Positions 1-64,000 of a stretch of 64,000 nt of DNA are shown here, one piece after another. The notes beneath the pieces were generated by a model. That model searched no databases, had not been told where the DNA came from, and saw only the letters and a list, made by a program, of their open reading frames with translations. The position numbers and the translations under genes are program-made. Source of the DNA: Desulfallas thermosapovorans DSM 6562 (GTDB taxonomy: Bacteria > Bacillota > Desulfotomaculia > Desulfotomaculales > Desulfallaceae); NCBI RefSeq assembly GCF_008124625.1, contig NZ_VNHM01000003.1, positions 124,001-188,000 of the forward strand, written 5' to 3'. Position 1 is the stretch's first letter. Every line of letters starts with the position of its first letter.

Positions 1-565
1 CGATAATCCAGCCCATCTCTACCCGGGTGGGATCGATATCCAGGCGGCGCAGGTTCCGCTTGGCCAGTTCGGCATCGTCATAGTTTCTTTCGTGTTGCAT
101 CCTGGCGGTGAGGGCCACCATGGCCAGGTTGTGGGCGTTCATAATATCGTTCAGGTCACCGGTGAGGCCGAGGGAGAATTCGGTCATGGGAATAGCCAGC
201 GCGTTGCCGCCGCCGGCAGCGGTGCCCTTGATGTTCATGGTGGGGCCGCCGGAGGGCTGGCGAATAGCCGCACCTACGTTCATGCCGCGTTTACCAAGGC
301 CTTCCACCAAACCCATGGATGTGGTGGTCTTACCTTCACCCAGCGGGGTGGGGGTAATGGCGGTAACTTCGATGAATTTGCCATCGGGCTTGTCTTTTAA
401 ACGGTCAATAATCTTCATGAAGTCCAGCTTGCAGATTCTGCCGTAAGGAATAACCTCATCCTTCTGCAAGTTCAGCTTCTCTCGCCACTCGTCGGGCGTG
501 GGCATATTTTTCTCCGCCAGTTCGGCGATTTCAAAATCCTTTAATTTAGTTGCATCGTATGCCAA
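1..565 (-). CDS. fhs: Formate--tetrahydrofolate ligase, N-terminal part (cut by window edge)
   Basis: This is the first 188 codons of formyl-THF synthetase, which makes 10-formyl-THF from formate, THF and ATP in one-carbon metabolism and the methyl branch of the Wood-Ljungdahl pathway. The sequence reads [16 protein letters not shown] and then contains the family P-loop [12 protein letters not shown], followed by a conserved [14 protein letters not shown] stretch and [18 protein letters not shown] place the start at a TTG (565) because a strong GAGGAGAGG ribosome site lies just upstream. The rest of the gene runs off the left end of the window. It is probably monocistronic or first in its operon, since a 190-bp AT-rich gap precedes it. 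Presence of the gene suits an acetogenic, sulfate-reducing or syntrophic anaerobe, but it is not diagnostic of autotrophy. Confidence 0.95.
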
Positions 566-756
566 TTTTTTCCTCTCCTCTCGATTAATCCTTTTTCAAC
601 CTGATTGATTCTCTGTTACTAACCCCCCTGTAAACCCCCTTTACTATGATTGTTTTTTTACAAGTATTGGGCAATAACCGCAATACTCTGACAATAACAG
701 AAAAAACAACAGCGGGATACTGCTTTTTATGTTGCTGAAAATTTAATAAAATTATA

Positions 757-1155
757 CTATTTTTTGGCGGCCACCCGCTGCAGAAAGCTATCCGCCCGGA
801 CGATGAACCGCTGGTGAGTTCCCCGCCCAACCAATTCCATTTCATCATAGGCCTCCACTTCAAAAAGCAGTCGCCGCCCGTCCACTTCCAGCAACCTGGA
901 CTGGGCCCGTACACGACCACCCACAGGGGTGGCGGCGATGTGCTCCACCTCCACCTTGATACCCACGGTGGTATAACCCCGGGGCAGCAGTGGATCTACG
1001 GAGCTTAAGGCAGCCTTTTCCATTAAACCAATCATGGCGGGAGTAGCAAACACGTTAATATCACCGCTGCCATAGGCAATGGCGGTGTTTCCCTCATTAA
1101 CTTCCGCTTGAGCCGTACCGGTTAAGCCGGGGCTAATTTGACCGGTTAAAGACAA
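757..1155 (-). CDS. FlK-like hotdog-fold thioesterase
   Basis: A 132-aa single hotdog domain resembling fluoroacetyl-CoA thioesterase FlK and its many uncharacterised relatives. The FlK catalytic residues Thr42, Glu50 and His76 have counterparts here with the same spacing: Thr38 in VFATPAMIGLMEKAA, Glu46 in the same helix, and His72 in VEVEHIAATP. The glycine-containing VGRGTHQRF strand near the C-terminus is also typical. It should hydrolyse an acyl-CoA thioester, but the physiological substrate cannot be read from the sequence; fluoroacetyl-CoA is unlikely. The TTG start is supported by GAGGTGATACCTG upstream. It lies between ndk and fhs on the same strand, separated from both by long gaps, so it is probably transcribed on its own. 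Confidence 0.8.
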   Translation of the reverse strand: MSLTGQISPGLTGTAQAEVNEGNTAIAYGSGDINVFATPAMIGLMEKAALSSVDPLLPRGYTTVGIKVEVEHIAATPVGGRVRAQSRLLEVDGRRLLFEVEAYDEMELVGRGTHQRFIVRADSFLQRVAAKK

Positions 1156-1197
1156 CAGGTATCACCTCAACTTTGCAGCGAGTTCTTAATTCAGACA

Positions 1198-1300
1198 GGA
1201 ATTCTTTTACTCCATCTGAATTTTAGAACTGCAAATGCATGACTTGGCTGGCGTTTGACTCCCCCATGTAGAGGCGGGAAACTTACGCCGGTAGTTCTTA
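1198..1300 (+). repeat. Remnant repeat A, IS200/IS605-end-like (pairs with 32640-32745)
   Basis: About 95 bp of this intergenic stretch align with the reverse complement of 32640-32745. Both share the block ATCTGAATTTTA, then AACTGCAAATGCATGACT, then an imperfect hairpin with a GTAGAG loop. In this copy the stem is degenerate (about three mismatches). In one frame both copies encode a similar peptide, LQMHD..GV.LP.VE.G.L. The hairpin next to such a tail suggests the 3' end of an IS605-type element, but that is inference. The remainder of the 316-bp gap (1156-1471) shows no gene. Confidence 0.55.
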
Positions 1301-1445
1301 TAATACGGCTTTTGTAATGTTGGAACTACCAGTCCTTCGGGTTAGCCAGATTAAATGGAATTTATTCTACATAAGTGACTTTATTTCCTGCTAAAAAGAA
1401 TCTTGCATTATTAATTTCATAAATTTTTCTTCTTTTCCCCAAAGC

Positions 1446-1472
1446 AAAAAGCGGCCCCTGGAGGCCGCTTTT
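1446..1472 (-). terminator. Rho-independent terminator of ndk
   Basis: A GC-rich stem (AGCGGCC / GGCCGCT) directly follows the ndk stop codon and is followed on the minus strand by a T run. Confidence 0.85.
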
Positions 1473-1924
1473 TATTCATAAATCCAGTTATCTATGTCCC
1501 GTTTGTATTCTATTATTTCTCCCGGCGCAAAAAACAATGCCAGTTCCCTGGCTGCACTTTCGACAGAGTCCGAGCCGTGTACCACATTGCGGCCGATATC
1601 CATGCCAAAGGTGCCGCGGATAGTTCCCTGGGCAGCTTTAAGGGGGTTGGTTGCCCCCATCATTTCCCGGGCCGTGCTCACTGCATCTTTACCCTCCAAA
1701 GCCATGGCCACCACCGGGCCGGAAGTGATATAGTCCACCAGTGGTTCAAAAAACGGCTTGCCGCGATGTTCCCCGTAGTGACGCTCGGCCAATTCCCGGG
1801 ATATATGCAGCATTTTCAGGCCCACAATTTTGAGCCCTTTTTTTTCAAAGCGGGATATGATTTCCCCGATTAAATTTCTCTGTACACCGTCCGGCTTTAC
1901 CATTACATAAGTCCGCTCCAACAA
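1472..1924 (-). CDS. ndk: Nucleoside diphosphate kinase
   Basis: A 150-aa protein of the usual length for Ndk, which transfers the gamma phosphate from ATP to nucleoside diphosphates in the cytoplasm through a phosphohistidine. The opening [20 protein letters not shown], the GTIRGTFG segment and the active-site signature NVVHGSDS (His116) are all present. It begins 11 bp after the ftsH stop codon and ends in a clear terminator, so it is probably the last gene of an ftsH-ndk operon. This pairing is not the B. subtilis arrangement, where ndk lies elsewhere. The function is secure. Confidence 0.97.
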
Positions 1925-1935
1925 ATAAAACCTCC

Positions 1936-3762
1936 TTAAGCTTTATTGGCCTCAATACCTGCTTCCTTCATAATACTTGCAAATTCTTCCGCTTCGAGGG
2001 TTTCCTTCTCCATCAGTTCACGGGCAATTCTATGTAATATCTCAATATGTTTATTAAGTATGTCCTTGGCCCGTTTGTAACTTCTTTCAATGGTACCCCG
2101 GACCTCCCGGTCTATGGACCCGGCCACCTCTTCGCCGTAGTTGCGATCCCGGGCAATGTCCCGGCCCAGGAACACGGCTTCCTGCTTGTTACCGAAGGTC
2201 ATGGGGCCCAGTGCTTCGCTCATGCCGTATTCCATCACCATTTTGCGCACCAGCTCGGTGGAACGCTCCAGATCGTTTTGGGCACCGGTGCTAATTTCCT
2301 TTAACACCAGGTCCTCGGCCACCCTGCCCCCCAGCAGCATAGTTACCTGGTCCAACAGCTGCGATTTGGTCATATAATAACGGTCTTCCTTGGGCAATAA
2401 CAGTGTATAACCGCCTGCCCGCCCCCGGGGGATAATGGAAACCTTGTGTACCGGATCGGTATGGGGCAGCAGGTAGCCCACCACCGCATGGCCGGCCTCG
2501 TGGTAGGAAACCAGCTTTTTCTCATTTTCACTGATCACACGCGATTTTTTCTCGGGACCGGCGATAACCCGTTCAATGGAATCTTCCAACTCGCTCTGGC
2601 CGATATCCTTTCTACCGCGGCGGGCCGCCAGCAGAGCAGCTTCATTCATCAGGTTGGCCAAATCGGCACCGGTAAAACCGGGCGTACGCCGGGCCAGTAT
2701 TTCAATATCCACGCCGGGGGCCAGAGGTTTGCCCCGGGCATGCACCTGTAATATTTCTTTTCTACCGTTGATATCGGGAATACCCACCACCACCTCGCGG
2801 TCGAACCGTCCCGGCCTTAAGAGAGCCGGGTCAAGAATATCGGGTCTGTTGGTGGCGGCAATGATAATGATACCTTCGTTGGCATCGAAGCCGTCCATTT
2901 CCACCAGCAACTGGTTCAGGGTCTGCTCCCGCTCATCGTGACCGCCGCCAAGGCCGGCGCCCCGCTGGCGCCCCACGGCGTCAATTTCATCTATAAATAC
3001 AATGCAAGGGGCGTTTTTCTTGGCCTGTTCAAATAAATCCCTGACCCGGGAAGCGCCCACCCCCACAAACATTTCCACAAAATCAGAGCCGCTGATGCTG
3101 AAAAAAGGTGTTCCCGCTTCACCGGCCACGGCGCGAGCCAAAAGCGTTTTACCGGTACCGGGCGGCCCGAACAGCAATACCCCCTTGGGAATACGGGCGC
3201 CCAACTCGTTAAACTTTTTAGGATTCTTAAGGAACTCCACAACTTCTTGCAGTTCTTCTTTGACCTCATCGGCACCTGCCACATCCGCGAAGGTAACCTT
3301 CTTCTTATCATCGGTATGCAATTTGGCGCGGCTCTTGCCGAAGGACATGACCCGGTTGCCCCCGCCCTGGGTCTGCTGCATAAGGAAGAAGAACAACAAA
3401 ACAAAGATTAAAATAGGTAACATCGTGGTCAAAAGACCGGTCCACCAGCTAGGCTTGGGGGGATCCTCGACGTTATATTGAACCGCCTTATCCTGCAGGA
3501 TAGCCTCCACCTTCTCGGCACCCGGCACGGTACCCCGTACTTGAAACTGCGTACCGCCCACCTGCTCACCGGAAATTAGCGTAGTATAATCATTAGGCTG
3601 GATAGTTACCTGTTTTATCTTGCCTTCACCCAGGGCGGCGTAAAATTCATCAAAGCGCATTTCCTTAATGGCCGTGGTTTCCTGGGTATTCCACTTGATC
3701 AAAGCTATAGTAACCAATACAATTAGTAAATATATGCTAAGGTTTTTGATGACCTTGCTCAA
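1936..3762 (-). CDS. ftsH: ATP-dependent zinc metalloprotease FtsH
   Basis: A membrane-anchored AAA+ protease of about 608 aa that degrades misfolded membrane proteins and selected regulators. Two transmembrane segments (about residues 7-23 and 106-128) flank a short extracytoplasmic domain. Then follow Walker A GPPGTGKT (about 199-206), Walker B ending in DEID (258-261), the SRH region and the zinc motif HEAGH (421-425). A GTG nine bases further upstream is possible, but the AGAGGAG ribosome site is correctly spaced only for the TTG at 3762, giving MSKVIKN. A good sigma-A promoter lies about 50 bp upstream. In B. subtilis hprT sits between tilS and ftsH; here it is absent. Confidence 0.97.
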
Positions 3763-3809
3763 ATAAGCCACTCCTCTCAGTGACGGTGGTACCTAAGCCA
3801 ATAAAGATA

Positions 3810-3838
3810 ATTTTAACAAACAAAGAATTATTTTTCAA
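3810..3838 (-). promoter_or_regulatory. Sigma-A-type promoter for ftsH-ndk
   Basis: On the minus strand TTGAAA and TAAAAT are separated by exactly 17 bp, 48 bp upstream of the ftsH start and downstream of the tilS stop. This suggests that ftsH is transcribed independently of tilS. Confidence 0.6.
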
Positions 3839-3881
3839 TAGTATTAATTAGGCTATACAATATAAGTTTTGCACAGAGTTA

Positions 3882-5297
3882 TTAATCGTAATCAACCTTA
3901 TATAACCGTAAATAATTTACTGTATGATCCGTGACCTTCCACTTTTCACCGGGGCGAATGCCCACCACCCACACAATATCATTTCCGGACACCACTAAAG
4001 GAATGCAATCCCTTGCGTGACGGGGAATCTTCTGGTCAATGAAAAATTTTTTCAGCTTCACAGTGCCTTCCAACCCAAGGGGGCAAAACCGGTCACCGGA
4101 TAACCGGCGCCGCACAACTAGAGGGACGGTTAACAGGTCATAATCCAAAAGCACCTGCCAGGGACCATAACCGGACGGATCCCCGGCCTCACCGGCGGTT
4201 AATATTTCAGCGCCTATGGAAATACCCACCTCGGGAATAAAAGTGATACCCGGCACCTTGAGGAAATACTGGTAAAATGGGATCTCTTTATATTCACGGT
4301 CCAGGGTAAATTCCAGCACCCCGTAATATTTTTTACAAGCAATGCCCCGTGGCAAATTAACTTGCCTGAAACCACCCCCACCATTTATTATTGCTAAAAC
4401 CTGCTCAATATGCCGGTAGCTAATTTCCGCCTGGTCACCGCACATTTCGGCCCAGGCCCGGCGTATTACTCTACGCAGTAAAGCCCGGGGAACAGCTGTG
4501 AGCCCTTCCATATCAAGCCTTAAAGTATTACCGCCGGATAACAGCCTGGTCCGGCAAAATATCTCCGTAGCCTGCTGTTCCATATAATCATCTTCATCCC
4601 TGCATATTTCACCCAAGCGGTTCAGGGCTTCAACCAAATTGGGATTGTATTTGCTTTCCAATAAAGGCAACAATTCCAACCTAACCCGGTTGCGCATATA
4701 CTTGGCCTGCATATTGCTTGAATCCATCCTGGTGGGCAGGTTATGCCGCCTGCAGTATTCCTCGATATCCCGGCGCCTGACTGCCAGTAAGGGACGAATG
4801 TAAAAATCATCCCGCACAGGCAGCATGCCTTTTAGACCGCCGGCACCAGTACCCCTTAGAATGTGCAATAATATTGTTTCGGCCTGGTCGTCCGCGTGGT
4901 GCCCCAGGACCACCCGGGATGCTCCGGTTTTTACGGCCACTTCGTCTAAAAAGTTGTAGCGCACTTCCCGGGCCGCCACCTGGGGGGAAATGCCGCGCCC
5001 CTCAATGTATGCCGGAACATCCCGGGCCTCCACAAAGGCGGGCAATTGCAACCGCCGGGCGGTATCTTCAACGAACCGGGCATCGGCATCCGCTTCGGCG
5101 CCGCGAAAACAATGATTTAAATGGGCGACCACCAGTTTTATTTTCAGAGTATCCCGTAATCTGCAAAGGATATGCAAAAGGGCCATGGAATCCGGTCCCC
5201 CGGATACTCCCACCACCACTGTTTCACCGGGGGTAATCATATGGTATTTATCGATTTGCTCCGCGACCGGCTGAAGTAGAGGCATTCTTTCACCCAC
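3882..5297 (-). CDS. tilS: tRNA(Ile)-lysidine synthase TilS
   Basis: A 471-aa protein that attaches lysine to C34 of the CAU-anticodon tRNA-Ile, changing its decoding to AUA. The N-terminal PP-loop ATP pyrophosphatase motif is SGGPDS (residues 32-37), followed by HLNHCFRG and the HHADDQAET signature. The C-terminal TilS substrate-binding domain carries VRRRLSGDRFCPLG and KLKKFFIDQKIPRHARD. The start is taken as GTG at 5297 with a weak AGGAAT upstream; ATG at 5285 is the alternative. The order spoIIE-tilS-ftsH matches other Firmicutes. The protein is essential in bacteria that use this tRNA. Confidence 0.95.
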   Translation of the reverse strand: MGERMPLLQPVAEQIDKYHMITPGETVVVGVSGGPDSMALLHILCRLRDTLKIKLVVAHLNHCFRGAEADADARFVEDTARRLQLPAFVEARDVPAYIEGRGISPQVAAREVRYNFLDEVAVKTGASRVVLGHHADDQAETILLHILRGTGAGGLKGMLPVRDDFYIRPLLAVRRRDIEEYCRRHNLPTRMDSSNMQAKYMRNRVRLELLPLLESKYNPNLVEALNRLGEICRDEDDYMEQQATEIFCRTRLLSGGNTLRLDMEGLTAVPRALLRRVIRRAWAEMCGDQAEISYRHIEQVLAIINGGGGFRQVNLPRGIACKKYYGVLEFTLDREYKEIPFYQYFLKVPGITFIPEVGISIGAEILTAGEAGDPSGYGPWQVLLDYDLLTVPLVVRRRLSGDRFCPLGLEGTVKLKKFFIDQKIPRHARDCIPLVVSGNDIVWVVGIRPGEKWKVTDHTVNYLRLYKVDYD

Positions 5298-5372
5298 AAT
5301 ATTCCTATTTTTTTAAACTTCCACACCGGTAAAAAATTTTCCTTCTCCATATTGTTTTTTATTATATTTTTA

Positions 5373-7850
5373 TCAAAAACTGCTTTCCAGCCGCGCCACC
5401 AGCACAGTCATATCATCCGCTGCCCGCTGTCCGCTATTACCGCTGATAGCCAGGCGCAAAATCAGTTCCGCCACTTCCTGGGGCGGCAGGTCTATTATTT
5501 CCTCCAGCACGGAAGCAATCCATTCCTCATCTTCCCCTTTGCCCGGATAAGCATCGCTAACCCCGTCCGTAACCATCACCAGCATATCACCGCGATCTAT
5601 AGCACCCTGTTCGACAAAAATATTTATATCATCAACAATGCCCACCGGCAATGAACTGGACCGGACAACCCGCACCCGGTTTTGGCGCACCAAAAAGCTG
5701 GGCGACGCCCCGATTTTTACCATTTCCAGTTTTCCGTCATACAGGTCGATCACACTCATATCCACCGTGGCAAAGTTATCCCCGGGCATATGGCGCATCA
5801 TCACAGCGTTAACCATGCGGATGGCCAGGTCCCGGCTGTACCCCGCTTTGAGCAGTTTTTGCAGCAACGCCAGCGTGGTTTTACTTTCCGCCGCCGCACC
5901 CGCCCCCGATCCCATACCATCGCTGATAAATAATGCTAGCCGGCCATCGGCCAGGGGCATTAAAGCGCAACTGTCGCCGGATATTTCATTGCCCTTACCG
6001 GGACACCGGGCCAGGCCAATGCCCAGTTGGTAAACCGGGTCCGGGTAAAGCCGAAAGGTACAAAAATCACCCTGTTCCCAATTGACGCAATCTCTAACGG
6101 AACAGACCAGGTTTTCTCCGGTCAATTGGCTTAATAGGGGTGCCACATCATAAACACATCTTTTTTTCCCGGCACAGTCAGGTATAGTTAATTCCACCTC
6201 CAGGCCATGAATGCCAGGATATAACGACAGGGAAGCCACGGATATACCGGACTGCTTTAAACTCTGCTTTAAATATTCCCCGCGGCGCCACCAGTTTTCG
6301 TTTCCCGCCATGAGCTCCCGGGCTATATTATCAATTACCCCGCGCATACCCTGCAGTTGCACGGATACCAGTTCCCGGCTCTCCTGCATGCTCTGGTACC
6401 AGAATTGCTGCATGCGCCATAATCGGTAACTGCAGTTTATGGCCGTAACCAATTCCCGGGGGCACGAGCAGCGCAGGCGCAACCGTTTATCCAGGTCTTC
6501 CGGTGTCACCCGCCCGTTAATTTGGGCTGCCGCAAAACAGCTTTCCACGTTTCGATAGGTGAGCTGGTATTCCCGCTCCCAGCACACCTTATACATGGCG
6601 CAGCCATCACAGACCATGTTTTTTACTTCGTTAATCGACGCCTGCCACCCGGCCTCATGCCCCCCGGGCTCAAGGGCACCGCCAACCTGGTCATAGATAC
6701 AGGAAATTTCCTCAAATATTGCCCCCAATTGCTTTAAACGGCCTTCCATGTTATCGGTTTCATCCTGGCTCGACCGGGTTGCCGCTACCCAGGGACCGGC
6801 CAGGGGCATATTTTTTTGCATCGCTGCAAAAACGGTTTCGGGCAGCAGTAAAAATACCAGCCCCGCCAACGCCGCTTCCACCATCAGGCCGGCTATATCC
6901 CGGCCGCTGCCCAGGTAAACGGTAAGCAGCGTGCTACCCAGCAAGAAACCGGCCAGCACCCCTATCCGCTTCATACCCCGGCACAAGCCGCCCAGGAAAC
7001 CGGCAAAGGCAAATGCACCCAGCGCCGCAGGGGAAACAGTGAATACCAGGCCGGGCAACACCCCGATAATGGCCCCGGCAGCCGCCCCGAGACCGGCACC
7101 CCCGGCATACCCGGCCGCAAGCACCGTTAAAGCGGCCAAAATACCACCGGGACTAACCATGCCCCAGCGCATCTGCCCGGCCGCGGCCACTATACTTACC
7201 AGCAAGATTACGAAACAAAAAATTTGCTCCACCGTCACCCGCTCACCGGCGGCATGTCCCCGCAGGCCGCCAAAGGCCGACCAGTAGGCCACCGCCAGCA
7301 ACGCCGCAAAAATCGCCTCAAAAAGCACCCTGATATACTCATAGGTGGTAGGCCCGGTAATGGCCACATAACCGGTACCCACAACCACCTGCACAGCAAA
7401 AACCAATCCGCCCAGCCATAGGCGCTGCCCCCCGGGGCGCTGCGGCAGCGACAGAACGGCCACACTTACCGCCACCAGCGCCGCCACCCGCACAGCAAAC
7501 TCCCAACCCGGCACCACGGCATACAAGCCAAGCACCGCCCCGGCCAGAGCCGCCAGAGCATATTTCCGGTAACAAACAAAACCGGCCGCCACCAGCGCCA
7601 CCCCAAAGGGCAGCAACTCACCCAGCAAAAAAGCCCTGCCCAGTAAAAAACCAGCCGCCAGCAGGGCGACCAGTCCGGTGCCGTCCTTAAGTCGCCACCC
7701 GGTAAAAATATGCAGCCGGGAGGCCTTTGGACGCCCGGCGTTTAAATTATGATAAAAATTTTCTTCCTTTGCCTGGCTGCGCTGTTGCAGATAAACACCG
7801 GCCTTTTCAAACAACAAATCCACCCCTTTGCGACATAATGCTGTTTCCAT
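5373..7850 (-). CDS. spoIIE: Stage II sporulation protein E (SpoIIE phosphatase)
   Basis: A roughly 825-aa polytopic membrane phosphatase that dephosphorylates SpoIIAA-P and so activates sigma-F in the forespore; it also interacts with FtsZ at the polar septum. About ten hydrophobic segments occupy the first 340 residues, beginning with the family hallmark FLLGRAFLLGELLPFGVAL. A central linker contains a cysteine cluster (CDGCAMYKVCW). The C-terminal PP2C domain shows ALFISDGMGSG and MLVMVTDGVSDAYPGKGEDE with the metal-binding aspartates. The start is uncertain: TTG 7874, ATG 7850 and a TTG about 12 codons later, which alone has an AAAGGGGTGG site upstream, are all possible. I chose the ATG. 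Confidence 0.95.
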   Translation of the reverse strand: METALCRKGVDLLFEKAGVYLQQRSQAKEENFYHNLNAGRPKASRLHIFTGWRLKDGTGLVALLAAGFLLGRAFLLGELLPFGVALVAAGFVCYRKYALAALAGAVLGLYAVVPGWEFAVRVAALVAVSVAVLSLPQRPGGQRLWLGGLVFAVQVVVGTGYVAITGPTTYEYIRVLFEAIFAALLAVAYWSAFGGLRGHAAGERVTVEQIFCFVILLVSIVAAAGQMRWGMVSPGGILAALTVLAAGYAGGAGLGAAAGAIIGVLPGLVFTVSPAALGAFAFAGFLGGLCRGMKRIGVLAGFLLGSTLLTVYLGSGRDIAGLMVEAALAGLVFLLLPETVFAAMQKNMPLAGPWVAATRSSQDETDNMEGRLKQLGAIFEEISCIYDQVGGALEPGGHEAGWQASINEVKNMVCDGCAMYKVCWEREYQLTYRNVESCFAAAQINGRVTPEDLDKRLRLRCSCPRELVTAINCSYRLWRMQQFWYQSMQESRELVSVQLQGMRGVIDNIARELMAGNENWWRRGEYLKQSLKQSGISVASLSLYPGIHGLEVELTIPDCAGKKRCVYDVAPLLSQLTGENLVCSVRDCVNWEQGDFCTFRLYPDPVYQLGIGLARCPGKGNEISGDSCALMPLADGRLALFISDGMGSGAGAAAESKTTLALLQKLLKAGYSRDLAIRMVNAVMMRHMPGDNFATVDMSVIDLYDGKLEMVKIGASPSFLVRQNRVRVVRSSSLPVGIVDDINIFVEQGAIDRGDMLVMVTDGVSDAYPGKGEDEEWIASVLEEIIDLPPQEVAELILRLAISGNSGQRAADDMTVLVARLESSF

Positions 7851-7903
7851 TATATTACAAATAAGTGGATTCAAAAGGAGTTTTTTGGTATTTTATCCCA
7901 GTT

Positions 7904-8797
7904 TTATTGCGACAACTTTCCGCCTGTTCCGGCAATATCCATTATTAAACCGTGCAGTATGTCCGCCTCGCTAACCAGTATACTCTCCCGGGCCAGGCCG
8001 TGTAAAATTGTACTCAATATGCGGGCACCGGCCGGTATAATATCGGCCCGCTGGGGCTGCAGGCCGGGTAATTGCCGGCGTTCCTCGATGGTCAAGCTGC
8101 TTAACAAACGATATAATTCATCGACCCTGGCCGTGGCCAGGCGAAAACCGTGGATTTTCCGCGGGTCGTACCGGCGCATCCCCTGGGCCATGGCCGCCAG
8201 GGTGGTCACCGTTCCCCCCACACCGATTACCTCACCAGGGTTGTCCAACAGGACATCCTGCATTATGTCACCGATAGCGTTGTTAATTTGCCCGCCGTCG
8301 TAGCCAACCTCGGTCATCCGGACAGCCCCGGCATTTATGCTGGCAAGTCTGGTTTTTCCGGCCCGGCGCCAGATAAATTCGGTACTACCGCCTCCAATGT
8401 CGATTACCAGCGCCCCACCCACATCACCCAGGGCGCTGGTCACGCCCAGGTAGCTCAGCCGGGCTTCCTCGGGACCCGGGAGCACCATTAACTCCCGCCC
8501 CGTTGCGGAACGCACCGCGTTAATAAACTGGTCACGATTTGCGGCGTCCCGTACCGCACTGGTGGCCGCCAAAACGATTTTCCCGGCTCCGGCCCGTTCT
8601 GCACGCACCACAAAATCCACAATTGCGGCCAGCGTTCTATCCATAGCAACCTGCAGCAGTCGACCCCCCTGAATACCCTGCCCGAGGCGGGTGGTGGCCA
8701 GGTCCGTTAGAACCGGCCGCAGTATACCCTCACGGGACACCTCGGCCACCAATAACCTGGTGGAATTGGTACCTACATCAATTGCCGCAACCAGCAC
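7904..8797 (-). CDS. Ppx/GppA family phosphatase (exopolyphosphatase-like)
   Basis: A 297-aa protein of the ASKHA-fold Ppx/GppA family, which hydrolyses polyphosphate or the gamma phosphate of pppGpp. The phosphate-1 loop AAIDVGTNSTRLLVAEV opens the protein, and the second nucleotide-binding loop ALVIDIGGGSTEFIW lies near residue 135. This is the short, single-module form without the C-terminal HD domain. It starts with a GTG preceded by TAGGTGAT. It is placed between the S1-domain gene and spoIIE, as in several Desulfotomaculum-like genomes. Which of the two activities dominates cannot be told from the sequence. Confidence 0.9.
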   Translation of the reverse strand: MLVAAIDVGTNSTRLLVAEVSREGILRPVLTDLATTRLGQGIQGGRLLQVAMDRTLAAIVDFVVRAERAGAGKIVLAATSAVRDAANRDQFINAVRSATGRELMVLPGPEEARLSYLGVTSALGDVGGALVIDIGGGSTEFIWRRAGKTRLASINAGAVRMTEVGYDGGQINNAIGDIMQDVLLDNPGEVIGVGGTVTTLAAMAQGMRRYDPRKIHGFRLATARVDELYRLLSSLTIEERRQLPGLQPQRADIIPAGARILSTILHGLARESILVSEADILHGLIMDIAGTGGKLSQ

Positions 8798-8812
8798 TGA
8801 TTAATCACCTAC

Positions 8813-8848
8813 CCATAAAAAAAGCATCTCCCACTGGAAATGCTTTTG
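8813..8848 (-). terminator. Terminator of the S1-domain gene
   Basis: An 8-bp stem (AAAAGCAT / ATGCTTTT) is followed on the minus strand by seven T. It lies 15 bp beyond the S1 gene stop and just before the ppx start, separating the two genes. Confidence 0.75.
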
Positions 8849-8862
8849 TATACCACTTTAAT

Positions 8863-9243
8863 TTATGATCTCCGGTTACCGCGACCTCCACGCTTGGCAT
8901 CGGCGTTGCGGCGCAAGCCCTGTTGTCTCTCTTCACTGTCCTTTAAAAAACGGCTTAACTTTTCCTCGAATGAAATTTCGAACTTTTTACGCGGTGCGGG
9001 CCGGCGTTTTTCCACCGTTTGCTTGATGGATAGCCCGATTTTTCCCTTGGGGTCCACGGAAATAACCTTAACTTTAACCAGGTCATTTACTTTAAGGAAA
9101 TCGTTAATGTCTTTTACATATTCCTCGGCTATTTCAGAAATATGCACCAAACCGACTTCCCCGTCCGGCAATTCAACAAAGGCACCAAAGTTTGTAATCC
9201 CTGTTACTTTCCCTTCAACAATTTTTCCTGCTTGCACTGGCAT
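8863..9243 (-). CDS. S1 domain RNA-binding protein (YabR-like)
   Basis: A 126-aa protein with one N-terminal S1 domain (residues 4-75: GKIVEGKVTGITNFGAFVEL, then GLVHISEIA and GKIGLSIKQ) and a basic, arginine-rich tail ending GGRGNRRS. It matches the YabR family that sits beside divIC in Bacillus and relatives, thought to bind RNA or ribosomes. The ATG follows GGGAGGATAT. The basic tail probably adds non-specific RNA contact. The exact role is not established from sequence, so I give no gene symbol. Confidence 0.88.
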   Translation of the reverse strand: MPVQAGKIVEGKVTGITNFGAFVELPDGEVGLVHISEIAEEYVKDINDFLKVNDLVKVKVISVDPKGKIGLSIKQTVEKRRPAPRKKFEISFEEKLSRFLKDSEERQQGLRRNADAKRGGRGNRRS

Positions 9244-9346
9244 AACTGCAAATATATCCTCCCATTACCGAGTGGCTTGATTAATTATACCAAAGCCATA
9301 CGGCCTGTCAAGCGTTAATTAGTCCTTTAATTCAACAAACTACCGT

Positions 9347-9700
9347 TTACGGCTGGGCCTCCCCTGTACCGGGCGGCACCGGTACTATTCTGGCCTCGCC
9401 GGGTTTGACAAGCCCCAGCTTTTCCCTGGCCACCTGTTCAATATAATCATTGGACTGCAACCTTTCCAACTCTTCATATAATGCGGCATTCTTGTCCCGC
9501 AACTCTTCAATCTCGGCCCGCATAGCCTCAATGTTTTTCTGCATGTTATACAGCTGATCGAGCCGGGAGCCCAGGGAAAAGGATATATACAGCATTAAGA
9601 GCACAATAACGAACACCGGTATTTTGCTGCGGGAGAGCTTGAAAGTCCACCGTTTGGATTCCCTGTTAAATTCCTTTTCGACGGGACCACCAATGTCCAT
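9347..9700 (-). CDS. divIC: Septum formation initiator DivIC/FtsB
   Basis: A 117-aa bitopic division protein of the FtsB/DivIC family. After a cytoplasmic N-terminus of about 25 residues there is one transmembrane segment (IPVFVIVLLMLYISFSL), then an extracellular coiled coil (QKNIEAMRAEIEELRDKNAAL) and the conserved DYIEQVAREKLGLVKPGE tail that binds its FtsL and DivIB partners. The start is the ATG giving MDIGGPVEK, chosen because AGGAGG lies eight bases upstream; a longer reading to 9742 has no support. It keeps its usual place between yabQ and yabR, although spoIIR and a small wHTH gene are inserted here. Confidence 0.92.
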   Translation of the reverse strand: MDIGGPVEKEFNRESKRWTFKLSRSKIPVFVIVLLMLYISFSLGSRLDQLYNMQKNIEAMRAEIEELRDKNAALYEELERLQSNDYIEQVAREKLGLVKPGEARIVPVPPGTGEAQP

Positions 9701-9856
9701 AATTTTGTTCCTCCTCGACGGTTCCTTTTTTACCCTGTACAAACCATTCTATATCAGGCTTTTATTTCCTGCTTGCCGGTGTTTTTTCACCAACAAGTCA
9801 TTTTTCCCGCCCCGGACCTGCTTTGCAGCACGTCGGGTCTATGGACACCGCACCCC

Positions 9857-9890
9857 AAAAAAAATAAGCCGGTTGTCATTTAACCGGCTT
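9857..9890 (-). terminator. Terminator overlapping the stop of the 94-aa gene
   Basis: The stem AAGCCGGTT / AACCGGCTT contains the stop codon of the upstream gene and is followed on the minus strand by a run of eight T. Confidence 0.85.
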
Positions 9891-10164
9891 TTCTTTCCGC
9901 CAGCAAGCTGATATACTCTTCACCCAGCTTGGTCAGGCTGCATATTTTACTTTTTCCCTCGGTGGATACATCCACCAATCCCAGGGCATACAACTGCATA
10001 ATCACATGATCCAGTACAGCCCTTTTGACCCGGGAAAGCAGCGACAAATCTTCCTTATTCATGTTACCCTCATTGATCAGCGCTTCCAGCACCCGGTTGG
10101 CCTCCTCGGGCAAGCGATCACCTGCTTTAACCAAGTAATCCGCTAACGTTGTAGTACCAATCAT
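9880..10164 (-). CDS. Small winged-helix-like protein of unknown function
   Basis: A 94-aa protein, MIGTTTLADYLVKAGDRLPE and onward, that I do not recognise as a named family. It is predicted largely helical with a short beta wing (LGLVDVSTEGKSKICSLTKLG). The pattern of helices followed by a TKLGEEYISLL tail resembles small winged-helix or phage-regulator folds. The ATG is preceded by a strong GGAGGAGGAATTG site, and the gene ends in a terminator that overlaps its stop codon, so it is very probably expressed. It is divergent from spoIIR, with 122 bp between the two starts holding the candidate sigma-F promoter. Any regulatory link to spoIIR is a guess based only on position. Confidence 0.75.
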   Translation of the reverse strand: MIGTTTLADYLVKAGDRLPEEANRVLEALINEGNMNKEDLSLLSRVKRAVLDHVIMQLYALGLVDVSTEGKSKICSLTKLGEEYISLLAERKAG

Positions 10165-10225
10165 TTATCAATTCCTCCTCCTTTATCTATCTATATTGTT
10201 AACACTTTTTTCTTAATTAATAAGC

Positions 10226-10254
10226 GTTTATACTATAAAAATTTGGAAACAATA
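10226..10254 (+). promoter_or_regulatory. Candidate sigma-F promoter of spoIIR
   Basis: GTTTA (10226-10230) and GGAAACAATA (10245-10254) are 14 bp apart and 33 bp upstream of the spoIIR start. The -10 element matches the forespore sigma-F consensus (GG, then AnAnTA) well. spoIIR is a sigma-F gene in B. subtilis. Confidence 0.5.
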
Positions 10255-10286
10255 TTACCAATCAATTAATAAAAGCAGGTGATCTC

Positions 10287-10991
10287 GTGCACAGAAAAAT
10301 TGGCATCCTTTTAACCGCACTTTTACTTTTAGCAAGTACCGGGTTTTGTATTTATGAACAGCAAAGGAACAAACCTGCGGGTTTAATCAGGCTGCACATT
10401 ATTGCCAACAGCAACACCTTTTACGACCAAAACCTCAAGTACCAGGTAAGGGACCGGATTGTCCGGGAAATGGCGCCCGCCTTTAGTGAGGCCTCCGATA
10501 TAGAAACAGCCAGGCAGGTCGCCGACGCCAATGTGGAAAATATCCGCAGCATAGCCGAAGATGAAATAAAGCGCCGGGGATTTGATTATCCGGTGCAGGT
10601 GGTGCGGGGAGATTATTACTTCCCCGCCAAAAAGTACACCGTCCAAGAAGAAAGCCGCCTGGCATCCTTTACATTACCTCCGGGACGCTACGAGGCAGTA
10701 CGGGTAATCATAGGTTCGGGGGAAGGGGCCAACTGGTGGTGTGTACTTTATCCACCGCTGTGTTTCGTGGATCTGCAGCAGGCCGCTCCGCCTCTAATCA
10801 TGCCGGTGGCATCGGCTGCACAGGAAGAAAGCATTGAACATGATGAAGAAGGCATGGAACATGGTGAAGAAGGCATGGAACATGATATGGAGGAAGTGAA
10901 TAAAAAGGTCGAAGAAGACAGCCCGAAACCATATATAAGTTATCGATTTCGCATTATGGAAGTATTTAAAAAGACCCTCAATTTCCTTTAA
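10287..10991 (+). CDS. spoIIR: Stage II sporulation protein R
   Basis: A 234-aa exported signalling protein made in the forespore; it triggers SpoIIGA to cleave pro-sigma-E in the mother cell. An N-terminal signal sequence (KIGILLTALLLLASTGFCIY) leads into the family signatures LIRLHIIANSNTFYDQNLKYQ and LPPGRYEAVRVIIGSGEGANWWCVLYPPLCFVD. The C-terminal part contains an unusual acidic tandem repeat (EHDEEGMEHGEEGMEHD). The GTG start follows AGGTGAT. In B. subtilis spoIIR is located elsewhere; here it is a plus-strand gene inserted in the yabQ-divIC region, preceded by a candidate sigma-F promoter. Confidence 0.95.
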   Translation: MHRKIGILLTALLLLASTGFCIYEQQRNKPAGLIRLHIIANSNTFYDQNLKYQVRDRIVREMAPAFSEASDIETARQVADANVENIRSIAEDEIKRRGFDYPVQVVRGDYYFPAKKYTVQEESRLASFTLPPGRYEAVRVIIGSGEGANWWCVLYPPLCFVDLQQAAPPLIMPVASAAQEESIEHDEEGMEHGEEGMEHDMEEVNKKVEEDSPKPYISYRFRIMEVFKKTLNFL

Positions 10992-11123
10992 AAGCCTGTC
11001 CGCAAGGTCCGCGCTAAATATTGCCAGGCCAGCCGGTTCCGGTGATACTCACGCAGGTTCCGGGTGCTCTCAAGGTTGGAAGGTTTAATCTTTCAACCTT
11101 GAGAATACCCGGCACCAAAGTTA
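10990..11123 (+). repeat. MITE-like palindromic repeat, copy at 11 kb
   Basis: A hairpin at 11056-11116 has the family outer stem (GGTTCCGGGTG / TACCCGGCACC), its own core CTCTCAAG and the inner stem GGTTGGAAG / CTTTCAACC. The left flank (AAGCCTGTCCGCAAGGTCCGCGC) resembles the left end of the 56.9-kb copy. The right end is decayed. It fills the gap between the convergent spoIIR and yabQ. Confidence 0.75.
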
Positions 11124-11150
11124 AAAGCCCCAAAGCCTGTTTTCGGGGCC
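11124..11150 (-). terminator. Terminator of yabQ
   Basis: The stem GCCCCGAAA / TTTGGGGC overlaps the yabQ stop region and is followed by TTTT on the minus strand. Confidence 0.6.
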
Positions 11151-11686
11151 TATTTCTTTCGTTTTAGTTTACCGATGACGCCAAGGCCACATTTTCTCCA
11201 GCGGCGGTATAATACCTTGACCGGGGCAGGTACCAGGCGCTTCAACATTTTACCGGCCATACCACCGGCCTTGCCCAGTACCAGGCCGGTTATTTTAAAG
11301 GGGTAGGTTAAGATGATATAAATAATACGTAGGGGGAACAACAATATTACTATTATCCACTTAACCAGCCAAATCAACAACTGAATAGTTTTTATCACCA
11401 ACCTTCTCATCCGGCGCCGGCTGAGCCGGTAATAAAAGACCGCACCCATGCCCAAGCCCAGGAGCACATAAAACCGAACCTCACCCTGGTTGTATTGCAA
11501 TAACAAGGCATAAACCACTACCGTTGCGCAAAGCCAGTAGATAACGTCACCGAAAAATGTGCCTGTTTTTTTCAACCCCAAAACTTGACCGGTACCGGCA
11601 TAAACATCATATAAAAACCCGGCCAGCGCCCCGGTCAAAACCGTGCACAAAAATACCATGAACTGACTGGTTACCGGCTCCGCCAA
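11150..11686 (-). CDS. yabQ: Spore cortex biosynthesis protein YabQ
   Basis: A 178-aa integral membrane protein. Four or so hydrophobic segments span about residues 8-30, 45-63, 70-86 and 100-135. The N-terminal motif FMVFLCTVLTGALAGFLYDVY is typical of YabQ, required in B. subtilis for cortex formation at the outer forespore membrane. The C-terminal 40 residues are strongly basic (RRWRKCGLGVIGKLKRKK). The TTG start follows GGAGGTATATACT. It is 59 bp downstream of yabP on the same strand, as in B. subtilis. The assignment rests on domain character plus conserved position. Confidence 0.9.
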   Translation of the reverse strand: MAEPVTSQFMVFLCTVLTGALAGFLYDVYAGTGQVLGLKKTGTFFGDVIYWLCATVVVYALLLQYNQGEVRFYVLLGLGMGAVFYYRLSRRRMRRLVIKTIQLLIWLVKWIIVILLFPLRIIYIILTYPFKITGLVLGKAGGMAGKMLKRLVPAPVKVLYRRWRKCGLGVIGKLKRKK

Positions 11687-11745
11687 AGTATATACCTCCG
11701 ATTTTCAGCCCGGACAACCCGAAAAGCCGAACAAAAATATTAAAT

Positions 11746-12030
11746 TTACTTGAAAATCCTGTTCAGCATGCCCTTGCCCCTGAAACCACCGGTGCCTTTA
11801 TGTTCCGTGAACTCCATAGTGTTAATTCTTCCTTCCACCGCCAAATTACCGCTTTCTAAATTTAACTGGGTGATATGCAGCCCTTCACCCCGCAGTACAA
11901 GCATCCCCATGTTGGTGACCAGGCTGATTTCCTTTTCGTTAAAATTGCCTACATGCTCCACCCCGTCCACCAGTAAATGTTTGCGGTCGGTGAGGACTAT
12001 CCGGTTATTGAAGTCCTGTTTAAACTCCAT
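11746..12030 (-). CDS. yabP: Sporulation protein YabP
   Basis: A 94-aa protein of the YabP/YqfC family, small beta-rich mother-cell sporulation proteins. Family features include the RIVLTDRKHLLVDGVEHVGNF opening, the SLVTNMGMLVLRGEGLHITQLNLESG centre and the GRINTMEF stretch. The ATG follows GGAGGTGAAACAAT. It lies directly upstream of yabQ. In B. subtilis yabP and yabQ are co-transcribed under sigma-E and are needed for the cortex, and the conserved pairing supports the same here. Confidence 0.92.
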   Translation of the reverse strand: MEFKQDFNNRIVLTDRKHLLVDGVEHVGNFNEKEISLVTNMGMLVLRGEGLHITQLNLESGNLAVEGRINTMEFTEHKGTGGFRGKGMLNRIFK

Positions 12031-12098
12031 ATTGTTTCACCTCCGTGGGCACGGGTAAACCCTTCGTTCTATATCTATGCCGGTAATTCAGCATTATG

Positions 12099-12138
12099 CA
12101 AAAAAAGGATGACCCGTTAAAGACGGATCATCCTTTTT
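12099..12138 (-). terminator. Terminator of spoIID
   Basis: A long stem (AAAGGATGA...CCG pairing with CGG..TCATCCTTT) starts at the stop codon and ends in seven T on the minus strand. Confidence 0.85.
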
Positions 12139-13084
12139 AATCCCATAGCTTTTGTATGTCGACATCCTGGTAATAAAATTTAATAATCTCCTGGGGGCTC
12201 TTTCCTTCCGAAGCCATTTTATTCGCCCCCCACTGGCACAACCCAACTCCGTGCCCGAATCCCTTACCTTCCAGTACTAAATTATATCCTTCTATCCGGG
12301 CACTGGAGATTAATGTTGACCGTACTTTGTCACTGCCCAAAGCCAGTCTCAAATCCGGGCCGCCCACCGTGGCAGAACCAACCTGTATTCTGGTGGCTCG
12401 TCCCGAAGGCCCCCTTTCCACAATTTCCACGGTATTAATATTACCCGGATCCTGACCACTGATTTCCCTTACTGCCGCCCGCACTTGCTCCAGGGGTATG
12501 GTCACACTCCAATGGCGATTTTCCGGCACAGTAACCTCAAGGCAGCCATCCCGCGCTCCGGCTTTAATATACGGTGTGGGCTCCTTTGTATAGGCCAGCC
12601 CCTCTTCCGCCGTGGCGGAAATCCCTCCGTCACATGCCGAGAACCATCCTTTCACATAATCGCCGCGATAGGTAATTACCTGACCCCTGGTGGAAGCTAC
12701 GGCCCGGAGTACTTTATCGTTTATTCGTGAAGGATCATAAGCCTGGAACTCCTCTATGTCGGTGGACGCGTCCGTACCATGCAGTTTTCTTACCCGCCCG
12801 GCCTGAATATTTTCCATGGTGAAGGTGCGGGCCAATATCGCCTGGGCGGCCAGGGCATTTTCCGGCCAGGTGGGCTCCATTTCAGCCGCCACGACTCCGG
12901 CCAGGTATTCTTCAAGTTTAATATTCTTCTTGATGTCCCGCTCTTTAATGTAAAGACTAATGGTAGGCTCCTCTTTAGGAGCACCCGGGACCGGCTCATC
13001 CGGTTTACGCTGCGGTGCTCTGGCGCAGCCCCATATCAGCCCTGCTATAACTAGGGCCACCAGCGCTATTTTAATTAGGCGCAA
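12137..13084 (-). CDS. spoIID: SpoIID/LytB-domain protein (spore peptidoglycan lytic transglycosylase)
   Basis: About 315 aa with an N-terminal membrane anchor (LIKIALVALVIAGLIWG; the following Cys is not in a canonical lipobox). The SpoIID domain shows IKLEEYLAGVVAAEMEPTWP with the catalytic glutamate region, ALAAQAILARTFTM, and the C-terminal GKGFGHGVGLCQWGANKMA. SpoIID degrades septal peptidoglycan during engulfment together with SpoIIM and SpoIIP. In Bacillus spoIID is elsewhere; Clostridia often carry one here, so this may be a paralogue of the engulfment enzyme. The ATG at 13090 touches the GGGAGGG site, so I prefer the TTG six bases later. Confidence 0.87.
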   Translation of the reverse strand: MRLIKIALVALVIAGLIWGCARAPQRKPDEPVPGAPKEEPTISLYIKERDIKKNIKLEEYLAGVVAAEMEPTWPENALAAQAILARTFTMENIQAGRVRKLHGTDASTDIEEFQAYDPSRINDKVLRAVASTRGQVITYRGDYVKGWFSACDGGISATAEEGLAYTKEPTPYIKAGARDGCLEVTVPENRHWSVTIPLEQVRAAVREISGQDPGNINTVEIVERGPSGRATRIQVGSATVGGPDLRLALGSDKVRSTLISSARIEGYNLVLEGKGFGHGVGLCQWGANKMASEGKSPQEIIKFYYQDVDIQKLWD

Positions 13085-13142
13085 TATCATCCCTCCCGAT
13101 TTTTTATTATCTTTTGTGGGATGATATTAAAATATGCGCTGG

Positions 13143-13421
13143 TTAATTTTGTTTATCGGGCCCCCTGGTGAAGTAATGCAGTACTCCCGTCAACCTGCCC
13201 GCGCCCCCGGGCCTTAAACCCCCGGCAAAGGACTGTTCCACTATACCCGCATAACCCGTAATGGACAGCACCGGTGCATGTGACCCGCTGAAAACCGCCT
13301 GCAAAGTGCCATCCGGGCAAATCTGCCAGCCGGACTGCCTGAGCTTGCACCAGACCCCGCGACAGGGCAACAACCCCCAGGCATTTACCAATTTATCCAG
13401 CAACTGTTCCATCCACATCAT
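13143..13421 (-). CDS. Small protein of unknown function
   Basis: A 92-aa ORF between the S4-domain gene and spoIID, beginning MMWMEQLLDKLVNAWGLLPC. A good AAAGGGGTG site lies six bases before the ATG, which argues for real translation. The protein contains three cysteines (CRGVWCKLRQSGWQIC) that could bind metal, and no membrane segment. I recognise no family. It ends 59 bp before spoIID on the same strand, so the two may share a transcript. The base composition matches its neighbours. Confidence 0.6.
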   Translation of the reverse strand: MMWMEQLLDKLVNAWGLLPCRGVWCKLRQSGWQICPDGTLQAVFSGSHAPVLSITGYAGIVEQSFAGGLRPGGAGRLTGVLHYFTRGPDKQN

Positions 13422-13574
13422 TGCAACACCCCTTTAACTTGTTTGCCATTTACTGTAAATATTACCACGTACGGGCAAATCCCATATTAGCCATTAAGGG
13501 GCTGTATACAATAAATATAACTATTATACTCACTAATAGTATTATTTAGACCGTTTTAACAAGCTATACAAATT

Positions 13575-13607
13575 AAAATAAAAGAAAGGCCCCTTTAGGA
13601 CCTTTGT
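13575..13607 (-). terminator. Terminator of the S4-domain gene
   Basis: The stem AAAGGTCC / GGGGCCTTT (one wobble) is followed by a T-rich stretch on the minus strand, 13 bp after the rqcP stop codon. Confidence 0.65.
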
Positions 13608-13619
13608 TGCAATGATTTT

Positions 13620-13883
13620 TCAACTGTCTTCCAGACGTTTGTCTTCCAGAACTGTATACAAACCCGCCGCCTGCTTGGCGGGTACAGTCTCCTGCACCGC
13701 GGTAATTTTAATTTTTAAACGGCGTTGTCCGAAGGAAAGTTCCAATATATCGCCAGGCTGAACTTCTGTTCCGGCTTTAGCCACACGGCCATTGATCTTG
13801 ACCTGCTGCCGGTCGCAAGCTTCCTTGGCCAGGGTACGCCGTTTAATAATCCGGGAAACTTTTAAAAATTTATCCAGTCTCAA
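13620..13883 (-). CDS. rqcP: S4-domain RNA-binding protein RqcP/YabO (Hsp15-like)
   Basis: An 87-aa protein that is almost entirely one S4 domain: MRLDKFLKVSRIIKRRTLAKEACD, then QVKINGRVAKAGTEVQPGDILEL. The B. subtilis orthologue YabO was renamed RqcP because it binds stalled 50S subunits with RqcH during C-terminal alanine tailing. The E. coli relative is Hsp15 (HslR). It lies 47 bp downstream of hup and follows mazG, the same order as yabN-yabO. It starts at a TTG with only a weak ribosome site. Confidence 0.9.
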   Translation of the reverse strand: MRLDKFLKVSRIIKRRTLAKEACDRQQVKINGRVAKAGTEVQPGDILELSFGQRRLKIKITAVQETVPAKQAAGLYTVLEDKRLEDS

Positions 13884-13930
13884 TGTTTAAACCACTCGGT
13901 TCCACTGGTATTTATAAAGAAACAAGTCTT

Positions 13931-14206
13931 TTACGAAGAAACGGTTTCCCGTAAGGCTTTGCCCGCTTTAAATACCGGAACACGGGCGGCGGCAATATTG
14001 ATTTCCTCGCCTGTTTGCGGGTTACGGCCTTTGCGGGCAGCCCTTTCCCTGATTTCAAAAGTACCGAAACCAACCAACTGGACCTTGTCGCCATTGGCCA
14101 GTGCCTCCTCAATGCTTGCCAGTACCGCACTTACGGCCTTTTCGGCGTCCTTTTTGGTTAATTCGGACTTCTCGGCCACATTGGCAATCAGCTCTGCCTT
14201 ATTCAT
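13931..14206 (-). CDS. hup: DNA-binding protein HU
   Basis: A 91-aa histone-like protein that bends and compacts DNA. The sequence [20 protein letters not shown] is the standard HU opening. The [28 protein letters not shown] block forms the DNA-binding arms, and the protein ends with [16 protein letters not shown]. The ATG follows GAGGGGGGTATTT. A TATAAT lies about 28 bp upstream of the start (14234-14239 on the reverse strand), which may be its -10 element. Its position between mazG and yabO is common in Clostridia but not in B. subtilis. Confidence 0.96.
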
Positions 14207-14324
14207 AAATACCCCCCTCAGAAATGTAACGTGATTATAACATAATTACTTACTAAGCTATTCGTATTCGCTGTTTATCCAACAGGTTCCTGCTTTGTAA
14301 TTGATTATTACCACATTTTTTACC

Positions 14325-15803
14325 TCATTTTTCACTATTTTTGGCCTTTTCCCACAACTGGTCCATCTCGGCCAGGGACATCCGGGCAAGAGTGGTCCCC
14401 TTCGAAGCGGCTTCCTTTTCTATAAAAGAAAACCTGCGTATAAACTTATCCACAGTGGCTGTTAGGGCCGCCTCGGGGTCAACGCCCGATAACCTGGCGG
14501 CATTTACCACCGCAAAAAGCATGTCGCCGGCTTCCAGCTCAATTTTTTCCCTTTGCCCGCCGGCCAGAGCTTCCTTCCATTCAACCAATTCCTCATCAAC
14601 TTTATCCAGCGCCCCCTGGTAATCGGGCCAGTCAAAACCGACCCGGGCGGCTTTGGCCTGTATTTTATAAGCGCGCAACAGAGCCGGTAACCCACGGGGA
14701 ACCCCATCCAATACCGACTTCCTTTTTTCCGCACCACACTCCTTTTCGCCCTGTTTGATTTTGTCCCAATTGACCAGCACTTCATCACTGTTATTAACAT
14801 GTATATTCCCAAAAACGTGCGGGTGACGACGAATCATTTTTTGGCAAATACTATCTATTACGTCGTTGATGTCAAAAAAACCGTTTTCCCGTGCTATTTG
14901 GGCATGGAATACTATTTGTAATAATAAGTCTCCCAATTCTTCACAAATATTATACATGTTTTCCTGTTGGATAGCTTCCAGCACCTCATATGTTTCTTCC
15001 AGCAGGTATGTGGTCAGGGTATGGTGGTCCTGTTCCCGGTCCCAGGGACAGCCCTGCTCTCCTCGCAATTGGCCCATAATGTCCACCAGCGGGTCCAGGG
15101 GAAACCGGGACGTTACCTTGGCAGCCTTGCTGTACCCCGGTATATATAAACTGGTTAGATGATCCAGCCAGTCCAGGCGGTCTATCTCATACAACTGTAC
15201 ATTTTCAATTCTCTGCCGGCCGGGCACGCCCGCTGCCCGCACCACCACCGCCGGGTGCTCCGGAGGATATACCTCCATTAAGGATAGTTTTACATCTGCC
15301 GCCACCAGGCGGTTATAGACTTGCACCACCACCACTGCCAGGGTCGGGCTGAGCTGGTGCTCGTCCAATTGCAACCCGTCAACGATTTGTATCCCCTGAA
15401 TGGGGTCCACCTGCAAAGCCGCATAAAGCTCATCCAAAAAACTCATGGCCGGTACCAGATCAATATCTATACCCTGTTTTCGGGCCCGGCTTATGATCAT
15501 ATCAACCGTTGTTTCCGCCACCAGCGGGTGGCCGGGCACAGCGTATACCACCGGTCCCTGAGCGGCAGCCGTCAGCACATCTTCGGCAATTTGCCGGTAA
15601 ACTTCATCAAAACTGTCCCCCTGCTCATAGTAACTGTCGAATGAACTAAAGGCAATTTGCTGCTCTTTAAGCCAGTCAACCACGGGGTGCACCTCGGTGC
15701 GCAAAAAAAGACGCGCCGCGCCCTTGAGAATCTCCAGGTTAACCGCGGGCAGGGCGTCCCGGCTGCCGGGGCCAAGCCCCACCAAAGTTATTTTGGCTGT
15801 CAA
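14325..15803 (-). CDS. mazG: Fused tetrapyrrole methylase domain / MazG pyrophosphohydrolase
   Basis: A 492-aa two-part protein like B. subtilis YabN. Residues 1 to about 220 form a SAM-dependent tetrapyrrole methylase-type domain (MTAKITLVGLGPGSRDALP, YAVPGHPLVAETTV). Residues 230-490 hold tandem MazG modules (GCPWDREQDHHTLTTYLLEE with the EExxE-type metal site, then VDEELVEWKEAL and ELEAGDMLFAVVNAARL). MazG hydrolyses NTPs to NMPs and pyrophosphate and is thought to clean the nucleotide pool. The substrate of the methylase-like half is unknown. The TTG start follows a G-rich site. It lies between spoVT and hup. Confidence 0.93.
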   Translation of the reverse strand: MTAKITLVGLGPGSRDALPAVNLEILKGAARLFLRTEVHPVVDWLKEQQIAFSSFDSYYEQGDSFDEVYRQIAEDVLTAAAQGPVVYAVPGHPLVAETTVDMIISRARKQGIDIDLVPAMSFLDELYAALQVDPIQGIQIVDGLQLDEHQLSPTLAVVVVQVYNRLVAADVKLSLMEVYPPEHPAVVVRAAGVPGRQRIENVQLYEIDRLDWLDHLTSLYIPGYSKAAKVTSRFPLDPLVDIMGQLRGEQGCPWDREQDHHTLTTYLLEETYEVLEAIQQENMYNICEELGDLLLQIVFHAQIARENGFFDINDVIDSICQKMIRRHPHVFGNIHVNNSDEVLVNWDKIKQGEKECGAEKRKSVLDGVPRGLPALLRAYKIQAKAARVGFDWPDYQGALDKVDEELVEWKEALAGGQREKIELEAGDMLFAVVNAARLSGVDPEAALTATVDKFIRRFSFIEKEAASKGTTLARMSLAEMDQLWEKAKNSEK

Positions 15804-15887
15804 TACCTAAAACCCCCCGTAACATGTGATAACCTTACTGCTATTCTTACCAATTATGCACGCATTATCGTAAATCCTCTCCCCCGG

Positions 15888-15919
15888 GAAAAAAAAAACG
15901 GCCCCCAACTTGGGCCGTT
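15888..15919 (-). terminator. Terminator of spoVT
   Basis: The stem ACGGCCC / GGGCCGT at the spoVT stop codon is followed by ten T on the minus strand. Confidence 0.9.
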
Positions 15920-16478
15920 ATTGCTCCATTTGTTTGGCCAGAAAGCCTGCCGCGGTTTCAGCCAGCTTTAACTCCAGTTCTCCCATATGCACACCGGTTT
16001 CGCGTGTTGCCAGTATTACCGCACCAATGGGATCACCTTCGTAAATGATCGGTGCGATGACCACCTCGGTGTACCTGTTATCACCGTCCGCCACGATCAT
16101 GCCATCCAGACCGTGCGGATCAGCACCCTGGTTATTGATAACCACAGCTTTGCGTTCTTCCATCACCTTTTCTACGGCACTTGCTATCGGTTTATTTAAA
16201 AATTCCTTTTTTGGTGCTCCGGAAACAGCAATAATGGCATCCCGGTCAGCAATTAAGGATATGTGTCCCAGCGCCTCATACAATGAATCCGCATATTCCT
16301 TGGCAAAATCACCCAGTTCACCTATTGGCGAATATTTCTTTAAAATTACTTCGCCTTCCCGATCAACAAATATTTCCAACGGATCGCCTTCGCGGATTCT
16401 TAATGTTCGCCTTATCTCTTTAGGTATAACCACCCTGCCAAGATCATCAATACGACGCACTATACCCGTTGCCTTCAT
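15918..16478 (-). CDS. spoVT: Stage V sporulation protein T
   Basis: A 186-aa forespore transcription regulator. The N-terminal AbrB-type swapped-hairpin DNA-binding domain is MKATGIVRRIDDLGRVVIPK with EIRRTLRIREGDPLEIFVD. The C-terminal GAF domain (residues 60-180) includes HISLIADRDAIIAVSG and a closing LKLAETAAGFLAKQMEQ helix. In B. subtilis SpoVT tunes sigma-G-dependent genes and later spore resistance. The ATG follows AAAGGAGGGAAGG. A promoter with sigma-G features lies about 55-85 bp upstream. The order prsA-spoVT-mazG parallels yabM-spoVT in Bacillus only in part, prsA being the extra gene. Confidence 0.95.
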   Translation of the reverse strand: MKATGIVRRIDDLGRVVIPKEIRRTLRIREGDPLEIFVDREGEVILKKYSPIGELGDFAKEYADSLYEALGHISLIADRDAIIAVSGAPKKEFLNKPIASAVEKVMEERKAVVINNQGADPHGLDGMIVADGDNRYTEVVIAPIIYEGDPIGAVILATRETGVHMGELELKLAETAAGFLAKQMEQ

Positions 16479-16531
16479 GGGCCGCCCTTCCCTCCTTTAC
16501 CAGTGGATGATCACGATAAAACTTTCTATGT

Positions 16532-16561
16532 TAGTATATAACCGGAGGACGGCATTTATTC
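16532..16561 (-). promoter_or_regulatory. Candidate sigma-G promoter of spoVT
   Basis: On the minus strand GAATA and TATACTA are 18 bp apart, close to the forespore sigma-G pattern (GnATR, N18, CATnnTA, with T for C). spoVT is a sigma-G gene in B. subtilis. Confidence 0.4.
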
Positions 16562-16610
16562 ATTTTTTTCCAATCCAAAGTAAAATTATTTTCACCTTAC
16601 CAGGTAATGT

Positions 16611-17654
16611 CTATTTTTTTGTCGATTGATTTTCCGGCTCAGTACCGGATTGTTGCTCCGCAGGCTGCTCCGCCAGCTTGTTTACTATATCAGCATTATC
16701 CCGCAGTTCCTGCATATATTCCGCTACTTTTTGGTTGACCCGCTCATTACGCAGGCTGGTGATAATTTGATCCTTAACTTCGTCCAGGGTATAAGTTTTC
16801 GCGGGAATAAGTTTGTCCAGACGAATAATGTGATAACCAAAGGTAGTCTTGACGGGCTCCACTGTATATTTACCCTCCTGCAGGGCAAAGGCGGCATTTT
16901 CAAATTCTTCGGCAAAGCCACTCCCTTTGCTAAAGGCGGGATATTGGCCGCCGTTATCCTTACTGCCCAGGTCATCACTGTACTCCCTGGCCAATTGGGC
17001 AAAGTCGGCACCTGAGGCCACCTTATCCACAATCTGCAGCGCCAGCACCTTGGCATCCATTTCGCTGCGGTTTTTACCATTGGAATAATCGCCCACACCG
17101 ATTAAGATATGGCTGACCTGCCGCTGCTCCGGGTCAGTATACTGGGCACTGTTTTTAGCATAATAATCACTTATTTCGGTCTCGGTGGGCTGGGGCACCT
17201 CGGAACTTATTTTTTCATACAGTTTATTAACAGCCAGCTGCTCCTTCATAAAATCTCCCAGCTTGGGTTCGTTTATCCCATAGGCCGCCAAAAATTTCTT
17301 AAACTCCCCTTCGCTGTCCAGTTGCTCCTTAAGAGTGGCAATTTCTTCCTGCACCTCTTTATCCGTGGGCATAAGCCCCAAACGTTCCACTTCCGCCAGC
17401 ACTAAGCGCTGGTCGATTAACTGGTTTAACACGTCCTGCTGCAACATCTTTTCCATTTCCCTGGCCTGTTCACCCTCCAGCACGAAACCTTGTTGGGCCA
17501 GAGTGTCCATTTGGGTGGCTACCGCTTCGTCCAGTTCCTGGGATGTAATATTTTCACCGTTCACAGTAGCCACCACATTGCTGCCGCAGCCTCCGAGAAA
17601 AACAAGCGCCAGTGAAAGCGTTAAACTTAAAAGAATTATGGTATTTCTACGCAA
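16611..17654 (-). CDS. prsA: Foldase lipoprotein, PrsA/SurA-type peptidyl-prolyl isomerase
   Basis: A 347-aa exported lipoprotein. The signal peptide ends in a lipobox LGGC (lipidated Cys23). A SurA-like N-terminal helical chaperone region (about residues 30-165) precedes the PpiC parvulin domain (about 178-275: RQVSHILIGV, EYSDDLGSKDNGGQYPAF, YGYHIIRLDKLIPA-like). The tail is Gln/Glu-rich. PrsA folds secreted proteins on the outside of the membrane. The TTG start follows GGAGGAGATAACTT. It lies directly downstream of mfd, 171 bp away. Whether it is the main PrsA or a paralogue cannot be told from this window. Confidence 0.88.
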   Translation of the reverse strand: MRRNTIILLSLTLSLALVFLGGCGSNVVATVNGENITSQELDEAVATQMDTLAQQGFVLEGEQAREMEKMLQQDVLNQLIDQRLVLAEVERLGLMPTDKEVQEEIATLKEQLDSEGEFKKFLAAYGINEPKLGDFMKEQLAVNKLYEKISSEVPQPTETEISDYYAKNSAQYTDPEQRQVSHILIGVGDYSNGKNRSEMDAKVLALQIVDKVASGADFAQLAREYSDDLGSKDNGGQYPAFSKGSGFAEEFENAAFALQEGKYTVEPVKTTFGYHIIRLDKLIPAKTYTLDEVKDQIITSLRNERVNQKVAEYMQELRDNADIVNKLAEQPAEQQSGTEPENQSTKK

Positions 17655-17678
17655 AAGTTATCTCCTCCCTAATAATAG

Positions 17679-17702
17679 ACCGCCCTTAAAAAAGGCGGTG
17701 TC
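17679..17702 (-). terminator. Weak terminator between mfd and prsA
   Basis: The stem ACCGCC / GGCGGT with an A/T-rich loop lies just upstream of the prsA ribosome site; the following tract is not a good T run. Confidence 0.35.
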
Positions 17703-17825
17703 AACTCATTTAATTATATAGTAAAGAAACGTACCGGACAATAGCCAGGCCCTCATAATAACCTGCAGGCTATTTTGGACCAAGTAAAAGGATACAGGGC
17801 ATTCTTTAGCATGCCCGCCATATTT

Positions 17826-20800
17826 TTAAAAAGTGTGCGTTTTACCCGCCAAATTTTTCAAAAACCTTTCCAGTTCATCCATCTGCTCTGCAGGCAGGCG
17901 CCCGGCCTCCCGTACTTTATAACGGATTTCAAAATCACCGTCGGCATGGCTGAATTTTACCTTATTACGATAGTGTTCGCCCAGTTGTACCAGTTTTTCA
18001 CCGGTAAGGGTATGTCCCGGGGCGAAGGTCAACCGGTAAAAACCCTGTTGTTTATTCACTGACTTTATTTTTAAATGCCCGGCCATAATCCTGATTCGGG
18101 ATACCCTTAACAGGTTTTGCACCGCCTGCGGTAAATCACCGAAACGATCCACCAATTCCTCTTCCAAATCAGCAATGCCGCCGGTACTTTGCAGTGAGGC
18201 AATGCGCCGGTATATTTCCACCTTTTGATTGGCGTCGGCGATATACTGGTTTGGTATATACGCCTCCACGGGTAATTCCACCACGGTGTCCACGGGTTTT
18301 TCCTCCTGTTGTCCCCGGGCTTCCCGTACCGCCTCCTCCAATAGCCGGCAGTACATATCAAAGCCCACCGCTGCGATATGGCCATGCTGTTCCGCCCCCA
18401 GCAAGTTGCCGGCACCCCTGATTTCCAGGTCGCGCATGGCAATTTTATAACCCGAACCAAATTCGGTAAACTCCCTGATGGCCGCCAATCTTTTTTCGGC
18501 CACTTCATTGAGCACCCTGTCCTTACGGAAGGTAAGATACGCATAGGCCAACCGGTTGGCGCGGCCTACCCGGCCCCGTAACTGGTAAAGCTGGGCCAGG
18601 CCAAAGTTGTTAGCTTCTTTTATAATTAACGTATTGACATTTGAAATATCCAAGCCGCTTTCGATAATGGTAGTGCACACCAGTACATCATATTCCCGGT
18701 CAATAAAGTCCAGCATGATCTGTTCCAGCTCTTCTTCCCGCATTTGCCCGTGGGCTGTAACAATGCGGGCCTCGGGTACCAGTCCTTTAACCCACGAGGC
18801 AACGTTATCCAGGTCGGCCACCCGGTTGTGTACATAATAAACCTGCCCCCCCCGGCCCAGTTCCCGGCGAATGGCCTCCCGAATCAACAGCGGATCTTCC
18901 TCCAGCACATAGGTCTGCACCGGAAACCGGTTTTCCGGCGGCGTCTCCAGCAGGCTGGTATCCCGCACCCCCACCAGCGACATGTGCAGCGTACGGGGAA
19001 TGGGCGTAGCGGTCAGGGTCAAAACATCTACGCTGGTACGTAATTTTTTCAACTTTTCCTTGTGTGCCACACCAAAACGTTGTTCTTCGTCCACCACCAG
19101 TAAACCCAGGTCCTTAAAGACAACATCCTCCTGAACCAGCCTGTGGGTGCCGATAACTATATCCACGCTGCCCTCTTTAAGTCCCTGGATAATCAAGCGC
19201 TGCTCTTTGGGCGTCCGGAAGCGGCTGAGCATCTCCACTGTCACGGGATAACCGGCAAACCGTTCCCTGAAGGTGTTATAATGCTGCTGGGCCAGGATAG
19301 TGGTAGGCACCAGCACGGCCACCTGTTTGCTTTCCATCACCGCCTTAAAGGCCGCCCGCAGCGCCACCTCTGTTTTGCCATAGCCCACATCGCCGCAAAG
19401 CAACCGGTCCATGGGCCGCGGCCTTTCCATATCCCTTTTCACTTCACTGATGGCCCGCAGCTGGTCGGGCGTTTCCTCGTAAGGGAAGGCGTCCTCAAAT
19501 TCCTTCTGCCATACCGTATCCGGCCCGAAAGCGTAACCCTGCACCGTTTCCCGGGCAGCATACAGGGCCAGTAATTCCTGGGCCATATCCCGCACCGCTT
19601 CCCGGACCCGGTTTTTCACCCGGTTCCATTCCGCACCGCCCAGCTTGGAAAGTCGCGGGCTATCGGCCTCGGCGCCCAGGTATTTTTGCAGCAACGAAAC
19701 CTGGTCGGTGGGTACGTACAGTTTATCTTCACCGGCATATTTAACCTGCAGGTATTCCTTGCGAATACCCCCTATTTCCAGCGGCACAATGCCCAGGTAC
19801 CGGCCAATACCGTGGTTCACATGGACCACGTAATCCCCGGCCTTGAGGTCGGTGAAGGGCTCCAGCCGGTTGCCCGCCTCCCGGGGTTGCTCCCGTTTTC
19901 TAACTTTGCGCTGGCCAAATATTTCAGCCTCGGTGATCACCACTAACCGGGCGTTGACCAGTTCAAAACCCCCGGATAATATCCCGTGGGTAATGACCAC
20001 ATGGCCCGGTTTAACCTCCTGATCCAAAGAAGATAAATAAAAGGCGTCCACCTTTTCATCCCGCAGGGCATCCAACAGGTGGCGCCCCCGGTCCGGCCCC
20101 GTCACCAAAAGCACCACGGCGTTGCCGTTGCGGCGCCACTGGCGTATTTCATCGGCCAGTATATCGGTATGGCCTAAAAAGCTATGCATGGACTTGGCCG
20201 CGAAATTGACTATCTTCTGGGGCCGGATAAAGGGGGCCTGGCGGGGCATAAAGGAAAAGTAAACCGCCTCGTGTTCAGCAATGTCCTCATGCAATTCATC
20301 CCAGTTAAGGTAACATTTTACTTGCCCGGGCAACACCTTACCCCTGGTAAGGAGGTCGGCATAAATCTCGGCCCGCTCCCGCTGGATGCTTTGCACCACT
20401 TCCTTAATCTTCAGCGGCTCGTCTATAAATACGGGTGTTCCTGCTGGAAGATAATCCAGCAGGCTTACCGGCCGGGGATAAAAATAAGGGGTAAATTGTT
20501 CCAGCCCGGGAAAATAAACTTCACCATTAAGCATATCCAGCAATTGCCCGAAATGCTCTTCCAAAAAGCCCAGGGCCGCTTGATCGCCGGATTTGGCCAA
20601 TTTGCGCCGCGAGGCCAGGTACTCCGCCTTAACGGCACTGTATCCCATGGCCCACAACTCCCGGCCGGCCACGGTTTCCCGGGCCGGAAAAACCACCAGC
20701 CGGTCGATCTTTTGGTCGGAACGCTGTGACTGGACTTCAAACTGGCGGATGGAATCCACTTCGTCATCGAAAAATTCCAAACGTACAGGCAACTCCCGGG

Positions 20801-21359
20801 TCATGGGGAAAATATCTGCAATACCGCCGCGTACGCTGAACTGCCCGGCCCTTTCCACCAAGTCGACCCTTTCATAGCCCATGGCTACCAGGCGGCGTAC
20901 CAGTTCCCCAATTTCCTGCCGCATACCTACGGCCAACTCCAACCGGGCGCCGGCAAACACGCCCGGCGGGCTGAGCCGGGACAGTAGTGCCTCCACCGGG
21001 GCCACCACCACCACCTGCTCGCCCAGACACAGGGCCTCCAGCACCCTTAGCCGGGAGGCCGTCACCTCCATACCGTGGGCCAGCACCTGGTAAGGAAGCT
21101 GCTCGTGCACCGGGAATTGCACCACCCGCAATTGCGGCAGCAGCGCGGATAAATCATCCACCACCCGCCCTGCCTCCAACTCACCCGGCGTCACCACCAG
21201 GACCACCGGGTAACCGGTAGTTACCATGGCCGCCATCAGCAGATTGCGCTGGGAACCGGTTAACCCGAACACTTGCTGCTGGCTTCGGTGGGCCGCCAAA
21301 CCCCTCACCAGGGCAACGCACTCCGGAGTTTCCTTGATTAATTTTAATAAACCTTGCAA
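17826..21359 (-). CDS. mfd: Transcription-repair coupling factor Mfd
   Basis: A roughly 1177-aa SF2 translocase that removes stalled RNA polymerase and recruits UvrA. Domains in order: UvrB-like N-terminal region (about 1-340), the RNA-polymerase interacting domain (DYVVHVNHGIGRYLGI, around 500), the helicase core with GDVGYGKTEVALRAAFKAV, DEEQRFGVAHKEKLK, TLTATPIPRTLHMSL and the RecG-like QLRGRVGR box, and the C-terminal TRCF domain (VELPVEAYIPNQYI). The upstream GTG at 21368 lies inside the GGTGA ribosome site, so the TTG at 21359 is the better start. The pth-fin-mfd order is conserved. Confidence 0.96.
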   Translation of the reverse strand: MQGLLKLIKETPECVALVRGLAAHRSQQQVFGLTGSQRNLLMAAMVTTGYPVVLVVTPGELEAGRVVDDLSALLPQLRVVQFPVHEQLPYQVLAHGMEVTASRLRVLEALCLGEQVVVVAPVEALLSRLSPPGVFAGARLELAVGMRQEIGELVRRLVAMGYERVDLVERAGQFSVRGGIADIFPMTRELPVRLEFFDDEVDSIRQFEVQSQRSDQKIDRLVVFPARETVAGRELWAMGYSAVKAEYLASRRKLAKSGDQAALGFLEEHFGQLLDMLNGEVYFPGLEQFTPYFYPRPVSLLDYLPAGTPVFIDEPLKIKEVVQSIQRERAEIYADLLTRGKVLPGQVKCYLNWDELHEDIAEHEAVYFSFMPRQAPFIRPQKIVNFAAKSMHSFLGHTDILADEIRQWRRNGNAVVLLVTGPDRGRHLLDALRDEKVDAFYLSSLDQEVKPGHVVITHGILSGGFELVNARLVVITEAEIFGQRKVRKREQPREAGNRLEPFTDLKAGDYVVHVNHGIGRYLGIVPLEIGGIRKEYLQVKYAGEDKLYVPTDQVSLLQKYLGAEADSPRLSKLGGAEWNRVKNRVREAVRDMAQELLALYAARETVQGYAFGPDTVWQKEFEDAFPYEETPDQLRAISEVKRDMERPRPMDRLLCGDVGYGKTEVALRAAFKAVMESKQVAVLVPTTILAQQHYNTFRERFAGYPVTVEMLSRFRTPKEQRLIIQGLKEGSVDIVIGTHRLVQEDVVFKDLGLLVVDEEQRFGVAHKEKLKKLRTSVDVLTLTATPIPRTLHMSLVGVRDTSLLETPPENRFPVQTYVLEEDPLLIREAIRRELGRGGQVYYVHNRVADLDNVASWVKGLVPEARIVTAHGQMREEELEQIMLDFIDREYDVLVCTTIIESGLDISNVNTLIIKEANNFGLAQLYQLRGRVGRANRLAYAYLTFRKDRVLNEVAEKRLAAIREFTEFGSGYKIAMRDLEIRGAGNLLGAEQHGHIAAVGFDMYCRLLEEAVREARGQQEEKPVDTVVELPVEAYIPNQYIADANQKVEIYRRIASLQSTGGIADLEEELVDRFGDLPQAVQNLLRVSRIRIMAGHLKIKSVNKQQGFYRLTFAPGHTLTGEKLVQLGEHYRNKVKFSHADGDFEIRYKVREAGRLPAEQMDELERFLKNLAGKTHTF

Positions 21360-21387
21360 TTGTATCACCAGCCGTAAAAAGGCATCA

Positions 21388-21420
21388 CAAAAAAAGCTTT
21401 AGCGCCACCAGGCTAAAGCT
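21388..21420 (-). terminator. Terminator upstream of mfd
   Basis: The 9-bp stem AGCTTTAGC / GCTAAAGCT is followed by seven T on the minus strand. It would end transcripts coming from fin before mfd, so mfd probably has its own promoter or receives read-through. Confidence 0.8.
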
Positions 21421-21439
21421 GTAAGGCCTTTTTATTTTT

Positions 21440-21603
21440 GAGTCTGTTGGAGTAGAAGTATTCTTAGGTGTCAGGTGCTGCCAGGGTTGAAAGAGCAAAA
21501 TCTTTCAACCCTGGCAGCACCCGGCACTTAAGTGGGCACCACAAAGAACAGCCAACGTAGAGATTTCACCAGTGAATCTCGCGCGGACTTTTTAGAACAG
21601 CCC
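21440..21603 (-). repeat. MITE-like palindromic repeat, copy at 21 kb
   Basis: Read on the minus strand this begins GGGGCTGTTCTAAAAAG, continues CCGCGCGAGATTCACT, and closes with a decayed inverted end (CCAACAGACTC). Its order of blocks and length match the 56.9-kb copy. The internal hairpin (21467-21528) has core CTGCCAGG paired with CCTGGCAG, between the shared outer and inner stems. It fills the gap between fin and mfd. Confidence 0.85.
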
Positions 21604-21635
21604 CTTTTACCTTTTTCTTTAATCCAAAATCTAGC

Positions 21636-21866
21636 TTAATTTATTCTTGTGGCATAGAAAAAACCATCTGGAGCACCATATATCTCTTCGCGGCACTCAT
21701 CACACAGGCCCGAAGCCACACCGCTTCCATTTTCAGGCTCCACCATCATTATATCCCCGCTATTGTCCACCGTCAAGCCGTCCAGGTCAACCTCGATGGC
21801 CCGCCCGCCTGATTCGGTAACCTTAAACAACCGGTCGCAGCATTCACAGACGTGGTAAATTTTCAT
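21636..21866 (-). CDS. fin: Anti-sigma-F factor Fin-like protein
   Basis: A 76-aa zinc-ribbon protein with two Cys-x2-Cys pairs: HVCECCDRLFKV near the N-terminus and GLCDECREEIYG near the C-terminus. In B. subtilis Fin (formerly YabK) is a sigma-F-made protein of this size and layout that binds RNA polymerase and shuts down sigma-F as sigma-G takes over. Sequence similarity is modest, but the location between pth and mfd is exactly the Bacillus one. The ATG giving MKIYHVC is preceded by TAGGTGA at five bases; the longer MKSMKIYH reading starts inside that site. A MITE separates it from mfd. Confidence 0.75.
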   Translation of the reverse strand: MKIYHVCECCDRLFKVTESGGRAIEVDLDGLTVDNSGDIMMVEPENGSGVASGLCDECREEIYGAPDGFFYATRIN

Positions 21867-21921
21867 ACTTTTCACCTACCGTGTTCAAATAGCCTGGAGA
21901 ATTTATTGCCCGTCAAAAACT

Positions 21922-22380
21922 TTACCAGATCCGCACCGCTGTATAATTCCACATTGCGTGGAGCATCACCGCCGGCACCACGGCCGCCACACCGGCATAG
22001 GCCAGAAACCAGGCGGTAACGAACCCCAGCAGGCTGTGCAGCGCCAGTGCCGCAAGCCCCGGCCAGATCCCGCGCCCGCCCGATAAATCCGCCAGCAGCT
22101 CGGCACCGCCAAACACCACGTGGGTTAAAAATATGTCGGCGCCCAAAAGAAGCGCCAGCCCCGTTTTAGTTACTTCCTCCGCAACCGGTGCCACCAGCAC
22201 GATCAGGGCAAGGCCTCCGTCCCGGCCGGCTAAACCCAGTATCCCGCGGGCCGTTACCGCGGACAATAAACCTGCCAGCACAAACAAGTAGATTCCCCTG
22301 CTTATAATATTGACCTTTGGAGGCAAGCTTATACCATCCTGGTTATTTAGCTGGTTCAGGCGGTACAACCAGGCTGACAT
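21922..22380 (-). CDS. PrsW-like membrane protease family protein
   Basis: A 152-aa protein with about four membrane segments. The acidic and histidine residues expected of PrsW/CPBP-type intramembrane proteases are in place: VAPVAEEVTKTG (Glu68, Glu69), LTHVVFGGAELLADL (His87, Glu94), ALHSLLGF (His115) and VMLHAMWNY (His141). PrsW proteins cleave anti-sigma factors or process membrane proteins, but the substrate here is unknown. The gene sits between pth and fin, where Bacillus has nothing similar. The ATG start has no clear ribosome site; a TTG about 32 codons further in follows AGGGGAATCTAC and could be used instead. It may be co-transcribed with fin, 55 bp downstream. Confidence 0.7.
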   Translation of the reverse strand: MSAWLYRLNQLNNQDGISLPPKVNIISRGIYLFVLAGLLSAVTARGILGLAGRDGGLALIVLVAPVAEEVTKTGLALLLGADIFLTHVVFGGAELLADLSGGRGIWPGLAALALHSLLGFVTAWFLAYAGVAAVVPAVMLHAMWNYTAVRIW

Positions 22381-22397
22381 TTAGTTTTATGAAATCA

Positions 22398-22664
22398 TTA
22401 TTTGTTTTTCACTTTCTCTGTAATTCGTCGGGCAATTCCGGCGGCTACTTCCTCACGGATTTGTTGCTTATTCCGGAAGGGCCTATTTGCGGGTAAAGAC
22501 GCGTAAAGTTAGGTCAATGGCTTGCGTTTGATTGCCCGCAGTTTGGCTTCATCGTCCCGGTTAAATTCAAATAAAAGTTCGTCACCTGGTTGCAGGTTAA
22601 GCTTGCGCCGGATGGCTGCAGAAATTGTTATTTGGCCCTTACTTGTTAGCTTTGCCTTAATCAT
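22398..22664 (-). pseudogene. AbrB/SpoVT-type DNA-binding protein with an internal stop
   Basis: From an ATG at 22664, behind AAGGAAGTG, the frame reads MIKAKLTSKGQITISAAIRR and KLNLQPGDELLFEF, a textbook AbrB/MazE/VapB swapped-hairpin domain. It reaches ..KRKPLT and a TAA at 22509 (51 aa). The same frame continues LYASLPANRPFRNKQQIREE and VAAGIARRITEKVKN to a second stop at 22398. That downstream part looks like the normal C-terminal tail of such antitoxin-type proteins, so one nonsense change appears to have split the gene. The 51-aa product keeps the DNA-binding domain and could still work. No PIN or MazF-type toxin gene lies next to it. Confidence 0.7.
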
Positions 22665-22805
22665 AGCGGCACTTCCTTACACGAAGCTTAATTCCTTACT
22701 TTATTAATTTCAATCTTTTCTGTTTTGATTATTGACAGCATTTCATCATAATTATAAGACATGGCTCTTACCCAGGGCCGCTGCAATTGCTACCCGGAGC
22801 AAAGT

Positions 22806-23375
22806 TCACCTCCACCCGTTGAACTTGTTCATGGCGGACACCACCCCGGCCCGGACGATCTCCTCCACCACCCCGGGCACGGTTTCCAGTACCCGGCAGA
22901 TGGCCTCCATATCCTCCGGGGCGGGGCGGGCCAGCACCCAGTCCGCCACCTCTGGGCCGGGCACCGGAGGACGCCCGATGCCGATGCGCACCCGGATAAA
23001 ATCTCCGGTTCCCAAGAGGCTAATGATTGAAGCCATCCCCCGGTGCCCGCCGGCGCTGCCCCGATCCCGAATGCGCAGCCGGCCGGGGGGCAGGTCCAAA
23101 TCATCGTAAATAACTATCAAATCGGCAGGGGCCAGTTTGTACCAGTTCAGCAGCGCAACCACCGCCTGCCCGCTTAAATTCATATAAGTCTGGGGCTTGG
23201 CCAGGATAATTTTCTCCCCCGCCAAAACCCCTTGTCCCACCAGGGAGTTGAAAAAAATACGGTCCACCGGCGTTTCCAGCCGCTTCGCCAGCCGGTCCAC
23301 CGCCATAAAACCGGCATTGTGCCTGGTCAGCGCGTACCTGGGTCCCGGGTTACCTAAACCCACCACCAGTTTCAA
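22806..23375 (-). CDS. pth: Peptidyl-tRNA hydrolase
   Basis: A 189-aa enzyme that recycles tRNA by cleaving peptidyl-tRNA released from ribosomes. It starts MKLVVGLGNPGPRYALTRHN, with Asn9 and the catalytic His19, followed by NAGFMAVD. KPQTYMNLSGQAV and LIVIYDDLDLPPGRLRIRDR contain the other conserved active-site residues, and GGHRGMASI follows. Length is typical. It lies upstream of the broken AbrB gene, the PrsW-like gene and fin, keeping the ctc-pth-fin-mfd order with several genes inserted between ctc and pth. Confidence 0.97.
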   Translation of the reverse strand: MKLVVGLGNPGPRYALTRHNAGFMAVDRLAKRLETPVDRIFFNSLVGQGVLAGEKIILAKPQTYMNLSGQAVVALLNWYKLAPADLIVIYDDLDLPPGRLRIRDRGSAGGHRGMASIISLLGTGDFIRVRIGIGRPPVPGPEVADWVLARPAPEDMEAICRVLETVPGVVEEIVRAGVVSAMNKFNGWR

Positions 23376-23499
23376 AATGCATTACCTCCGCTTTAAAATT
23401 TTGCCTCGATATGCCGTAATTAATTTATATATAAATATACCACGACCACCCGTTATATAATGGATTTGCGAACTTTAATTTCGCCATTACTTCATGCAA

Positions 23500-23535
23500 A
23501 AAATCACTCCCGCCACGTAAAACGGGAGTTCACTG
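23500..23535 (-). terminator. Hairpin terminator in the gap upstream of pth
   Basis: The stem ACTCCCG / CGGGAGT is followed by TTTTTT on the minus strand. It lies beyond the convergent dtd and DUF1992 genes and would stop leftward read-through before pth. The rest of 23376-23634 shows no gene. Confidence 0.55.
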
Positions 23536-23634
23536 GGCAAGTAATCAAAAACCTGAAGTACACTTTACCGTATTATCAGTGTCATTTAAAATATGTTATA
23601 TATTTAATAATCTATACCGGGAGGGGAATAACGG

Positions 23635-24006
23635 GTGGATATTGTGGCGGTAATTGCCGAAAATAAAATCCGCGAGGCCATCAAGAAGGGCGATTTTGAT
23701 AATCTTTCCGGCCGGGGAAAACCCCTGAAAGTGGAGGACCTTTCCGGCGTGCCCGAAGAATTGCGGGCGTCTTACATTATTTTGAAAAACTACGGAGCGC
23801 TACCACCCGAGATGGAGCTGGCCAAGGAAATTGTAACGCTACAAAGATTGGTTAATTGCTGCTACCGTGATGAAGAGAAAACCGCCTTGCGAAAAAAATT
23901 AAACGAAAAAATGCTCAGGTTCAACCTGTTGATGGAAAAACGGGGCGCAACCCCAGCACTGCAGTTTTACCAGGATAAAATTGAACAAAAGCTACTTTCG
24001 GATTAA
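23635..24006 (+). CDS. DUF1992 (DnaJ-homologue C28-type) protein
   Basis: A 123-aa protein matching DUF1992 along its length. The family signature IREAIKKGDFDNLSGRGKPL is followed by a helical remainder (PPEMELAKEIVTLQRLVNCC, then KKLNEKMLRFNLLMEKRG). The family is widespread in bacteria and also forms the C-terminal part of eukaryotic DNAJC28; its biochemical role is unknown. The GTG start follows GGGAGGGG. It is convergent with dtd, and the two stop codons overlap by four bases (24003-24006). Confidence 0.88.
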   Translation: MDIVAVIAENKIREAIKKGDFDNLSGRGKPLKVEDLSGVPEELRASYIILKNYGALPPEMELAKEIVTLQRLVNCCYRDEEKTALRKKLNEKMLRFNLLMEKRGATPALQFYQDKIEQKLLSD

Positions 24007-24455
24007 AATTTTTTATCGCTATCCAGCAGAATAGTAACGGGACCATCGTTTACCAGTTCCACCTCCATATGGGCGGCAAAAACACCGGTTTGCACTTTGG
24101 AAACACCTAATTTGTGAAACTTGTCTATTAAATAATTGTAAATTTCACTGGCTGTTTCCGGCCTGGCGGCACTTGAAAAGGATGGCCTCTTCCCTTTCCT
24201 GCAATCTCCATATAACGTGAATTGCGATACAACCAGCAACTGACCGTTTATATCTTTAAGGGACAAATTCATTTTGCCGGCGGAATCTTCAAAAATCCTT
24301 AAATCTACAATTTTTTGGGCCAGGTAATCCGCTGCGCTATTGGTATCATCGATTCCAATACCAACAAGCACCAGTAATCCCCTGGATATCTTCGATATAA
24401 CTTGTCCATCGATAAGAACTTGAGCTCTGGTTACCCTCTGCACAACTGCGCGCAT
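24003..24455 (-). CDS. dtd: D-aminoacyl-tRNA deacylase
   Basis: A 150-aa DTD1-type enzyme that removes D-amino acids mischarged onto tRNA. It begins MRAVVQRVTRAQVLIDGQVI. The two active-site motifs are present: VVSQFTLYGDCRKGKRPSF and the C-terminal LVNDGPVTILLDS containing the cross-subunit Gly-Pro pair. Length is typical. In many Firmicutes dtd follows relA; here it stands alone, convergent with the DUF1992 gene and followed upstream by a 400-bp gap with no convincing gene. Confidence 0.96.
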   Translation of the reverse strand: MRAVVQRVTRAQVLIDGQVISKISRGLLVLVGIGIDDTNSAADYLAQKIVDLRIFEDSAGKMNLSLKDINGQLLVVSQFTLYGDCRKGKRPSFSSAARPETASEIYNYLIDKFHKLGVSKVQTGVFAAHMEVELVNDGPVTILLDSDKKF

Positions 24456-24852
24456 ACAATCAAATCTCCCTTTGCCATAGAATTTGTATTAACTTAGATC
24501 CGTATCGGGTTAGTTTACTAATGAATCCCATATTAGCATTCTCCTTTAAGTTGACAAATACCTATGGAATAATTGTACACTTAAACATAAAAAAAGTGAA
24601 AGCCCCCCTGGGTGTGAGCGGGGGGTTCATTTTAAATGTAAGCGTCAAGGATAGTGAAATAAGGGTCGGAATTTTTGAAAATTTTATCATTGATATGAAA
24701 GAGGTTTTTTGATGTTTGATTATAATCTATTGGAAAAATTCCCGGTCCTGGTATCCACCACCGGAAATCCTGGCTGGGAGGCCACGCCTATGGCGTTGGC
24801 CTTCCGCCCCAATAGGCTAACGCAAGCCTCCCTCCATGTATAGGTAAAGGGC
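24456..24852. other. 397-bp gap with a decayed-looking segment and a nested hairpin
   Basis: No convincing gene is present. A plus-strand ORF (24521-24712, 63 aa) has no ribosome site, and its stop overlaps a second short ORF of 42 aa beginning at 24713. At about 24777-24835 a stem GGGAGGC / GCCTCCC encloses a second imperfect stem (CGTTGGCCT / AGGCTAACG). It may be a structured RNA or a remnant of a mobile element; neither is proven. Confidence 0.35.
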
Positions 24853-25146
24853 TTAATAATTATTTAATCTTTTGCTATTGACCTTTCCCCTGATAATCCA
24901 ATAAGTTACATTATTATCATAAGTACCTTTCCTGGCCAGCTCTTCCCGGCAATTGGAACAGAATAAATTACCCTCGTTTTCTTCAAGATTTACTTCAGAT
25001 GCTATGATTCTGGGCAACTGCAGCTTTATTAAGTTCCCCTTGCTCCCTTTGGCATATATCACCACGGGTGTTTTACAATTTCCACAGGAAACTTCCAGCG
25101 GAAAGGTGTTTCGTCTTTTCCTATAATAAGGGTTTTTGTATTTCAT
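24853..25146 (-). CDS. Zinc-ribbon-like protein of unknown function
   Basis: A 97-aa basic protein with two Cys-x2-Cys knuckles: VSCGNCKTPVVIYAKGSKGN and FCSNCREELARKG. Between them lies LIKLQLPRIIASEVNLEENE and the C-terminus is TYWIIRGKVNSKRLNNY. The layout suggests a single zinc-binding domain that might contact nucleic acid. I do not recognise a named family. The ATG is preceded by GGGGGGATTAATAAC, a good ribosome site, so it is very likely expressed. It stands alone between the gap near dtd and the Gly/Pro-rich gene on the same strand. Confidence 0.75.
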   Translation of the reverse strand: MKYKNPYYRKRRNTFPLEVSCGNCKTPVVIYAKGSKGNLIKLQLPRIIASEVNLEENEGNLFCSNCREELARKGTYDNNVTYWIIRGKVNSKRLNNY

Positions 25147-25292
25147 GTTATTAATCCCCCCATGTCAGGCATATCCTTTAACATGATACCGCTTTGGACA
25201 CCCGCGGAACAAAAGTGTTATAACTGCTGTTACCCGCTATTATAAATTATTTCAAGTTTATAACAACAACTCTTTTGAAACTGTACACACAA

Positions 25293-25319
25293 ATAACCCT
25301 CTCCTAAAAAAGAGAGGGT
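25293..25319 (-). terminator. Hairpin after the Gly/Pro-rich gene
   Basis: An 8-bp stem ACCCTCTC / GAGAGGGT with an A-rich loop lies 26 bp beyond the stop codon; the T tract after it is short. Confidence 0.5.
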
Positions 25320-25344
25320 ACCAGGAATAGCTGTATAGGATTGT

Positions 25345-25644
25345 TTACCTGGGAACGGAAACAGCTGTTAAGGCATGCATGGGTATTAACACAGAATCGT
25401 TGGTATTATTAACTGTCCGGTGCACCTCAATGTAATTGGAACCCACACCATGCAGCATACCCGTCACCGGGGTGGAAGCATCGCCCACATAGGCGGTAAC
25501 GTTCCTTCCCACCGATTTGTGCAATCGTTCCATCAGGGTCATACCATGCCCGGGGCTGTAGGATCCCCCCATCCCGCCGCCGGGCGGATACCCGGGCGAA
25601 TACCCACCGGGAGGATACCCGGCTCCTTGTGTATCAGCCATCAT
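25345..25644 (-). CDS. Gly/Pro-rich protein with DUF2642-like (LSm-type) domain
   Basis: A 99-aa protein in two parts. The first 33 residues are low complexity with repeated YPPGG and YSPG units, typical of surface or coat proteins. Residues 36-99 (LMERLHKSVGRNVTAYVGDA, then GMLHGVGSNYIEVHR and VLIPMHALTAVSVP) look like the small beta-barrel found in DUF2642/YuzF-type spore proteins. The start is ATG-ATG behind AGGAGGCGATA. It follows ctc by 63 bp on the same strand. A spore-surface role is inference from domain and composition only. Confidence 0.65.
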   Translation of the reverse strand: MMADTQGAGYPPGGYSPGYPPGGGMGGSYSPGHGMTLMERLHKSVGRNVTAYVGDASTPVTGMLHGVGSNYIEVHRTVNNTNDSVLIPMHALTAVSVPR

Positions 25645-25707
25645 TATCGCCTCCTAATACATTGCATATCCCAAAATATGCAATACCAGGGGCAATTGTG
25701 CATCTTT

Positions 25708-26337
25708 TTAGGCCGGTGTTTCATCCCCGGCCGTGCCGGCCTCACCCTCCCCGGCCTCGGCTTCAATATCCGGTGATTCCTCGACTCCCTGGGCAACCAC
25801 TGTTAACACTGTAGCGCCAGGCTCGTCCAAAACTTCCACCTTGTCCGGAACGGCGATATCCCGCACGGCTATGGTATCCCCCACCGACAAACCCTCTATG
25901 TTAACGGTAATTTCTTTGGGAATATCAACAGGCAAACAGGATACTTGCAATTCCCGCAGGGCAAATTGTGCAATACCATCGCCAACCTCACCGGTGAATT
26001 TAAGCGGTACCGTCATATCAATTTTATTATCAAGGGAAATCTGGTGCAGGTCCACACTGATCAAATCATGCTGAATGATACCGTACTGCGCGTCCTTGAT
26101 TAACACTTTGTACTGCTTTTCTTTCTCCAGCCCCGACCCCTTGATGGTCAAGTCAATAATCGCATTGGGATTGCTGGATAAAATTTTTTGCAGCGGCTTT
26201 AATTCCACTTCCACCGGGATACTACCCACCGCTTTGCCATAAACCACACCGGGTATCATGCCCCGGCGGGCCAGTTCTTTACGATAGCTTTTACCCTTTC
26301 GCTGCCTTACGTTAACTTGCAAATTAACATTTGACAT
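25708..26337 (-). CDS. rplY: 50S ribosomal protein L25, general stress protein Ctc
   Basis: A 209-aa Ctc-form L25 that binds 5S rRNA. The N-terminal L25 domain (SNVNLQVNVRQRKGKSYRKE, LARRGMIPGVVYGK, HDLISVDLHQIS) is followed by the TL5/Ctc C-terminal beta domain (DKIDMTVPLKFTGE-like, ELQVSCLPVDIPKEITVNIE). It ends in an acidic, Glu/Ala-rich tail (EAEAGEGEAGTAGDE). The ATG follows AAGGGGGTTTAAAA. Its place between prs and pth is as in B. subtilis, though with a PRC-barrel gene inserted on the opposite strand. Confidence 0.95.
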   Translation of the reverse strand: MSNVNLQVNVRQRKGKSYRKELARRGMIPGVVYGKAVGSIPVEVELKPLQKILSSNPNAIIDLTIKGSGLEKEKQYKVLIKDAQYGIIQHDLISVDLHQISLDNKIDMTVPLKFTGEVGDGIAQFALRELQVSCLPVDIPKEITVNIEGLSVGDTIAVRDIAVPDKVEVLDEPGATVLTVVAQGVEESPDIEAEAGEGEAGTAGDETPA

Positions 26338-26444
26338 TTTTAAACCCCCTTAAGGATAATATTCCCTTTTAAAGGTTATATCATGCCCGCCAGCAACATA
26401 ACATTAAGTAGAATATTGAAAGGCGCACAGGGGGTGTGTTAATA

Positions 26445-27206
26445 TTGCGCAAAAGTAAACAATTTATTTCCATGCCGGTAATAAGCCTGGAAGAAGGCCG
26501 GCAAATCGGCACCGTTAAAGGGCTGGTGGTTGATCCCGGGTTAAAAAGGGTGGCCGCCCTGATCATAGAACAAAAGGGATGGTTTAACGATCAGAAGTTT
26601 ATCCCCTACAGCAATGTACATAGTGTCGGTGAAGACGCAGTCACGATAAAACACGGCACTATGGTACAAAAGGGCGGTAACCTGCCGGAAATAATCAGCC
26701 TGGCCAAAAACAAAGTCAAAATAAGCGGTGCCCGCATGGTAACCGAGAGCGGCACTGTGCTTGGCGAGGCTGATGATTACTATGTCAACCTTGCTTCGGG
26801 TGAAATGATCGGCCTGGAATTCAGCGGCAGTTTTATAAATGGCCTGTTTAGCGGCAAAGCCTTTTTAGATATAAATCATGTCCTTACCATCGGGAAGGAT
26901 ATGGTGGTTTGCTCCGATAAGTCCCCGGAAGAAGCAGTCAAACTTGACGGGGGTCTGCAGGAAAGATTGCGCAGCGTAAAGGATTCCACCAGTCACCTGT
27001 GGGAGTCAACTTTACAAAAAACCCGGGAACTGGGCTCCAACGTGAACAACTCCATCACCAGAATAAAACGCAGTAAAAAAGAAAACGAAACCCCGAAACC
27101 TCCGGTAAAGGAATCAATACCCCGGTCCGGTGAGCAAACGGAGCCATTGGGGCAAAAGCCACCGGAAGGGCAGGCAACACCGGAAAACAAGCCCCGCATT
27201 GATTAA
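26445..27206 (+). CDS. PRC-barrel domain protein
   Basis: About 253 aa with two PRC-barrel modules. The first spans roughly residues 5-75 (ISMPVISLEEGRQIGTVKGL, VVDPGLKRVAALII), the second roughly 85-160 (ISGARMVTESGTVLGEADDY, IGLEFSG). A helical linker follows (LQERLRSVKDSTSHLWESTL), and then a charged, proline-rich tail. PRC barrels occur in RimM and photosynthetic reaction centre H subunits and act as protein- or RNA-binding modules. I prefer the TTG at 26445, eight bases after GGGGTG, over the GTG at 26436. The function is unknown. It is divergent from ctc. Confidence 0.85.
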   Translation: MRKSKQFISMPVISLEEGRQIGTVKGLVVDPGLKRVAALIIEQKGWFNDQKFIPYSNVHSVGEDAVTIKHGTMVQKGGNLPEIISLAKNKVKISGARMVTESGTVLGEADDYYVNLASGEMIGLEFSGSFINGLFSGKAFLDINHVLTIGKDMVVCSDKSPEEAVKLDGGLQERLRSVKDSTSHLWESTLQKTRELGSNVNNSITRIKRSKKENETPKPPVKESIPRSGEQTEPLGQKPPEGQATPENKPRID

Positions 27207-27265
27207 GCGGCCGCATAAGAGAGCCTCCGCAGGCCGGCCCATAATCCATAAGTAAAAGTGGAAAC

Positions 27266-27290
27266 GCCCCGCCTCAGCGGGGCTTGTTTT
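27266..27290 (+). terminator. Terminator shared by the PRC-barrel gene and prs
   Basis: The stem GCCCCGC / GCGGGGC with a short loop is followed by TTGTTTT on the plus strand and touches the prs stop codon, so it may act in both directions. Confidence 0.7.
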
Positions 27291-28233
27291 AGTCGAAAAG
27301 TTTACTTACCGACAAATCTTCATGAATGCGGATAATGGCTTCTCCCAAAAGGGGTGCCACCGAAAGTATTTTAATCTTATCGATCACTTTACTCTCGGGC
27401 AGAGGAATGGTATTGGTCACCAGCACTTCCCGAATGGGCGCACCGGCCAGTCGTTCCACTGCGGGGCCGCTGAGCACGGGGTGGGTGCAGCAAACAAAAA
27501 TATCCCCGGCCCCCCATTTTTTAAGGGCGGCTGCCGCCTGGGTGATGGTACCGGCCGTATCTATGATATCATCAATCATAATGACATTTTTACCGCTAAT
27601 ATCACCGATAATATTCATAATTTCCGCCACATTGGGTTCCGGGCGTCTCTTATCAATAATGGCGATGGGGGCACCAATTCTCTCCGCCAAATCACGGGCC
27701 CGCTGCACGCCGCCCAAATCCGGACTCACCACCACCACATTATCTACTTTCCGCTGCATAAAATACTGGGCCAATAGCGGCACGCCGGGCAGGTGGTCCA
27801 CCGGTATATCAAAAAAACCCTGGATCTGCCCGGCGTGTAAATCCATGGTAATAACCCGGCGGGCACCGCTGGCGGTAATTAAATTAGCCACCAGCTTGGC
27901 GGTGATGGGGTCCCGGGCCCTGGCTTTGCGATCCTGCCGGGCATACCCGTAATAGGGGGTTACCGCTGTAATTCTGCGGGCCGACGCCCGACGCACGGCG
28001 TCCACCATCACCAGCAGTTCCATCAAATGCTCGTTTACCGGTTCACAGGTGGGTTGAATAATAAAAACATCCGCGCCCCGCACACTTTCATTTATTTTGA
28101 CCTGTATCTCCCCGTCACTAAAGCGGGTAACCTTGGCGGCTCCCACGGAAACGCCTAAATAATGGGCAATTTCCTCCGCCAGGGCGGCATTGGCGTTTCC
28201 TGTAAATATTTTCAGCCGTTGTCGGGATGACAT
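27289..28233 (-). CDS. prs: Ribose-phosphate pyrophosphokinase
   Basis: A 314-aa PRPP synthase, which makes phosphoribosyl pyrophosphate from ribose 5-phosphate and ATP for purine, pyrimidine, His and Trp synthesis. The signatures are [20 protein letters not shown], the PPi loop region [18 protein letters not shown], the flexible-loop and PRPP motif [18 protein letters not shown], and [17 protein letters not shown]. The ATG follows GGAGGT. It lies 28 bp downstream of glmU on the same strand, the universal Firmicutes pairing. Confidence 0.98.
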
Positions 28234-28261
28234 CTTGCGCGTACCTCCAAAAAATTATTGG

Positions 28262-29638
28262 TCACTCTTTTACAGTTGCTTTTTTTCTTTGGGCCCAGCC
28301 TTCAATGTTTTTCTGCCTGTCCCTGGCCACGCCCAGCGCGCCGGGCGGCACATCCCTGGTGATGGTGGAACCCGCTCCGGTTACAGCCCCGTCACCAACT
28401 TCCACCGGAGCCACCAGGTTGGTGTTACTACCGATAAAGGCACCGGCACCAATGATGGTGCGGGATTTCTTTACACCGTCGTAGTTACAGGTAATGGTGC
28501 CGGCGCCGATGTTTGTCTTCGGCCCCACTTCGGCATCCCCGACATAGCTCAGATGCGGCACCTTACTGCCTTCACCCAGGTGGGTATTCTTCAATTCCAC
28601 AAAGTCACCCACCTTGGCATTTTTTTCCAGCACGCAATTCGGGCGGATATAGGCAAAGGGACCAATGTTGCACCCATCTTCCACCCGGCTTTCGGAAATT
28701 ACCGAATTTTGCACCTTGACCCGGCACCCCAGGGTTACATCAATCAACCGGGATGAAGGCCCTATAACACAATTCTCGCCAATTTTCGATTTTCCTTCAA
28801 TGAAGGTGAACGGGTAAATGATTGAATCCGCTCCAATATGTACAGTATCGTCAATGAAGGTTGATGCGGGATCAACAATTGTTACCCCCGACATCATCAG
28901 CCTATCCAAAATGCGCCGGCGTAAAACACTTTCCACCAGGGCCAGCTGGCACCGGTCATTTATACCTGTAACCTCCGAGGCGTCACCGGCGATAACAGCA
29001 CCCACGGGTTTGCCCCGGGCAATATAATACTCAATGATATCGGTGAGATAGTATTCTCCCTGGGCATTATCAGGGCGAATTTCCGACAGTGCCTCAAACA
29101 ACCCCCCGGCTTTGAAGCAATATACCCCTGTATTGATCTCCGTCACAGCCAGTTCACCGGGGGTGGCGTCCTTTTGCTCCACAATTTTCATAATACCGCC
29201 GGTGGTGTTGCGAATAATCCGGCCATACCCGGTGGGATCCGGTAAAACTGCTGTCAGCACAGTGGCGGCGAATCCACAGCGGCTATGCTCGGCTTGTAAT
29301 TGTAAAAGGGTTTGGGACTTCAAGAGCGGCGTGTCTCCACATACTACCAGTATATCACCGTCAAATCCTTTAAGGACCTGGCGGCATTGCAGCAACGCGT
29401 GGGCCGTACCCAATTGCTCGGCCTGGTAGACCGTTTCCGTTTTATCACGGACCGACTCCGCCACCAGCTCACCCTGGTGCCCCACCACCAAAACAGTTTT
29501 TTGGGCACCGGTTTGTTGCACCGCCAGCAGCACATGCTCCAACATGGTCCGCCCGCATACCCGGTGCAGCACTTTGGGTAAGCTCGATTTCATCCGGGTT
29601 CCCTTACCCGCCGCCAGTATTACCGCCGCTAATCCCAT
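28262..29638 (-). CDS. glmU: Bifunctional UDP-GlcNAc pyrophosphorylase / GlcN-1-P acetyltransferase
   Basis: A 458-aa enzyme making UDP-GlcNAc for peptidoglycan. The N-terminal Rossmann-type uridyltransferase has AAVILAAGKGTRMKSSLPKV and VVCGDTPLL. The C-terminal half is a left-handed beta helix of hexapeptide repeats (INIGAGTITCNYDG-type with TIIGAGAFIGSNTNLVAPV). The end ALGVARDRQKNIEGW is the family tail. The ATG follows GGGAGG. It is transcribed before prs and after spoVG, as in B. subtilis. Confidence 0.98.
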   Translation of the reverse strand: MGLAAVILAAGKGTRMKSSLPKVLHRVCGRTMLEHVLLAVQQTGAQKTVLVVGHQGELVAESVRDKTETVYQAEQLGTAHALLQCRQVLKGFDGDILVVCGDTPLLKSQTLLQLQAEHSRCGFAATVLTAVLPDPTGYGRIIRNTTGGIMKIVEQKDATPGELAVTEINTGVYCFKAGGLFEALSEIRPDNAQGEYYLTDIIEYYIARGKPVGAVIAGDASEVTGINDRCQLALVESVLRRRILDRLMMSGVTIVDPASTFIDDTVHIGADSIIYPFTFIEGKSKIGENCVIGPSSRLIDVTLGCRVKVQNSVISESRVEDGCNIGPFAYIRPNCVLEKNAKVGDFVELKNTHLGEGSKVPHLSYVGDAEVGPKTNIGAGTITCNYDGVKKSRTIIGAGAFIGSNTNLVAPVEVGDGAVTGAGSTITRDVPPGALGVARDRQKNIEGWAQRKKATVKE

Positions 29639-29764
29639 GTGGCAGAAAACCTCCCGTTGGTTAAATTATCATTACATATATTATGGCGCACGCTGTTTTA
29701 ATTCAACAAAAAATTGCTTTTCCCTTTCTCAATGACAAATTTTTGGCCGAACCGTGCGCACCAA

Positions 29765-29795
29765 ACTAAAAAAGAGAGCAATGCTCTCTTTTTAT
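29765..29795 (-). terminator. Terminator of spoVG
   Basis: A stem AGAGAGC / GCTCTCT is followed by TTTTTT on the minus strand, 22 bp after the spoVG stop codon. Confidence 0.85.
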
Positions 29796-29816
29796 TATTT
29801 TATAGCTCCAAGTAAA

Positions 29817-30071
29817 TTATATCGCCTCGCTATAGGCTTTAAGTACCGCGTCTTGGATTATTTCCCGGGCAAAGGTATTGATGGGGTGAGCTATATCTCT
29901 AAATTCACCACCGGGTGTTTTACGGCTGGGCATGGCCACAAACAACCCATTTTGTCCTTCCACCACTTTGACATCGTGGATGACAAACATATCATCCAAT
30001 GTTACCGAAACAATAGCTTTCATTTTTCCTTCGGTTAACACTTTGCGCACCCGAACATCGGTAACGTTCAT
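29817..30071 (-). CDS. spoVG: Septation/RNA-binding regulator SpoVG
   Basis: An 84-aa protein, [20 protein letters not shown] and onward, matching SpoVG throughout, including [16 protein letters not shown]-like and [20 protein letters not shown]. SpoVG influences asymmetric septation and cortex formation and acts as an RNA- or DNA-binding regulator in several Firmicutes. The ATG follows GGAAGGTGGTGATTTT. A candidate sigma-H-like promoter (GGATTT, 13 bp, GAAAG) lies at about 30121-30148 on the minus strand; spoVG is a classic sigma-H gene in B. subtilis. The match to consensus is only partial. Confidence 0.97.
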
Positions 30072-30199
30072 AAAATCACCACCTTCCGGTTAACCATTTA
30101 TGCCAGTGTTTATCATAAATCTTTCTACAAATAGATAAAAATCCCTGCCAATTTACATACCCTTTAGAAAATTTAATTAAGATTTTGTACATAAACCTA

Positions 30200-30233
30200 A
30201 CATCCCCGGTAGTTATAAACATACCGGGGATGT
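30200..30233 (-). terminator. Hairpin after the nucleotidyltransferase gene
   Basis: A 12-bp perfect stem ACATCCCCGGTA / TACCGGGGATGT lies five bases beyond the stop codon; the T tract after it is weak. Confidence 0.6.
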
Positions 30234-30237
30234 TATA

Positions 30238-30996
30238 TCAAGCCAATTCCAATTGTTTATTCACCAACTCCAGGTCACTGGGTTTATCCACATCCACCCC
30301 AACTTCGGGGTACAAGCTGATCACTACCTGACCCTTGATGCCAAGCAAGCGGGAAACCTTCTTCTGCGCCTCCTGCAACGAGATATTTTTCATTAAAAAC
30401 TTAATTAAAAACAACAGTCCCACCAACCGGCACAGTTTTAACGGGCTTTTTCGAGCATCCACCAGTTTTTGTCCCCGGGGCAGACATTCTTCCACAACAC
30501 CGGGATTAAACAAAAAAATATTACCGCCGGTATAAACCCCTTCTTTTAATTGCACATAGGTACGCTTGCTGGTGGTATATATTTTCTCCACCACTTCCCG
30601 GGGCACCACCGGGTAGTAAAGATCGGCCTGCCTGTCACCACAAAGGTCAATGAAGTTTTCGATGGCCCGGGTGGTAATCAAGGGTATATCCGAAGTAAGC
30701 AGTAGAACCCTTTTGGCACCGGGAAGCCCGCCCAGGCCCCGCAGCACGTTATCGGTCAAATTGCCGACATGCTCCACCAGCACTTCCCGCCCACCGCCAT
30801 TAAAGCGCTCCGCCAGTTCCCTCCGGGGACCCACGATGGCTATCCGGTCAATACGGTCACATTTTTTAAGCGCATCCACCACGTATTCCACCATCAATTT
30901 ACCCTTAATATCAATCATCGCTTCATACCTGGCGGAACTGCACTCCTTCAAGGGACCGTCATTGGGACTGCCGGCCAGCACTAAAGCATCAATCAC
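30238..30996 (-). CDS. MobA-like NTP transferase domain protein
   Basis: A 252-aa GT-A-fold nucleotidyltransferase-type protein: MIDALVLAGSPNDGPLKECS opens the fold, KLMVEYVVDALKK follows, and VLLLTSDIPLITTRAIENFI carries the metal-binding aspartate region. It resembles MobA/GlmU N-domains, but the nucleotide and acceptor are unknown. The first 46 codons of the longer open frame are read-through of the GntR gene in another frame. The real start is a GTG (30996) with GGAGG upstream, overlapping the GntR stop by eight bases, which suggests translational coupling. It stands where Bacillus has purR and yabJ. Confidence 0.8.
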   Translation of the reverse strand: MIDALVLAGSPNDGPLKECSSARYEAMIDIKGKLMVEYVVDALKKCDRIDRIAIVGPRRELAERFNGGGREVLVEHVGNLTDNVLRGLGGLPGAKRVLLLTSDIPLITTRAIENFIDLCGDRQADLYYPVVPREVVEKIYTTSKRTYVQLKEGVYTGGNIFLFNPGVVEECLPRGQKLVDARKSPLKLCRLVGLLFLIKFLMKNISLQEAQKKVSRLLGIKGQVVISLYPEVGVDVDKPSDLELVNKQLELA

Positions 30997-31675
30997 CTTT
31001 TTTTTCCTCCCCCATGGCGTTAAGGAAAATTTGTTCAGCAGTTTCAATGTGCTCACGGGCCAGGTTGTTAGCCAATTCCACATTACGATCACTAATGGCT
31101 TCAATAATGGCCTTGTGCTCGTCAACAGCATGTTTCAAGCGACCGGGCTGGGACAAGGAAGTGGTGCGAAAACGCTGAATCTGTTCTTTTAATAAGGTTA
31201 TAATTTGCACCAACCGCTGGTTACGGCTGGCTTTATATATTAAATTATGAAAATCCGTGTCCCGCTCCACTATGCTGTCTATCTGGCCGTCACTGGCTTC
31301 GTAAATCTGCAGCGAAGCACGCTCCATTTCTTCCAGTTCCTCCGGAGTGGCCCTTTCTGCAGCCAGGCCGGCGGCCAGAGCCTCCAGAGCGGCCCGCACT
31401 TCAAAAACATCCACTATATCTTTAACGGAAACCCCGGCCACATAGGCCCCCTTACGGGGCACCATAACCACAAAGCCTTCCAATTCCAGCTTTCTTATGG
31501 CTTCCCGCACCGGTGTGCGGCTGACGCCCATTTCCTCGGCCAGCTGAATCTCCATCAGCCGTTCTCCAGGCTCAAGACGACCCTGAATAATCGCTTCCCG
31601 CAAAGTTTCAAATACTATTTCCCGCAGGGGTTTATAATTATCCAGTTTGATAGGTATTAATCTCGGTTCGCTCAA
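30989..31675 (-). CDS. GntR-family transcriptional regulator (FCD type)
   Basis: A 228-aa regulator. The N-terminal winged helix-turn-helix (residues about 12-80) contains REIVFETLREAIIQGRLEPG, ERLMEIQLAEEMGVSRTPVR and EAIRKLELEGFV. The C-terminal all-helical FCD domain (90-220) shows EVRAALEALAAGLAAERAT and DTDFHNLIYKASRNQRLV with the histidine and aspartate of the usual metal site. FCD regulators bind small organic acids, often sugar acids or oxo acids. The ligand is unknown. It overlaps the following nucleotidyltransferase gene by eight bases, so the two likely act together. Confidence 0.92.
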   Translation of the reverse strand: MSEPRLIPIKLDNYKPLREIVFETLREAIIQGRLEPGERLMEIQLAEEMGVSRTPVREAIRKLELEGFVVMVPRKGAYVAGVSVKDIVDVFEVRAALEALAAGLAAERATPEELEEMERASLQIYEASDGQIDSIVERDTDFHNLIYKASRNQRLVQIITLLKEQIQRFRTTSLSQPGRLKHAVDEHKAIIEAISDRNVELANNLAREHIETAEQIFLNAMGEEKKGD

Positions 31676-31750
31676 ATTTCCCCCGCCCCCTTATCATTTG
31701 TTACTATATATTTTACCATTATTTCTTTTTCACCCGCAAGGTTTCACCAA

Positions 31751-32602
31751 TCAGGCCGGGGGAGTATATAATTTGGTCACCCACAGGCCAAAATTGCCAC
31801 CTCTGATTCTATCCGCCGCCTGCCGCGCCGTGGACAGGTTTTCGAATAACCCGAATACAGTGGGGCCGCTGCCACTCATTAAAACACCCAGAGCACCGGC
31901 CGCCGCCAGGACGCTTTTAATCTCGCCAATTTCCGGATGCATGGCCAGGGTAACCGCCTCCAGGCTATTGCCCAGGCGTGTCACCACACCGTTCACATCA
32001 CCGCTACGCACAGCCTGCAGCATGCCCTGCACATCCGGGTGCAGCGGGTCCTTGGTATCGTCGTACCGGTTATACACCAGGGCCGTACTCACCCCGAAGG
32101 GCGGCTTGGCCAGTACTACACCGAGGGGCGGTAAACCGGGCAAGGGCTCGACCCTTTCCCCCCGTCCCCGTACCAGGGCTGTGCCGCCCCGCAGGCAAAA
32201 GGGCACATCCGAGCCCACGGCGGCCCCTATTTCCTCCAGTTCACCACTTTGCATACCCAGGCCCCAAAAATTATTTAAACCACGCAAAACCGCGGCCGCA
32301 TCTGCCGATCCCCCCGCCAACCCGGCCGCCAGGGGTATACGTTTCACCAGTTTAATGCGTGCACCCCCGGTATAGCCCACCCGGCGGCGCAGCACATCCG
32401 CTGCCCGGAAGGCCAGGTTACACGGGCCGGTGGGTAACACGGCCCCCTCCACCACCAATTCTATCTCCCGGGCTTCCTTAATTTCCACGCTATCATGCAA
32501 CTCCAGAGTCTGCATAACCGTGGCCAGTTCATGATACCCGTCCGGCCTTGTACCCAGCACATCCAGTACCAAATTAATTTTTGCATAAGCGCCCGCCAGC
32601 AT
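31751..32602 (-). CDS. ispE: 4-diphosphocytidyl-2-C-methyl-D-erythritol kinase
   Basis: A 283-aa GHMP kinase of the MEP isoprenoid pathway, phosphorylating CDP-ME. It starts MLAGAYAKINLVLDVLGTRP. The ATP-binding signature is IPLAAGLAGGSADAAAVLRG, and the C-terminal motif is VLMSGSGPTVFGLF. Length is typical. The ATG follows GGTGATTTTAAT. As in B. subtilis it precedes the spoVG region, but here a GntR gene 75 bp downstream replaces purR. Confidence 0.96.
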   Translation of the reverse strand: MLAGAYAKINLVLDVLGTRPDGYHELATVMQTLELHDSVEIKEAREIELVVEGAVLPTGPCNLAFRAADVLRRRVGYTGGARIKLVKRIPLAAGLAGGSADAAAVLRGLNNFWGLGMQSGELEEIGAAVGSDVPFCLRGGTALVRGRGERVEPLPGLPPLGVVLAKPPFGVSTALVYNRYDDTKDPLHPDVQGMLQAVRSGDVNGVVTRLGNSLEAVTLAMHPEIGEIKSVLAAAGALGVLMSGSGPTVFGLFENLSTARQAADRIRGGNFGLWVTKLYTPPA

Positions 32603-32639
32603 ATTAAAATCACCGAATCCTTTACAAACAATTAACGTA

Positions 32640-32745
32640 TAACCCGTCTAACCGGGTGTAAGTCTCCCCTCTCTACAGGCGGGAGACTTACACCGACTGA
32701 GTCATGCATTTGCAGTTTATAAAATTCAGATAGAGTAAAAAAATC
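32640..32745 (-). repeat. Remnant repeat B, IS200/IS605-end-like (pairs with 1198-1300)
   Basis: On the minus strand this carries the same ATCTGAATTTTA and AACTGCAAATGCATGACT blocks as repeat A. An almost perfect hairpin follows (GGTGTAAGTCTCCC / GGGAGACTTACACC around a GTAGAG loop). A 65-aa minus-strand ORF (32632-32829) runs through it and ends in the shared LQMHD..GV.LPPVE peptide. This is the less decayed of the two copies. A weak GTATA / GGGACAAGTA promoter-like pair for the downstream plus-strand gene lies at 32774-32804. Confidence 0.6.
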
Positions 32746-32867
32746 TTCATTTGAATTATGAACTTGCTTCAAAGTATATCCAAAAAATGCCGGAGGGACA
32801 AGTACCCGCACCAAGACATTTTTGTCCAATACCCCTCATACATATAACATGAAAGGAGCGTGGTTTT

Positions 32868-33437
32868 TTGACACCTTCCATGTCCGAAACCGGTAAGCGC
32901 CTGTCCATCAACACGGTTACCCGCAAACTATATTACTACAGCGGGGAGCGGCTGGTCAAAGAATACCCCGTGGCGGTGGGTAAACCGTCCACACCCACTC
33001 CCCCGGGACAATATAAAATAAAAAACAAAATCTTAAACCCCGGTGGTGTACTGGGTACCCGCTGGATGGGTCTGACCATACCCGGCGGTAACTATGGCAT
33101 CCACGGCAACAACAACCCTTCATCCATCGGCCGGGCGGTGTCACTGGGCTGCATCCGCATGCACAACCACCATGTGGAAGAACTTTTCCCCCAAATCCCC
33201 ATCGGTACTCCGGTACATATTTACGGCCACACCGAACCAGACGCCATCCCGGCCGCAAGCCCCGGTAAAGGGGACACCGGCGCCGGAAGAAACGGGAAAA
33301 CATATACGGTCCGGCCCGGGGATACCCTGTGGGAAATAGCCCGATCATTTAATACAACCCTGGAAGCGATCATTGCGGCCAATGATTTGCCCGACCCCAA
33401 CCGGATAACTCCGGGACAAATCATTATTATTCCCTGA
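32868..33437 (+). CDS. L,D-transpeptidase (YkuD) with C-terminal LysM
   Basis: A 189-aa cell-wall enzyme. Residues about 8-125 form the YkuD domain: [36 protein letters not shown], and the catalytic motif [20 protein letters not shown] with its active-site Cys and His. A short linker leads to one LysM peptidoglycan-binding repeat ([28 protein letters not shown]). B. subtilis YkuD has the same parts in reverse order and is found in spores. No signal peptide is visible, which fits a mother-cell or spore protein. The TTG start follows GAAAGGAGCG. Confidence 0.92.
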
Positions 33438-33453
33438 CCGGGAAGGTGATTAA

Positions 33454-34173
33454 TTGAATGATATATTGATCCATGCCCTCATCGCCGGGCTGGGCACCTG
33501 TCTGGGTGCGGCAATGGTCATGCTGTTGGGGCAAATGAAAGAATGGCTGCTGGCCTTTCTGCTGGGGCTGGCCTCGGGTGTGATGTCGGCAGTGGTCATG
33601 GCGGACCTGTTACCCACCTCCTTAACCCACGGCGGCCCGGGTATCTGTTTGCTGGGATTTGCCGGCGGCTTTCTAATGGTAACCGGCCTTGACCACTGGC
33701 TGGCCAAATTAATGCCCGGCCGGCAAACCAGCCAGGTTTACCTGCGCATGGGCTATTTGATCGCCCTGGGGATAGCCCTGCATGATTTGCCCGAAGGTAT
33801 TGCCATTGCCGCGGGCTACTCGGCGTCCGCGCAGCTGGGGCCGCTGCTGGCCCTGGCCATAGGGCTGCACAATATACCCGAGGGCATGGCCACCGCGGCC
33901 CCTTTAAGGGCCAGTGGCATGGGCGGCGGGCAGGTAATAGCCATCAACGCCATGATCAGCCTGGTAACTCCCCTGGGTACTCTGCTGGGTTTATGCCTGC
34001 TGCAAGCTGCGCCCGCCATAAATGCACTGCTTTTAGCCCTGGCCGCCGGGGCTATGATATTCATCGTTGCCGAGAAGCTGGTACCCGCCTCCCTGGGCAA
34101 CCACGGTATTTTTGCCCTGGGCGGAATGGCAGCGGGTTTTGTGTTCATGCTGCGGGTAAACTCACTTTTTTAG
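33454..34173 (+). CDS. ZIP-family metal transporter
   Basis: A 239-aa polytopic membrane protein with about eight hydrophobic segments. The two metal-binding ZIP motifs are ALGIALHDLPEGIAIAAGYS in TM4 and LALAIGLHNIPEGMATAAPL in TM5. It should import Zn2+, Fe2+ or Mn2+. The TTG start follows GGAAGGTGATTAA. It begins 16 bp after the L,D-transpeptidase stop, so the two are probably co-transcribed. It runs convergently into the DMT-family gene, overlapping it by 12 bases. The metal cannot be deduced. Confidence 0.92.
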   Translation: MNDILIHALIAGLGTCLGAAMVMLLGQMKEWLLAFLLGLASGVMSAVVMADLLPTSLTHGGPGICLLGFAGGFLMVTGLDHWLAKLMPGRQTSQVYLRMGYLIALGIALHDLPEGIAIAAGYSASAQLGPLLALAIGLHNIPEGMATAAPLRASGMGGGQVIAINAMISLVTPLGTLLGLCLLQAAPAINALLLALAAGAMIFIVAEKLVPASLGNHGIFALGGMAAGFVFMLRVNSLF

Positions 34174-34614
34174 CAATAAAAAGGCCCCCGAGGCCATCAA
34201 TGCGGTACCGGCCACCCGGTGCCAGGTAAAGGGCACCTTATCCAGGCCAAACATGCCCAGGTGATCTATAAGGCAAGCCGTCAGCACCTGGCCCACAATA
34301 ATGGCGGTGGTAGCTACGGCCACCCCCAGGGGAGGAATGGAACGTGCCACCATATAGATAATAATCACCCCCAGGAGTCCCCCCAGATAAACATACCAGG
34401 GAGCTTCGGCATAACGCTGCCAGTTGCCGTCGCCCAGCCGGAATACAAAAAGCAGCAGGGAAACCACCACCAGACCAACCAGCTGCACAATAAAAGTGGT
34501 CTCCAATAAACCGATTATTTTACCCAGAGCAGCATTAAGGGAACCCTGCAGCGCCATGGCCAACCCCGACCCGGCGGCAATCAGCAAAGCCAACAGTTTG
34601 GTACTCATCCACAT
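34162..34614 (-). CDS. DMT-superfamily transporter, YdcZ/DUF606 type
   Basis: A 150-aa protein with five predicted membrane segments, the half-size form of the drug/metabolite transporter fold. The sequences LIAAGSGLAMALQGSLNAAL, PWYVYLGGLLGVIIIYMVAR and GVAVATTAIIVGQVLTACLI are typical of YdcZ (DUF606). Such proteins probably dimerise in antiparallel form. The substrate is unknown. It is convergent with the ZIP gene with overlapping ends. A terminator and the HMA-like gene lie upstream. Confidence 0.88.
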   Translation of the reverse strand: MWMSTKLLALLIAAGSGLAMALQGSLNAALGKIIGLLETTFIVQLVGLVVVSLLLFVFRLGDGNWQRYAEAPWYVYLGGLLGVIIIYMVARSIPPLGVAVATTAIIVGQVLTACLIDHLGMFGLDKVPFTWHRVAGTALMASGAFLLLKK

Positions 34615-34655
34615 CCCCGCCTTTAACTTGTTGCTTTAATCGGTGCTTCAATATG

Positions 34656-34683
34656 TAAAAGCGGGCCTCCTTCAGCCCGCTTT
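34656..34683 (-). terminator. Terminator of the HMA-like gene / YbaB2 operon
   Basis: The stem AAGCGGGC / GCCCGCTT overlaps the stop codon of the HMA-like gene and is followed by TTTT on the minus strand. Confidence 0.8.
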
Positions 34684-34915
34684 AATAGCGTACATATGGC
34701 GAATAACCAAGGGAGTTCAAGGTACGGCGCAGGTATTCCCCGCTGATTACAGCGGGGTCGTAGTCAATGGTCACCCGCCCTTCATCAAGGGAAACCTGCA
34801 CATCCTGCACCCCGTCCACCTGAATTAAATTGTGTTCAATTTCCCGGCTGCCATCCAAGTCGTGTAATCCACCCACCCAAACCGTTTCCTTAATGGAACC
34901 CTTTTTACTGCCCAA
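34682..34915 (-). CDS. HMA-like domain protein lacking the metal-binding cysteines
   Basis: About 77 aa with the heavy-metal-associated ferredoxin-like fold pattern: EIEHNLIQVDGVQDVQVSLD, then GRVTIDYDPAVISGEYLRRT and LNSLGYSPYV. In a normal HMA domain the first loop is GMxCxxC; here it is VGGLHDLDGSREIE, with no cysteine. It therefore probably does not carry copper in the usual way. I place the start at the TTG (34915), six bases after GGGGGTG; the GTG at 34924 lies within that site. It begins 32 bp after the Leu/Gly-rich gene and may be the last gene of the YbaB2 operon. Confidence 0.75.
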   Translation of the reverse strand: MGSKKGSIKETVWVGGLHDLDGSREIEHNLIQVDGVQDVQVSLDEGRVTIDYDPAVISGEYLRRTLNSLGYSPYVRY

Positions 34916-34946
34916 ACACTTCACCCCCGGTCAGTATTTATGTTTA

Positions 34947-35549
34947 TCATGTCCCGAAATTCCATTTCAATACCTCTCCGGGTTTGGGGGGGCGCTCATT
35001 TTTTTCGCCTTTGTTACCCCGCCCGCCATCGCCCGCGCCTGCGGCGGGAGCTTTATTTTTTTCATCCAAGTTTATCTCCCGCTGTACCGGGTGCGGTTTA
35101 TTCACCGGGCCACCGGCGGCGTTGCCTGCCCGCTGCTCCGGTGCCGGACCGTTCCCCGCCAAGCCCAATAGAGGCCCTAAAAGGCCAAGCAGCGCGGATA
35201 GATCGGGGGCACCACCTTTGCCCTGGCCGCCCCCGAGCCCGCTGCCCAGTAAGCCCAGCAGCGCCGCCGGGTTAAAGGCAGCCTGCTCACCACCGGCGGT
35301 TGGACCTTTACCCATGCCGGCGGCCATTAAGGCCACCAGCGGCCCCAACAATGCTTCCATGTTTCCGGGACCGGAACCTGTGCCGGTACCGGCCGCGGCA
35401 TTACCCTTTTGGACGTTTAACACATTAACCATACCCATTAAATTCAACAAACTGAGCATGATTAAAATACTGTCATCATCTACATTGTGTTCGGAGCGGT
35501 AATCCAATATCCTGAATAAAGCCTGTTCAATTTTATTATCAATCTCCAT
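34947..35549 (-). CDS. Leu/Gly-rich low-complexity protein, family unknown
   Basis: A 200-aa protein in three parts. Residues 1-45 form a helical head, QALFRILDYRSEHNVDDDSI followed by LIMLSLLNLMGMVNVLNV. Residues 60-130 are repetitive and hydrophobic, with AALLGLLGSGLGGG and SALLGLLGPLLGLAG. The tail is charged and Gly/Pro-rich. The head resembles that of the next protein in the operon (LLLLMGLSNLMAIINLLEM), so the two share a small domain I cannot name. The ATG follows AAGGGGG. The composition suggests a spore-coat-like or self-assembling protein, but that is only a guess. Confidence 0.7.
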   Translation of the reverse strand: MEIDNKIEQALFRILDYRSEHNVDDDSILIMLSLLNLMGMVNVLNVQKGNAAAGTGTGSGPGNMEALLGPLVALMAAGMGKGPTAGGEQAAFNPAALLGLLGSGLGGGQGKGGAPDLSALLGLLGPLLGLAGNGPAPEQRAGNAAGGPVNKPHPVQREINLDEKNKAPAAGAGDGGRGNKGEKNERPPKPGEVLKWNFGT

Positions 35550-35633
35550 ATATTAAAACCCCCTTCGGCCGGCTTATAACCCTAATAGCTTGCCCTGTCA
35601 ATTACACTCCTGTTTTATACTTATAGCCAGGGG

Positions 35634-35894
35634 CTACTTGGCAGCACCGTCAACCGGCGGCCTGACTCTGGGGCCGCCAAAGACACCTAAAAAGGGTACC
35701 GCCTCCTGGGGCGAAGGGGGACGGCGGGTGCCGCTACCCTTTGCACCACCGACAACCCGCATTTCCAGCAAATTAATTATAGCCATTAAATTAGACAGGC
35801 CCATCAGTAATAGCAACTGGTCATTGTCAAGGCCATACTTATCCTTCAACTGCAGCAATCCAGCCAGTCTTTTTTCCAGGTCAACGCCGGGCAT
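35634..35894 (-). CDS. Small protein related to its neighbour, family unknown
   Basis: An 86-aa protein. Its first half, GLLQLKDKYGLDNDQLLLLM then GLSNLMAIINLLEM, matches the head of the 200-aa protein encoded just downstream in spacing and in the NLM-x3-N-x-L pattern. The second half is Pro/Arg/Gly-rich and probably unstructured. An AAGGTGG sequence precedes the ATG. It lies 19 bp after the second YbaB gene, so these genes are almost certainly one transcript. No function is known to me. Confidence 0.7.
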   Translation of the reverse strand: MPGVDLEKRLAGLLQLKDKYGLDNDQLLLLMGLSNLMAIINLLEMRVVGGAKGSGTRRPPSPQEAVPFLGVFGGPRVRPPVDGAAK

Positions 35895-35913
35895 AACCTC
35901 TGCACCACCTTGG

Positions 35914-36210
35914 TTAAATCAATCCCGGCACGGTGGGAATAGCCAGGCCACCCGTTAACTTGGCCAACTGCTCGCGCACCATCTTTTTTGATTCCCGCAT
36001 GCCCTCGTTGAAAGCTTCGGCGGTTAACTGAGCCAACCGGGCCGGGTCCTGCACCAGGTCAGGCTTGAAGTGCAGCTGCACCACCTCCTGATTACCGTTC
36101 ATCACCAGCTGCACCGCCCCTTCACCGGCACTCACCTTAACGGTCATATTTTTTAACTGCTCTTGCAGTTCCTGGATCAATGGCATAAATTGACCCATAT
36201 TGTTCATCAT
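35914..36210 (-). CDS. YbaB/EbfC-family nucleoid protein, second copy
   Basis: A 98-aa protein with the YbaB/EbfC layout: helical MGQFMPLIQELQEQLKNMTV, a beta core (GAVQLVMNGNQEVVQLHFKP) and helical ESKKMVREQLAKLTGGLAIP at the end. The closing LTGGL.IP..GL is shared with the standard EbfC at 62.3-62.7 kb in this window. EbfC dimers bind DNA. This copy differs clearly in the first helix and has no replication or repair genes nearby. It heads an operon with two related small proteins. The start is ATG-ATG behind AAGGGGGATATTT. Confidence 0.85.
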   Translation of the reverse strand: MMNNMGQFMPLIQELQEQLKNMTVKVSAGEGAVQLVMNGNQEVVQLHFKPDLVQDPARLAQLTAEAFNEGMRESKKMVREQLAKLTGGLAIPTVPGLI

Positions 36211-36302
36211 AAATATCCCCCTTCCTTTTCAAGCTATAATCAAATATATGCCTGAAAAGTTAAAATAGTTTAGCTGCCCGATAACAATAAATTCCTTTTT
36301 GT

Positions 36303-36331
36303 TAAGAAAAAAGAGATGGCCTGAACCATCC
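36303..36331 (-). terminator. Terminator of the SPOCS-domain gene
   Basis: A 7-bp stem GGGATGG / CCATCTC (one wobble) is followed by six T on the minus strand, about 40 bp beyond the stop. Confidence 0.7.
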
Positions 36332-36370
36332 CTGTAGCTAAGTGTTTATCCAATTCATTATCAATATATT

Positions 36371-37489
36371 TTAACCCTGGGTAAACTGTTCGAAGAATCT
36401 GTTTTGCACCCTCATGCATTCCAGTTTGACATTGTCAATGACCACGGCGCTGGTGTTCAGCGCATTGGGCTCAAAGGTGAACCTTACCAGCGCTTCTCTA
36501 GCTTCTTCAGGGGCAACAGCGTTGAGACACAAGTTGGTGAAGGATTCATCGGCTATGTTTCCGGCATTCCAGGTTCTGGTTTCGCCGGTGACCAGATTGC
36601 CGAACATGTCGTAGAAAAGTAATTCCGCTGTTAAGTTAAAGGATGCCGTACCCCCTAAAACCTCTCTAAAACCGGGAATTTCCGATGCATCGAAGCACAA
36701 CCGGTATTCCCCGGTGGGCACAATATTGTTGTTGTTGGCCCCCCCCCGGTTGACGGTCTGGAACAGCGAAGCTGCCTCATTGGGGATATTGCCCATTAAA
36801 GCCCCGTTATTATAGCGCAGCACATTGCTGGCCCCCCAGAATACCGGAGTGGTGTTGGTGCCCCAAGCCTCAAAACTACCGTCTTTTAGTAAGTTGACGC
36901 CCCGGACACACTTGCGGTCAAGCTGCGGGCATACCTGCACAAATATCTGCCTTTCCTCTACCACCTTGATTTGGAAGATCATTACCCCGGTCTGGTGCAG
37001 CCGGGAACCCCGCCGCAGATCCCAGCGCATATCGATTTTCTTGTGATGTAGCTGAACAAAAACGTCGTTTTCATTAACCACGGGCTGGCCTACATCCAAA
37101 GTGACATCATCGGCAAAGGGAATATCTTCACCCACGTGCTTGACGTGATCATTTTTATCCACATAAAAAATCTGCTTGTGCAGTGTACCGCTGACCAGTA
37201 CCTTTTTCACCACGGGTTGGCGATGATGTGTCCAGTGCCAGCCGAAACGATCCCAGCCTTCTTCTTCAATGACACTGATCCACCGGTCGCCGTTTTCATG
37301 GATGAATACCGGCCGGGCCTCAAAGTCATCCAACCGGGCATCAATATGGTCAATTTTCTGGGCCAGTTCGGGTAAAGTGGCTATGTTATCGACAATCACC
37401 TGCACTTCCTCTTCCGCCAGAACCACCGGAACTTTTATTTTTACACATAAAACATTATCGGGCTCGCTGTAGAAATATTGTATTGGCAT
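36371..37489 (-). CDS. SPOCS (DUF3794) protein with a carbohydrate-binding-like C-terminus
   Basis: A 372-aa protein. Residues about 80-190 form a SPOCS/DUF3794 domain (QPVVKKVLVSGTLHKQIFYV, VKHVGEDIPFADDV). Residues 205-360 resemble a beta-sandwich carbohydrate-binding module: LLKDGSFEAWGTNTTPVFWG, TGEYRLCFDASEIPGFREVL and a closing SAVVIDNVKLECM. The N-terminal 75 residues are charged. SPOCS domains occur in spore-coat or exosporium proteins of Clostridia, including SipL. It starts at an ATG behind GGAGGTTGTGAT, 28 bp after sipL, so both should be co-transcribed. A spore-surface role is likely. Confidence 0.85.
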   Translation of the reverse strand: MPIQYFYSEPDNVLCVKIKVPVVLAEEEVQVIVDNIATLPELAQKIDHIDARLDDFEARPVFIHENGDRWISVIEEEGWDRFGWHWTHHRQPVVKKVLVSGTLHKQIFYVDKNDHVKHVGEDIPFADDVTLDVGQPVVNENDVFVQLHHKKIDMRWDLRRGSRLHQTGVMIFQIKVVEERQIFVQVCPQLDRKCVRGVNLLKDGSFEAWGTNTTPVFWGASNVLRYNNGALMGNIPNEAASLFQTVNRGGANNNNIVPTGEYRLCFDASEIPGFREVLGGTASFNLTAELLFYDMFGNLVTGETRTWNAGNIADESFTNLCLNAVAPEEAREALVRFTFEPNALNTSAVVIDNVKLECMRVQNRFFEQFTQG

Positions 37490-37517
37490 ATCACAACCTC
37501 CTTAGGCTATTTATTAA

Positions 37518-39074
37518 TTAACCCTTGGCCCCACAGGGGATTCTGATTACCTGGCCCACTTGCAGATTATTGGGATTTATCCCCGGGTTTTCAGCCAGTA
37601 TTCTGTTCACTGTGGTGCTGTAGCGCTGGGCTAACTGGAAAAGGGTATCACCAGACTTGATGGTATAATCGATTACCTGGCCAACGGGACATTCTTCTTC
37701 GGGCTGTTCCTCTTCCTCTTCCACTACCAGGTCGGCGCAAACAGTCCGGCGCAGGGTTTCGGTAACCCGAGCTCTGACTTTTATAACCGCCTCTACATTG
37801 ACATCACAACCCACGGCTTCGGCATTGATGTATTCCACCATAGCCTTAACATCCACATCCATGCCATCTACGGCTCCGGGAATTTCCACAAAGGTGCGGA
37901 AATCAAGCCGCTGGTGCATGGCGTGCACTGCCTGGTCGGGTTTGGCGGACACGTAAATAATCTTGACGTCCACAAAACCCTTGGTAATTACCTTGTTCCT
38001 GAGGATTTTCTTTTCCGTTATTTTAATCTCGTCTATGGATACATTGAGCACCTTTTCCGGACAAGGCTTGGAATCGGGAGTTTCAAAGGTTTCCCTCACC
38101 ACCACCTGGGAAGAATCTTCACCTACGATATGTTCAACGTTAAGTTCAATGGTTTCCACCGTTTCACCGGCACACTCGGTAACCACCCGGACCTCCCTGG
38201 GTTCGGTAACCCGGGCATCCAACCTTACCACACAGCTGGCACGGAAGAATGGATCACCCTTAATCTCCACATCGCAGTCTTCCACCACAGCGTCCACTAC
38301 CACATCCATTTCCGGGTCAGCACCGGGCACCTCGATAAAGTCGGTAAACTTGATGGTTTTGTGCAAATCATGCACGGATTGCTCGGGCACAGCGCCCACA
38401 TACATGATCTGCAGAGTCAATTCGCCGTCTACAATTACTTTGTCCGCCACAATACGGGCATCCGTGATAACTGCATTGGAATCCACGTCCAAAATCTTCT
38501 TCGGCTCCGGTTTTTCGTACGGTTCGTCAAAATCTTCACTGACAATCACCTGGGCGGATTCCCGGCCAACCACGTCATCAATATGAATCACATCATAGTT
38601 GGCATCCATGCCGTCCGGTACCGCAGTGAGCACCTCAACCTCCCGGGTCTCGGTCACCTTGGCGGTTACATCCAGTACAGCAATCACATCATACTGCCGA
38701 ACATCCCTGCTGCTGGGATTAAGTTTCACATCTTCCACCAGTACATCCACCCGGACATCCATACCGGGCAGCGCACCCGGCAAATCAACGTAGGCGGTAA
38801 AAGGAACCTGCGCGTGCATATGGTGTACAGATTGGTCCTTTTCAAAGGCCACGTATATAATTTGCAAAGTAAGTGTTCCATCGACCACTACTTTATCGGG
38901 TAAAAGTCTGGTCTTTTTAACGCTGACCGTTTTATCCGTGGAGATAATCTGGTCCACGTCCGGTTTGGGGTCAGGTATCATGAAGGATCCGCGCACCACG
39001 GTTTGCCTGGAATTTTCGCTGACCACCTGGTTTACGGTTATGGTTTCCTTAACCGGTGTCTGGGCAGCAGCCAT
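37518..39074 (-). CDS. sipL: SipL-like spore morphogenesis protein: three SPOCS domains plus LysM
   Basis: A 518-aa protein with three SPOCS/DUF3794 repeats, each containing a [15 protein letters not shown]-like strand and then a [17 protein letters not shown]-like segment. It ends in one LysM ([32 protein letters not shown]). In Clostridioides difficile SipL uses its LysM to hold SpoIVA on the forespore surface; this protein has the same composition. Position and domain order fit, but orthology is inferred. The start is the ATG giving [10 protein letters not shown], behind AAAGGAGGAG; the longer reading has no support. A sigma-E-like -10 lies about 35 bp upstream. Confidence 0.8.
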
Positions 39075-39106
39075 ACAATCTCCTCCTTTCATGAGAGTTC
39101 TATAAT

Positions 39107-39131
39107 AATATATGAGGGACTGTCTAAAATG
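39107..39131 (-). promoter_or_regulatory. Candidate sigma-E promoter of sipL
   Basis: On the minus strand CATATATT matches the sigma-E -10 element (CATAnnnT) exactly. The -35 region (ACA, 15 bp upstream) is weak. Confidence 0.3.
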
Positions 39132-39204
39132 TGCAGACAATATTGTTTATCCATGAAAAAAGACGGGCTTTCCAGGAATATAATGGAACCGCCTCTGCCC
39201 GCAT

Positions 39205-39234
39205 AAAAAAACCGCCTGGTTTTCAGGCGGTTAG
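39205..39234 (-). terminator. Terminator of the triple-CAP gene
   Basis: The stem AACCGCCTG / CAGGCGGTT is followed by seven T on the minus strand, 18 bp after the stop codon. Confidence 0.9.
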
Positions 39235-39251
39235 TTAGTTACGGTATTAAT

Positions 39252-40772
39252 TTACGGCCGTATAAACATTTGCACGAACATTTTTCCGTAGGGCCCACCA
39301 TCCACAATACCTATGCCCACCTCGGTGAAGTTGGTGCTTAAGATATTTTTTCTGTGCCCCGAAGAATTCATCAGGTTTTGGTGAGCGGTTGACACCGCAG
39401 GGGCACCGGCCAGGTTTTCACCGGCGTAACTGTACCGGACGCCAAAATGCTTCATCATATCAAAGGGTGAACCATAGGTGGGTGAAGTATGGCTGAAATA
39501 ATTTTTGTTTATCATGTCCCGGGCTTTTAGCCGGGCCAGCTTGACCAGTTCATTATTGACCTTGAGGGGAGCCGCCCCGTATTTTGCTCTCTCCTGGTTA
39601 ACCAGTTGGAACATTTTCTGCTCATCGGGCGTCAAACTATTAACAACATCACCGTCACCGGGCTGTGGTGCCGGGTTGGGCTCGGGGTTGGGAACCGGCT
39701 GGGGCTGCGGCGCAGGCACAGGTTGCGGTGCAGGTACAGGTTTTGGCGCCGGGTTGGTACTGCTCTGTCCCCCGGTGAATATCTGTACAAAGTATTTCTG
39801 GTAGCCCTTGCTCTGCACGGCAATACCCACACGGTCGTAATTGCTGTTTAATATATTGGCCCGGTGACCGCTGGAATTCATCAGGCCGCTATGGGCTTGC
39901 TGCACCGATGGTGCCATGGCCAGGTTTTCGCCGGCGTAATTATATTTGATACCGGCCCTTTGCAGCATATCAAAGGGTGAACCGTAGGTCGGTGAAGTAT
40001 GGCTGAAATAGTTTTTTTCCACCATATCCGCTGCTTTCAAGCGAGCCTGTTGCTGCAGTGCGCTATCAAACTGCAGCGGCTTTAATCCTTGCCGGGTTCT
40101 TTCCTGGTTAACCAGGTTAAACATCTGCTGTTCATCGGCCGACATGCCGGGGGCAGGCTGCGGCTTGGGTTCGGAAGCCGGTTTAGTATCCTGACCGGGC
40201 TTAGCACCGGTTTGCTCGCCGGCGCCGTTACTCTCTTCGTTACCCGGATTAGACTCTTCACCCGGTGACTCCTCTTCATCAATAAAGATTTCCACCACGT
40301 AACAGTAACTGCCCGCCGGTACCAGCGCCACGCCAACCCGGTCAAAATCAGGATTTAAGACGCGGTTTTTCAAGGTACCATTACGCATAAATGAGGCATG
40401 GGCGGGCTCGACGCCGGTGGCCCGGGCCAGGTTTTCACCAACGGCCCGGTATTCCACCCTGGCCTCCTTCAGCATATCTTCCACTGTACCGTAAATGGGG
40501 GAGCGGGGCCCCAGGTATTTTTTCTCCACCATATCCTTGGCTTTAAGGCGGGCCAGTACGGTGAGCATATCATCGGCCTTAAGGGGCTCGATACCCGCTT
40601 TGCTTCGCTCATTATTAATCAAATTAAATAATTGAACACCTTCCGCGGATAATTCTGTTCCTTCCAACGCCTCCGCACTTTCCGAGGCGGATACCGGACC
40701 CATCAGCAATGAAAACGCCATTAATACCGCCATCAAGGGAATCAGCACTGTCCATTTCTTTTGTGTCGGCAA
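39252..40772 (-). CDS. Secreted protein with three CAP/SCP domains
   Basis: About 506 aa with a signal peptide (MPTQKKWTVLIPLMAVLMAF, cleaved near VSASESAEA). Three CAP domains follow: residues about 30-150 (divergent), 190-310 and 385-505. The last two carry NLVNQERTRQGLKPLQFDSA-type helices, YFSHTSPTYGSPFDM with the active His, and AHSGLMNSSGHRANILN. The linkers are Pro/Gln/Asn-rich (PVPAPQPVPAPQPQPVPN). CAP proteins such as YkwD are exported and common in spore-formers; their activity is unclear. I place the start at the TTG (40772) behind AAGGGGAGAG, which gives a clean signal peptide. Confidence 0.9.
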   Translation of the reverse strand: MPTQKKWTVLIPLMAVLMAFSLLMGPVSASESAEALEGTELSAEGVQLFNLINNERSKAGIEPLKADDMLTVLARLKAKDMVEKKYLGPRSPIYGTVEDMLKEARVEYRAVGENLARATGVEPAHASFMRNGTLKNRVLNPDFDRVGVALVPAGSYCYVVEIFIDEEESPGEESNPGNEESNGAGEQTGAKPGQDTKPASEPKPQPAPGMSADEQQMFNLVNQERTRQGLKPLQFDSALQQQARLKAADMVEKNYFSHTSPTYGSPFDMLQRAGIKYNYAGENLAMAPSVQQAHSGLMNSSGHRANILNSNYDRVGIAVQSKGYQKYFVQIFTGGQSSTNPAPKPVPAPQPVPAPQPQPVPNPEPNPAPQPGDGDVVNSLTPDEQKMFQLVNQERAKYGAAPLKVNNELVKLARLKARDMINKNYFSHTSPTYGSPFDMMKHFGVRYSYAGENLAGAPAVSTAHQNLMNSSGHRKNILSTNFTEVGIGIVDGGPYGKMFVQMFIRP

Positions 40773-41062
40773 CTGTTTACTCTCCCCTTTCCTGTTATGC
40801 CATTTTTTTGCAAACACACTTGCGCTTGCCCGCAGTGTGCCTGTCCAATGTATGGATGGCTGGCATTAATGATACCAGGATGAGATAAGTATAGCAATTT
40901 GGGTAAAACAAGGTGAACCCCCATAAAATATGTCAAGATAATAGTTTATGGAATTTGATTAACTTTGACGCAAAATAACTGTTAAATGGTATAGATTGCC
41001 GCCGGTAACCGGTACAGGCCAGTTTGTACGGTAAATAACCGCTTGGACTGTGCCATTAAACC
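40773..41062. other. Upstream region of the triple-CAP gene
   Basis: No ORF is supported here. On the minus strand TTCACC and TATACT are 18 bp apart (about 40889-40918), a plausible sigma-A-type promoter. I recognise no riboswitch. The stretch 41126-41246, beyond the hairpin, also shows nothing beyond a run of G/C. Confidence 0.4.
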
Positions 41063-41125
41063 GGTGCCGGGTGCCTAACAGGTTGAAAAGTTTTTAATCT
41101 TTCAACCTGTTAGGCACCCGGCACC
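41063..41125 (+). repeat. Palindromic repeat hairpin, copy at 41 kb
   Basis: A perfect 26-bp stem with an 11-nt loop. The outer arms GGTGCCGGGTG / CACCCGGCACC and inner GTTGAAA / TTTCAAC are those of the family; the core is CCTAACAG / CTGTTAGG. Flanking MITE ends are not recognisable, so this may be a hairpin-only or decayed copy. Confidence 0.8.
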
Positions 41126-41246
41126 AAAGGGGTGGGCCATAAAAAAGCGAAAGCGCCAAAAGGAGGCAGCAACGCAGGCGCGGCGGCACCAATAGGGCTT
41201 GCGCTACTCCAAAGGGCGTATAGCAGCACCCCCGGGGGGGGGTCCT

Positions 41247-41639
41247 TTACCCCGGCGAATAAAGCACTGCGCCCACTCCTTCCGTCAGGGCCAGGCACAT
41301 GACCTTGCCATCGGGGCCATCAAAGAAGCAGGTTAAGATAAACAGTTTGTTTTTTAGTCCCCTTTTAAACCTCTGCAGCATTAACTCATCCAGGTTACAC
41401 AGTGTCTCCAGGGCCATACCCGGGCCCCTTAATATCAATGTATAAAGCCCGTCGGTTTGTTTTAAAAAACTAATACTGCAGCGGGGATTGCCTTTTTTCT
41501 CCCGGGATAATTTATCAATTAAACGCAGGTAACTCTCCGCCACTTTCAGGGCGTCCTCCTTGCTAGGCAGGCGGGGGCCGATAGCCGGAATATCATTAAA
41601 AAATGTGAGGGCTACATCTCTGGTCTGGTAAACTTTCAC
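41247..41639 (-). CDS. Protein of unknown function
   Basis: A 130-aa soluble protein beginning MKVYQTRDVALTFFNDIPAI. It has an N-terminal helical segment (LPSKEDALKVAESYLRLIDK) and several strands towards the end (LFILTCFFDGPDGKVMCLAL). I recognise no family. The GTG start has a strong GGGGGAGG site upstream. It lies 48 bp downstream of the trypsin-like protease gene on the same strand, so the two are probably co-transcribed. It ends near the palindromic repeat at 41.1 kb. Confidence 0.7.
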   Translation of the reverse strand: MKVYQTRDVALTFFNDIPAIGPRLPSKEDALKVAESYLRLIDKLSREKKGNPRCSISFLKQTDGLYTLILRGPGMALETLCNLDELMLQRFKRGLKNKLFILTCFFDGPDGKVMCLALTEGVGAVLYSPG

Positions 41640-41687
41640 GTATCAAACCTCCCCCGCGAGCATTTGCTTTTTGCCCCCGTACCGGCA

Positions 41688-42689
41688 CTAAAATTCTATT
41701 TCCAACAGGTTCAGCACATTTTGTATACGGTTGAATATGCAATGGGTATCCGAACCGGCAAATAACAGGCCCACTGCTTTGTTTTCTTGATCTATTACCA
41801 GCGAACCGCTGTCACCCGGCTGGCACATAACATCGGCCACCACCTGGTCGCTGAACCAGGCCGACTCATCATCCGAAAGGTTCACCTTCAAAGTTACCCC
41901 CATGGCAGTGACCAACCCCGAAGTAACTCCGGTGGTCCGGCCGCTTTTTTGCACCCACATACCTTCCCGGGCTTCCCCCACCCCGGCCACCGGCCCCAAT
42001 TCCAGCAGTTCTTCGCCAACTAAACCATCATTCAACGGCCGGGCCACAGCGCAATCTACAATATTAGTGTCCCGGGTGTATTTGTAAAAACGCATCTCAT
42101 AAGCCGGGCGAAGCAGCCTGATAAACCGGTTGCCAATACCGGCCACTCCTGCCGCCACCGGGCAATCAGACTGCTGGGGGGTTCTGATCAATGGAATAAA
42201 CCTGACCAGTTCCGCTATTTTGTCACTTGGCTTCCCCCCGTCATGGGGTCCGGGCTGCAATATTGCATCGCCTGCCCTGGCCCGGCCGTCGCTCCCGTTG
42301 GAGGCGTTGGCCAGTATATGGTTATTGGACAAAATAAGTTTCTCACCGGTTTTACTATCTTTAACCAGGGCCCCAAAGGTACCTGCGCTGATTTTATAAT
42401 GACCGATACTGCTGCCGGGTAGGGCGGGGCGTATTCTCATCACCCTGTCCAGTAATCTCACCCGGCCGATCTCAACCACATCGGTGTCTAAACCGTCAAT
42501 TTTCTGCGGTACTTTTTGACTGCGGCGCAAATTGGCCGCAGGGACCTTTTTTTCCACAAAAATAATTATAGCCGGCTTGTCAGTACGGGTCATGCCCACC
42601 CGCTTGTGCCCCACTCCTATACCAACAACATTAGGCATGCGTAACATGCGTTCCCGCACTTTATCAAGGACGCGATAATGTTTTTCCAC
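41688..42689 (-). CDS. Trypsin-like serine protease family protein
   Basis: About 333 aa with a full chymotrypsin-type triad: His124 in LILSNNHILANAS, Asp212 in NIVDCAVARPL and Ser294 in CQPGDSGSLVIDQ. The N-terminal 90 residues (ERMLRMPNVVGIGVGHKRVG, KPAIIIFVEKK) form the domain often seen before the protease in this bacterial group. There is no signal peptide, so it may act inside the cell or mother cell. The GTG-ACT-GTG start region has GGGAGG best spaced for the second GTG (42689). It lies 57 bp downstream of yabG, another sporulation protease. Confidence 0.85.
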   Translation of the reverse strand: MEKHYRVLDKVRERMLRMPNVVGIGVGHKRVGMTRTDKPAIIIFVEKKVPAANLRRSQKVPQKIDGLDTDVVEIGRVRLLDRVMRIRPALPGSSIGHYKISAGTFGALVKDSKTGEKLILSNNHILANASNGSDGRARAGDAILQPGPHDGGKPSDKIAELVRFIPLIRTPQQSDCPVAAGVAGIGNRFIRLLRPAYEMRFYKYTRDTNIVDCAVARPLNDGLVGEELLELGPVAGVGEAREGMWVQKSGRTTGVTSGLVTAMGVTLKVNLSDDESAWFSDQVVADVMCQPGDSGSLVIDQENKAVGLLFAGSDTHCIFNRIQNVLNLLEIEF

Positions 42690-42746
42690 AGTCACACCTC
42701 CCTTACTGGTGCCATTTTATGCATGCCGGCCCCAAAGGGTTACCGC

Positions 42747-43622
42747 TCAATAAGGAGAACGGGGCACCCCCATCCGGTACTTGCCCCTGGTTTCCAGGCC
42801 TCCGATACCGTCAAAACCGGTAATTGTAGAGGCAATGACATCGCGCAAGCCGATGGGATCATAAATGGAGGTGTAAGCGATCTTCTCCATTACAAACACG
42901 GGATCAAAGGCGTGTATCAACACCCGCTGGGGGGAGCTGGCAAAGTTGGCCCCAGCCGCCAGCAGTGATTCATAATGGGACTGGCAAGCCCCGGCAAATA
43001 TCACCAGGTCATCTTTGCTTTTTTCGTAGCGACGGGCTTCTTTTACAGCAGCCACGAAATGTTTTGAATTGTAGTAATTATTAATATCCGAAAAATCCTT
43101 GGTATCCTTTTTGAAACCATCATGGCCGGTAAGCACAAGCAAATCGGGCCGGTGCTCCAACAATAAGTTATATATTTTTTTCGCTTGCTGCTCCTCCGGT
43201 ATGTTAAAACCGTCCGCCGGTATCTGCAGCTGGCGGTAAGTGGTCATACATAAATCAAGATATTCACCGTCACCGTCAATGTGCAACACCCTCCCCGGTA
43301 CATCAAAGCCCTCCCATTCCCCCTGATCGCCGGGCACTGAACGCATCAAGGTTCTTTCCCGGTCCTTCTGGCGGCGCATAAATACTCTGCGCATCGCTTC
43401 GTGGTTTTTGCTCATGGTCATGCGCCAGTAATCCGCTATTTTACCCGGTTCAATTTTTACCAAATCGGCCATGGGAGCATTAGCACAAAGCCTCATGTCC
43501 AGTCCGTTCAAGCGAGCCATTTTCTTACCGCCATCACAATCGTAAATATCTATCACCTTAAAATAAATATCCAGCCCGTAAGACTTTCGTCCCACCACAT
43601 CACCAACTTTTATATCCGGCAT
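42747..43622 (-). CDS. yabG: Sporulation-specific protease YabG
   Basis: A 291-aa cysteine protease that processes coat proteins (SpoIVA, SafA, and in C. difficile CspBA). Family features are MPDIKVGDVVGRKSYGLDIY, the LVLTGHDGFKKD motif with the active-site His, and FAGACQSHYESLLAAGANFA with the candidate Cys. The end matches TSIYDPIGLRDVIASTITGF. The ATG at 43622 is seven bases after GGAGGGG. As in Bacillus it follows rsmA in gene order, but here ykuK and a glycosyltransferase intervene. A strong terminator-like hairpin sits 70 bp upstream. Confidence 0.96.
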   Translation of the reverse strand: MPDIKVGDVVGRKSYGLDIYFKVIDIYDCDGGKKMARLNGLDMRLCANAPMADLVKIEPGKIADYWRMTMSKNHEAMRRVFMRRQKDRERTLMRSVPGDQGEWEGFDVPGRVLHIDGDGEYLDLCMTTYRQLQIPADGFNIPEEQQAKKIYNLLLEHRPDLLVLTGHDGFKKDTKDFSDINNYYNSKHFVAAVKEARRYEKSKDDLVIFAGACQSHYESLLAAGANFASSPQRVLIHAFDPVFVMEKIAYTSIYDPIGLRDVIASTITGFDGIGGLETRGKYRMGVPRSPY

Positions 43623-43691
43623 CAATCAGCCCCTCCAGTGTTTTTCTATAATTTATGAGTTATATGGTCCCAGGTGTGAATCACTGCCGCA

Positions 43692-43742
43692 TAAAAAAAT
43701 GCCGCTTACGGGGTGAAGAAACTTTCACCGCCGGGCGGCATA
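43692..43742 (-). terminator. Two-stem hairpin with T run upstream of yabG
   Basis: Outer stem ATGCCGC / GCGGCAT and inner stem GGTGAAA / TTCACC are followed by seven T on the minus strand. It could stop read-through from the ykuK side or act as a leader attenuator of yabG. Confidence 0.65.
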
Positions 43743-43911
43743 CCTTAAAAATACATTAAAAAAATAATACTCCAAAAGGCAACAACAAAGGGCTGTCAAA
43801 GGTGTCTTAAAGAACTTGCCCCCGTCCCTTCAGGATAAATATGTGCGCTGTTGGATTATGGAAAACACGCACACAGCAGCGTTCTTAAGCTACGAAAGAG
43901 AGGATGGTTAC

Positions 43912-44694
43912 ATGTTTATTGCTGTAATACCCGCAAAAAATGAAGCTAAAAGCCTGGGTAAAGTAATTGCCAATTTACCCACCCGTTACCTGGATTGCAT
44001 TATCCCCGTACTCAACGGCTGCACCGACAATTCACTGGAGGTTTTGGAAAATCTCAATTGCCCGCTTCTGGCCCCGCTGTGGTTTGACGAACCACTGGGC
44101 ATAGACGTTCCCCGGGCAGTGGGTGCAATGGAAGCGACCCGGCTTGGTGCGGACGGGATACTGTTCATTGACGGTGATATGGCCGGAGCCAGTGAAGAGA
44201 TGCTTACCAGGCTGGTGCTGGCCGTCCAAAACCAGGGTTTGGACCTGGCCCTGACCAACTGCTACCCGCACAATGCCCGGTATGCTATTCGCCCCCCGGC
44301 CGCTTGCCTGCTCAAATTGAGGGAAGAACTCAACCGTCACCTGCAACTGTTTCATCTCATCGGCACCGCCACTCCTTCCCACGGTCCCCATGCCGTTTCC
44401 GGCCGGCTGCTCCGGTTGGCTAATCCGACTGATTTTGCCATACCGCCACTGCTGCTGGCCAGGGCCGCCCGGGCAGGACTCGCCATCGGTATAGCCGCCG
44501 AAACCACTCACCTGCACCTTGGTTCACCGCTGCGCGGTGCGGAGCATACCCGAAAAATTACCGAAACCATTATTGGTGATTGCCTGTCCGCCCTCCGTGC
44601 CAAAAACGACCAAATTGGCCACCGCATGCTGGACGGGCGTGCTTACATCGGCTACCATCACGAAAGACGCTGGGATTTATTGAAACAAGGCTAA
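43912..44694 (+). CDS. Family 2 glycosyltransferase
   Basis: A 260-aa GT-A enzyme. It opens MFIAVIPAKNEAKSLGKVIA and continues CIIPVLNGCTDNSLEVLENL; the metal-binding DxD is in ADGILFIDGDMAG. The C-terminal half, including ATPSHGPHAVSGRLLRL, is family-typical but does not tell the donor or acceptor sugar. The start is the ATG behind AGAGAGGATGG; the frame is open further upstream without support. There is no membrane segment. It is one of the few plus-strand genes here and is convergent with the ykuK-like gene across a perfect 46-bp palindrome. Confidence 0.85.
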   Translation: MFIAVIPAKNEAKSLGKVIANLPTRYLDCIIPVLNGCTDNSLEVLENLNCPLLAPLWFDEPLGIDVPRAVGAMEATRLGADGILFIDGDMAGASEEMLTRLVLAVQNQGLDLALTNCYPHNARYAIRPPAACLLKLREELNRHLQLFHLIGTATPSHGPHAVSGRLLRLANPTDFAIPPLLLARAARAGLAIGIAAETTHLHLGSPLRGAEHTRKITETIIGDCLSALRAKNDQIGHRMLDGRAYIGYHHERRWDLLKQG

Positions 44695-44699
44695 AAGTT

Positions 44700-44745
44700 T
44701 ATTACAACCATAATAACCATGTACATGGTTATTATGGTTGTAATA
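44700..44745. repeat. Perfect 46-bp palindrome between convergent genes
   Basis: The sequence from 44700 to 44745 equals its own reverse complement with no loop; the centre is CATGTACATG and the ends are TATTACAACC / GGTTGTAATA. It sits six bases after the glycosyltransferase stop and ten before the ykuK stop. It has no T run, yet could terminate both transcripts as RNA. Confidence 0.85.
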
Positions 44746-44754
44746 GCAGCAGTT

Positions 44755-45234
44755 CTACTTGGTGTGTTTATCCGCCACCGAGGAGGCACCGTACGCATCG
44801 GGCTTGATCTTAGCTTCAAACCCGCTGCCCACCACCATACCCACCACCTCTTTAATGAGTTCCCGGGTTTGCCCCTGGTTACCCACATCAATATGCACCT
44901 CAACGGGCATTTCCGCAAGACCGCTGGCGGAAAAATACTCCGCGATTTTGCCACCTAGTTCCAGGCTGAGGGCTGTTTCATAAAATATTTTTTGCCGCAG
45001 GCTTTTTATTTTGCGCTGTATTTTTTTACGGTAAAAGTACCTGGCCCCTTTGCCCAAACGGTGTATTACAACGGCGGTGACAAAACAGGTTTCATCCCTG
45101 ACCATGGAATCAGTACCGATAATAATTTTGTAAGATGAACTGGGCAAACCCCTGATATAACCGGTAACATCATCCATCATTTCCTCAAACGATAACTTCC
45201 CCTTGGAAGGACTGGTAAAAAACACATAGTCCAT
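44755..45234 (-). CDS. RNase H-like YkuK-family protein (DUF458)
   Basis: A 159-aa protein of the YkuK/DUF458 family. The domain shows SFEEMMDDVTGYIRGLPSSS, YKIIIGTDSMVRDETCFVTA, VVIHRLGKGARYFYRKKIQR and EVHIDVGNQGQTRELIKEVV. The fold is RNase H-like and the acidic residues (GTDS, HIDVG) are retained, but no activity is established. The ATG at 45234 is fused to the AAAGGAG site; GTG three codons later would be better spaced. It lies 11 bp after rsmA and so is probably co-transcribed. Confidence 0.85.
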   Translation of the reverse strand: MDYVFFTSPSKGKLSFEEMMDDVTGYIRGLPSSSYKIIIGTDSMVRDETCFVTAVVIHRLGKGARYFYRKKIQRKIKSLRQKIFYETALSLELGGKIAEYFSASGLAEMPVEVHIDVGNQGQTRELIKEVVGMVVGSGFEAKIKPDAYGASSVADKHTK

Positions 45235-45245
45235 CTCCTTTTGTG

Positions 45246-46115
45246 TTACCTTAAATTGGCATAGGCATCAGCCAGACGGGCAAACTCCTGTAAATTTAAT
45301 GTCTCGCCCCGGCGCACCGGGTTAATTCCAGCCTGCTGCAAAATGTCAAGCCACCTATCCCTGGATAATCCTTTATCCATGCTGACCAGCGCGTTAAGCA
45401 GTGTTTTACGCCGCTGTTGAAATGCCGCCCTGACCAAAGCAAAAAAAACCTGTTCATTTACAACATCCACAGCCGGGCTTTTCCTTACCGTCATGCTTAC
45501 CACTGCCGAGTCCACTTCCGGGCGCGGTAGAAATACAGTGCGGGGTACTTTAAAGGCGGTCTTGACCACCGCATAATAATTGGCGGTCACCGTGAGGGCA
45601 CCGTAATCCTTGGTACCCGGGGAGGCGCAGAGCCGCCTAGCCACCTCTTCCTGGACCATCACAACAATCCTTTGAGCGGCAGTGTGCCTTTCCAGTAGAT
45701 GCATGATCAAGGGAGTGGTAATATAATACGGCAGGTTAGCCACCACCTTGTACCCACCCGCCAGAGTACCGGTTTGGTCTTGAACCAGCCGGTTAATGTC
45801 CGTCTTCAGCGCATCCGCCTCCACCAGCGTGACATTATCCAGACCATCCAAAGTTTCGGCCAACAGCGGAAGCACAGTGCGGTCAATTTCTATGGCTATT
45901 ACCCGCTCCGCCTTTTGGGCCAGGCGGGTGGTCAGGGCACCCACCCCCGGGCCGATTTCCACCACGGTATCGGTACTGTTTAACTCGGCAGCAATGATGA
46001 TCTTATTTATAATATTACCGTCAATCAGGAAATTTTGCCCCAAATTTTTTTTAATTCTGAAGCCGTGGCGCTGCAGCAAATCCCGTACTGCTCCGGGTGA
46101 TGTAGGATCTAACAT
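45246..46115 (-). CDS. rsmA: 16S rRNA dimethyladenosine transferase RsmA (KsgA)
   Basis: A 289-aa SAM-dependent enzyme that dimethylates A1518 and A1519 of 16S rRNA late in 30S assembly. It carries FRIKKNLGQNFLIDGNIINK, the SAM motif TVVEIGPGVGALTTRLAQKA, and the catalytic motif VVANLPYYITTPLIMHL. The ATG follows CCGGAGGTATAG. In B. subtilis rnmV lies immediately upstream; here only 98 bp separate rsmA from the yabE-like gene, so rnmV is absent at this site. Confidence 0.97.
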   Translation of the reverse strand: MLDPTSPGAVRDLLQRHGFRIKKNLGQNFLIDGNIINKIIIAAELNSTDTVVEIGPGVGALTTRLAQKAERVIAIEIDRTVLPLLAETLDGLDNVTLVEADALKTDINRLVQDQTGTLAGGYKVVANLPYYITTPLIMHLLERHTAAQRIVVMVQEEVARRLCASPGTKDYGALTVTANYYAVVKTAFKVPRTVFLPRPEVDSAVVSMTVRKSPAVDVVNEQVFFALVRAAFQQRRKTLLNALVSMDKGLSRDRWLDILQQAGINPVRRGETLNLQEFARLADAYANLR

Positions 46116-46182
46116 ACTATAACTATACCTCCGGGTGTTTAATAAAGATTTTTCATTATATCATACCAATTCAGCCCCACAA

Positions 46183-46213
46183 ATAAAAAGGAGAGGCAAA
46201 AAGCCTCCCTCCT
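46183..46213 (-). terminator. Terminator of the yabE-like gene
   Basis: A stem AAGGAG..GGAGGC / GCCTCTCCTT (one bulge) at the stop codon is followed by TTTTT on the minus strand. Confidence 0.75.
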
Positions 46214-47131
46214 TTATTCAAGCAAATATACTTTAACTGTACGCCTGCCCCAACTTAAGGCCTGACTGCGACTTTCCAGAAAAACATCAATCCGGTTTCC
46301 TCTGATGGCTCTTCCCTTGTCCATGGCCGTGCAGTACCCGTACCCTTCCACGTACAGCCGGCTGCCCATGGGAATTACCGACGGGTCCACCGCCACAATT
46401 CCCACACGGGGGCTAACCCCGGTGGCAGTGTTGTTTCCGGTATAGGTATAAGCGGTGGCCACCATATCATAAGCACGGGAAAACCTGATGGTATTGCCAC
46501 CCCTGGTAACGGTGCGCATGGTGCCCACCCGGACCACCCGGTCCACGGGTTCCTCAATAACAGTGCTGGCCAAAAGTTTCTTTTCCACCTCTTTACCGTT
46601 TTTATATACTATTTCCCATATCTTTTTTTCCAGTCCCTCTTTGCCGTTATTGATTACCCGGACAATACCGCTAAACAATGTATTATCCGCCTCCCGCTGT
46701 ATCCGGTAGGGGATGGGTACTTCTTCCTCAACAACCTTGGTGGTGATACGGTCCACTTGAATACTGGTTTCCTTATCCAGCCGGGTATCAAGGCCGGGGG
46801 TCACCTGATCCCGCTCCCCAAGCACCACGCCTTCTTCCTCAAGTACCTCACCAACGGTTTTGGCAGAGCTGAGCAGATGATATTTTTCATTACCCACCTG
46901 CAATTGTACCGGCACCGCCCGGCGCACTTCAACCGTCATACCATCAGTCAAGGCGGTATCCAAACCCGGGTTCACCCGGTCCTTTTCGGCCAGGTCAATA
47001 CCGTTTTCCTGTAACACTCCGGCAACGTCACTATAAAAAGTATGCACCTGCCACTTCTTACCGTCCACCAACAGATTAACTTCCTTTTGGGCCACCCGGT
47101 ATGCTGAGATAATAGCCACAACCAGCAGCAA
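46214..47131 (-). CDS. YabE-like protein: DUF348 repeats, G5 and 3D domains
   Basis: At least 305 aa of a membrane-anchored cell-wall protein. After a transmembrane segment come two DUF348 repeats (KWQVHTFYSDVAGVLQENGI and SAKTVGEVLEEEGVVLGERD), a G5 domain (about 125-205) and a C-terminal 3D domain with the catalytic aspartates (MVATAYTYTG, VGIVAVDPSVIPMGSRLYVE, YCTAMDKGRAIRGNRID). Related Rpf/Sps proteins cleave peptidoglycan. The frame is open upstream to a GGAGGG site at 47225-47230 whose only suitable start is ATT (47218); that would add 29 residues including the front of the membrane segment. The 47131 TTG lacks a convincing site. Confidence 0.9.
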   Translation of the reverse strand: MLLVVAIISAYRVAQKEVNLLVDGKKWQVHTFYSDVAGVLQENGIDLAEKDRVNPGLDTALTDGMTVEVRRAVPVQLQVGNEKYHLLSSAKTVGEVLEEEGVVLGERDQVTPGLDTRLDKETSIQVDRITTKVVEEEVPIPYRIQREADNTLFSGIVRVINNGKEGLEKKIWEIVYKNGKEVEKKLLASTVIEEPVDRVVRVGTMRTVTRGGNTIRFSRAYDMVATAYTYTGNNTATGVSPRVGIVAVDPSVIPMGSRLYVEGYGYCTAMDKGRAIRGNRIDVFLESRSQALSWGRRTVKVYLLE

Positions 47132-47366
47132 AACAGCCAGCCCTGCCGCCGCAACCCTGCCATTGAAGAAGTTGTCGGTCGGGGTATACTCCGCGGCGTT
47201 TTTGTTCCATAAACTAATAATTATCCCTCCCTAAACAAACCACAACATGTAAACCCTGCCGGTACCAACTGTACCATAAATCCGGTTCGTTAAAATACAT
47301 GTTACTATAGACTATGCCGGTTCTCTTTAATTAGTTAAGATTGGTGGGAAGGTCGTTATCCGTGAC

Positions 47367-47549
47367 TTAGCTTATAATATATTCGCCACATATTGTCTTT
47401 TTCCTGCCGCTCTGGCTAAGTTGTAAAACATACCCACCTGTATTGTATTCTATGCGGCCTGTCCCGGTTTTTATTACTTTACCATTTTTTACAGCTATTG
47501 AAAAGTCCCCCAGTAAAAATATAACAAAAAAACAGCTGCTCAAGAGCAA
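47367..47549 (-). CDS. Possible small protein
   Basis: A 60-aa ORF whose last 45 residues (AVKNGKVIKTGTGRIEYNTG, GYVLQLSQSGRKKTICGEYI) look like a compact beta-rich protein. Its first codons, however, lie in the cobO terminator, and no standard start codon with a ribosome site is available; an unusual ATA start after GGGGGACTTTTCA would be needed. It may be a small real gene, a remnant, or chance. I recognise no family. It lies between cobO and the yabE-like gene on the same strand. Confidence 0.25.
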   Translation of the reverse strand: MLLSSCFFVIFLLGDFSIAVKNGKVIKTGTGRIEYNTGGYVLQLSQSGRKKTICGEYIIS

Positions 47550-47556
47550 CTGCTTT
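47524..47556 (-). terminator. Terminator of cobO
   Basis: The stem CAGTTGCTC / GAGCAGCTG (one wobble) is followed by seven T on the minus strand, just beyond the cobO stop. Confidence 0.85.
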
Positions 47557-47564
47557 ATTTGACT

Positions 47565-48110
47565 TTAAAACTCGATACCCTTTTGGGCCGGAATACCGGC
47601 GGCAAAGGGATGTTTTATTTCTTTCATTTCCGTTACCAGGTCCGCCAGATTGGCCACCTCTTCAGCCACATTGCGCCCGGTAAGTACCAGGTGCACACCG
47701 GGCGGTTTACTGCGGATTATATCCAGCACCTCCGCCAGGTCCACCAGCCCGTAGTGCACAGCATAGTTTATTTCATCCAGGATGATCATATCGGCGGCCC
47801 CTTCCACCACAGCCTTTTTGGCCTCTTGAAGGGCATTTTGGGCCGCCGCCCGGTGCGCCTCCAAACCATCGTCACCGGCCCCCTTGATAAAGCCTTCCCC
47901 CATTTGCCTCATCACAAAGTTGGGGCCCAGTTTTTCCGCCGCCTTGAGCTCGCCGTATTTCCAACCGCCCTTGATAAATTGCAAAACCAATACCTTCATG
48001 CCCTGGCCCCAGGCCCTGAGGGCCATACCCAGCGCCGCGGTGGTTTTACCTTTGCCATTTCCTGTAAATACCAGCGTCAACCCCCTGGTGTTGCCCGGTG
48101 TCTGTTCCAA
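47565..48110 (-). CDS. cobO: Corrinoid adenosyltransferase CobO/BtuR
   Basis: A 181-aa ATP:cob(I)yrinic acid a,c-diamide adenosyltransferase, which makes the adenosyl form of cobalamin. The P-loop is TGNGKGKTTAALG (residues 16-28), followed by MKVLVLQFIKGGWKYGELKA and the DMIILDEINYAVHYGLVDLA motif. The length is normal. The TTG start follows AAGGGGG. In B. subtilis nothing similar lies between tatD and yabE, so cobO is an insertion here. No cobalamin riboswitch is visible upstream. The organism therefore probably uses or makes cobamides, in keeping with one-carbon metabolism. Confidence 0.95.
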   Translation of the reverse strand: MEQTPGNTRGLTLVFTGNGKGKTTAALGMALRAWGQGMKVLVLQFIKGGWKYGELKAAEKLGPNFVMRQMGEGFIKGAGDDGLEAHRAAAQNALQEAKKAVVEGAADMIILDEINYAVHYGLVDLAEVLDIIRSKPPGVHLVLTGRNVAEEVANLADLVTEMKEIKHPFAAGIPAQKGIEF

Positions 48111-48180
48111 CGAATCAACCCCCTTGATCCAATTTCAGGCGCGGTGGCCTGATAACAGTCCCCGCATTGTCTATTTTAGG

Positions 48181-48205
48181 TTCAATGGCGCCCCCGGCAC
48201 CAAAG
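48181..48205 (+). repeat. Orphan 3' arm related to the palindromic repeat family
   Basis: TTCAATGGCG followed by CCCCCGGCACCAAAG resembles the right arm and flank of the repeats at 41 and 57 kb. No matching left arm is present. It lies in the 198-bp gap between cobO and tatD, which holds no gene. Confidence 0.35.
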
Positions 48206-48308
48206 CCTGCGCGACACATAAGCCCGTTTTAATAGCCGGGCTTGACTACCTGAACAAGCTCCATGAGCATATTCTACCATAGACCCCGCCAATAGCAGCA
48301 CCTTACTT

Positions 48309-49133
48309 TCATTCCATATTGAACAATTTTTTAGCGTTGGCGGTGGTAACCCGGGCCAGTTCCCCCGGCGGCATATCCCTTAACCGGGCAATATGCTCAG
48401 CTATGTATTTTACATAGGCCGGCTCATTGCGCCGCCCCCGGTAAGGCTCCGGGGCCAGGTAGGGGCAGTCGGTTTCTATGAGCAGCCGGTCTTGCGGCAC
48501 CTTAACGGCAATTTCCTTTAACTTGGGCGCTTTTTTAAAGGTTACCGGCCCGGCCAGGGAAATATAAAACCCCATCTCCATGGCCTGCCGGGCCCATTCC
48601 CAACTACCGCTGAAACAGTGCATCACACCCCCGGCGGGGCTGATACCGTCGGCACGCAAAATATCCATCATATCCCCGAAGGCGTCCCGCACGTGAATAA
48701 TCACCGGCATGACCAGTTCCCGCACCAGGGCCAGCTGCTCCCGGAAGATTTGGCGCTGCACCGGGCGCGGGGAAAGATCCCGGTAGTAATCCAGGCCCAT
48801 TTCCCCCAGCGCCACCACCCGGGGATGGCGGGCCAAACCGGCCAGACGGTCCAGGTAATCCGGGGCCACATCTGCAGCATCATGGGGGTGCACCCCCACC
48901 GCCGCCACCACGCCGGGGCGGCTTTGGGCCATGGCCAGCGCCTGCTCCGAGGAATTTACGTCAAAGCCCACGCACAGCACCCGGGTGACCCTGGCCCCGG
49001 CCATGCGGCTGAACACCTGGTCCAGGTCGGCGTCAAATTGTTCATCGTACAGGTGGGTATGGGTATCAAACAGCTCACCGGTCACCGGTGTCCCGGCGGT
49101 TACCCGGTTTATTTGACCCGTTCCGGTATCCAT
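48309..49133 (-). CDS. tatD: TatD-family metal-dependent deoxyribonuclease
   Basis: A 274-aa TIM-barrel hydrolase of the TatD family, with 3'-5' exonuclease activity in studied members. The metal ligands are in ELFDTHTHLYDEQFDADLDQ, ALGEMGLDYYRD, MPVIIHVRDAF, GGVMHCFSG and LLIETDCPYLAPEPYRGRRN. Its start (ATG 49133) touches the metG stop (TAAATG), with GGAGGAGG inside the metG end serving as its ribosome site, so the two are coupled. This is the metS-yabD order of B. subtilis. An N-terminal extension of about 15 residues precedes the barrel. Confidence 0.95.
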   Translation of the reverse strand: MDTGTGQINRVTAGTPVTGELFDTHTHLYDEQFDADLDQVFSRMAGARVTRVLCVGFDVNSSEQALAMAQSRPGVVAAVGVHPHDAADVAPDYLDRLAGLARHPRVVALGEMGLDYYRDLSPRPVQRQIFREQLALVRELVMPVIIHVRDAFGDMMDILRADGISPAGGVMHCFSGSWEWARQAMEMGFYISLAGPVTFKKAPKLKEIAVKVPQDRLLIETDCPYLAPEPYRGRRNEPAYVKYIAEHIARLRDMPPGELARVTTANAKKLFNME

Positions 49134-50693
49134 TTATTCCTCCTCCCCCAGGGTGGCCGGGTCAATGCGCGGGAACAGCGGCTCACCCCGTTTTAACACG
49201 GTACCGCCCGGTAGCTTACCCCACACAAGGGATTCCCAGGTATGCAGTTGGGGTTTGTCTTCAATTCCCAACAGGGGCCAGGCCCGCCCGGGCAGTCCGG
49301 GCATAAAGGGTGACACCATCACCGTGGCAAAGCGCAATACCTCGGCTACGTTATAAAGCACGGTATTCAGCCGCTCCTGTTTCTCCGGGTCTTTGGCCAG
49401 CGCCCAGGGAGCAGTTTCCTCCAGGTATTTGTTGGCCCGACCCACCAGGCGCATTATGGCCGCCAGGGCATTGGAAATCTCCCGGCGTTCCATTAACTCC
49501 TCCACCTCCGCCGGCGTTGTGCGAGCCAAATCCAACAGTTCCCCGTCCGGTCCTTCGGGGTCGGAGGGGGGCTTTAACTGCCCTTTGAAATACTTGTTGA
49601 CCATGGCACAGGTACGGTTGAACAGGTTGCCGAAATCATTGGCCAGGTCAACATTGATACGGTGCACCAGGGCCTCCTCGGAATAAATGATATCAGCCCC
49701 CAGGGGCATTTCCCGGAGCAAGTAATAGCGTATGGCATCCACACCGTATTTATCGATTAATACCAGCGGGTCCACCACGTTGCCCTTGGATTTGCTCATT
49801 TTGCCGCTGTCCAATAGCACCCAGCCGTGTCCCACCACCTGCTTGGGCAGGGGTAAATCCAGGGCCATAAGGAGAATGGGCCAGATAATGGTATGAAAAC
49901 GAACGATATCTTTACCCACCAGGTGTATATCGGCGGGCCAGAACTGTTGGTACAAGGCATCGTTTTCCTCATCGTAACCCAAAGCCGAAATATAGTTGGT
50001 CAGCGCATCCACCCAGACGTATATAACGTGCTTTTCGTCAAAGGGCACGGGAATACCCCAGTCAAAGGTGGTACGGGAAACGCAAAGGTCCTCCAGACCG
50101 CTTTTGATAAAACTGACCATTTCATTGCGCCGGGAGGTGGGCTGGATAAAATCGGGATTGTCCTCGATATACTTGAGCAAGCGATCGGCATACTTGGACA
50201 TTTTAAAGAAATAACTTTCCTCCTCCAACGGCTCCACCGGGCGACCACAGTCGGGGCAGTTGCCCTCCTCCAGGCGCGCCTCGGTCCACAGGGTTTCACA
50301 GGGTGTACAGTACCAACCCTTATAGTTGGCCTTATAAATATCACCCTGATCGTACAGTTTCTGGAAGAATTTCTGCACCACCCTTTTGTGCCTCTCTTCG
50401 GTGGTACGAATAAAATCATCATTGCTGATGTTCAAACTGCTCCAAAGGTGCTTGAAACCGGCCACAATCTTATCCACATACTCCAGCGGCGTTTCACCCC
50501 GCTCCCGGGCCGAGCGCTCAATTTTCTGGCCGTGCTCGTCAGAGCCGGTCAAAAACCAAACCTCATGGCCGGTCAGTTTCTTAAACCTGGCCATGGCGTC
50601 GGCGGCTACAGTAGTATAGGCGTGCCCGATATGCAGGTTATCGCTGGGATAATAAATTGGCGTGGTTATATAAAAGGTTTTCTTTTTTTCCAT
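49134..50693 (-). CDS. metG: Methionyl-tRNA synthetase, short form
   Basis: A 519-aa class I synthetase that charges tRNA-Met. It has the HIGH-type motif NLHIGHAYTTVAADAMARF, a zinc knuckle (YCTPCETLWTEARLEEGNCP, then DCGRPVEPL) and the KMSKSKGNVVDPL loop, followed by the anticodon-binding helical domain. The C-terminal OB-fold tRNA-binding/dimerisation domain present in B. subtilis MetS is missing. The ATG giving MEKKKTFYITTPIYYPSDN is nine or so bases after GGGAGG; the longer open frame runs into the leader. It is controlled by the T-box upstream. Confidence 0.96.
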   Translation of the reverse strand: MEKKKTFYITTPIYYPSDNLHIGHAYTTVAADAMARFKKLTGHEVWFLTGSDEHGQKIERSARERGETPLEYVDKIVAGFKHLWSSLNISNDDFIRTTEERHKRVVQKFFQKLYDQGDIYKANYKGWYCTPCETLWTEARLEEGNCPDCGRPVEPLEEESYFFKMSKYADRLLKYIEDNPDFIQPTSRRNEMVSFIKSGLEDLCVSRTTFDWGIPVPFDEKHVIYVWVDALTNYISALGYDEENDALYQQFWPADIHLVGKDIVRFHTIIWPILLMALDLPLPKQVVGHGWVLLDSGKMSKSKGNVVDPLVLIDKYGVDAIRYYLLREMPLGADIIYSEEALVHRINVDLANDFGNLFNRTCAMVNKYFKGQLKPPSDPEGPDGELLDLARTTPAEVEELMERREISNALAAIMRLVGRANKYLEETAPWALAKDPEKQERLNTVLYNVAEVLRFATVMVSPFMPGLPGRAWPLLGIEDKPQLHTWESLVWGKLPGGTVLKRGEPLFPRIDPATLGEEE

Positions 50694-50759
50694 AATTATG
50701 ACCTCCCTTAATGCTAATATTAAGCAGCAATAATTTTCCAGGCTCATGGCGCCATAAAT

Positions 50760-51062
50760 TAAATAACGCCCCCGGTTTACCCAGGGGCGAAAAATACTTT
50801 CCGCGTTACCACCCTTATTTTGCCTTCTATTGCTTAAAAAAGGCCTCGTTAAGGTACAGGGAACTCAACAACTAATTCCCGATACCCCAAGCCTGGTAAC
50901 GGTGCTTAACCCGGTACGGCCTACTGAAAGCTTTCAGCCGACGGTTCCGGAGCCATGTTCAATACGTTTTCCCCGGTGGGCTCCCACCCTCCCCACTCGC
51001 TGGCCGGTTCTTCCGCATTTACTCCTCTCCATCATGACCTTTATCGACATAATGATTTTAAG
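50760..51062 (-). promoter_or_regulatory. T-box riboswitch (tRNA-Met) leader of metG
   Basis: On the minus strand the T-box sequence AAGGGTGGTAACGCGG lies at about 50801-50816, followed by a terminator stem (CGCCCCTGGG / CCGGGGGCG, 50766-50789) and a T-rich tract. Stem I signatures (GAGGAGTAAATGCGGAAG, GTGGGGAGGGTGGGAGCCC) lie further upstream. The probable specifier is ATG in GAACATGGCTCC, which fits a methionine leader. Uncharged tRNA-Met should favour antitermination. Confidence 0.92.
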
Positions 51063-51141
51063 GTAACCAGGTCTATCTTGTCAAGTTTTCCCTAAATCAA
51101 TATTTTTTATACAAAAAAATCCATGTTTTTATAAAAAAATG

Positions 51142-51170
51142 TTGACTTTTACTGCCATCACTGGTACCAT
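51142..51170 (+). promoter_or_regulatory. Candidate promoter of abrB
   Basis: TTGACT and TACCAT are separated by 17 bp. A better -10-like TATAAT (51183-51188) lacks a matching -35. The region between the T-box and abrB carries both divergent promoters. Confidence 0.4.
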
Positions 51171-51236
51171 TTACTTGTGCTATATAATCAATTTATGTCG
51201 AATCGATGCTTTCATTATCGAGGGGAGGGAAAGACA

Positions 51237-51503
51237 TTGAAATCTACTGGTATTGTAAGAAAGGTGGACGAGCTGGGCCGCGTGGTAATTCCCATCGAAT
51301 TACGCCGCACTCTCGGCATTGATGAAAAGGATGCCCTGGAAATTTACGTTGATGCCGAAAAAATTATATTAAAGAAATATGAGCCCGCCTGCGTATTCTG
51401 CGGCAATGCCGCCGATGTGCAGCACTACAAAGGCAAACTCGTCTGCCGGAATTGCGCCCTGGCCATGTTTGAAAATGTTAAAGAAGATGTTAAAGCCATG
51501 TAG
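51237..51503 (+). CDS. abrB: Transition-state regulator AbrB with cysteine-rich C-terminus
   Basis: An 88-aa DNA-binding protein. The N-terminal swapped-hairpin domain MKSTGIVRKVDELGRVVIPI, then ELRRTLGIDEKDALEIYVDA, is that of AbrB. The C-terminal part has two Cys-x2-Cys pairs (ACVFCGNAADVQ, LVCRNCALAMFE), suggesting a zinc ribbon as in many clostridial AbrBs but not in B. subtilis. AbrB represses stationary-phase genes during growth. The TTG start is set by GGGGAGGG, eight bases upstream; a longer frame to 51177 is unsupported. It is the only plus-strand gene between ricT and metG, as in Bacillus. Confidence 0.94.
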   Translation: MKSTGIVRKVDELGRVVIPIELRRTLGIDEKDALEIYVDAEKIILKKYEPACVFCGNAADVQHYKGKLVCRNCALAMFENVKEDVKAM

Positions 51504-51529
51504 TAGTATACATAGTTACTGGGCAATTC

Positions 51530-52384
51530 CTATTTGGAACCGCTTACTTGATTGTACAATTCCCGCCGGGGAATACTCCTCAGGCGGGCAACTATTTTTA
51601 TAGCCTTGGTGGGCGGTACCCCTTCTTCCTGCAGTAAACGGACGTACTCTTCCGGCGTCAAATTGCCATCCACGGTGTTTGTCCCATCACCTTCAGCCGG
51701 GCGGCCCTCAATCACCAGCACAAATTCTCCCCGGGGCGGCTCGCCGGTGAATTGCTCCCGCAACTGCGCCAGTGTACCGCGCCGCACATCTTCATGCAGC
51801 TTGGTCAACTCCCGGGCCGCGCAAGCCCGCCGGTCACCCATGGCATCCACCAATTCACCCAGTGTCTTTGGCAACCGGTGGGGAGACTCATATAAAACAA
51901 CCGTCCTTGTTTCCCGGGCCAGTTCCGCCAACCGCCGGCGGCGCTCTTTGTTCTTGGCGGGTAAAAAACCTTCAAAGACGAACCTGTCCAGGGGCAGGCC
52001 GGACACGGTCAGTGCAGTAAGCAAAGCACTGGGACCGGGCAGTGACGTCACCGGAATACCCCTTTCCAGGGCCCCTTGCACCAATTCCGCACCCGGGTCG
52101 GAAATACCCGGCGTACCGGCGTCGCTGACCAGAGCCACGTTTTTCCCCAGCAGGAGCTGTTCTATAATATACCTGCCCTTGGCCTGCCGGTTATGCTCGT
52201 GATAACTGGTCAGGGCGGTGTGAATGTCATAATGACTGAATAATTTACGGGTATGGCGGGTATCTTCAGCCGCCACCAGATCAACTTCCCCCAGTACCCT
52301 GATGACCCGCAATGTGATATCCTCCAGGTTACCTATGGGTGTGGCGCACAGATACAGAGTACCACATGTTTCACCTGATCGCAT
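51530..52384 (-). CDS. rsmI: 16S rRNA (cytidine-1402-2'-O)-methyltransferase RsmI
   Basis: A 284-aa enzyme of the tetrapyrrole-methylase superfamily that methylates C1402 of 16S rRNA. Signatures are GTLYLCATPIGNLEDITLRV, VAAEDTRHTRKLFSHYDIHT, LVSDAGTPGISDPGAELVQG and FEGFLPAKNKERRRRL. The C-terminal extension (EYVRLLQEEGVPPTKAIKIV) is usual in Firmicutes. It starts six bases after yabA, with AGGGGTGATG as ribosome site, and is the last gene of the holB-ricT-yabA-rsmI run. Confidence 0.95.
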   Translation of the reverse strand: MRSGETCGTLYLCATPIGNLEDITLRVIRVLGEVDLVAAEDTRHTRKLFSHYDIHTALTSYHEHNRQAKGRYIIEQLLLGKNVALVSDAGTPGISDPGAELVQGALERGIPVTSLPGPSALLTALTVSGLPLDRFVFEGFLPAKNKERRRRLAELARETRTVVLYESPHRLPKTLGELVDAMGDRRACAARELTKLHEDVRRGTLAQLREQFTGEPPRGEFVLVIEGRPAEGDGTNTVDGNLTPEEYVRLLQEEGVPPTKAIKIVARLRSIPRRELYNQVSGSK

Positions 52385-52390
52385 TAAACA

Positions 52391-52711
52391 TCACCCCTGC
52401 TTGCGGCGTAAAAAAGCGGCGCAAAATAGACACTCGCCTTCCCGTAACTGGCCAAAATAAATGTTACATATATGAAACCCCTGGTTGTACAAATTAACCA
52501 AATTTTGCCGCCCCGTAACCCGTTTTGGCGAGCAGCCGGAACCCGTGTCATTATCCTCGTGCATTTCATACATCAGAATTAGTTGCTGCCGGAGCTTTGC
52601 ATTTTCTGTTTCGAGCACCTCGACAACATTTTTCATGTTTTTGATTTCGGATAACAGCTCTTGAACCCTGCCCTCCAGCGCCTTCATTTTTAACGTTAGG
52701 GGATTCACCAT
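52391..52711 (-). CDS. yabA: Replication initiation control protein YabA
   Basis: A 106-aa regulator that binds DnaA and the DnaN clamp to limit initiation. The N-terminal half is a leucine-zipper-like coiled coil (LKMKALEGRVQELLSEIKNM, KNVVEVLETENAKLRQQL). The C-terminal zinc-binding module is GFHICNIYFGQLREGECLFC, nearly the family consensus. The ATG giving MVNPLTLKMK has AAGGTGATC just upstream. It overlaps the 3' end of ricT by 146 bases in another frame, which is unusual. Confidence 0.93.
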   Translation of the reverse strand: MVNPLTLKMKALEGRVQELLSEIKNMKNVVEVLETENAKLRQQLILMYEMHEDNDTGSGCSPKRVTGRQNLVNLYNQGFHICNIYFGQLREGECLFCAAFLRRKQG

Positions 52712-53528
52712 GATCACCTTCCACGGATTCCAGTTCAATTATGCTGCAGGGATATTCCTTAATCAGTTTACTTTCCCGCAGCTCAACATTTACAGTCTGC
52801 TTGAAAATATTTATACTACTCACCTTACCTTCGCCATCCGGAGTGGTTACCCGCCTGCCGATCTCCGGATAACCTTCTTTGGCCTGCTCGTAAACTTCGT
52901 TCTCAAACTTCAGGCAGCACATTAAACGGCCACAAATACCTGAAATTTTAGTAGGATTCAAGGAAAGATTTTGTTCCTTGGCCATGCGAATGGATACCGT
53001 GGCAAAATCAGCCAGCCAGGTGGCACAGCATAACTCTCTGCCGCAACAGCCAAGTCCCCCCATCATTTTAGCTTCATCCCGGACACCAATCTGGCGCAGT
53101 TCTATACGGGTTCGGAACACCGCAGCCAGGTCCTTGACCAGTTCCCGAAAATCTATCCGTCCATCGGCGGTAAAGTAAAAGATAATTTTATTACCGTCAA
53201 AGGTTTGTTCCACATCCACCAGTTTCATGGGCAGGCCATGGTCGGCAATTTTAGCCAGGCATATTTCCATGGCCTTAATTTCCTTCTCCCGGTTGGCCCG
53301 CAGCTGTTCCAGGTCATCCTCGCCGGCCAGGCGCAGCACCATTTTAAGTGCTCCCACCACTTCTTCCTCGGGCACCTGGCGGGGTTCAATCACCACGATT
53401 CCGTATTCAATACCCCTGGACGTTTCCACAATAACCCCATCGTTTAAGGACAACTTTAATTCTCCGGGATCAAAGTAATATATTTTACCTGCCGGTTTAA
53501 AACGTATTCCCACTACAGTATACGACAA
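52566..53528 (-). CDS. ricT: PSP1-domain protein RicT (YaaT)
   Basis: A 320-aa protein of the RicT family, which with RicA and RicF forms the Y-complex controlling RNase Y and phosphorelay input in B. subtilis. The PSP1 core is TVVGIRFKPAGKIYYFDPGE, and GLGCCGRELCCATWLADF followed by LNPTKISGICGRLMCCLKFE hold the Fe-S-type cysteines. The usual end is near EYPCSIIELESVE (about residue 270). Here the frame continues 50 residues, charged and low in structure, over the start of yabA. The TTG start follows GGGGGTAGTGG. Confidence 0.94.
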   Translation of the reverse strand: MSYTVVGIRFKPAGKIYYFDPGELKLSLNDGVIVETSRGIEYGIVVIEPRQVPEEEVVGALKMVLRLAGEDDLEQLRANREKEIKAMEICLAKIADHGLPMKLVDVEQTFDGNKIIFYFTADGRIDFRELVKDLAAVFRTRIELRQIGVRDEAKMMGGLGCCGRELCCATWLADFATVSIRMAKEQNLSLNPTKISGICGRLMCCLKFENEVYEQAKEGYPEIGRRVTTPDGEGKVSSINIFKQTVNVELRESKLIKEYPCSIIELESVEGDHGESPNVKNEGAGGQGSRAVIRNQKHEKCCRGARNRKCKAPAATNSDV

Positions 53529-53534
53529 AATCCA

Positions 53535-54527
53535 CTACCCCCGATCATCATCTCCCAGGCCGGTAATTTTGAATAACAATGAGTCCAGCACCAGGCGCTG
53601 GTTAACATTGCCCGCCAGGCGGGCCGACGATTTTTCCGCCGTTATCAGTATGTCCATAACCCGCGGCCTGGCATAAGCACCGGCCAATTCGATAATATAT
53701 GAAATCCGGTCCACGTTAATGATAAGCTCGGTGGAGCCGGTTATTTGCCAGATTAATACATCTCGAAAAAAAAGAATCACGTAATCTATAAAATCCGCCA
53801 GGCCCTCCCGCTCCGCCAGTTCATCCACCGGCAAAAATACACTGCCCGGCCTTTCCCGGACTATATGCATCAGCAGGTCCAGCATGGCATTGCGCTTGTC
53901 CAGCCCGTCCAGCAGCGCCAGCGCCCGGCCCGGACATCCCCCGGACAGCGCCGCCGCTACAGAGGCACTGTCACTGTCACGACCCGCACCGGCATTAGCC
54001 AGCACCTGCAGAACCTGCTCCCGGGGCAAGGGGCTGAAACGGTACTGCTGGCAGCGGGAGAGCACTGTGGGCAGCATCCTTGCAGAGTCATCGGTCACCA
54101 GTATAAACACTATCCCCGGCGGGGGTTCTTCCAGTATTTTTAAAAAACAGTTGGCTGCCGCCAAAGTCATCTTCTCGGCCTGTTCCATCAAAAAAACCTG
54201 CCTGGCCGCGCCATAGGCGGTAAAGGAAGCGCCACCCTGCAAGGCCCGCAGCTGGTTTATTTTTATCGTAGCCCCTTCCGGACGGATAACGTGTAAATCG
54301 GGATGCACACCTTGCTCCGAGCGGATACAATCGTCACATTGCCCGCAGGCATCCCCCCCGCCACGGCGACACAATAACGCCCGGGCAAAGGCTAGCCCGG
54401 CGGTTTTCTTACCAATTCCCGCCGGCCCGCCAAAAAGATAGGCATGATTCACCAGTCCCTTAACCAGGGCACTCCTCAAGCGCTTTTTGATCTGTTCGTG
54501 GCCCACCACGTCCCGCAGCACCGGCAT
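53535..54527 (-). CDS. holB: DNA polymerase III subunit delta' (clamp loader)
   Basis: A 330-aa AAA+ clamp-loader subunit. It carries VVGHEQIKKRLRSALVKGLV, the P-loop FGGPAGIGKKTAGLAFARAL (32-51), a zinc module (Cys53, Cys61, Cys64, Cys67) and the SRC motif PTVLSRCQQYRF. The ATG is chosen because GGGAGGTAACCTG precedes it; the frame is open slightly further. It lies between tmk and ricT, six bases before the latter's start, the standard order. Confidence 0.95.
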   Translation of the reverse strand: MPVLRDVVGHEQIKKRLRSALVKGLVNHAYLFGGPAGIGKKTAGLAFARALLCRRGGGDACGQCDDCIRSEQGVHPDLHVIRPEGATIKINQLRALQGGASFTAYGAARQVFLMEQAEKMTLAAANCFLKILEEPPPGIVFILVTDDSARMLPTVLSRCQQYRFSPLPREQVLQVLANAGAGRDSDSASVAAALSGGCPGRALALLDGLDKRNAMLDLLMHIVRERPGSVFLPVDELAEREGLADFIDYVILFFRDVLIWQITGSTELIINVDRISYIIELAGAYARPRVMDILITAEKSSARLAGNVNQRLVLDSLLFKITGLGDDDRG

Positions 54528-54576
54528 CAGGTTACCTCCCAAACAAAACTATCCATGGGTACGTATATTGAAAAGC

Positions 54577-55194
54577 TTATAAATCATTAAGTGCCTCTAA
54601 AATCTGCCGGTGCACATCATGCACCGGCTGGTCAGCCTGTATGATCCGAAAAACGTTGGGCCATATAGCGGCCTGTTCCAGGTAGCCCTCCCGCACCCGC
54701 TGGAAAAAGGCTAACTTCTCACCCTCCAGCCGGTCCGGCGAACGCTGTCCCAGCACCCGGCGCCTGCCTTCAGCCACTGCCAGGTCCAAAAGCACCACTG
54801 CGTCCGGCACAAGGCCGCCAGTGGCCAAATCATTTAATTGCCGCAGCAGCGCCATATCCATACCCCGACCCCACCCCTGGTAAGCCAGGGTGGAATATAC
54901 AAACCGGTCGCAAAGCACCGTTACTCCCCGTTCCAAAGCAGGTACTATTTTTTCAATAACATGCTGGGCCCGGTCCGCCGCATATAAAAAGGCCTCGGTA
55001 CGGGGGGTTATATCATGACATGCCGGGTCTAAAAGTAGCCCCCTTAGCCTGGCCCCGACCCGGGTACCGCCGGGTTCCCGGGTACACAGTACCGGCAGGC
55101 CCCGGTTCTCCAAGAATTCGGCCAGCAGTTTCATCTGGGTGGTTTTACCGGCCCCGTCAATACCCTCGAATACTAAAAATTTACCTGCCAGCAA
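54577..55194 (-). CDS. tmk: Thymidylate kinase
   Basis: A 205-aa dTMP kinase. The P-loop is FEGIDGAGKTTQMKLLAEFL (residues 9-28), followed by the DR-type motif LCTREPGGTRVGARLRGLLL and LCDRFVYSTLAYQGWGRGMD. A LID region with VAEGRRRVLGQRSPDRLEGE follows. The TTG start is ten bases after AAGGGGAG. Located between the decarboxylase-like gene and holB, as in B. subtilis. Confidence 0.97.
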   Translation of the reverse strand: MLAGKFLVFEGIDGAGKTTQMKLLAEFLENRGLPVLCTREPGGTRVGARLRGLLLDPACHDITPRTEAFLYAADRAQHVIEKIVPALERGVTVLCDRFVYSTLAYQGWGRGMDMALLRQLNDLATGGLVPDAVVLLDLAVAEGRRRVLGQRSPDRLEGEKLAFFQRVREGYLEQAAIWPNVFRIIQADQPVHDVHRQILEALNDL

Positions 55195-55248
55195 TTGGCT
55201 TAACTCCCCTTACAAAGATACGGCCACCCTTTTCGTATACCCGTGGGT

Positions 55249-56715
55249 CTATAAATTCACCACCCGGACCGTGGACAGCCCGGGATCGGCAGCGCCCTGA
55301 ATGTGTATACCCGCGGCCCGCACCTGTATCAAGTATTCTATAACCTCGGAGGTGATTTCCTCCCCGGGATAAATTACCGCTATGCCGGGGGGATAAACTG
55401 CAATTATTTCCGCGGCCACCAAACCCCTGGCATCCTCCAGGGCCACCTTTTTTTGCCCCGCCAGCCAGGCCCGGCGTGGCGTCATCACTTGCGGCGGCAT
55501 TGGAGGCCCCACCGGCGGCGGCCCCTGGCTGTGCCGGTTAGCGCTGCCGGACTCGGCTGCCGCCCACCGGCTGGTTTCCGCCAAAGCACCGCACAGCGCC
55601 TGCACGCCCGCCCGGTCCGTGCCCAGGGACAATACCGCCACCACATTTAAGCTATCCGCCATTTCCACATATATACCATGTTTATCAGCCAGCCTCCGGG
55701 CCACCACATACCCGCTGACCCCCAGCCCCCGCACCGAAACCACCAGGCGGGTGGGGTCATAACCCACAGCACCGGGCCCGTTTAGATGCTCCTGGCCCAG
55801 CACGGCCAGGCCCGGTATCTGATTTATTTTACCCGCAGTCTCGGCGGCCAGGGCCAGTAATTCATCCAATAAAGCCCGCCCCTTTAAGGCCAACTGCCGT
55901 CGTGCCGCATCCAGTGAGGCCATTAAAATATAAGAGGGGCTGCTGGTTTGCAGCAAGCGCAGTGCCCTGGCCACCCGGCCCCGTTCGATCAACTCCGTGC
56001 CCAGGTGCAGCCAGGAGGCCTGGGTCAGCGCACCTCCTGTTTTATGAACACTCTGTACCACGGCATCGGCCCCCAGGGACAATGCATCGGCCGGCAACCC
56101 GGGATGCATGCGCAGGTGTGTGCCATGGGCTTCATCCACCAGCAGGGGCACCCCGTATCGCCGGCACACCTTGTCCAAACCGGCCAGGTTACCCACCACT
56201 CCGTAATAGCACGGGTGCACAGCCAGCACGGCCCCTGCGCCGGGATTTTGCCCCAGGGCGACCTCCAGCTTGTCCGGCGTAAAGCCGGCCGCAAAGCCAA
56301 ATCCGGGTACAATACAGGGTTCTATAAACACCGGGCGGGCCCCGCTGACCACCAGCCCGCCCAGCACCGACCGGTGCACGTTGCGCGGCAGCACCAGCAC
56401 CCTTTCCTCGCTGCAGGTGGCGGCAATCAGAGCCTGTATTCCCACTGTGGTGCCGTTCACTAAAAAAAAGGTACACCGGGCACCGTACAGTTCCGCTGCA
56501 CTTCGCTGAGCCGCGGCAATCACCCCTGCAGGGTTGTGCAAATCATCCAATTCCGCCAGCTCTGTGACATCCCAGGCAGGCAGGTTAGCCCGGCGCATTG
56601 CCGCGGGTAACCCCGGGCCGCCGCCGTGACCCGGCACATGTAAACGCACGGGTTTTTGGGCACTATATTTTTGTAAGGCAGCCAGCAAGGGTACATGTTC
56701 ATAATTATTGGGCAA
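55249..56715 (-). CDS. Orn/Lys/Arg decarboxylase-family aminotransferase-fold protein (YaaO-like)
   Basis: About 488 aa, PLP-dependent fold type I. The N-terminal segment LAALQKYSAQKPVRLHVPGH is a family hallmark. The PLP-binding lysine is in GADAVVQSVHKTGGALTQAS and the PLP aspartate in VPLLVDEAHGTHLRMHPGLP. The C-terminal Orn/Lys/Arg decarboxylase domain holds VAAEIIAVYPPGIAVIYPGE. Members act on arginine, lysine or ornithine; the substrate is unclear. The TTG at 56715 follows CAGGTGAAG, a better site than for 56730. The tmk-yaaO neighbourhood is as in B. subtilis. Confidence 0.9.
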   Translation of the reverse strand: MPNNYEHVPLLAALQKYSAQKPVRLHVPGHGGGPGLPAAMRRANLPAWDVTELAELDDLHNPAGVIAAAQRSAAELYGARCTFFLVNGTTVGIQALIAATCSEERVLVLPRNVHRSVLGGLVVSGARPVFIEPCIVPGFGFAAGFTPDKLEVALGQNPGAGAVLAVHPCYYGVVGNLAGLDKVCRRYGVPLLVDEAHGTHLRMHPGLPADALSLGADAVVQSVHKTGGALTQASWLHLGTELIERGRVARALRLLQTSSPSYILMASLDAARRQLALKGRALLDELLALAAETAGKINQIPGLAVLGQEHLNGPGAVGYDPTRLVVSVRGLGVSGYVVARRLADKHGIYVEMADSLNVVAVLSLGTDRAGVQALCGALAETSRWAAAESGSANRHSQGPPPVGPPMPPQVMTPRRAWLAGQKKVALEDARGLVAAEIIAVYPPGIAVIYPGEEITSEVIEYLIQVRAAGIHIQGAADPGLSTVRVVNL

Positions 56716-56857
56716 AAACTTCACCTGCAAAAATTTTTTTACTAACGTTTAATTTTATCATACTGTCAATTAACAAACCAGAAGCTGACGGATTTTAATC
56801 CTCAATTACATTTCATTCTCATCATAAAGATACTTGCTGCGGTCAAAATAAAATTAA

Positions 56858-57019
56858 AGAAGCTGTTCGAAAAGACCGCGCGGGATTCACTTTCGCAATC
56901 TCTATATTGGCCGGCCTTTGCGGTGCCCGCGTAGGTGCCGGGTGCTCCCGGGGTTGAAAGAGCAAAAATCTTTCAACCCCGGGAGCACCCGGCACCAAAG
57001 GATATTTTCGAACAGGCTC
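56858..57019 (+). mobile_element. MITE-like element with inverted ends and palindromic core
   Basis: A 162-bp non-coding element. The ends are AGAAGCTGTTCGAAAA and TTTTCGAACAGGCTC, inverted repeats matching at about 13 of 15 positions. Both ends are flanked by TTAA, a possible target duplication. The central hairpin (56934-56996) is a perfect 27-bp stem with 9-nt loop and core CTCCCGGG / CCCGGGAG. It carries no transposase. The 21-kb copy is its inverted, more decayed relative. The gap 56716-57047 is otherwise empty. Confidence 0.85.
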
Positions 57020-57047
57020 TTAAAGAAATGAAAGGAGCGTGCAGGTA

Positions 57048-57299
57048 ATGGAAATCAATACCGCAAAACTTTCCCAAAAATACCGCACCAATGTACCCGG
57101 CCTGATCCGGGCCTGGAAGAAAGGCCTTTCCGACCTGGAAATATCTTGCCGCACCGGTATCAACCTGGCCACCCTCAGCCAGATCAAATGCGATTTGGAA
57201 ATAGCTCACCGGCGGGCCAGGCTGGCCCAAAAACAAGCCTCATCCCAGGGGGAACAGGTATCCGCCAAACACCATATTCTTTTAAGCCCGTTTCTGTAA
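57048..57299 (+). CDS. Small helix-turn-helix-like protein
   Basis: An 83-aa basic, helical protein. The segment GLIRAWKKGLSDLEISCRTG, then INLATLSQIKCDLEIAHRRA, reads like a helix-turn-helix in a resolvase- or MarR-like pattern, but I do not recognise the family. The ATG at 57048 has AAAGGAG and GCAGGTA upstream. The ribosome site starts only about ten bases after the MITE, so its promoter must lie in or beyond the element. Its 3' end overlaps the convergent csfB-like gene by 94 bp, so at most one of the two may be fully functional. Confidence 0.55.
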   Translation: MEINTAKLSQKYRTNVPGLIRAWKKGLSDLEISCRTGINLATLSQIKCDLEIAHRRARLAQKQASSQGEQVSAKHHILLSPFL

Positions 57300-57436
57300 T
57301 ATTCATAATTGGCACTGTCCACGGTGAGGCAGCATATTTTTATCTCACAGCCAGGGCAAATGTAATATCCCCTGATATAAACGCCGGATTCCGGGTCCCG
57401 GCTTTCGCCGCAAAAAAGACAAACATGGCTGTTCAT
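57206..57436 (-). CDS. csfB: CsfB/Gin-like anti-sigma factor
   Basis: A 76-aa zinc-finger protein. The N-terminal part MNSHVCLFCGESRDPESGVY and IRGYYICPGCEIKICCLTV has the two Cys-x2-Cys knuckles and following NYEYYRNGLKRIW of the Gin family. B. subtilis CsfB (Gin, 64 aa) inhibits sigma-G and sigma-E and its gene lies next to yaaO, as here. The extra 20 residues at the end are poorly conserved and lie in the overlap with the plus-strand HTH gene. The start is the ATG after GGGTGATG; four more codons upstream are possible. Confidence 0.75.
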   Translation of the reverse strand: MNSHVCLFCGESRDPESGVYIRGYYICPGCEIKICCLTVDSANYEYYRNGLKRIWCLADTCSPWDEACFWASLARR

Positions 57437-57577
57437 AACATCACCCATACCAGTATATGTGGTTGGCTGCCCGCCCGTTCGTTACTGATAGCCCTTTTCT
57501 CCGTGTATTATATTACTACTTCCCCAAAGGTTGCCTCCACTCATAAGGAACACCTGCTTTAACAATGACTGCCAGAC

Positions 57578-57612
57578 TAAAAAGCTGCGGGATACAATTT
57601 TCCCGCAGCTAA
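57578..57612 (-). terminator. Terminator of the korABCD operon
   Basis: A 10-bp stem AGCTGCGGGA / TCCCGCAGCT is followed by TTTTT on the minus strand, 13 bp after the korD stop. Confidence 0.9.
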
Positions 57613-57624
57613 AAACCCCGTAAC

Positions 57625-57885
57625 TCAGTTTTGTTTCTTCGGTTCTTTCTTTTTCTCCACTGCTATGGCACAATCCGGGCAGAAATTCTGGCAGATGCCG
57701 CAGGCAATACACTCATCGTTTATCTCCACCGAAGGCGTACCATATACCCCCAGCACATCGGACCAGCTCATGCACTTTTTGGGACACTTCTCAATACACA
57801 GGCCGCATCCCTTGCAAAGCCCGGGGAACAATGTCCAAAAACCTTTTTCCACTTCCAGGGTGCGCCCCTTGAAGGTTTGAGCCAT
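57625..57885 (-). CDS. korD: 2-oxoacid:ferredoxin oxidoreductase, ferredoxin-like delta subunit
   Basis: An 86-aa protein with two 4Fe-4S clusters: LCKGCGLCIEKCPKKCM and ECIACGICQNFCPDCAI. It takes electrons from the TPP-dependent subunits for transfer to free ferredoxin. Its first residues, MAQTFKGRTLEVEKGFWTLF, are typical of the delta subunit of the KorABCD/VorABCD type. The tail is Lys/Glu-rich (VEKKKEPKKQN). It lies last in the operon, 14 bp after the gamma gene; in many genomes the ferredoxin gene comes first. Confidence 0.92.
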   Translation of the reverse strand: MAQTFKGRTLEVEKGFWTLFPGLCKGCGLCIEKCPKKCMSWSDVLGVYGTPSVEINDECIACGICQNFCPDCAIAVEKKKEPKKQN

Positions 57886-57899
57886 TTAATATACCCCCC

Positions 57900-58466
57900 T
57901 TACAGTATGCCGGCCACCAATTCCATGCCGCGTTCTATGGCCCGGAAATTCATTTCCCGGAGCTTGGGATTCTTCTCGAATTTATAACCAAGCTTCTTCT
58001 CCACGGCCGCCTTGGCGTCCTCCACGGCCACCACCTCGGTGGCCTTGATCACTGCGCCCATGATGATAATGTTAAACACCCGGGGATGCAGTTCCTTCTT
58101 GGATACTTCGATGGCAGGAATGCCCAGCACCTTTTTAGCGTTTTTGGGTAGAGCATCTTCGATATTTTCAATGCCGGAATCGTAAACAAATATGGTTTCG
58201 GGACCCGCGTACTGCTTGGTGCGGTGAACGGCCCGGTCACTTAATGCCACTACGATATCACCAATTTGAAACTTTGGCGCCCCGATGGGCTCATCAGCTA
58301 TCTGCAGGTACGCCACCGAAACACCGCCCCGCTGTTCCACACCAAAGTTGGGTATATACAGCGCCTCGCGCCCCTCTTCGTTGGCCGCCTCGGCAATGAT
58401 TTCGGCCACCGATTGCACGCCCTGGCCACCCTCGCCGGCCAGGATAATTTTTACCGGCTTAGCCAT
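57900..58466 (-). CDS. korC: 2-oxoacid:ferredoxin oxidoreductase, gamma subunit
   Basis: A 188-aa catalytic-domain subunit. MAKPVKIILAGEGGQGVQSV is the family opening, followed by ALYIPNFGVEQRGGVSVAYL and FQIGDIVVALSDRAVHRTKQ. Together with alpha and beta it forms the enzyme that oxidatively decarboxylates a 2-oxoacid to its acyl-CoA with ferredoxin as acceptor, or runs in reverse. It starts three bases after korB. The substrate (2-oxoglutarate or branched-chain oxoacid) cannot be told with certainty. Confidence 0.92.
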   Translation of the reverse strand: MAKPVKIILAGEGGQGVQSVAEIIAEAANEEGREALYIPNFGVEQRGGVSVAYLQIADEPIGAPKFQIGDIVVALSDRAVHRTKQYAGPETIFVYDSGIENIEDALPKNAKKVLGIPAIEVSKKELHPRVFNIIIMGAVIKATEVVAVEDAKAAVEKKLGYKFEKNPKLREMNFRAIERGMELVAGIL

Positions 58467-58469
58467 TTA

Positions 58470-59228
58470 TTATTGTCCCTCCTTCTCCCGGGGACCGGGT
58501 ACTTTGATTTCCCCTACCTTGAAATATTTAGTCATTTCCTTTTCAACAAACTTCCAGGTATCTTCGGCGTTGGTACGCCAGTTGGTGGGGCAGGTGGATA
58601 ATGCTTCCACAAAACTGAACCCGTTCCCGGCCATTTGATTTTCCAGTGCCTTTTTAATAAAGCCCTTCAATTGTTTTACATTGGCCACAGTACCCCGGGC
58701 GACATATGCACCCTCCTGGGTAATGGCAGCCACCATTTCGGGACCCTGGGTGGGATAACCGGAAGCGTCCACATCGCGGCCATAGGGCGAAGTTTCAGTC
58801 TTTTGCCCCGGCAAAGTGGTTGGCGCCATTTGACCGCCGGTCATACCATACTGGGTATTATTGACCAGAATTACCGTAATCCGCTCGTTACGGGTTGCCG
58901 CGCTGACCAGGTGCTGAGCACCGATGGCGTAACCACCGCCGTCACCCATGTAGGCAATCCCGATTACATCGGTATTGGCCCGCTTGATCCCTGTAATTAC
59001 CGGTGTTGTACGACCATGGTGGGTTTGCACGGTATCTACGTTGAAAAAGTCCCAGGACAACAGCGAACAGCCAATGTCACAGCCAAAAACAACCTTATCT
59101 TGAATGCCCAGCTCATCAATGGCCTGTCCCAACGCTTTAAGCACCAGGCCGTGACCACAGCCCGGGCAGAATTTATGGGGTTTGGATTCCACACGCCAGC
59201 ATTTGGGCATGGCAGGCTGTACTGACAT
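58470..59228 (-). CDS. korB: 2-oxoacid:ferredoxin oxidoreductase, TPP-binding beta subunit
   Basis: A 252-aa thiamine diphosphate subunit. It has FCPGCGHGLVLKALGQAIDE, the TPP/Mg motif GIAYMGDGGGYAIGAQHLVS with VNNTQYGMTGGQMAPTTLPG, and a C-terminal helical part. MTGGQMAPTT is typical of the Kor/Vor branch as opposed to pyruvate:ferredoxin oxidoreductase. The ATG follows AAAGGGGGC. A 188-bp gap lies between korA and korB, larger than the other spacings, with no gene in it; it could carry an extra promoter. Confidence 0.93.
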   Translation of the reverse strand: MSVQPAMPKCWRVESKPHKFCPGCGHGLVLKALGQAIDELGIQDKVVFGCDIGCSLLSWDFFNVDTVQTHHGRTTPVITGIKRANTDVIGIAYMGDGGGYAIGAQHLVSAATRNERITVILVNNTQYGMTGGQMAPTTLPGQKTETSPYGRDVDASGYPTQGPEMVAAITQEGAYVARGTVANVKQLKGFIKKALENQMAGNGFSFVEALSTCPTNWRTNAEDTWKFVEKEMTKYFKVGEIKVPGPREKEGQ

Positions 59229-59416
59229 TACAAAAGCCCCCTTTCAATCCTCTCAGCAAAATAATCTATAAATTTAACTAAACCTTAGACGGCTTTATAA
59301 AGAACTTTACGCCGCTCCATCAAACCAGCCTATTGCATAATTCTCTTGCTATATATACCAAAATATCCCTGGCACATTAACCGTTGCTGCACGTCCGGTA
59401 CAAGTGCCGGCGCGTT

Positions 59417-60505
59417 TTAGCCTTTTATTTCCTTGACCCGGGCCACCACTTCCTCGGTGGTTACACCAACGCCGGGTTTGAACAAGGATAGCATTTCTGT
59501 GGTGTTGCCGTAAATAGCTTCTTTAACCAGCCTGTCCAACTGGCCGTTGGCGGATTCCACCACCAGCAATTGCTTGGCTTTACCGGCCACTTCCCGCAAC
59601 TGGTCCACCGGCAGCGGGCGCAGGGTGATGGGACGGAAATAACCCACCTTGTAACCTTCTTCCCGCAATTCTTTAACCGCTGCCTTGCAGGCCCGGGAAA
59701 CAACGCCGTGGGAGATTACCACCAGGTCGGCGTCATCGGTATCAAAGGCGTCATATTCGGCTATTTCGGGGGCCGCCTTGGCGTAATCAGCCAGGTACTG
59801 TTCCAGCACCTCGAACAATTCTTCCTCCACATTGTAAGTATTTCTCAAATGAGTCGGCTCCCTGTCCACTCCCGGTGTTCCCTCTTTACCCACATAGGGC
59901 TCGGTGGGCACCATGGTAATACCCCGGGAGGCGGGATCATACATGGTTAGGGATTCCCGCATTTTAGCCTGGTAACCGTCGCCCAGCACAAAGGTGGGGA
60001 AGCGGTATTTCCACGCGGTATTAAAAGCCTTGATGGTATAATCAAAAAGTTCCTGGTGATTAGCAGTGGAGTAAACCACCCTTAAACCCTCACCGTTGCC
60101 ACCCAGTGTGGTCATGGTGACTTCCTGCTGGGAATAAATTACTGTGGCCGTGGATGGGCCGCCACGCTGTTGTACAATAACCACCACGGGCAACCGCATG
60201 GCCTCCGCCATGCTCATTGGTTCCTGCATTAAAGTGTTGCCCGGCCCGGCGGTAGCGGTAAAGGCTCTCCTTCCGGCCAGTACGCCGCCGGCTGTGGTGA
60301 ATCCCGCCGAAAGCTCGTCCTCGGTCTGTAAAAACCTGCGGCCGTATTTGGGCAGCATCCTGGTCCAATAATGCATAATTTCATTCTGGGGTGTAATGGG
60401 ATAACCGTACATAATGTCGGCCTCGGCCGCCAGAGCAGCCCAAGCCACCACTTCGTTACCGGTCATGAATACCCTTTTTTCACCCTGTATCGGTTTTTCT
60501 GGCAT
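59417..60505 (-). CDS. korA: 2-oxoacid:ferredoxin oxidoreductase, alpha subunit
   Basis: About 362 aa with the pyrimidine-binding TPP fold: EVVAWAALAAEADIMYGYPI TPQNEI near the start, TEDELSAGFTTAGGVLAGRR, and TATAGPGNTLMQEPMSMAEA. The C-terminal domain II includes VISHGVVSRACKAAVKELRE and KVGYFRPITLRPLPVDQLRE. I set the ATG (MPEKPIQGEKR) by AGGAGGTG nine bases upstream. It lies 45 bp after the P-loop ATPase gene, suggesting one operon of five genes. Confidence 0.93.
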   Translation of the reverse strand: MPEKPIQGEKRVFMTGNEVVAWAALAAEADIMYGYPITPQNEIMHYWTRMLPKYGRRFLQTEDELSAGFTTAGGVLAGRRAFTATAGPGNTLMQEPMSMAEAMRLPVVVIVQQRGGPSTATVIYSQQEVTMTTLGGNGEGLRVVYSTANHQELFDYTIKAFNTAWKYRFPTFVLGDGYQAKMRESLTMYDPASRGITMVPTEPYVGKEGTPGVDREPTHLRNTYNVEEELFEVLEQYLADYAKAAPEIAEYDAFDTDDADLVVISHGVVSRACKAAVKELREEGYKVGYFRPITLRPLPVDQLREVAGKAKQLLVVESANGQLDRLVKEAIYGNTTEMLSLFKPGVGVTTEEVVARVKEIKG

Positions 60506-60550
60506 TGACTTGTACACCTCCTAAAATCTTGACTCCCTAGGGAAATTTTG

Positions 60551-61225
60551 TTACCAGAATGTACGCGGCATATACCTGTCCAGTTTCCTCACCGGATGAC
60601 CGGCTATATCCACCGGCCCGATTAAAGCCGCAATGGCCGGGACCGCCGTGGTGGCCACCACCGGCAATTGTAATTGCCGGGCTGCTTCATCCACTATCCG
60701 GGCCCCTTGTTGCACAATGTCCACATCAGTTTCGTCTCCCAGGTGACTGTTGTTAATAATGCCGTGTACAATGCCCAGCTCGCGAATATAAGCTACTATA
60801 TCCGCCACGCTGGCCGTCATTGGCCTGGCAATATTCACCACGGCGTAAACCTTCAAATCGGGATCCGCCCCCGCTCCTTCCAACAGGTTCAGGGTTTTGG
60901 CACCCTCCACGCCATAACCGATATCCAGTATAATATCCCCGGACCGGCGCAACGCCCAGCGGTTTTCCGCCCGGAGCACATTGCCTGCTTCCCCCAATCC
61001 CAAAGTATCCCTGGTTTCCCAGGCCAGCACGGTAATCCCCTTTTGCTGCAGTTCCCTTTTTATGGGGCGCAGCGTGTAACACGGCTCCACAATATCCAGG
61101 TCCACCAGGGTAACATTCCGGCCGGACGCGGCCAAATCAACCGCTCTGTTAACGGCCACCTCGCTTTTACCGCTGGCATATTCCCCAACGTAAGCTTCCA
61201 CTACCCGCGGGCCGATAATCTTCAC
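60551..61225 (-). CDS. P-loop ATPase of unknown function, linked to korABCD
   Basis: A 224-aa protein with a Walker A GEYASGKS (residues 14-21), followed by a MinD/CooC-like core: VTLVDLDIVEPCYTLRPIKR, then GDIILDIGYGVEGAKTLNLL and VYAVVNIARPM. The end RKLDRYMPRTFW is not typical of MinD. There is no membrane segment or deviant KGGxGK motif, so it is not a standard MinD, ParA or NifH. Context suggests help with assembly, activation or regulation of the oxidoreductase, but that is inference. The GTG start has only a weak GGGGGTG site. Confidence 0.75.
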   Translation of the reverse strand: MKIIGPRVVEAYVGEYASGKSEVAVNRAVDLAASGRNVTLVDLDIVEPCYTLRPIKRELQQKGITVLAWETRDTLGLGEAGNVLRAENRWALRRSGDIILDIGYGVEGAKTLNLLEGAGADPDLKVYAVVNIARPMTASVADIVAYIRELGIVHGIINNSHLGDETDVDIVQQGARIVDEAARQLQLPVVATTAVPAIAALIGPVDIAGHPVRKLDRYMPRTFW

Positions 61226-61382
61226 CCCCGCGCAAATTAATGATTCTAAACTATCATGTTATAGTTTAAATAATCTAGAAACTTTTTATGAATTTTAGAC
61301 AACTGTTTTTAGTATATTGCAACAATATTGACCCGTCAAGAAATCAGCTGTTTTACAAGAATTTTATACTGCATACCGTATT

Positions 61383-61649
61383 TTAAACAAACCACCGGCT
61401 CAGTACCACCAGCATCACCAGGCCCGGCAAGTGTAAAATGCCCGCCACCAGCACGGTAAAAAGGTTGAAGGCAACATGCATGTTGAAAAAACTCAAACAC
61501 CAGTTTAGCAGCGTTATCAACACCGTACCCGTAACCAGGCATACAGCCAAGCTCAATAACCGGCGCAGCGGCCTGTACATGAAAGTATTTGCAATATACA
61601 AGCCAGCCAGCACCGCCAGGACTATAATCACCAGCTGCCATTCCATCAT
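61383..61649 (-). CDS. bofA: Pro-sigma-K processing inhibitor BofA
   Basis: An 88-aa membrane protein with about three hydrophobic segments (WQLVIIVLAVLAGLYIANTF, LSLAVCLVTGTVLITLLNWC, and LVAGILHLPGLVMLVVLSRW). In B. subtilis BofA (87 aa) holds the SpoIVFB protease inactive in the outer forespore membrane until the sigma-G checkpoint. The family's LNLFT/HVAFNLFTVLVAGILHLP segment is clearly present. The ATG-ATG start follows a GGGGGTG-type site. The recR-bofA order matches Bacillus, without yaaL between them. Confidence 0.9.
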   Translation of the reverse strand: MMEWQLVIIVLAVLAGLYIANTFMYRPLRRLLSLAVCLVTGTVLITLLNWCLSFFNMHVAFNLFTVLVAGILHLPGLVMLVVLSRWFV

Positions 61650-61707
61650 TCACACCCCCAATCACTTATAAAATGATATATGGGGCGACGATGGAAAAAA
61701 TTACTTT

Positions 61708-62316
61708 TTATTCAATTTCCAGTCGTCCTTCTATGGCCCTGCCCAGGGTTACTTCATCGGCATACTCCAAATGGGCACCCACCGGCAGGCCCCGGGCCAG
61801 CCTGGTTACTTTAACACCAAGGGGTTTTATCAGCCGGGCCAGGTAAAGGGCCGTAGCATCCCCCTCCACATCCGGGTTGGTGGCTAAAATCACTTCCCGC
61901 ACCGAGTCACCCGCCAGGCGGTCCAGTAAACTTTTTATATTCAATTCCTGGGGCCCCACCCCTTCAAGGGGTGAAAGGGCACCGTGAAGCACGTGATAAA
62001 CACCTTTAAAACCACGGTACTTTTCAATGGCCACCACATCCCGGGGGTCCTGCACAACGCAAATTATGCCCTTGTCCCGGGTCTCGTTTTGACAAACCGG
62101 GCAGGGATCCACATCAGTAAGATTGCCGCACACCGAGCAACGCCCCACCTTTTCCCGGGCTTCCCTGATGGCCTCGGCAAGGCTTATGGCCACTTCCGGG
62201 GGAGCATTCAACAAAAAAAAGGCCAGTCGTTGCGCCGTTTTAGTTCCAATCCCGGGTAACCTGGCCAATTCGCCGATCAAGCGTGACACCGCGCCGGCAT
62301 ATTGCATTTGTTTCAC
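61708..62316 (-). CDS. recR: Recombination mediator RecR
   Basis: A 202-aa protein that works with RecO and RecF to load RecA. It has the N-terminal helix-hairpin-helix LARLPGIGTKTAQRLAFFLL, a zinc finger (CSVCGNLTDVDPCPVC), the TOPRIM domain (GIICVVQDPRDVVAIEKYRG) and the C-terminal TRLARGLPVGAHLEYADEVT. The start MKQMQYAGAVSRL is a GTG. It lies 24 bp after ebfC in the universal dnaX-ebfC-recR order. Confidence 0.97.
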   Translation of the reverse strand: MKQMQYAGAVSRLIGELARLPGIGTKTAQRLAFFLLNAPPEVAISLAEAIREAREKVGRCSVCGNLTDVDPCPVCQNETRDKGIICVVQDPRDVVAIEKYRGFKGVYHVLHGALSPLEGVGPQELNIKSLLDRLAGDSVREVILATNPDVEGDATALYLARLIKPLGVKVTRLARGLPVGAHLEYADEVTLGRAIEGRLEIE

Positions 62317-62340
62317 TGCCCCAAGGCTCCTTTTTTATCT

Positions 62341-62655
62341 TTAAAATAATCCCGGTATATTAAGCCCGCCGGTCAGCTTGCTCATTTCTTTGGTCATCAT
62401 ATCCTGGGCCTGCTTCAAAGCTTCGTTAACTGCGGTCAGAACCAAATCTTGCAGCATTTCCACATCTTCCGGGTCCACTACCTCGGGCTTGATTTCCACG
62501 GCCACGATCTCCTGGCGGCCGTTGGCCACCACCCGTACCACACCGCCGCCGGCGGAACTTTCCACGGTGCGGTTGCCCAGTTCCTCCTGCATTCTGGCCA
62601 TCTCGGCCTGCATCTTTTGTACTTGTTTCATCATTTTAGCCATATTTCCACCCAT
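62341..62655 (-). CDS. ebfC: Nucleoid-associated protein EbfC (YbaB)
   Basis: A 104-aa DNA-binding dimer of the YbaB family. It shows [40 protein letters not shown] and [20 protein letters not shown], and ends [13 protein letters not shown]. It is the standard copy of the family; a divergent second copy lies at 35.9-36.2 kb. It starts 13 bp after dnaX. EbfC is an abundant nucleoid component whose exact role is not settled. Confidence 0.95.
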
Positions 62656-62668
62656 ATGATATACCTCC

Positions 62669-64000
62669 TCATTTTTTATTTAAATCCTTTTCCAGGGGCA
62701 CCAGTTCCCCCTGAAACAGGCTTATCGCCTCTTCGGTATCCAGCTGTACCGTGCTCCTTGACCAGCCCGGCGGCGGCGCATCATAATAAGCACAGCGGAT
62801 CTGCCAGGTCAAGCGGGTAAACGAGGCCAGCGTCTGGGCAAGCAATTGTTTGGTATCGGGCTTTTCAGCCATATCCTTGATAAAAACATCTCCCCGGGGC
62901 ACCCCCAGCACCAGACAATGTTCTTTTATCTCTGCCGGCCAGGCTTGACATAAACAGCTATAGGCAATGGGGTTGGCCTTTTTAACCACCGCCAATATTT
63001 CCGGCCACCACTTTCTTAATTGTTCAATGTTATACCGGGGTTCACCCCGGGTATTCACGGGGTTTTTCCGGGCCGGAGCTGCTTCTACACCCCCGGTTTT
63101 TAATCCACTTGACCGGGTGTTTTCTTTAGCCGCGCTACCGGTATCCCCTGCATTTGGTGGTAAAACCGCATGTCCGGTCTCGGGCTCACCCGTGATTTCT
63201 TCTCCACCCGCCATGTTTTGGGGCAAAACCTGTTGGGCAACCCACGGGGGATGGTCGTTATTATGGTTAGCTCTAGTATTACCCATTTCAGGCCGCTTAC
63301 CATCAATTTGCAAACCGGCCTTGACTGCCGCCGCGGGGGATTTGGGCGCAGGTTTATCAACATCTTGTTTACTGGTACCCTGGGCCACCGGAACATACTC
63401 CAGGGCATTACCACCGGCCTGTCCCCGGTTGGCCAGCGCCTGTTCAAGCCGCTCAATCCTGTGCAGCAATTCATCCACCGGCGGCCCGTCATCCTCATCC
63501 ATAGCCCGCACCAGCGCCAGCTCCAGCACCACCCGGGGATGTGCACTGCGGCGCATTGCTTGCTCAGCCTCCACCAGGTAATCGATGGTGCTGATTAACC
63601 GGCGACGCGTAAAAAGCTGCATCAGCCCGGCCGGGGGCGTATCAAACCCGGCCTCCCCCGCCGCATCGGGAGCCAGAAAGGCCACCAGCAGCCGGCGCAG
63701 GTATGCGGTCAGTTCCCTGATTAGTTGCTGTAAATCTTTACCTTCGGCCGCAATACCCGCCACCTGTTTTAACACCAGGGCGGGTTTTCTTTCCGCCAGT
63801 CCGGTGGCCAAATCAAACAATACATCTTCAGTCACTGTGCCCAAAATGGTGTGCACCGTGTCAGCCGTTACAGCGTTTTCCCCGCTAAGCAAAAGCGCCT
63901 GGTCCAACACACTCAGGGCGTCTCGCATACTGCCTCCGGCGGCCCGGGTGATAGCCCGCACTGCATCTTTCTCCACTTTAAAATTGCTCCTGGCGGCCAC
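62669..64000 (-). CDS. dnaX: DNA polymerase III subunits gamma/tau, C-terminal part (cut by window edge)
   Basis: The last 443 codons of the clamp-loader subunit. Visible are the sensor-2 area ([20 protein letters not shown]), AAA+ domain II/III ([20 protein letters not shown]), the helical DnaX collar domain ([20 protein letters not shown]) and a long hydrophilic linker rich in Gly, Pro and Asn. It ends with the tau C-terminal domain ([20 protein letters not shown], then [18 protein letters not shown]). The N-terminal P-loop and zinc finger lie outside the window. It is upstream of ebfC-recR. Confidence 0.95.

Follow-up and report, generated by a model that had tools for sequence, protein, structure and literature searches.

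Hairpin repeats of Desulfallaceae with a variable, paired core resemble REPINs and are linked to a likely TIRYT-type transposase

Introduction

Among the systems described so far, those closest to the repeats reported here are elements associated with REPs and their transposases. Compensatory changes have already been described in REPINs (PMC3116915), and TIRYTs are transposases that possess terminal inverted repeats instead of REPs (PMC3733652). TnpAREP systems recognise a folded single-stranded REP (PMC8266576). With the TnpAREP proteins of S. maltophilia and Marinomonas, a mismatch in the stem strongly reduces or almost eliminates cleavage, and changes of the stem sequence in blocks matter less (PMC8266576). 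Cleavage in S. maltophilia is also severely affected by a reverse-complemented loop, and E. coli REPs require a mismatch bulge (PMC8266576); thus, the published rules differ between systems. A separate line of work holds that template switching can yield compensatory changes of several bases as well as loop inversions (PMC8794818).

We analysed a window, namely the whole 64-kb stretch of DNA under study, from a 2.96-Mb draft genome (the source genome, G000). The original prediction for this window described four hairpins, in each of which a constant frame encloses a paired core specific to that copy, and stated that no described repeat family fits them. Here we describe the hairpin family, its distribution among related genomes, the pattern of its variation and its link to a Y1/HuH transposase.

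Results

All four predicted hairpins are present in the window (Table 1). Each carries a core of its own on both arms; three of the four cores are perfectly paired and that of the 11056 copy has a single mismatch, exactly as described beforehand. The frame proved near-constant rather than constant, given the one-sided changes at stem positions 4 and 11 and also in the inner motif of the 11056 copy, at positions 1, 5 and 7 of the 21467 copy, and at the last inner base, as a single change, of the 41063 copy. By eye, the arms begin with GGTGCC, and GTAG adjoins the 56934 copy and none of the other three. All four copies are intergenic, extragenic position having been read for these four. Their neighbours, as assigned by Pfam, comprise the convergent spoIIR-like and yabQ-like genes flanking the 11056 copy, an mfd-like gene downstream of the 21467 copy, and genes for a CAP-domain protein and an Orn/Lys/Arg decarboxylase. 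The genes around the 21467 and 41063 copies apparently run in the same direction, and those around the 56934 copy are apparently divergent. The window also contains a T-box leader and a loopless palindrome (Table 1).

Table 1. Positions of the hairpins and other features in the window
Feature	Position	Strand	Description
Hairpin copy	11056-11116	none	core CTCTCAAG on left arm, TTCTCAAG on right arm (as complement); one mismatch
Hairpin copy	21467-21528	none	core CTGCCAGG on both arms; one-sided changes in outer arm
Hairpin copy	41063-41125	none	core CCTAACAG on both arms
Hairpin copy	56934-56996	none	core CTCCCGGG on both arms; perfect 28-bp stem
MITE-like element, ~165 bp	56857-57021	-	encloses the 56934 hairpin; exact ends by eye
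End of MITE-like element	56857-56873		AAGAAGCTGTTCGAAAA
End of MITE-like element	57005-57021		complement of AAGAGCCTGTTCGAAAA
Palindrome	44700-44745		perfect, 23 bp, loopless, TATTACAACCATAATAACCATGT; sequence unrelated to the hairpin family
T-box leader	50780-51044	-	RF00230, 106.5 bits

A covariance model built from 11 hairpin copies found at least 49 candidate places in the source genome at E<=1 and at least 40 at E<0.01. Both counts are lower bounds, as 150 of 2664 first-look candidates were scored; the nine weak places (E >0.01), including six whose sequences were retrieved, were set aside, leaving 40 copies for analysis. Of the 16 genomes analysed from the family Desulfallaceae, seven contain hairpins, and the same seven are the only hairpin genomes among a wider set of 60 searched with stricter filters. 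A scan of genome contigs for the exact frame returned four stretches from a set in which the source genome and its very near relatives are possibly absent, and none of the four was a full hairpin by eye: stretch L028 (Sphingobium) has the outer inverted repeat only, and the remaining three have no matching arm.

How far the core varies differs between genomes. In the source genome, the cores are not mostly identical, with 21 distinct left cores among the 29 copies of 56-64 nt; nor do their two halves mismatch freely, 17 of the 29 being perfectly paired. In Desulfoscipio gibsoniae (G005), by contrast, 32 of the 44 long copies share one identical paired core. Among perfectly paired cores, TTGAAAGG is the most frequent in both genomes, accounting for 5 of 17 in G000 and for 32 of 41 in G005; none of the four window cores has this sequence. 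As TTGAAAGG all but repeats the inner motif GTTGAAAG, the core is not an arbitrary sequence. Short copies (~43-46 nt) have a single unit only. Two further arrangements were seen. The copies L016, L018, L023, L025, L086 and L094 of the source genome are chimeric: one of their arms is interrupted by a segment resembling ACCTTATATGCATGCCTTTCCAGGGCACAAAACGTCATGAAAG, or such a segment stands in its place. In Desulfoscipio sp. strain L (G006), L148, L230 and L231 have a second arm nested within the first (GGTGCCGGGTGTCAGGTGTTGAAAG and the like) and look as if one element had been built symmetrically into another.

The original prediction that the sequence varies while pairing is kept agrees with the pairing statistics. 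In the alignment of 11 copies, 95.4% of cells are paired, against a mean of 88.7% with shuffled partners, and double changes occur at 9 of 28 pairs, against a shuffled mean of 4.0. The core of this set has 19 paired-change and 5 one-sided or unpaired cells, compared with 3 and 17 in the frame (p=4.8e-5). Arm identity and cell counts in whole genomes were taken from the copies of 56-64 nt, namely 29 of 40 in G000, 44 of 46 in G005 and 20 of 22 in G006. The two arms of one G000 copy are 0.904 identical on average, compared with 0.749 for arms of different copies and with a mean of 0.755 and a maximum of 0.792 in 300 shuffles of partners; for the core, the values are 0.886 within and 0.572 between copies. 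The corresponding within-copy and between-copy identities are 0.933 and 0.807 in G006, 0.984 and 0.930 in G005, and 0.994 and 0.939 in G010, where there are 7 copies only and the shuffles reach 0.994.

Paired change is commonest in the core. Counting copies rather than independent events, the core of the 29 long G000 copies has 60 cells in which both arms differ alike and 25 in which they are unlike, against 44 and 54 in the frame (p=0.0006). G006 shows this difference at borderline strength (p=0.055), and G005 does not show it (p=0.54). Per column, the both-alike cells of G000 number 1.2 in the outer arm, 7.5 in the core and 5.2 in the inner motif, and the unlike cells 2.4, 3.1 and 4.7, respectively. 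Thus, paired changes are scarce in the outer arm and numerous in the inner motif as well as the core, and one-sided ones are spread over all parts of the stem. The figures for the inner motif are probably inflated by indels near the loop.

Five related sulfate-reducing bacteria (G007, G008, G010, G011 and G013) carry a transposase gene flanked by the hairpin arm as an inverted repeat. The ends of these genes consist of GGTGCC[A/G]GGTGTTG[A/C]AAG and then GTTG[A/C]AAGTT, with 0-8 bases between. The two ends of the G007 gene are identical over 28 nt, those in G008, G010, G011 and G013 are shorter or imperfect, and no clearly matching ends were seen for the G006 gene. From G010 and G007, 7 and 3 hairpin copies, respectively, were retrieved by place. 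The ends in G011 and G013 have TTGCAAG in place of TTGAAAG; the six hairpins read there (three per genome) all likewise carry TTGCAAG in the core, and two of them still have TTGAAAG as the inner motif. As far as such sequence comparisons reach, hairpins and transposase ends co-diverge.

A cognate transposase was defined by an identity of at least 56% over nearly the whole query, or of 62% in two pieces (G006). By protein search, such a gene is present in 6 of 16 genomes of the family: in 5 of the 7 hairpin genomes versus 1 of the 9 others (Fisher p=0.035). G008 has the cognate gene and no R1 hairpin, and G002 and G015 have transposase gene fragments and no R1 hairpin. All five cognate proteins scanned contain PF01797; the DnaA-like helix-turn-helix PF08299 was matched in four of the five with E-values of 6.8e-6 to 0.0044, all below the curated cut-off. 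In G005, which has the highest copy number, the transposase is represented by two weak fragments only, of 25-26 aa at 4,727,996-4,728,189. The protein search found no cognate transposase in the source genome and only a distant one (39%), so the hairpin copies there look like orphans.

The source genome's own transposase gene (L026) was rejected as the driver of the hairpins, given its ends GGTGCCAGGCACCCAACTTATTAACTTATT. This RAYT-like gene (L026:971-1948, 280 aa) is bounded by inverted GGTGCCAGGCACCCAACTTATTAACTTATT, lies by eye beside a pilin-like gene, and represents a second transposase family with ends of its own; the related genes of G002 and G012 have ends like these. The genomes of the family also contain other transposases with ends of their own, several of which begin with GGGGTCAG. 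We also rejected the idea that the core corresponds to the spacer within the transposase ends: the core lies at the first TTGAAAG repeat, and the spacer of the full-length element follows the first repeat.

Taken together, the hairpins behave like REPINs whose arms would be the terminal inverted repeats of a TIRYT-type transposase. We put at roughly 0.75 the probability that they are REPIN-like non-autonomous elements mobilised by such a transposase, with a core that only needs to pair. In this putative model, each hairpin joins the terminal sequence of a TIRYT-type Y1/HuH transposase to a second, inverted copy of it across a short loop, and the transposase would excise and insert it as a folded single strand. 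The recognised frame would be the outer GGTGCC[A/G]GGTG plus the inner GTTGAAAG, the core between them merely having to pair. Badly paired stems would fail to mobilise; provided that these transposases need a good stem, pairing would be screened at each move and the core sequence left free. Paired novelty could arise if one arm serves as the template for the other, via template switching during replication or via repair of a folded intermediate. After insertion, a copy would decay by one-sided mutation along the whole stem. The source genome, where only a distant transposase is found, would have lost its own and then entered such one-sided decay.

BLAST searches with masked flanks revealed hairpins at corresponding sites in related genomes, and nine same-site sets, hand-picked from the 70 best rows, were aligned. 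The clearest pair is L053 of G005 and L088 of G000. On the left, their flanks match all the way to the hairpin; on the right, the match continues beyond a stretch of ~37 bases that G000 lacks. Between the two hairpins, stem positions 7 and 9 show paired changes, one repeat unit is lost symmetrically, and the differences at position 4 are unpaired. The intergenic region of the 41063 copy also holds hairpins in G005 and G006, in which the core differs on both arms and nearly all of the frame is identical; extra DNA surrounds the G000 copy. The differences of the pair L128/L152 are unpaired. Several same-site pairs are offset by some bases and so do not lie at the same base, which makes re-insertion or replacement by another copy possible. 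From these alignments, a change of the hairpin in place is likely in one case.

These offsets also agree with a reading that needs no correction in place, in which the core variants descend from separate founders and the same-site differences reflect re-insertion or replacement at a preferred site. It would fit the families into which the cores fall by eye (TTGAAAGG, CTCCCRRG and CCTNNCRG) and the frequent location of copies at one spot of a MITE-like flank. We consider it rather unlikely, as L053 and L088 share their flanks yet differ by paired changes and a symmetric shortening, and the origin of any new paired core would still require change on both arms.

The MITE-like element around the 56934 copy has counterparts elsewhere, since similar flanks with TTCGAACAG-type ends recur around a number of hairpin copies, which often lie at one spot inside the flank. 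A search for hairpin-free copies of this element gave seven matches: L268 is the query itself, L270 has a short hairpin, L269 has half a hairpin, and L271-L274 have no hairpin readable with certainty. The shared flanks, including those at 56857-57021, would be expected if the hairpin simply lay within a MITE that another transposase moves via the TTCGAACAG ends, in which case its likeness to transposase ends would be a matter of history. Two observations make this unlikely: other copies have no such flanks by eye, and the hairpin sequence tracks the transposase ends.

Selection on an RNA hairpin (an mRNA 3′ end, a terminator or a regulator) combined with ordinary compensatory mutation would explain the strong covariation and suits the one window copy in four that lies between convergent genes, but it is very improbable, given that the hairpins match no Rfam family at the gathering threshold (the T-box leader being the sole match in the window), that the window copies have no T run 3′ of the stem and lie in differing gene contexts, and that the G000 copies have one-sided changes in every part of the stem. 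Intrinsic terminators in particular were set aside solely because of the missing T run in the window copies. G-T and A-C mismatches number 15 and 12 in 39 copies of G000, 4 and 1 in 45 of G005, and 2 and 6 in 22 of G006; these counts have no bearing on RNA selection because the strands were not oriented by transcript.

Read in one flank orientation, 5 of 19 G005 loops are ATCTTTGAT and 4 of 19 are ATCAAAGAT, the inverse orientation; in G010, the two orientations account for 2 and 1 of 3 loops. Another G005 loop class, GATTTTAATC, is found in 3 of 19 and its inverse in 0 of 19. Both loop orientations would be expected from template switching, and substitution or flipping of the whole hairpin may possibly produce them too. 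Selection on structure and fold-back copying, the two causes put forward in the original prediction, are supported as possible ones. It seems doubtful to us that the copies record palindrome-copying in the full sense, with new cores arising on one arm and being transferred as whole blocks to its partner at the same site, even where the transposase has been lost. If this were true, the family would amount to a naturally occurring assay of bacterial template switching.

Discussion

This study describes a hairpin repeat family of Desulfallaceae and links it to a likely transposase. The dataset separates paired change, most frequent in the core and least in the outer arm, from one-sided decay, which affects the whole stem; this separation bears on how perfect hairpins arise and persist. 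A search of the literature on RAYTs, REPINs and TIRYTs found no title or abstract opening that describes this particular family. The view that no described repeat family fits has nevertheless to be given up: REPIN and TIRYT repeats are described (PMC3116915; PMC3733652), and as compensatory changes in REPINs are already on record, hairpins with a paired core do fit a known kind of repeat. The element type is already known, and the paired change in the core illustrates it unusually clearly.

Three described systems may be compared with the hairpins. Quasipalindrome correction by template switching (PMC8794818) shares with them the homogenisation of arms, multi-base paired changes and loop inversion; it differs in being a mutational process rather than an element family, and its part in the hairpins here is putative. 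In contrast to REPINs, the Desulfallaceae hairpins have no GTAG tag as a family feature, their single arm is not a separate REP palindrome as judged by eye, and they are present, at a length of ~60 nt, in a genome without a cognate transposase. They resemble REPINs in being hairpins of two inverted arms that match the flanks of a Y1 tyrosine transposase, with conserved ends, a freer spacer and compensatory changes (PMC3116915), and in their many dispersed copies, here at least 49 candidate places. With respect to TIRYTs, the ends GGTGCC[A/G]GGTGTTG[A/C]AAG differ from the TIRYT motif GGGGWSAS, which is resembled by the GGGGTCAG ends of other transposases in the same genomes (PMC3733652). In common with TIRYTs and TIRtrons (PMC3733652; TnpAREP subclass 2.1, PMC6006769), the system presented here has repeats that occur as dimers and a Y1 transposase gene with long terminal inverted repeats on either side; the C-terminal DnaA-like helix-turn-helix described for that group is a candidate feature here, its matches lying below the curated cut-off.
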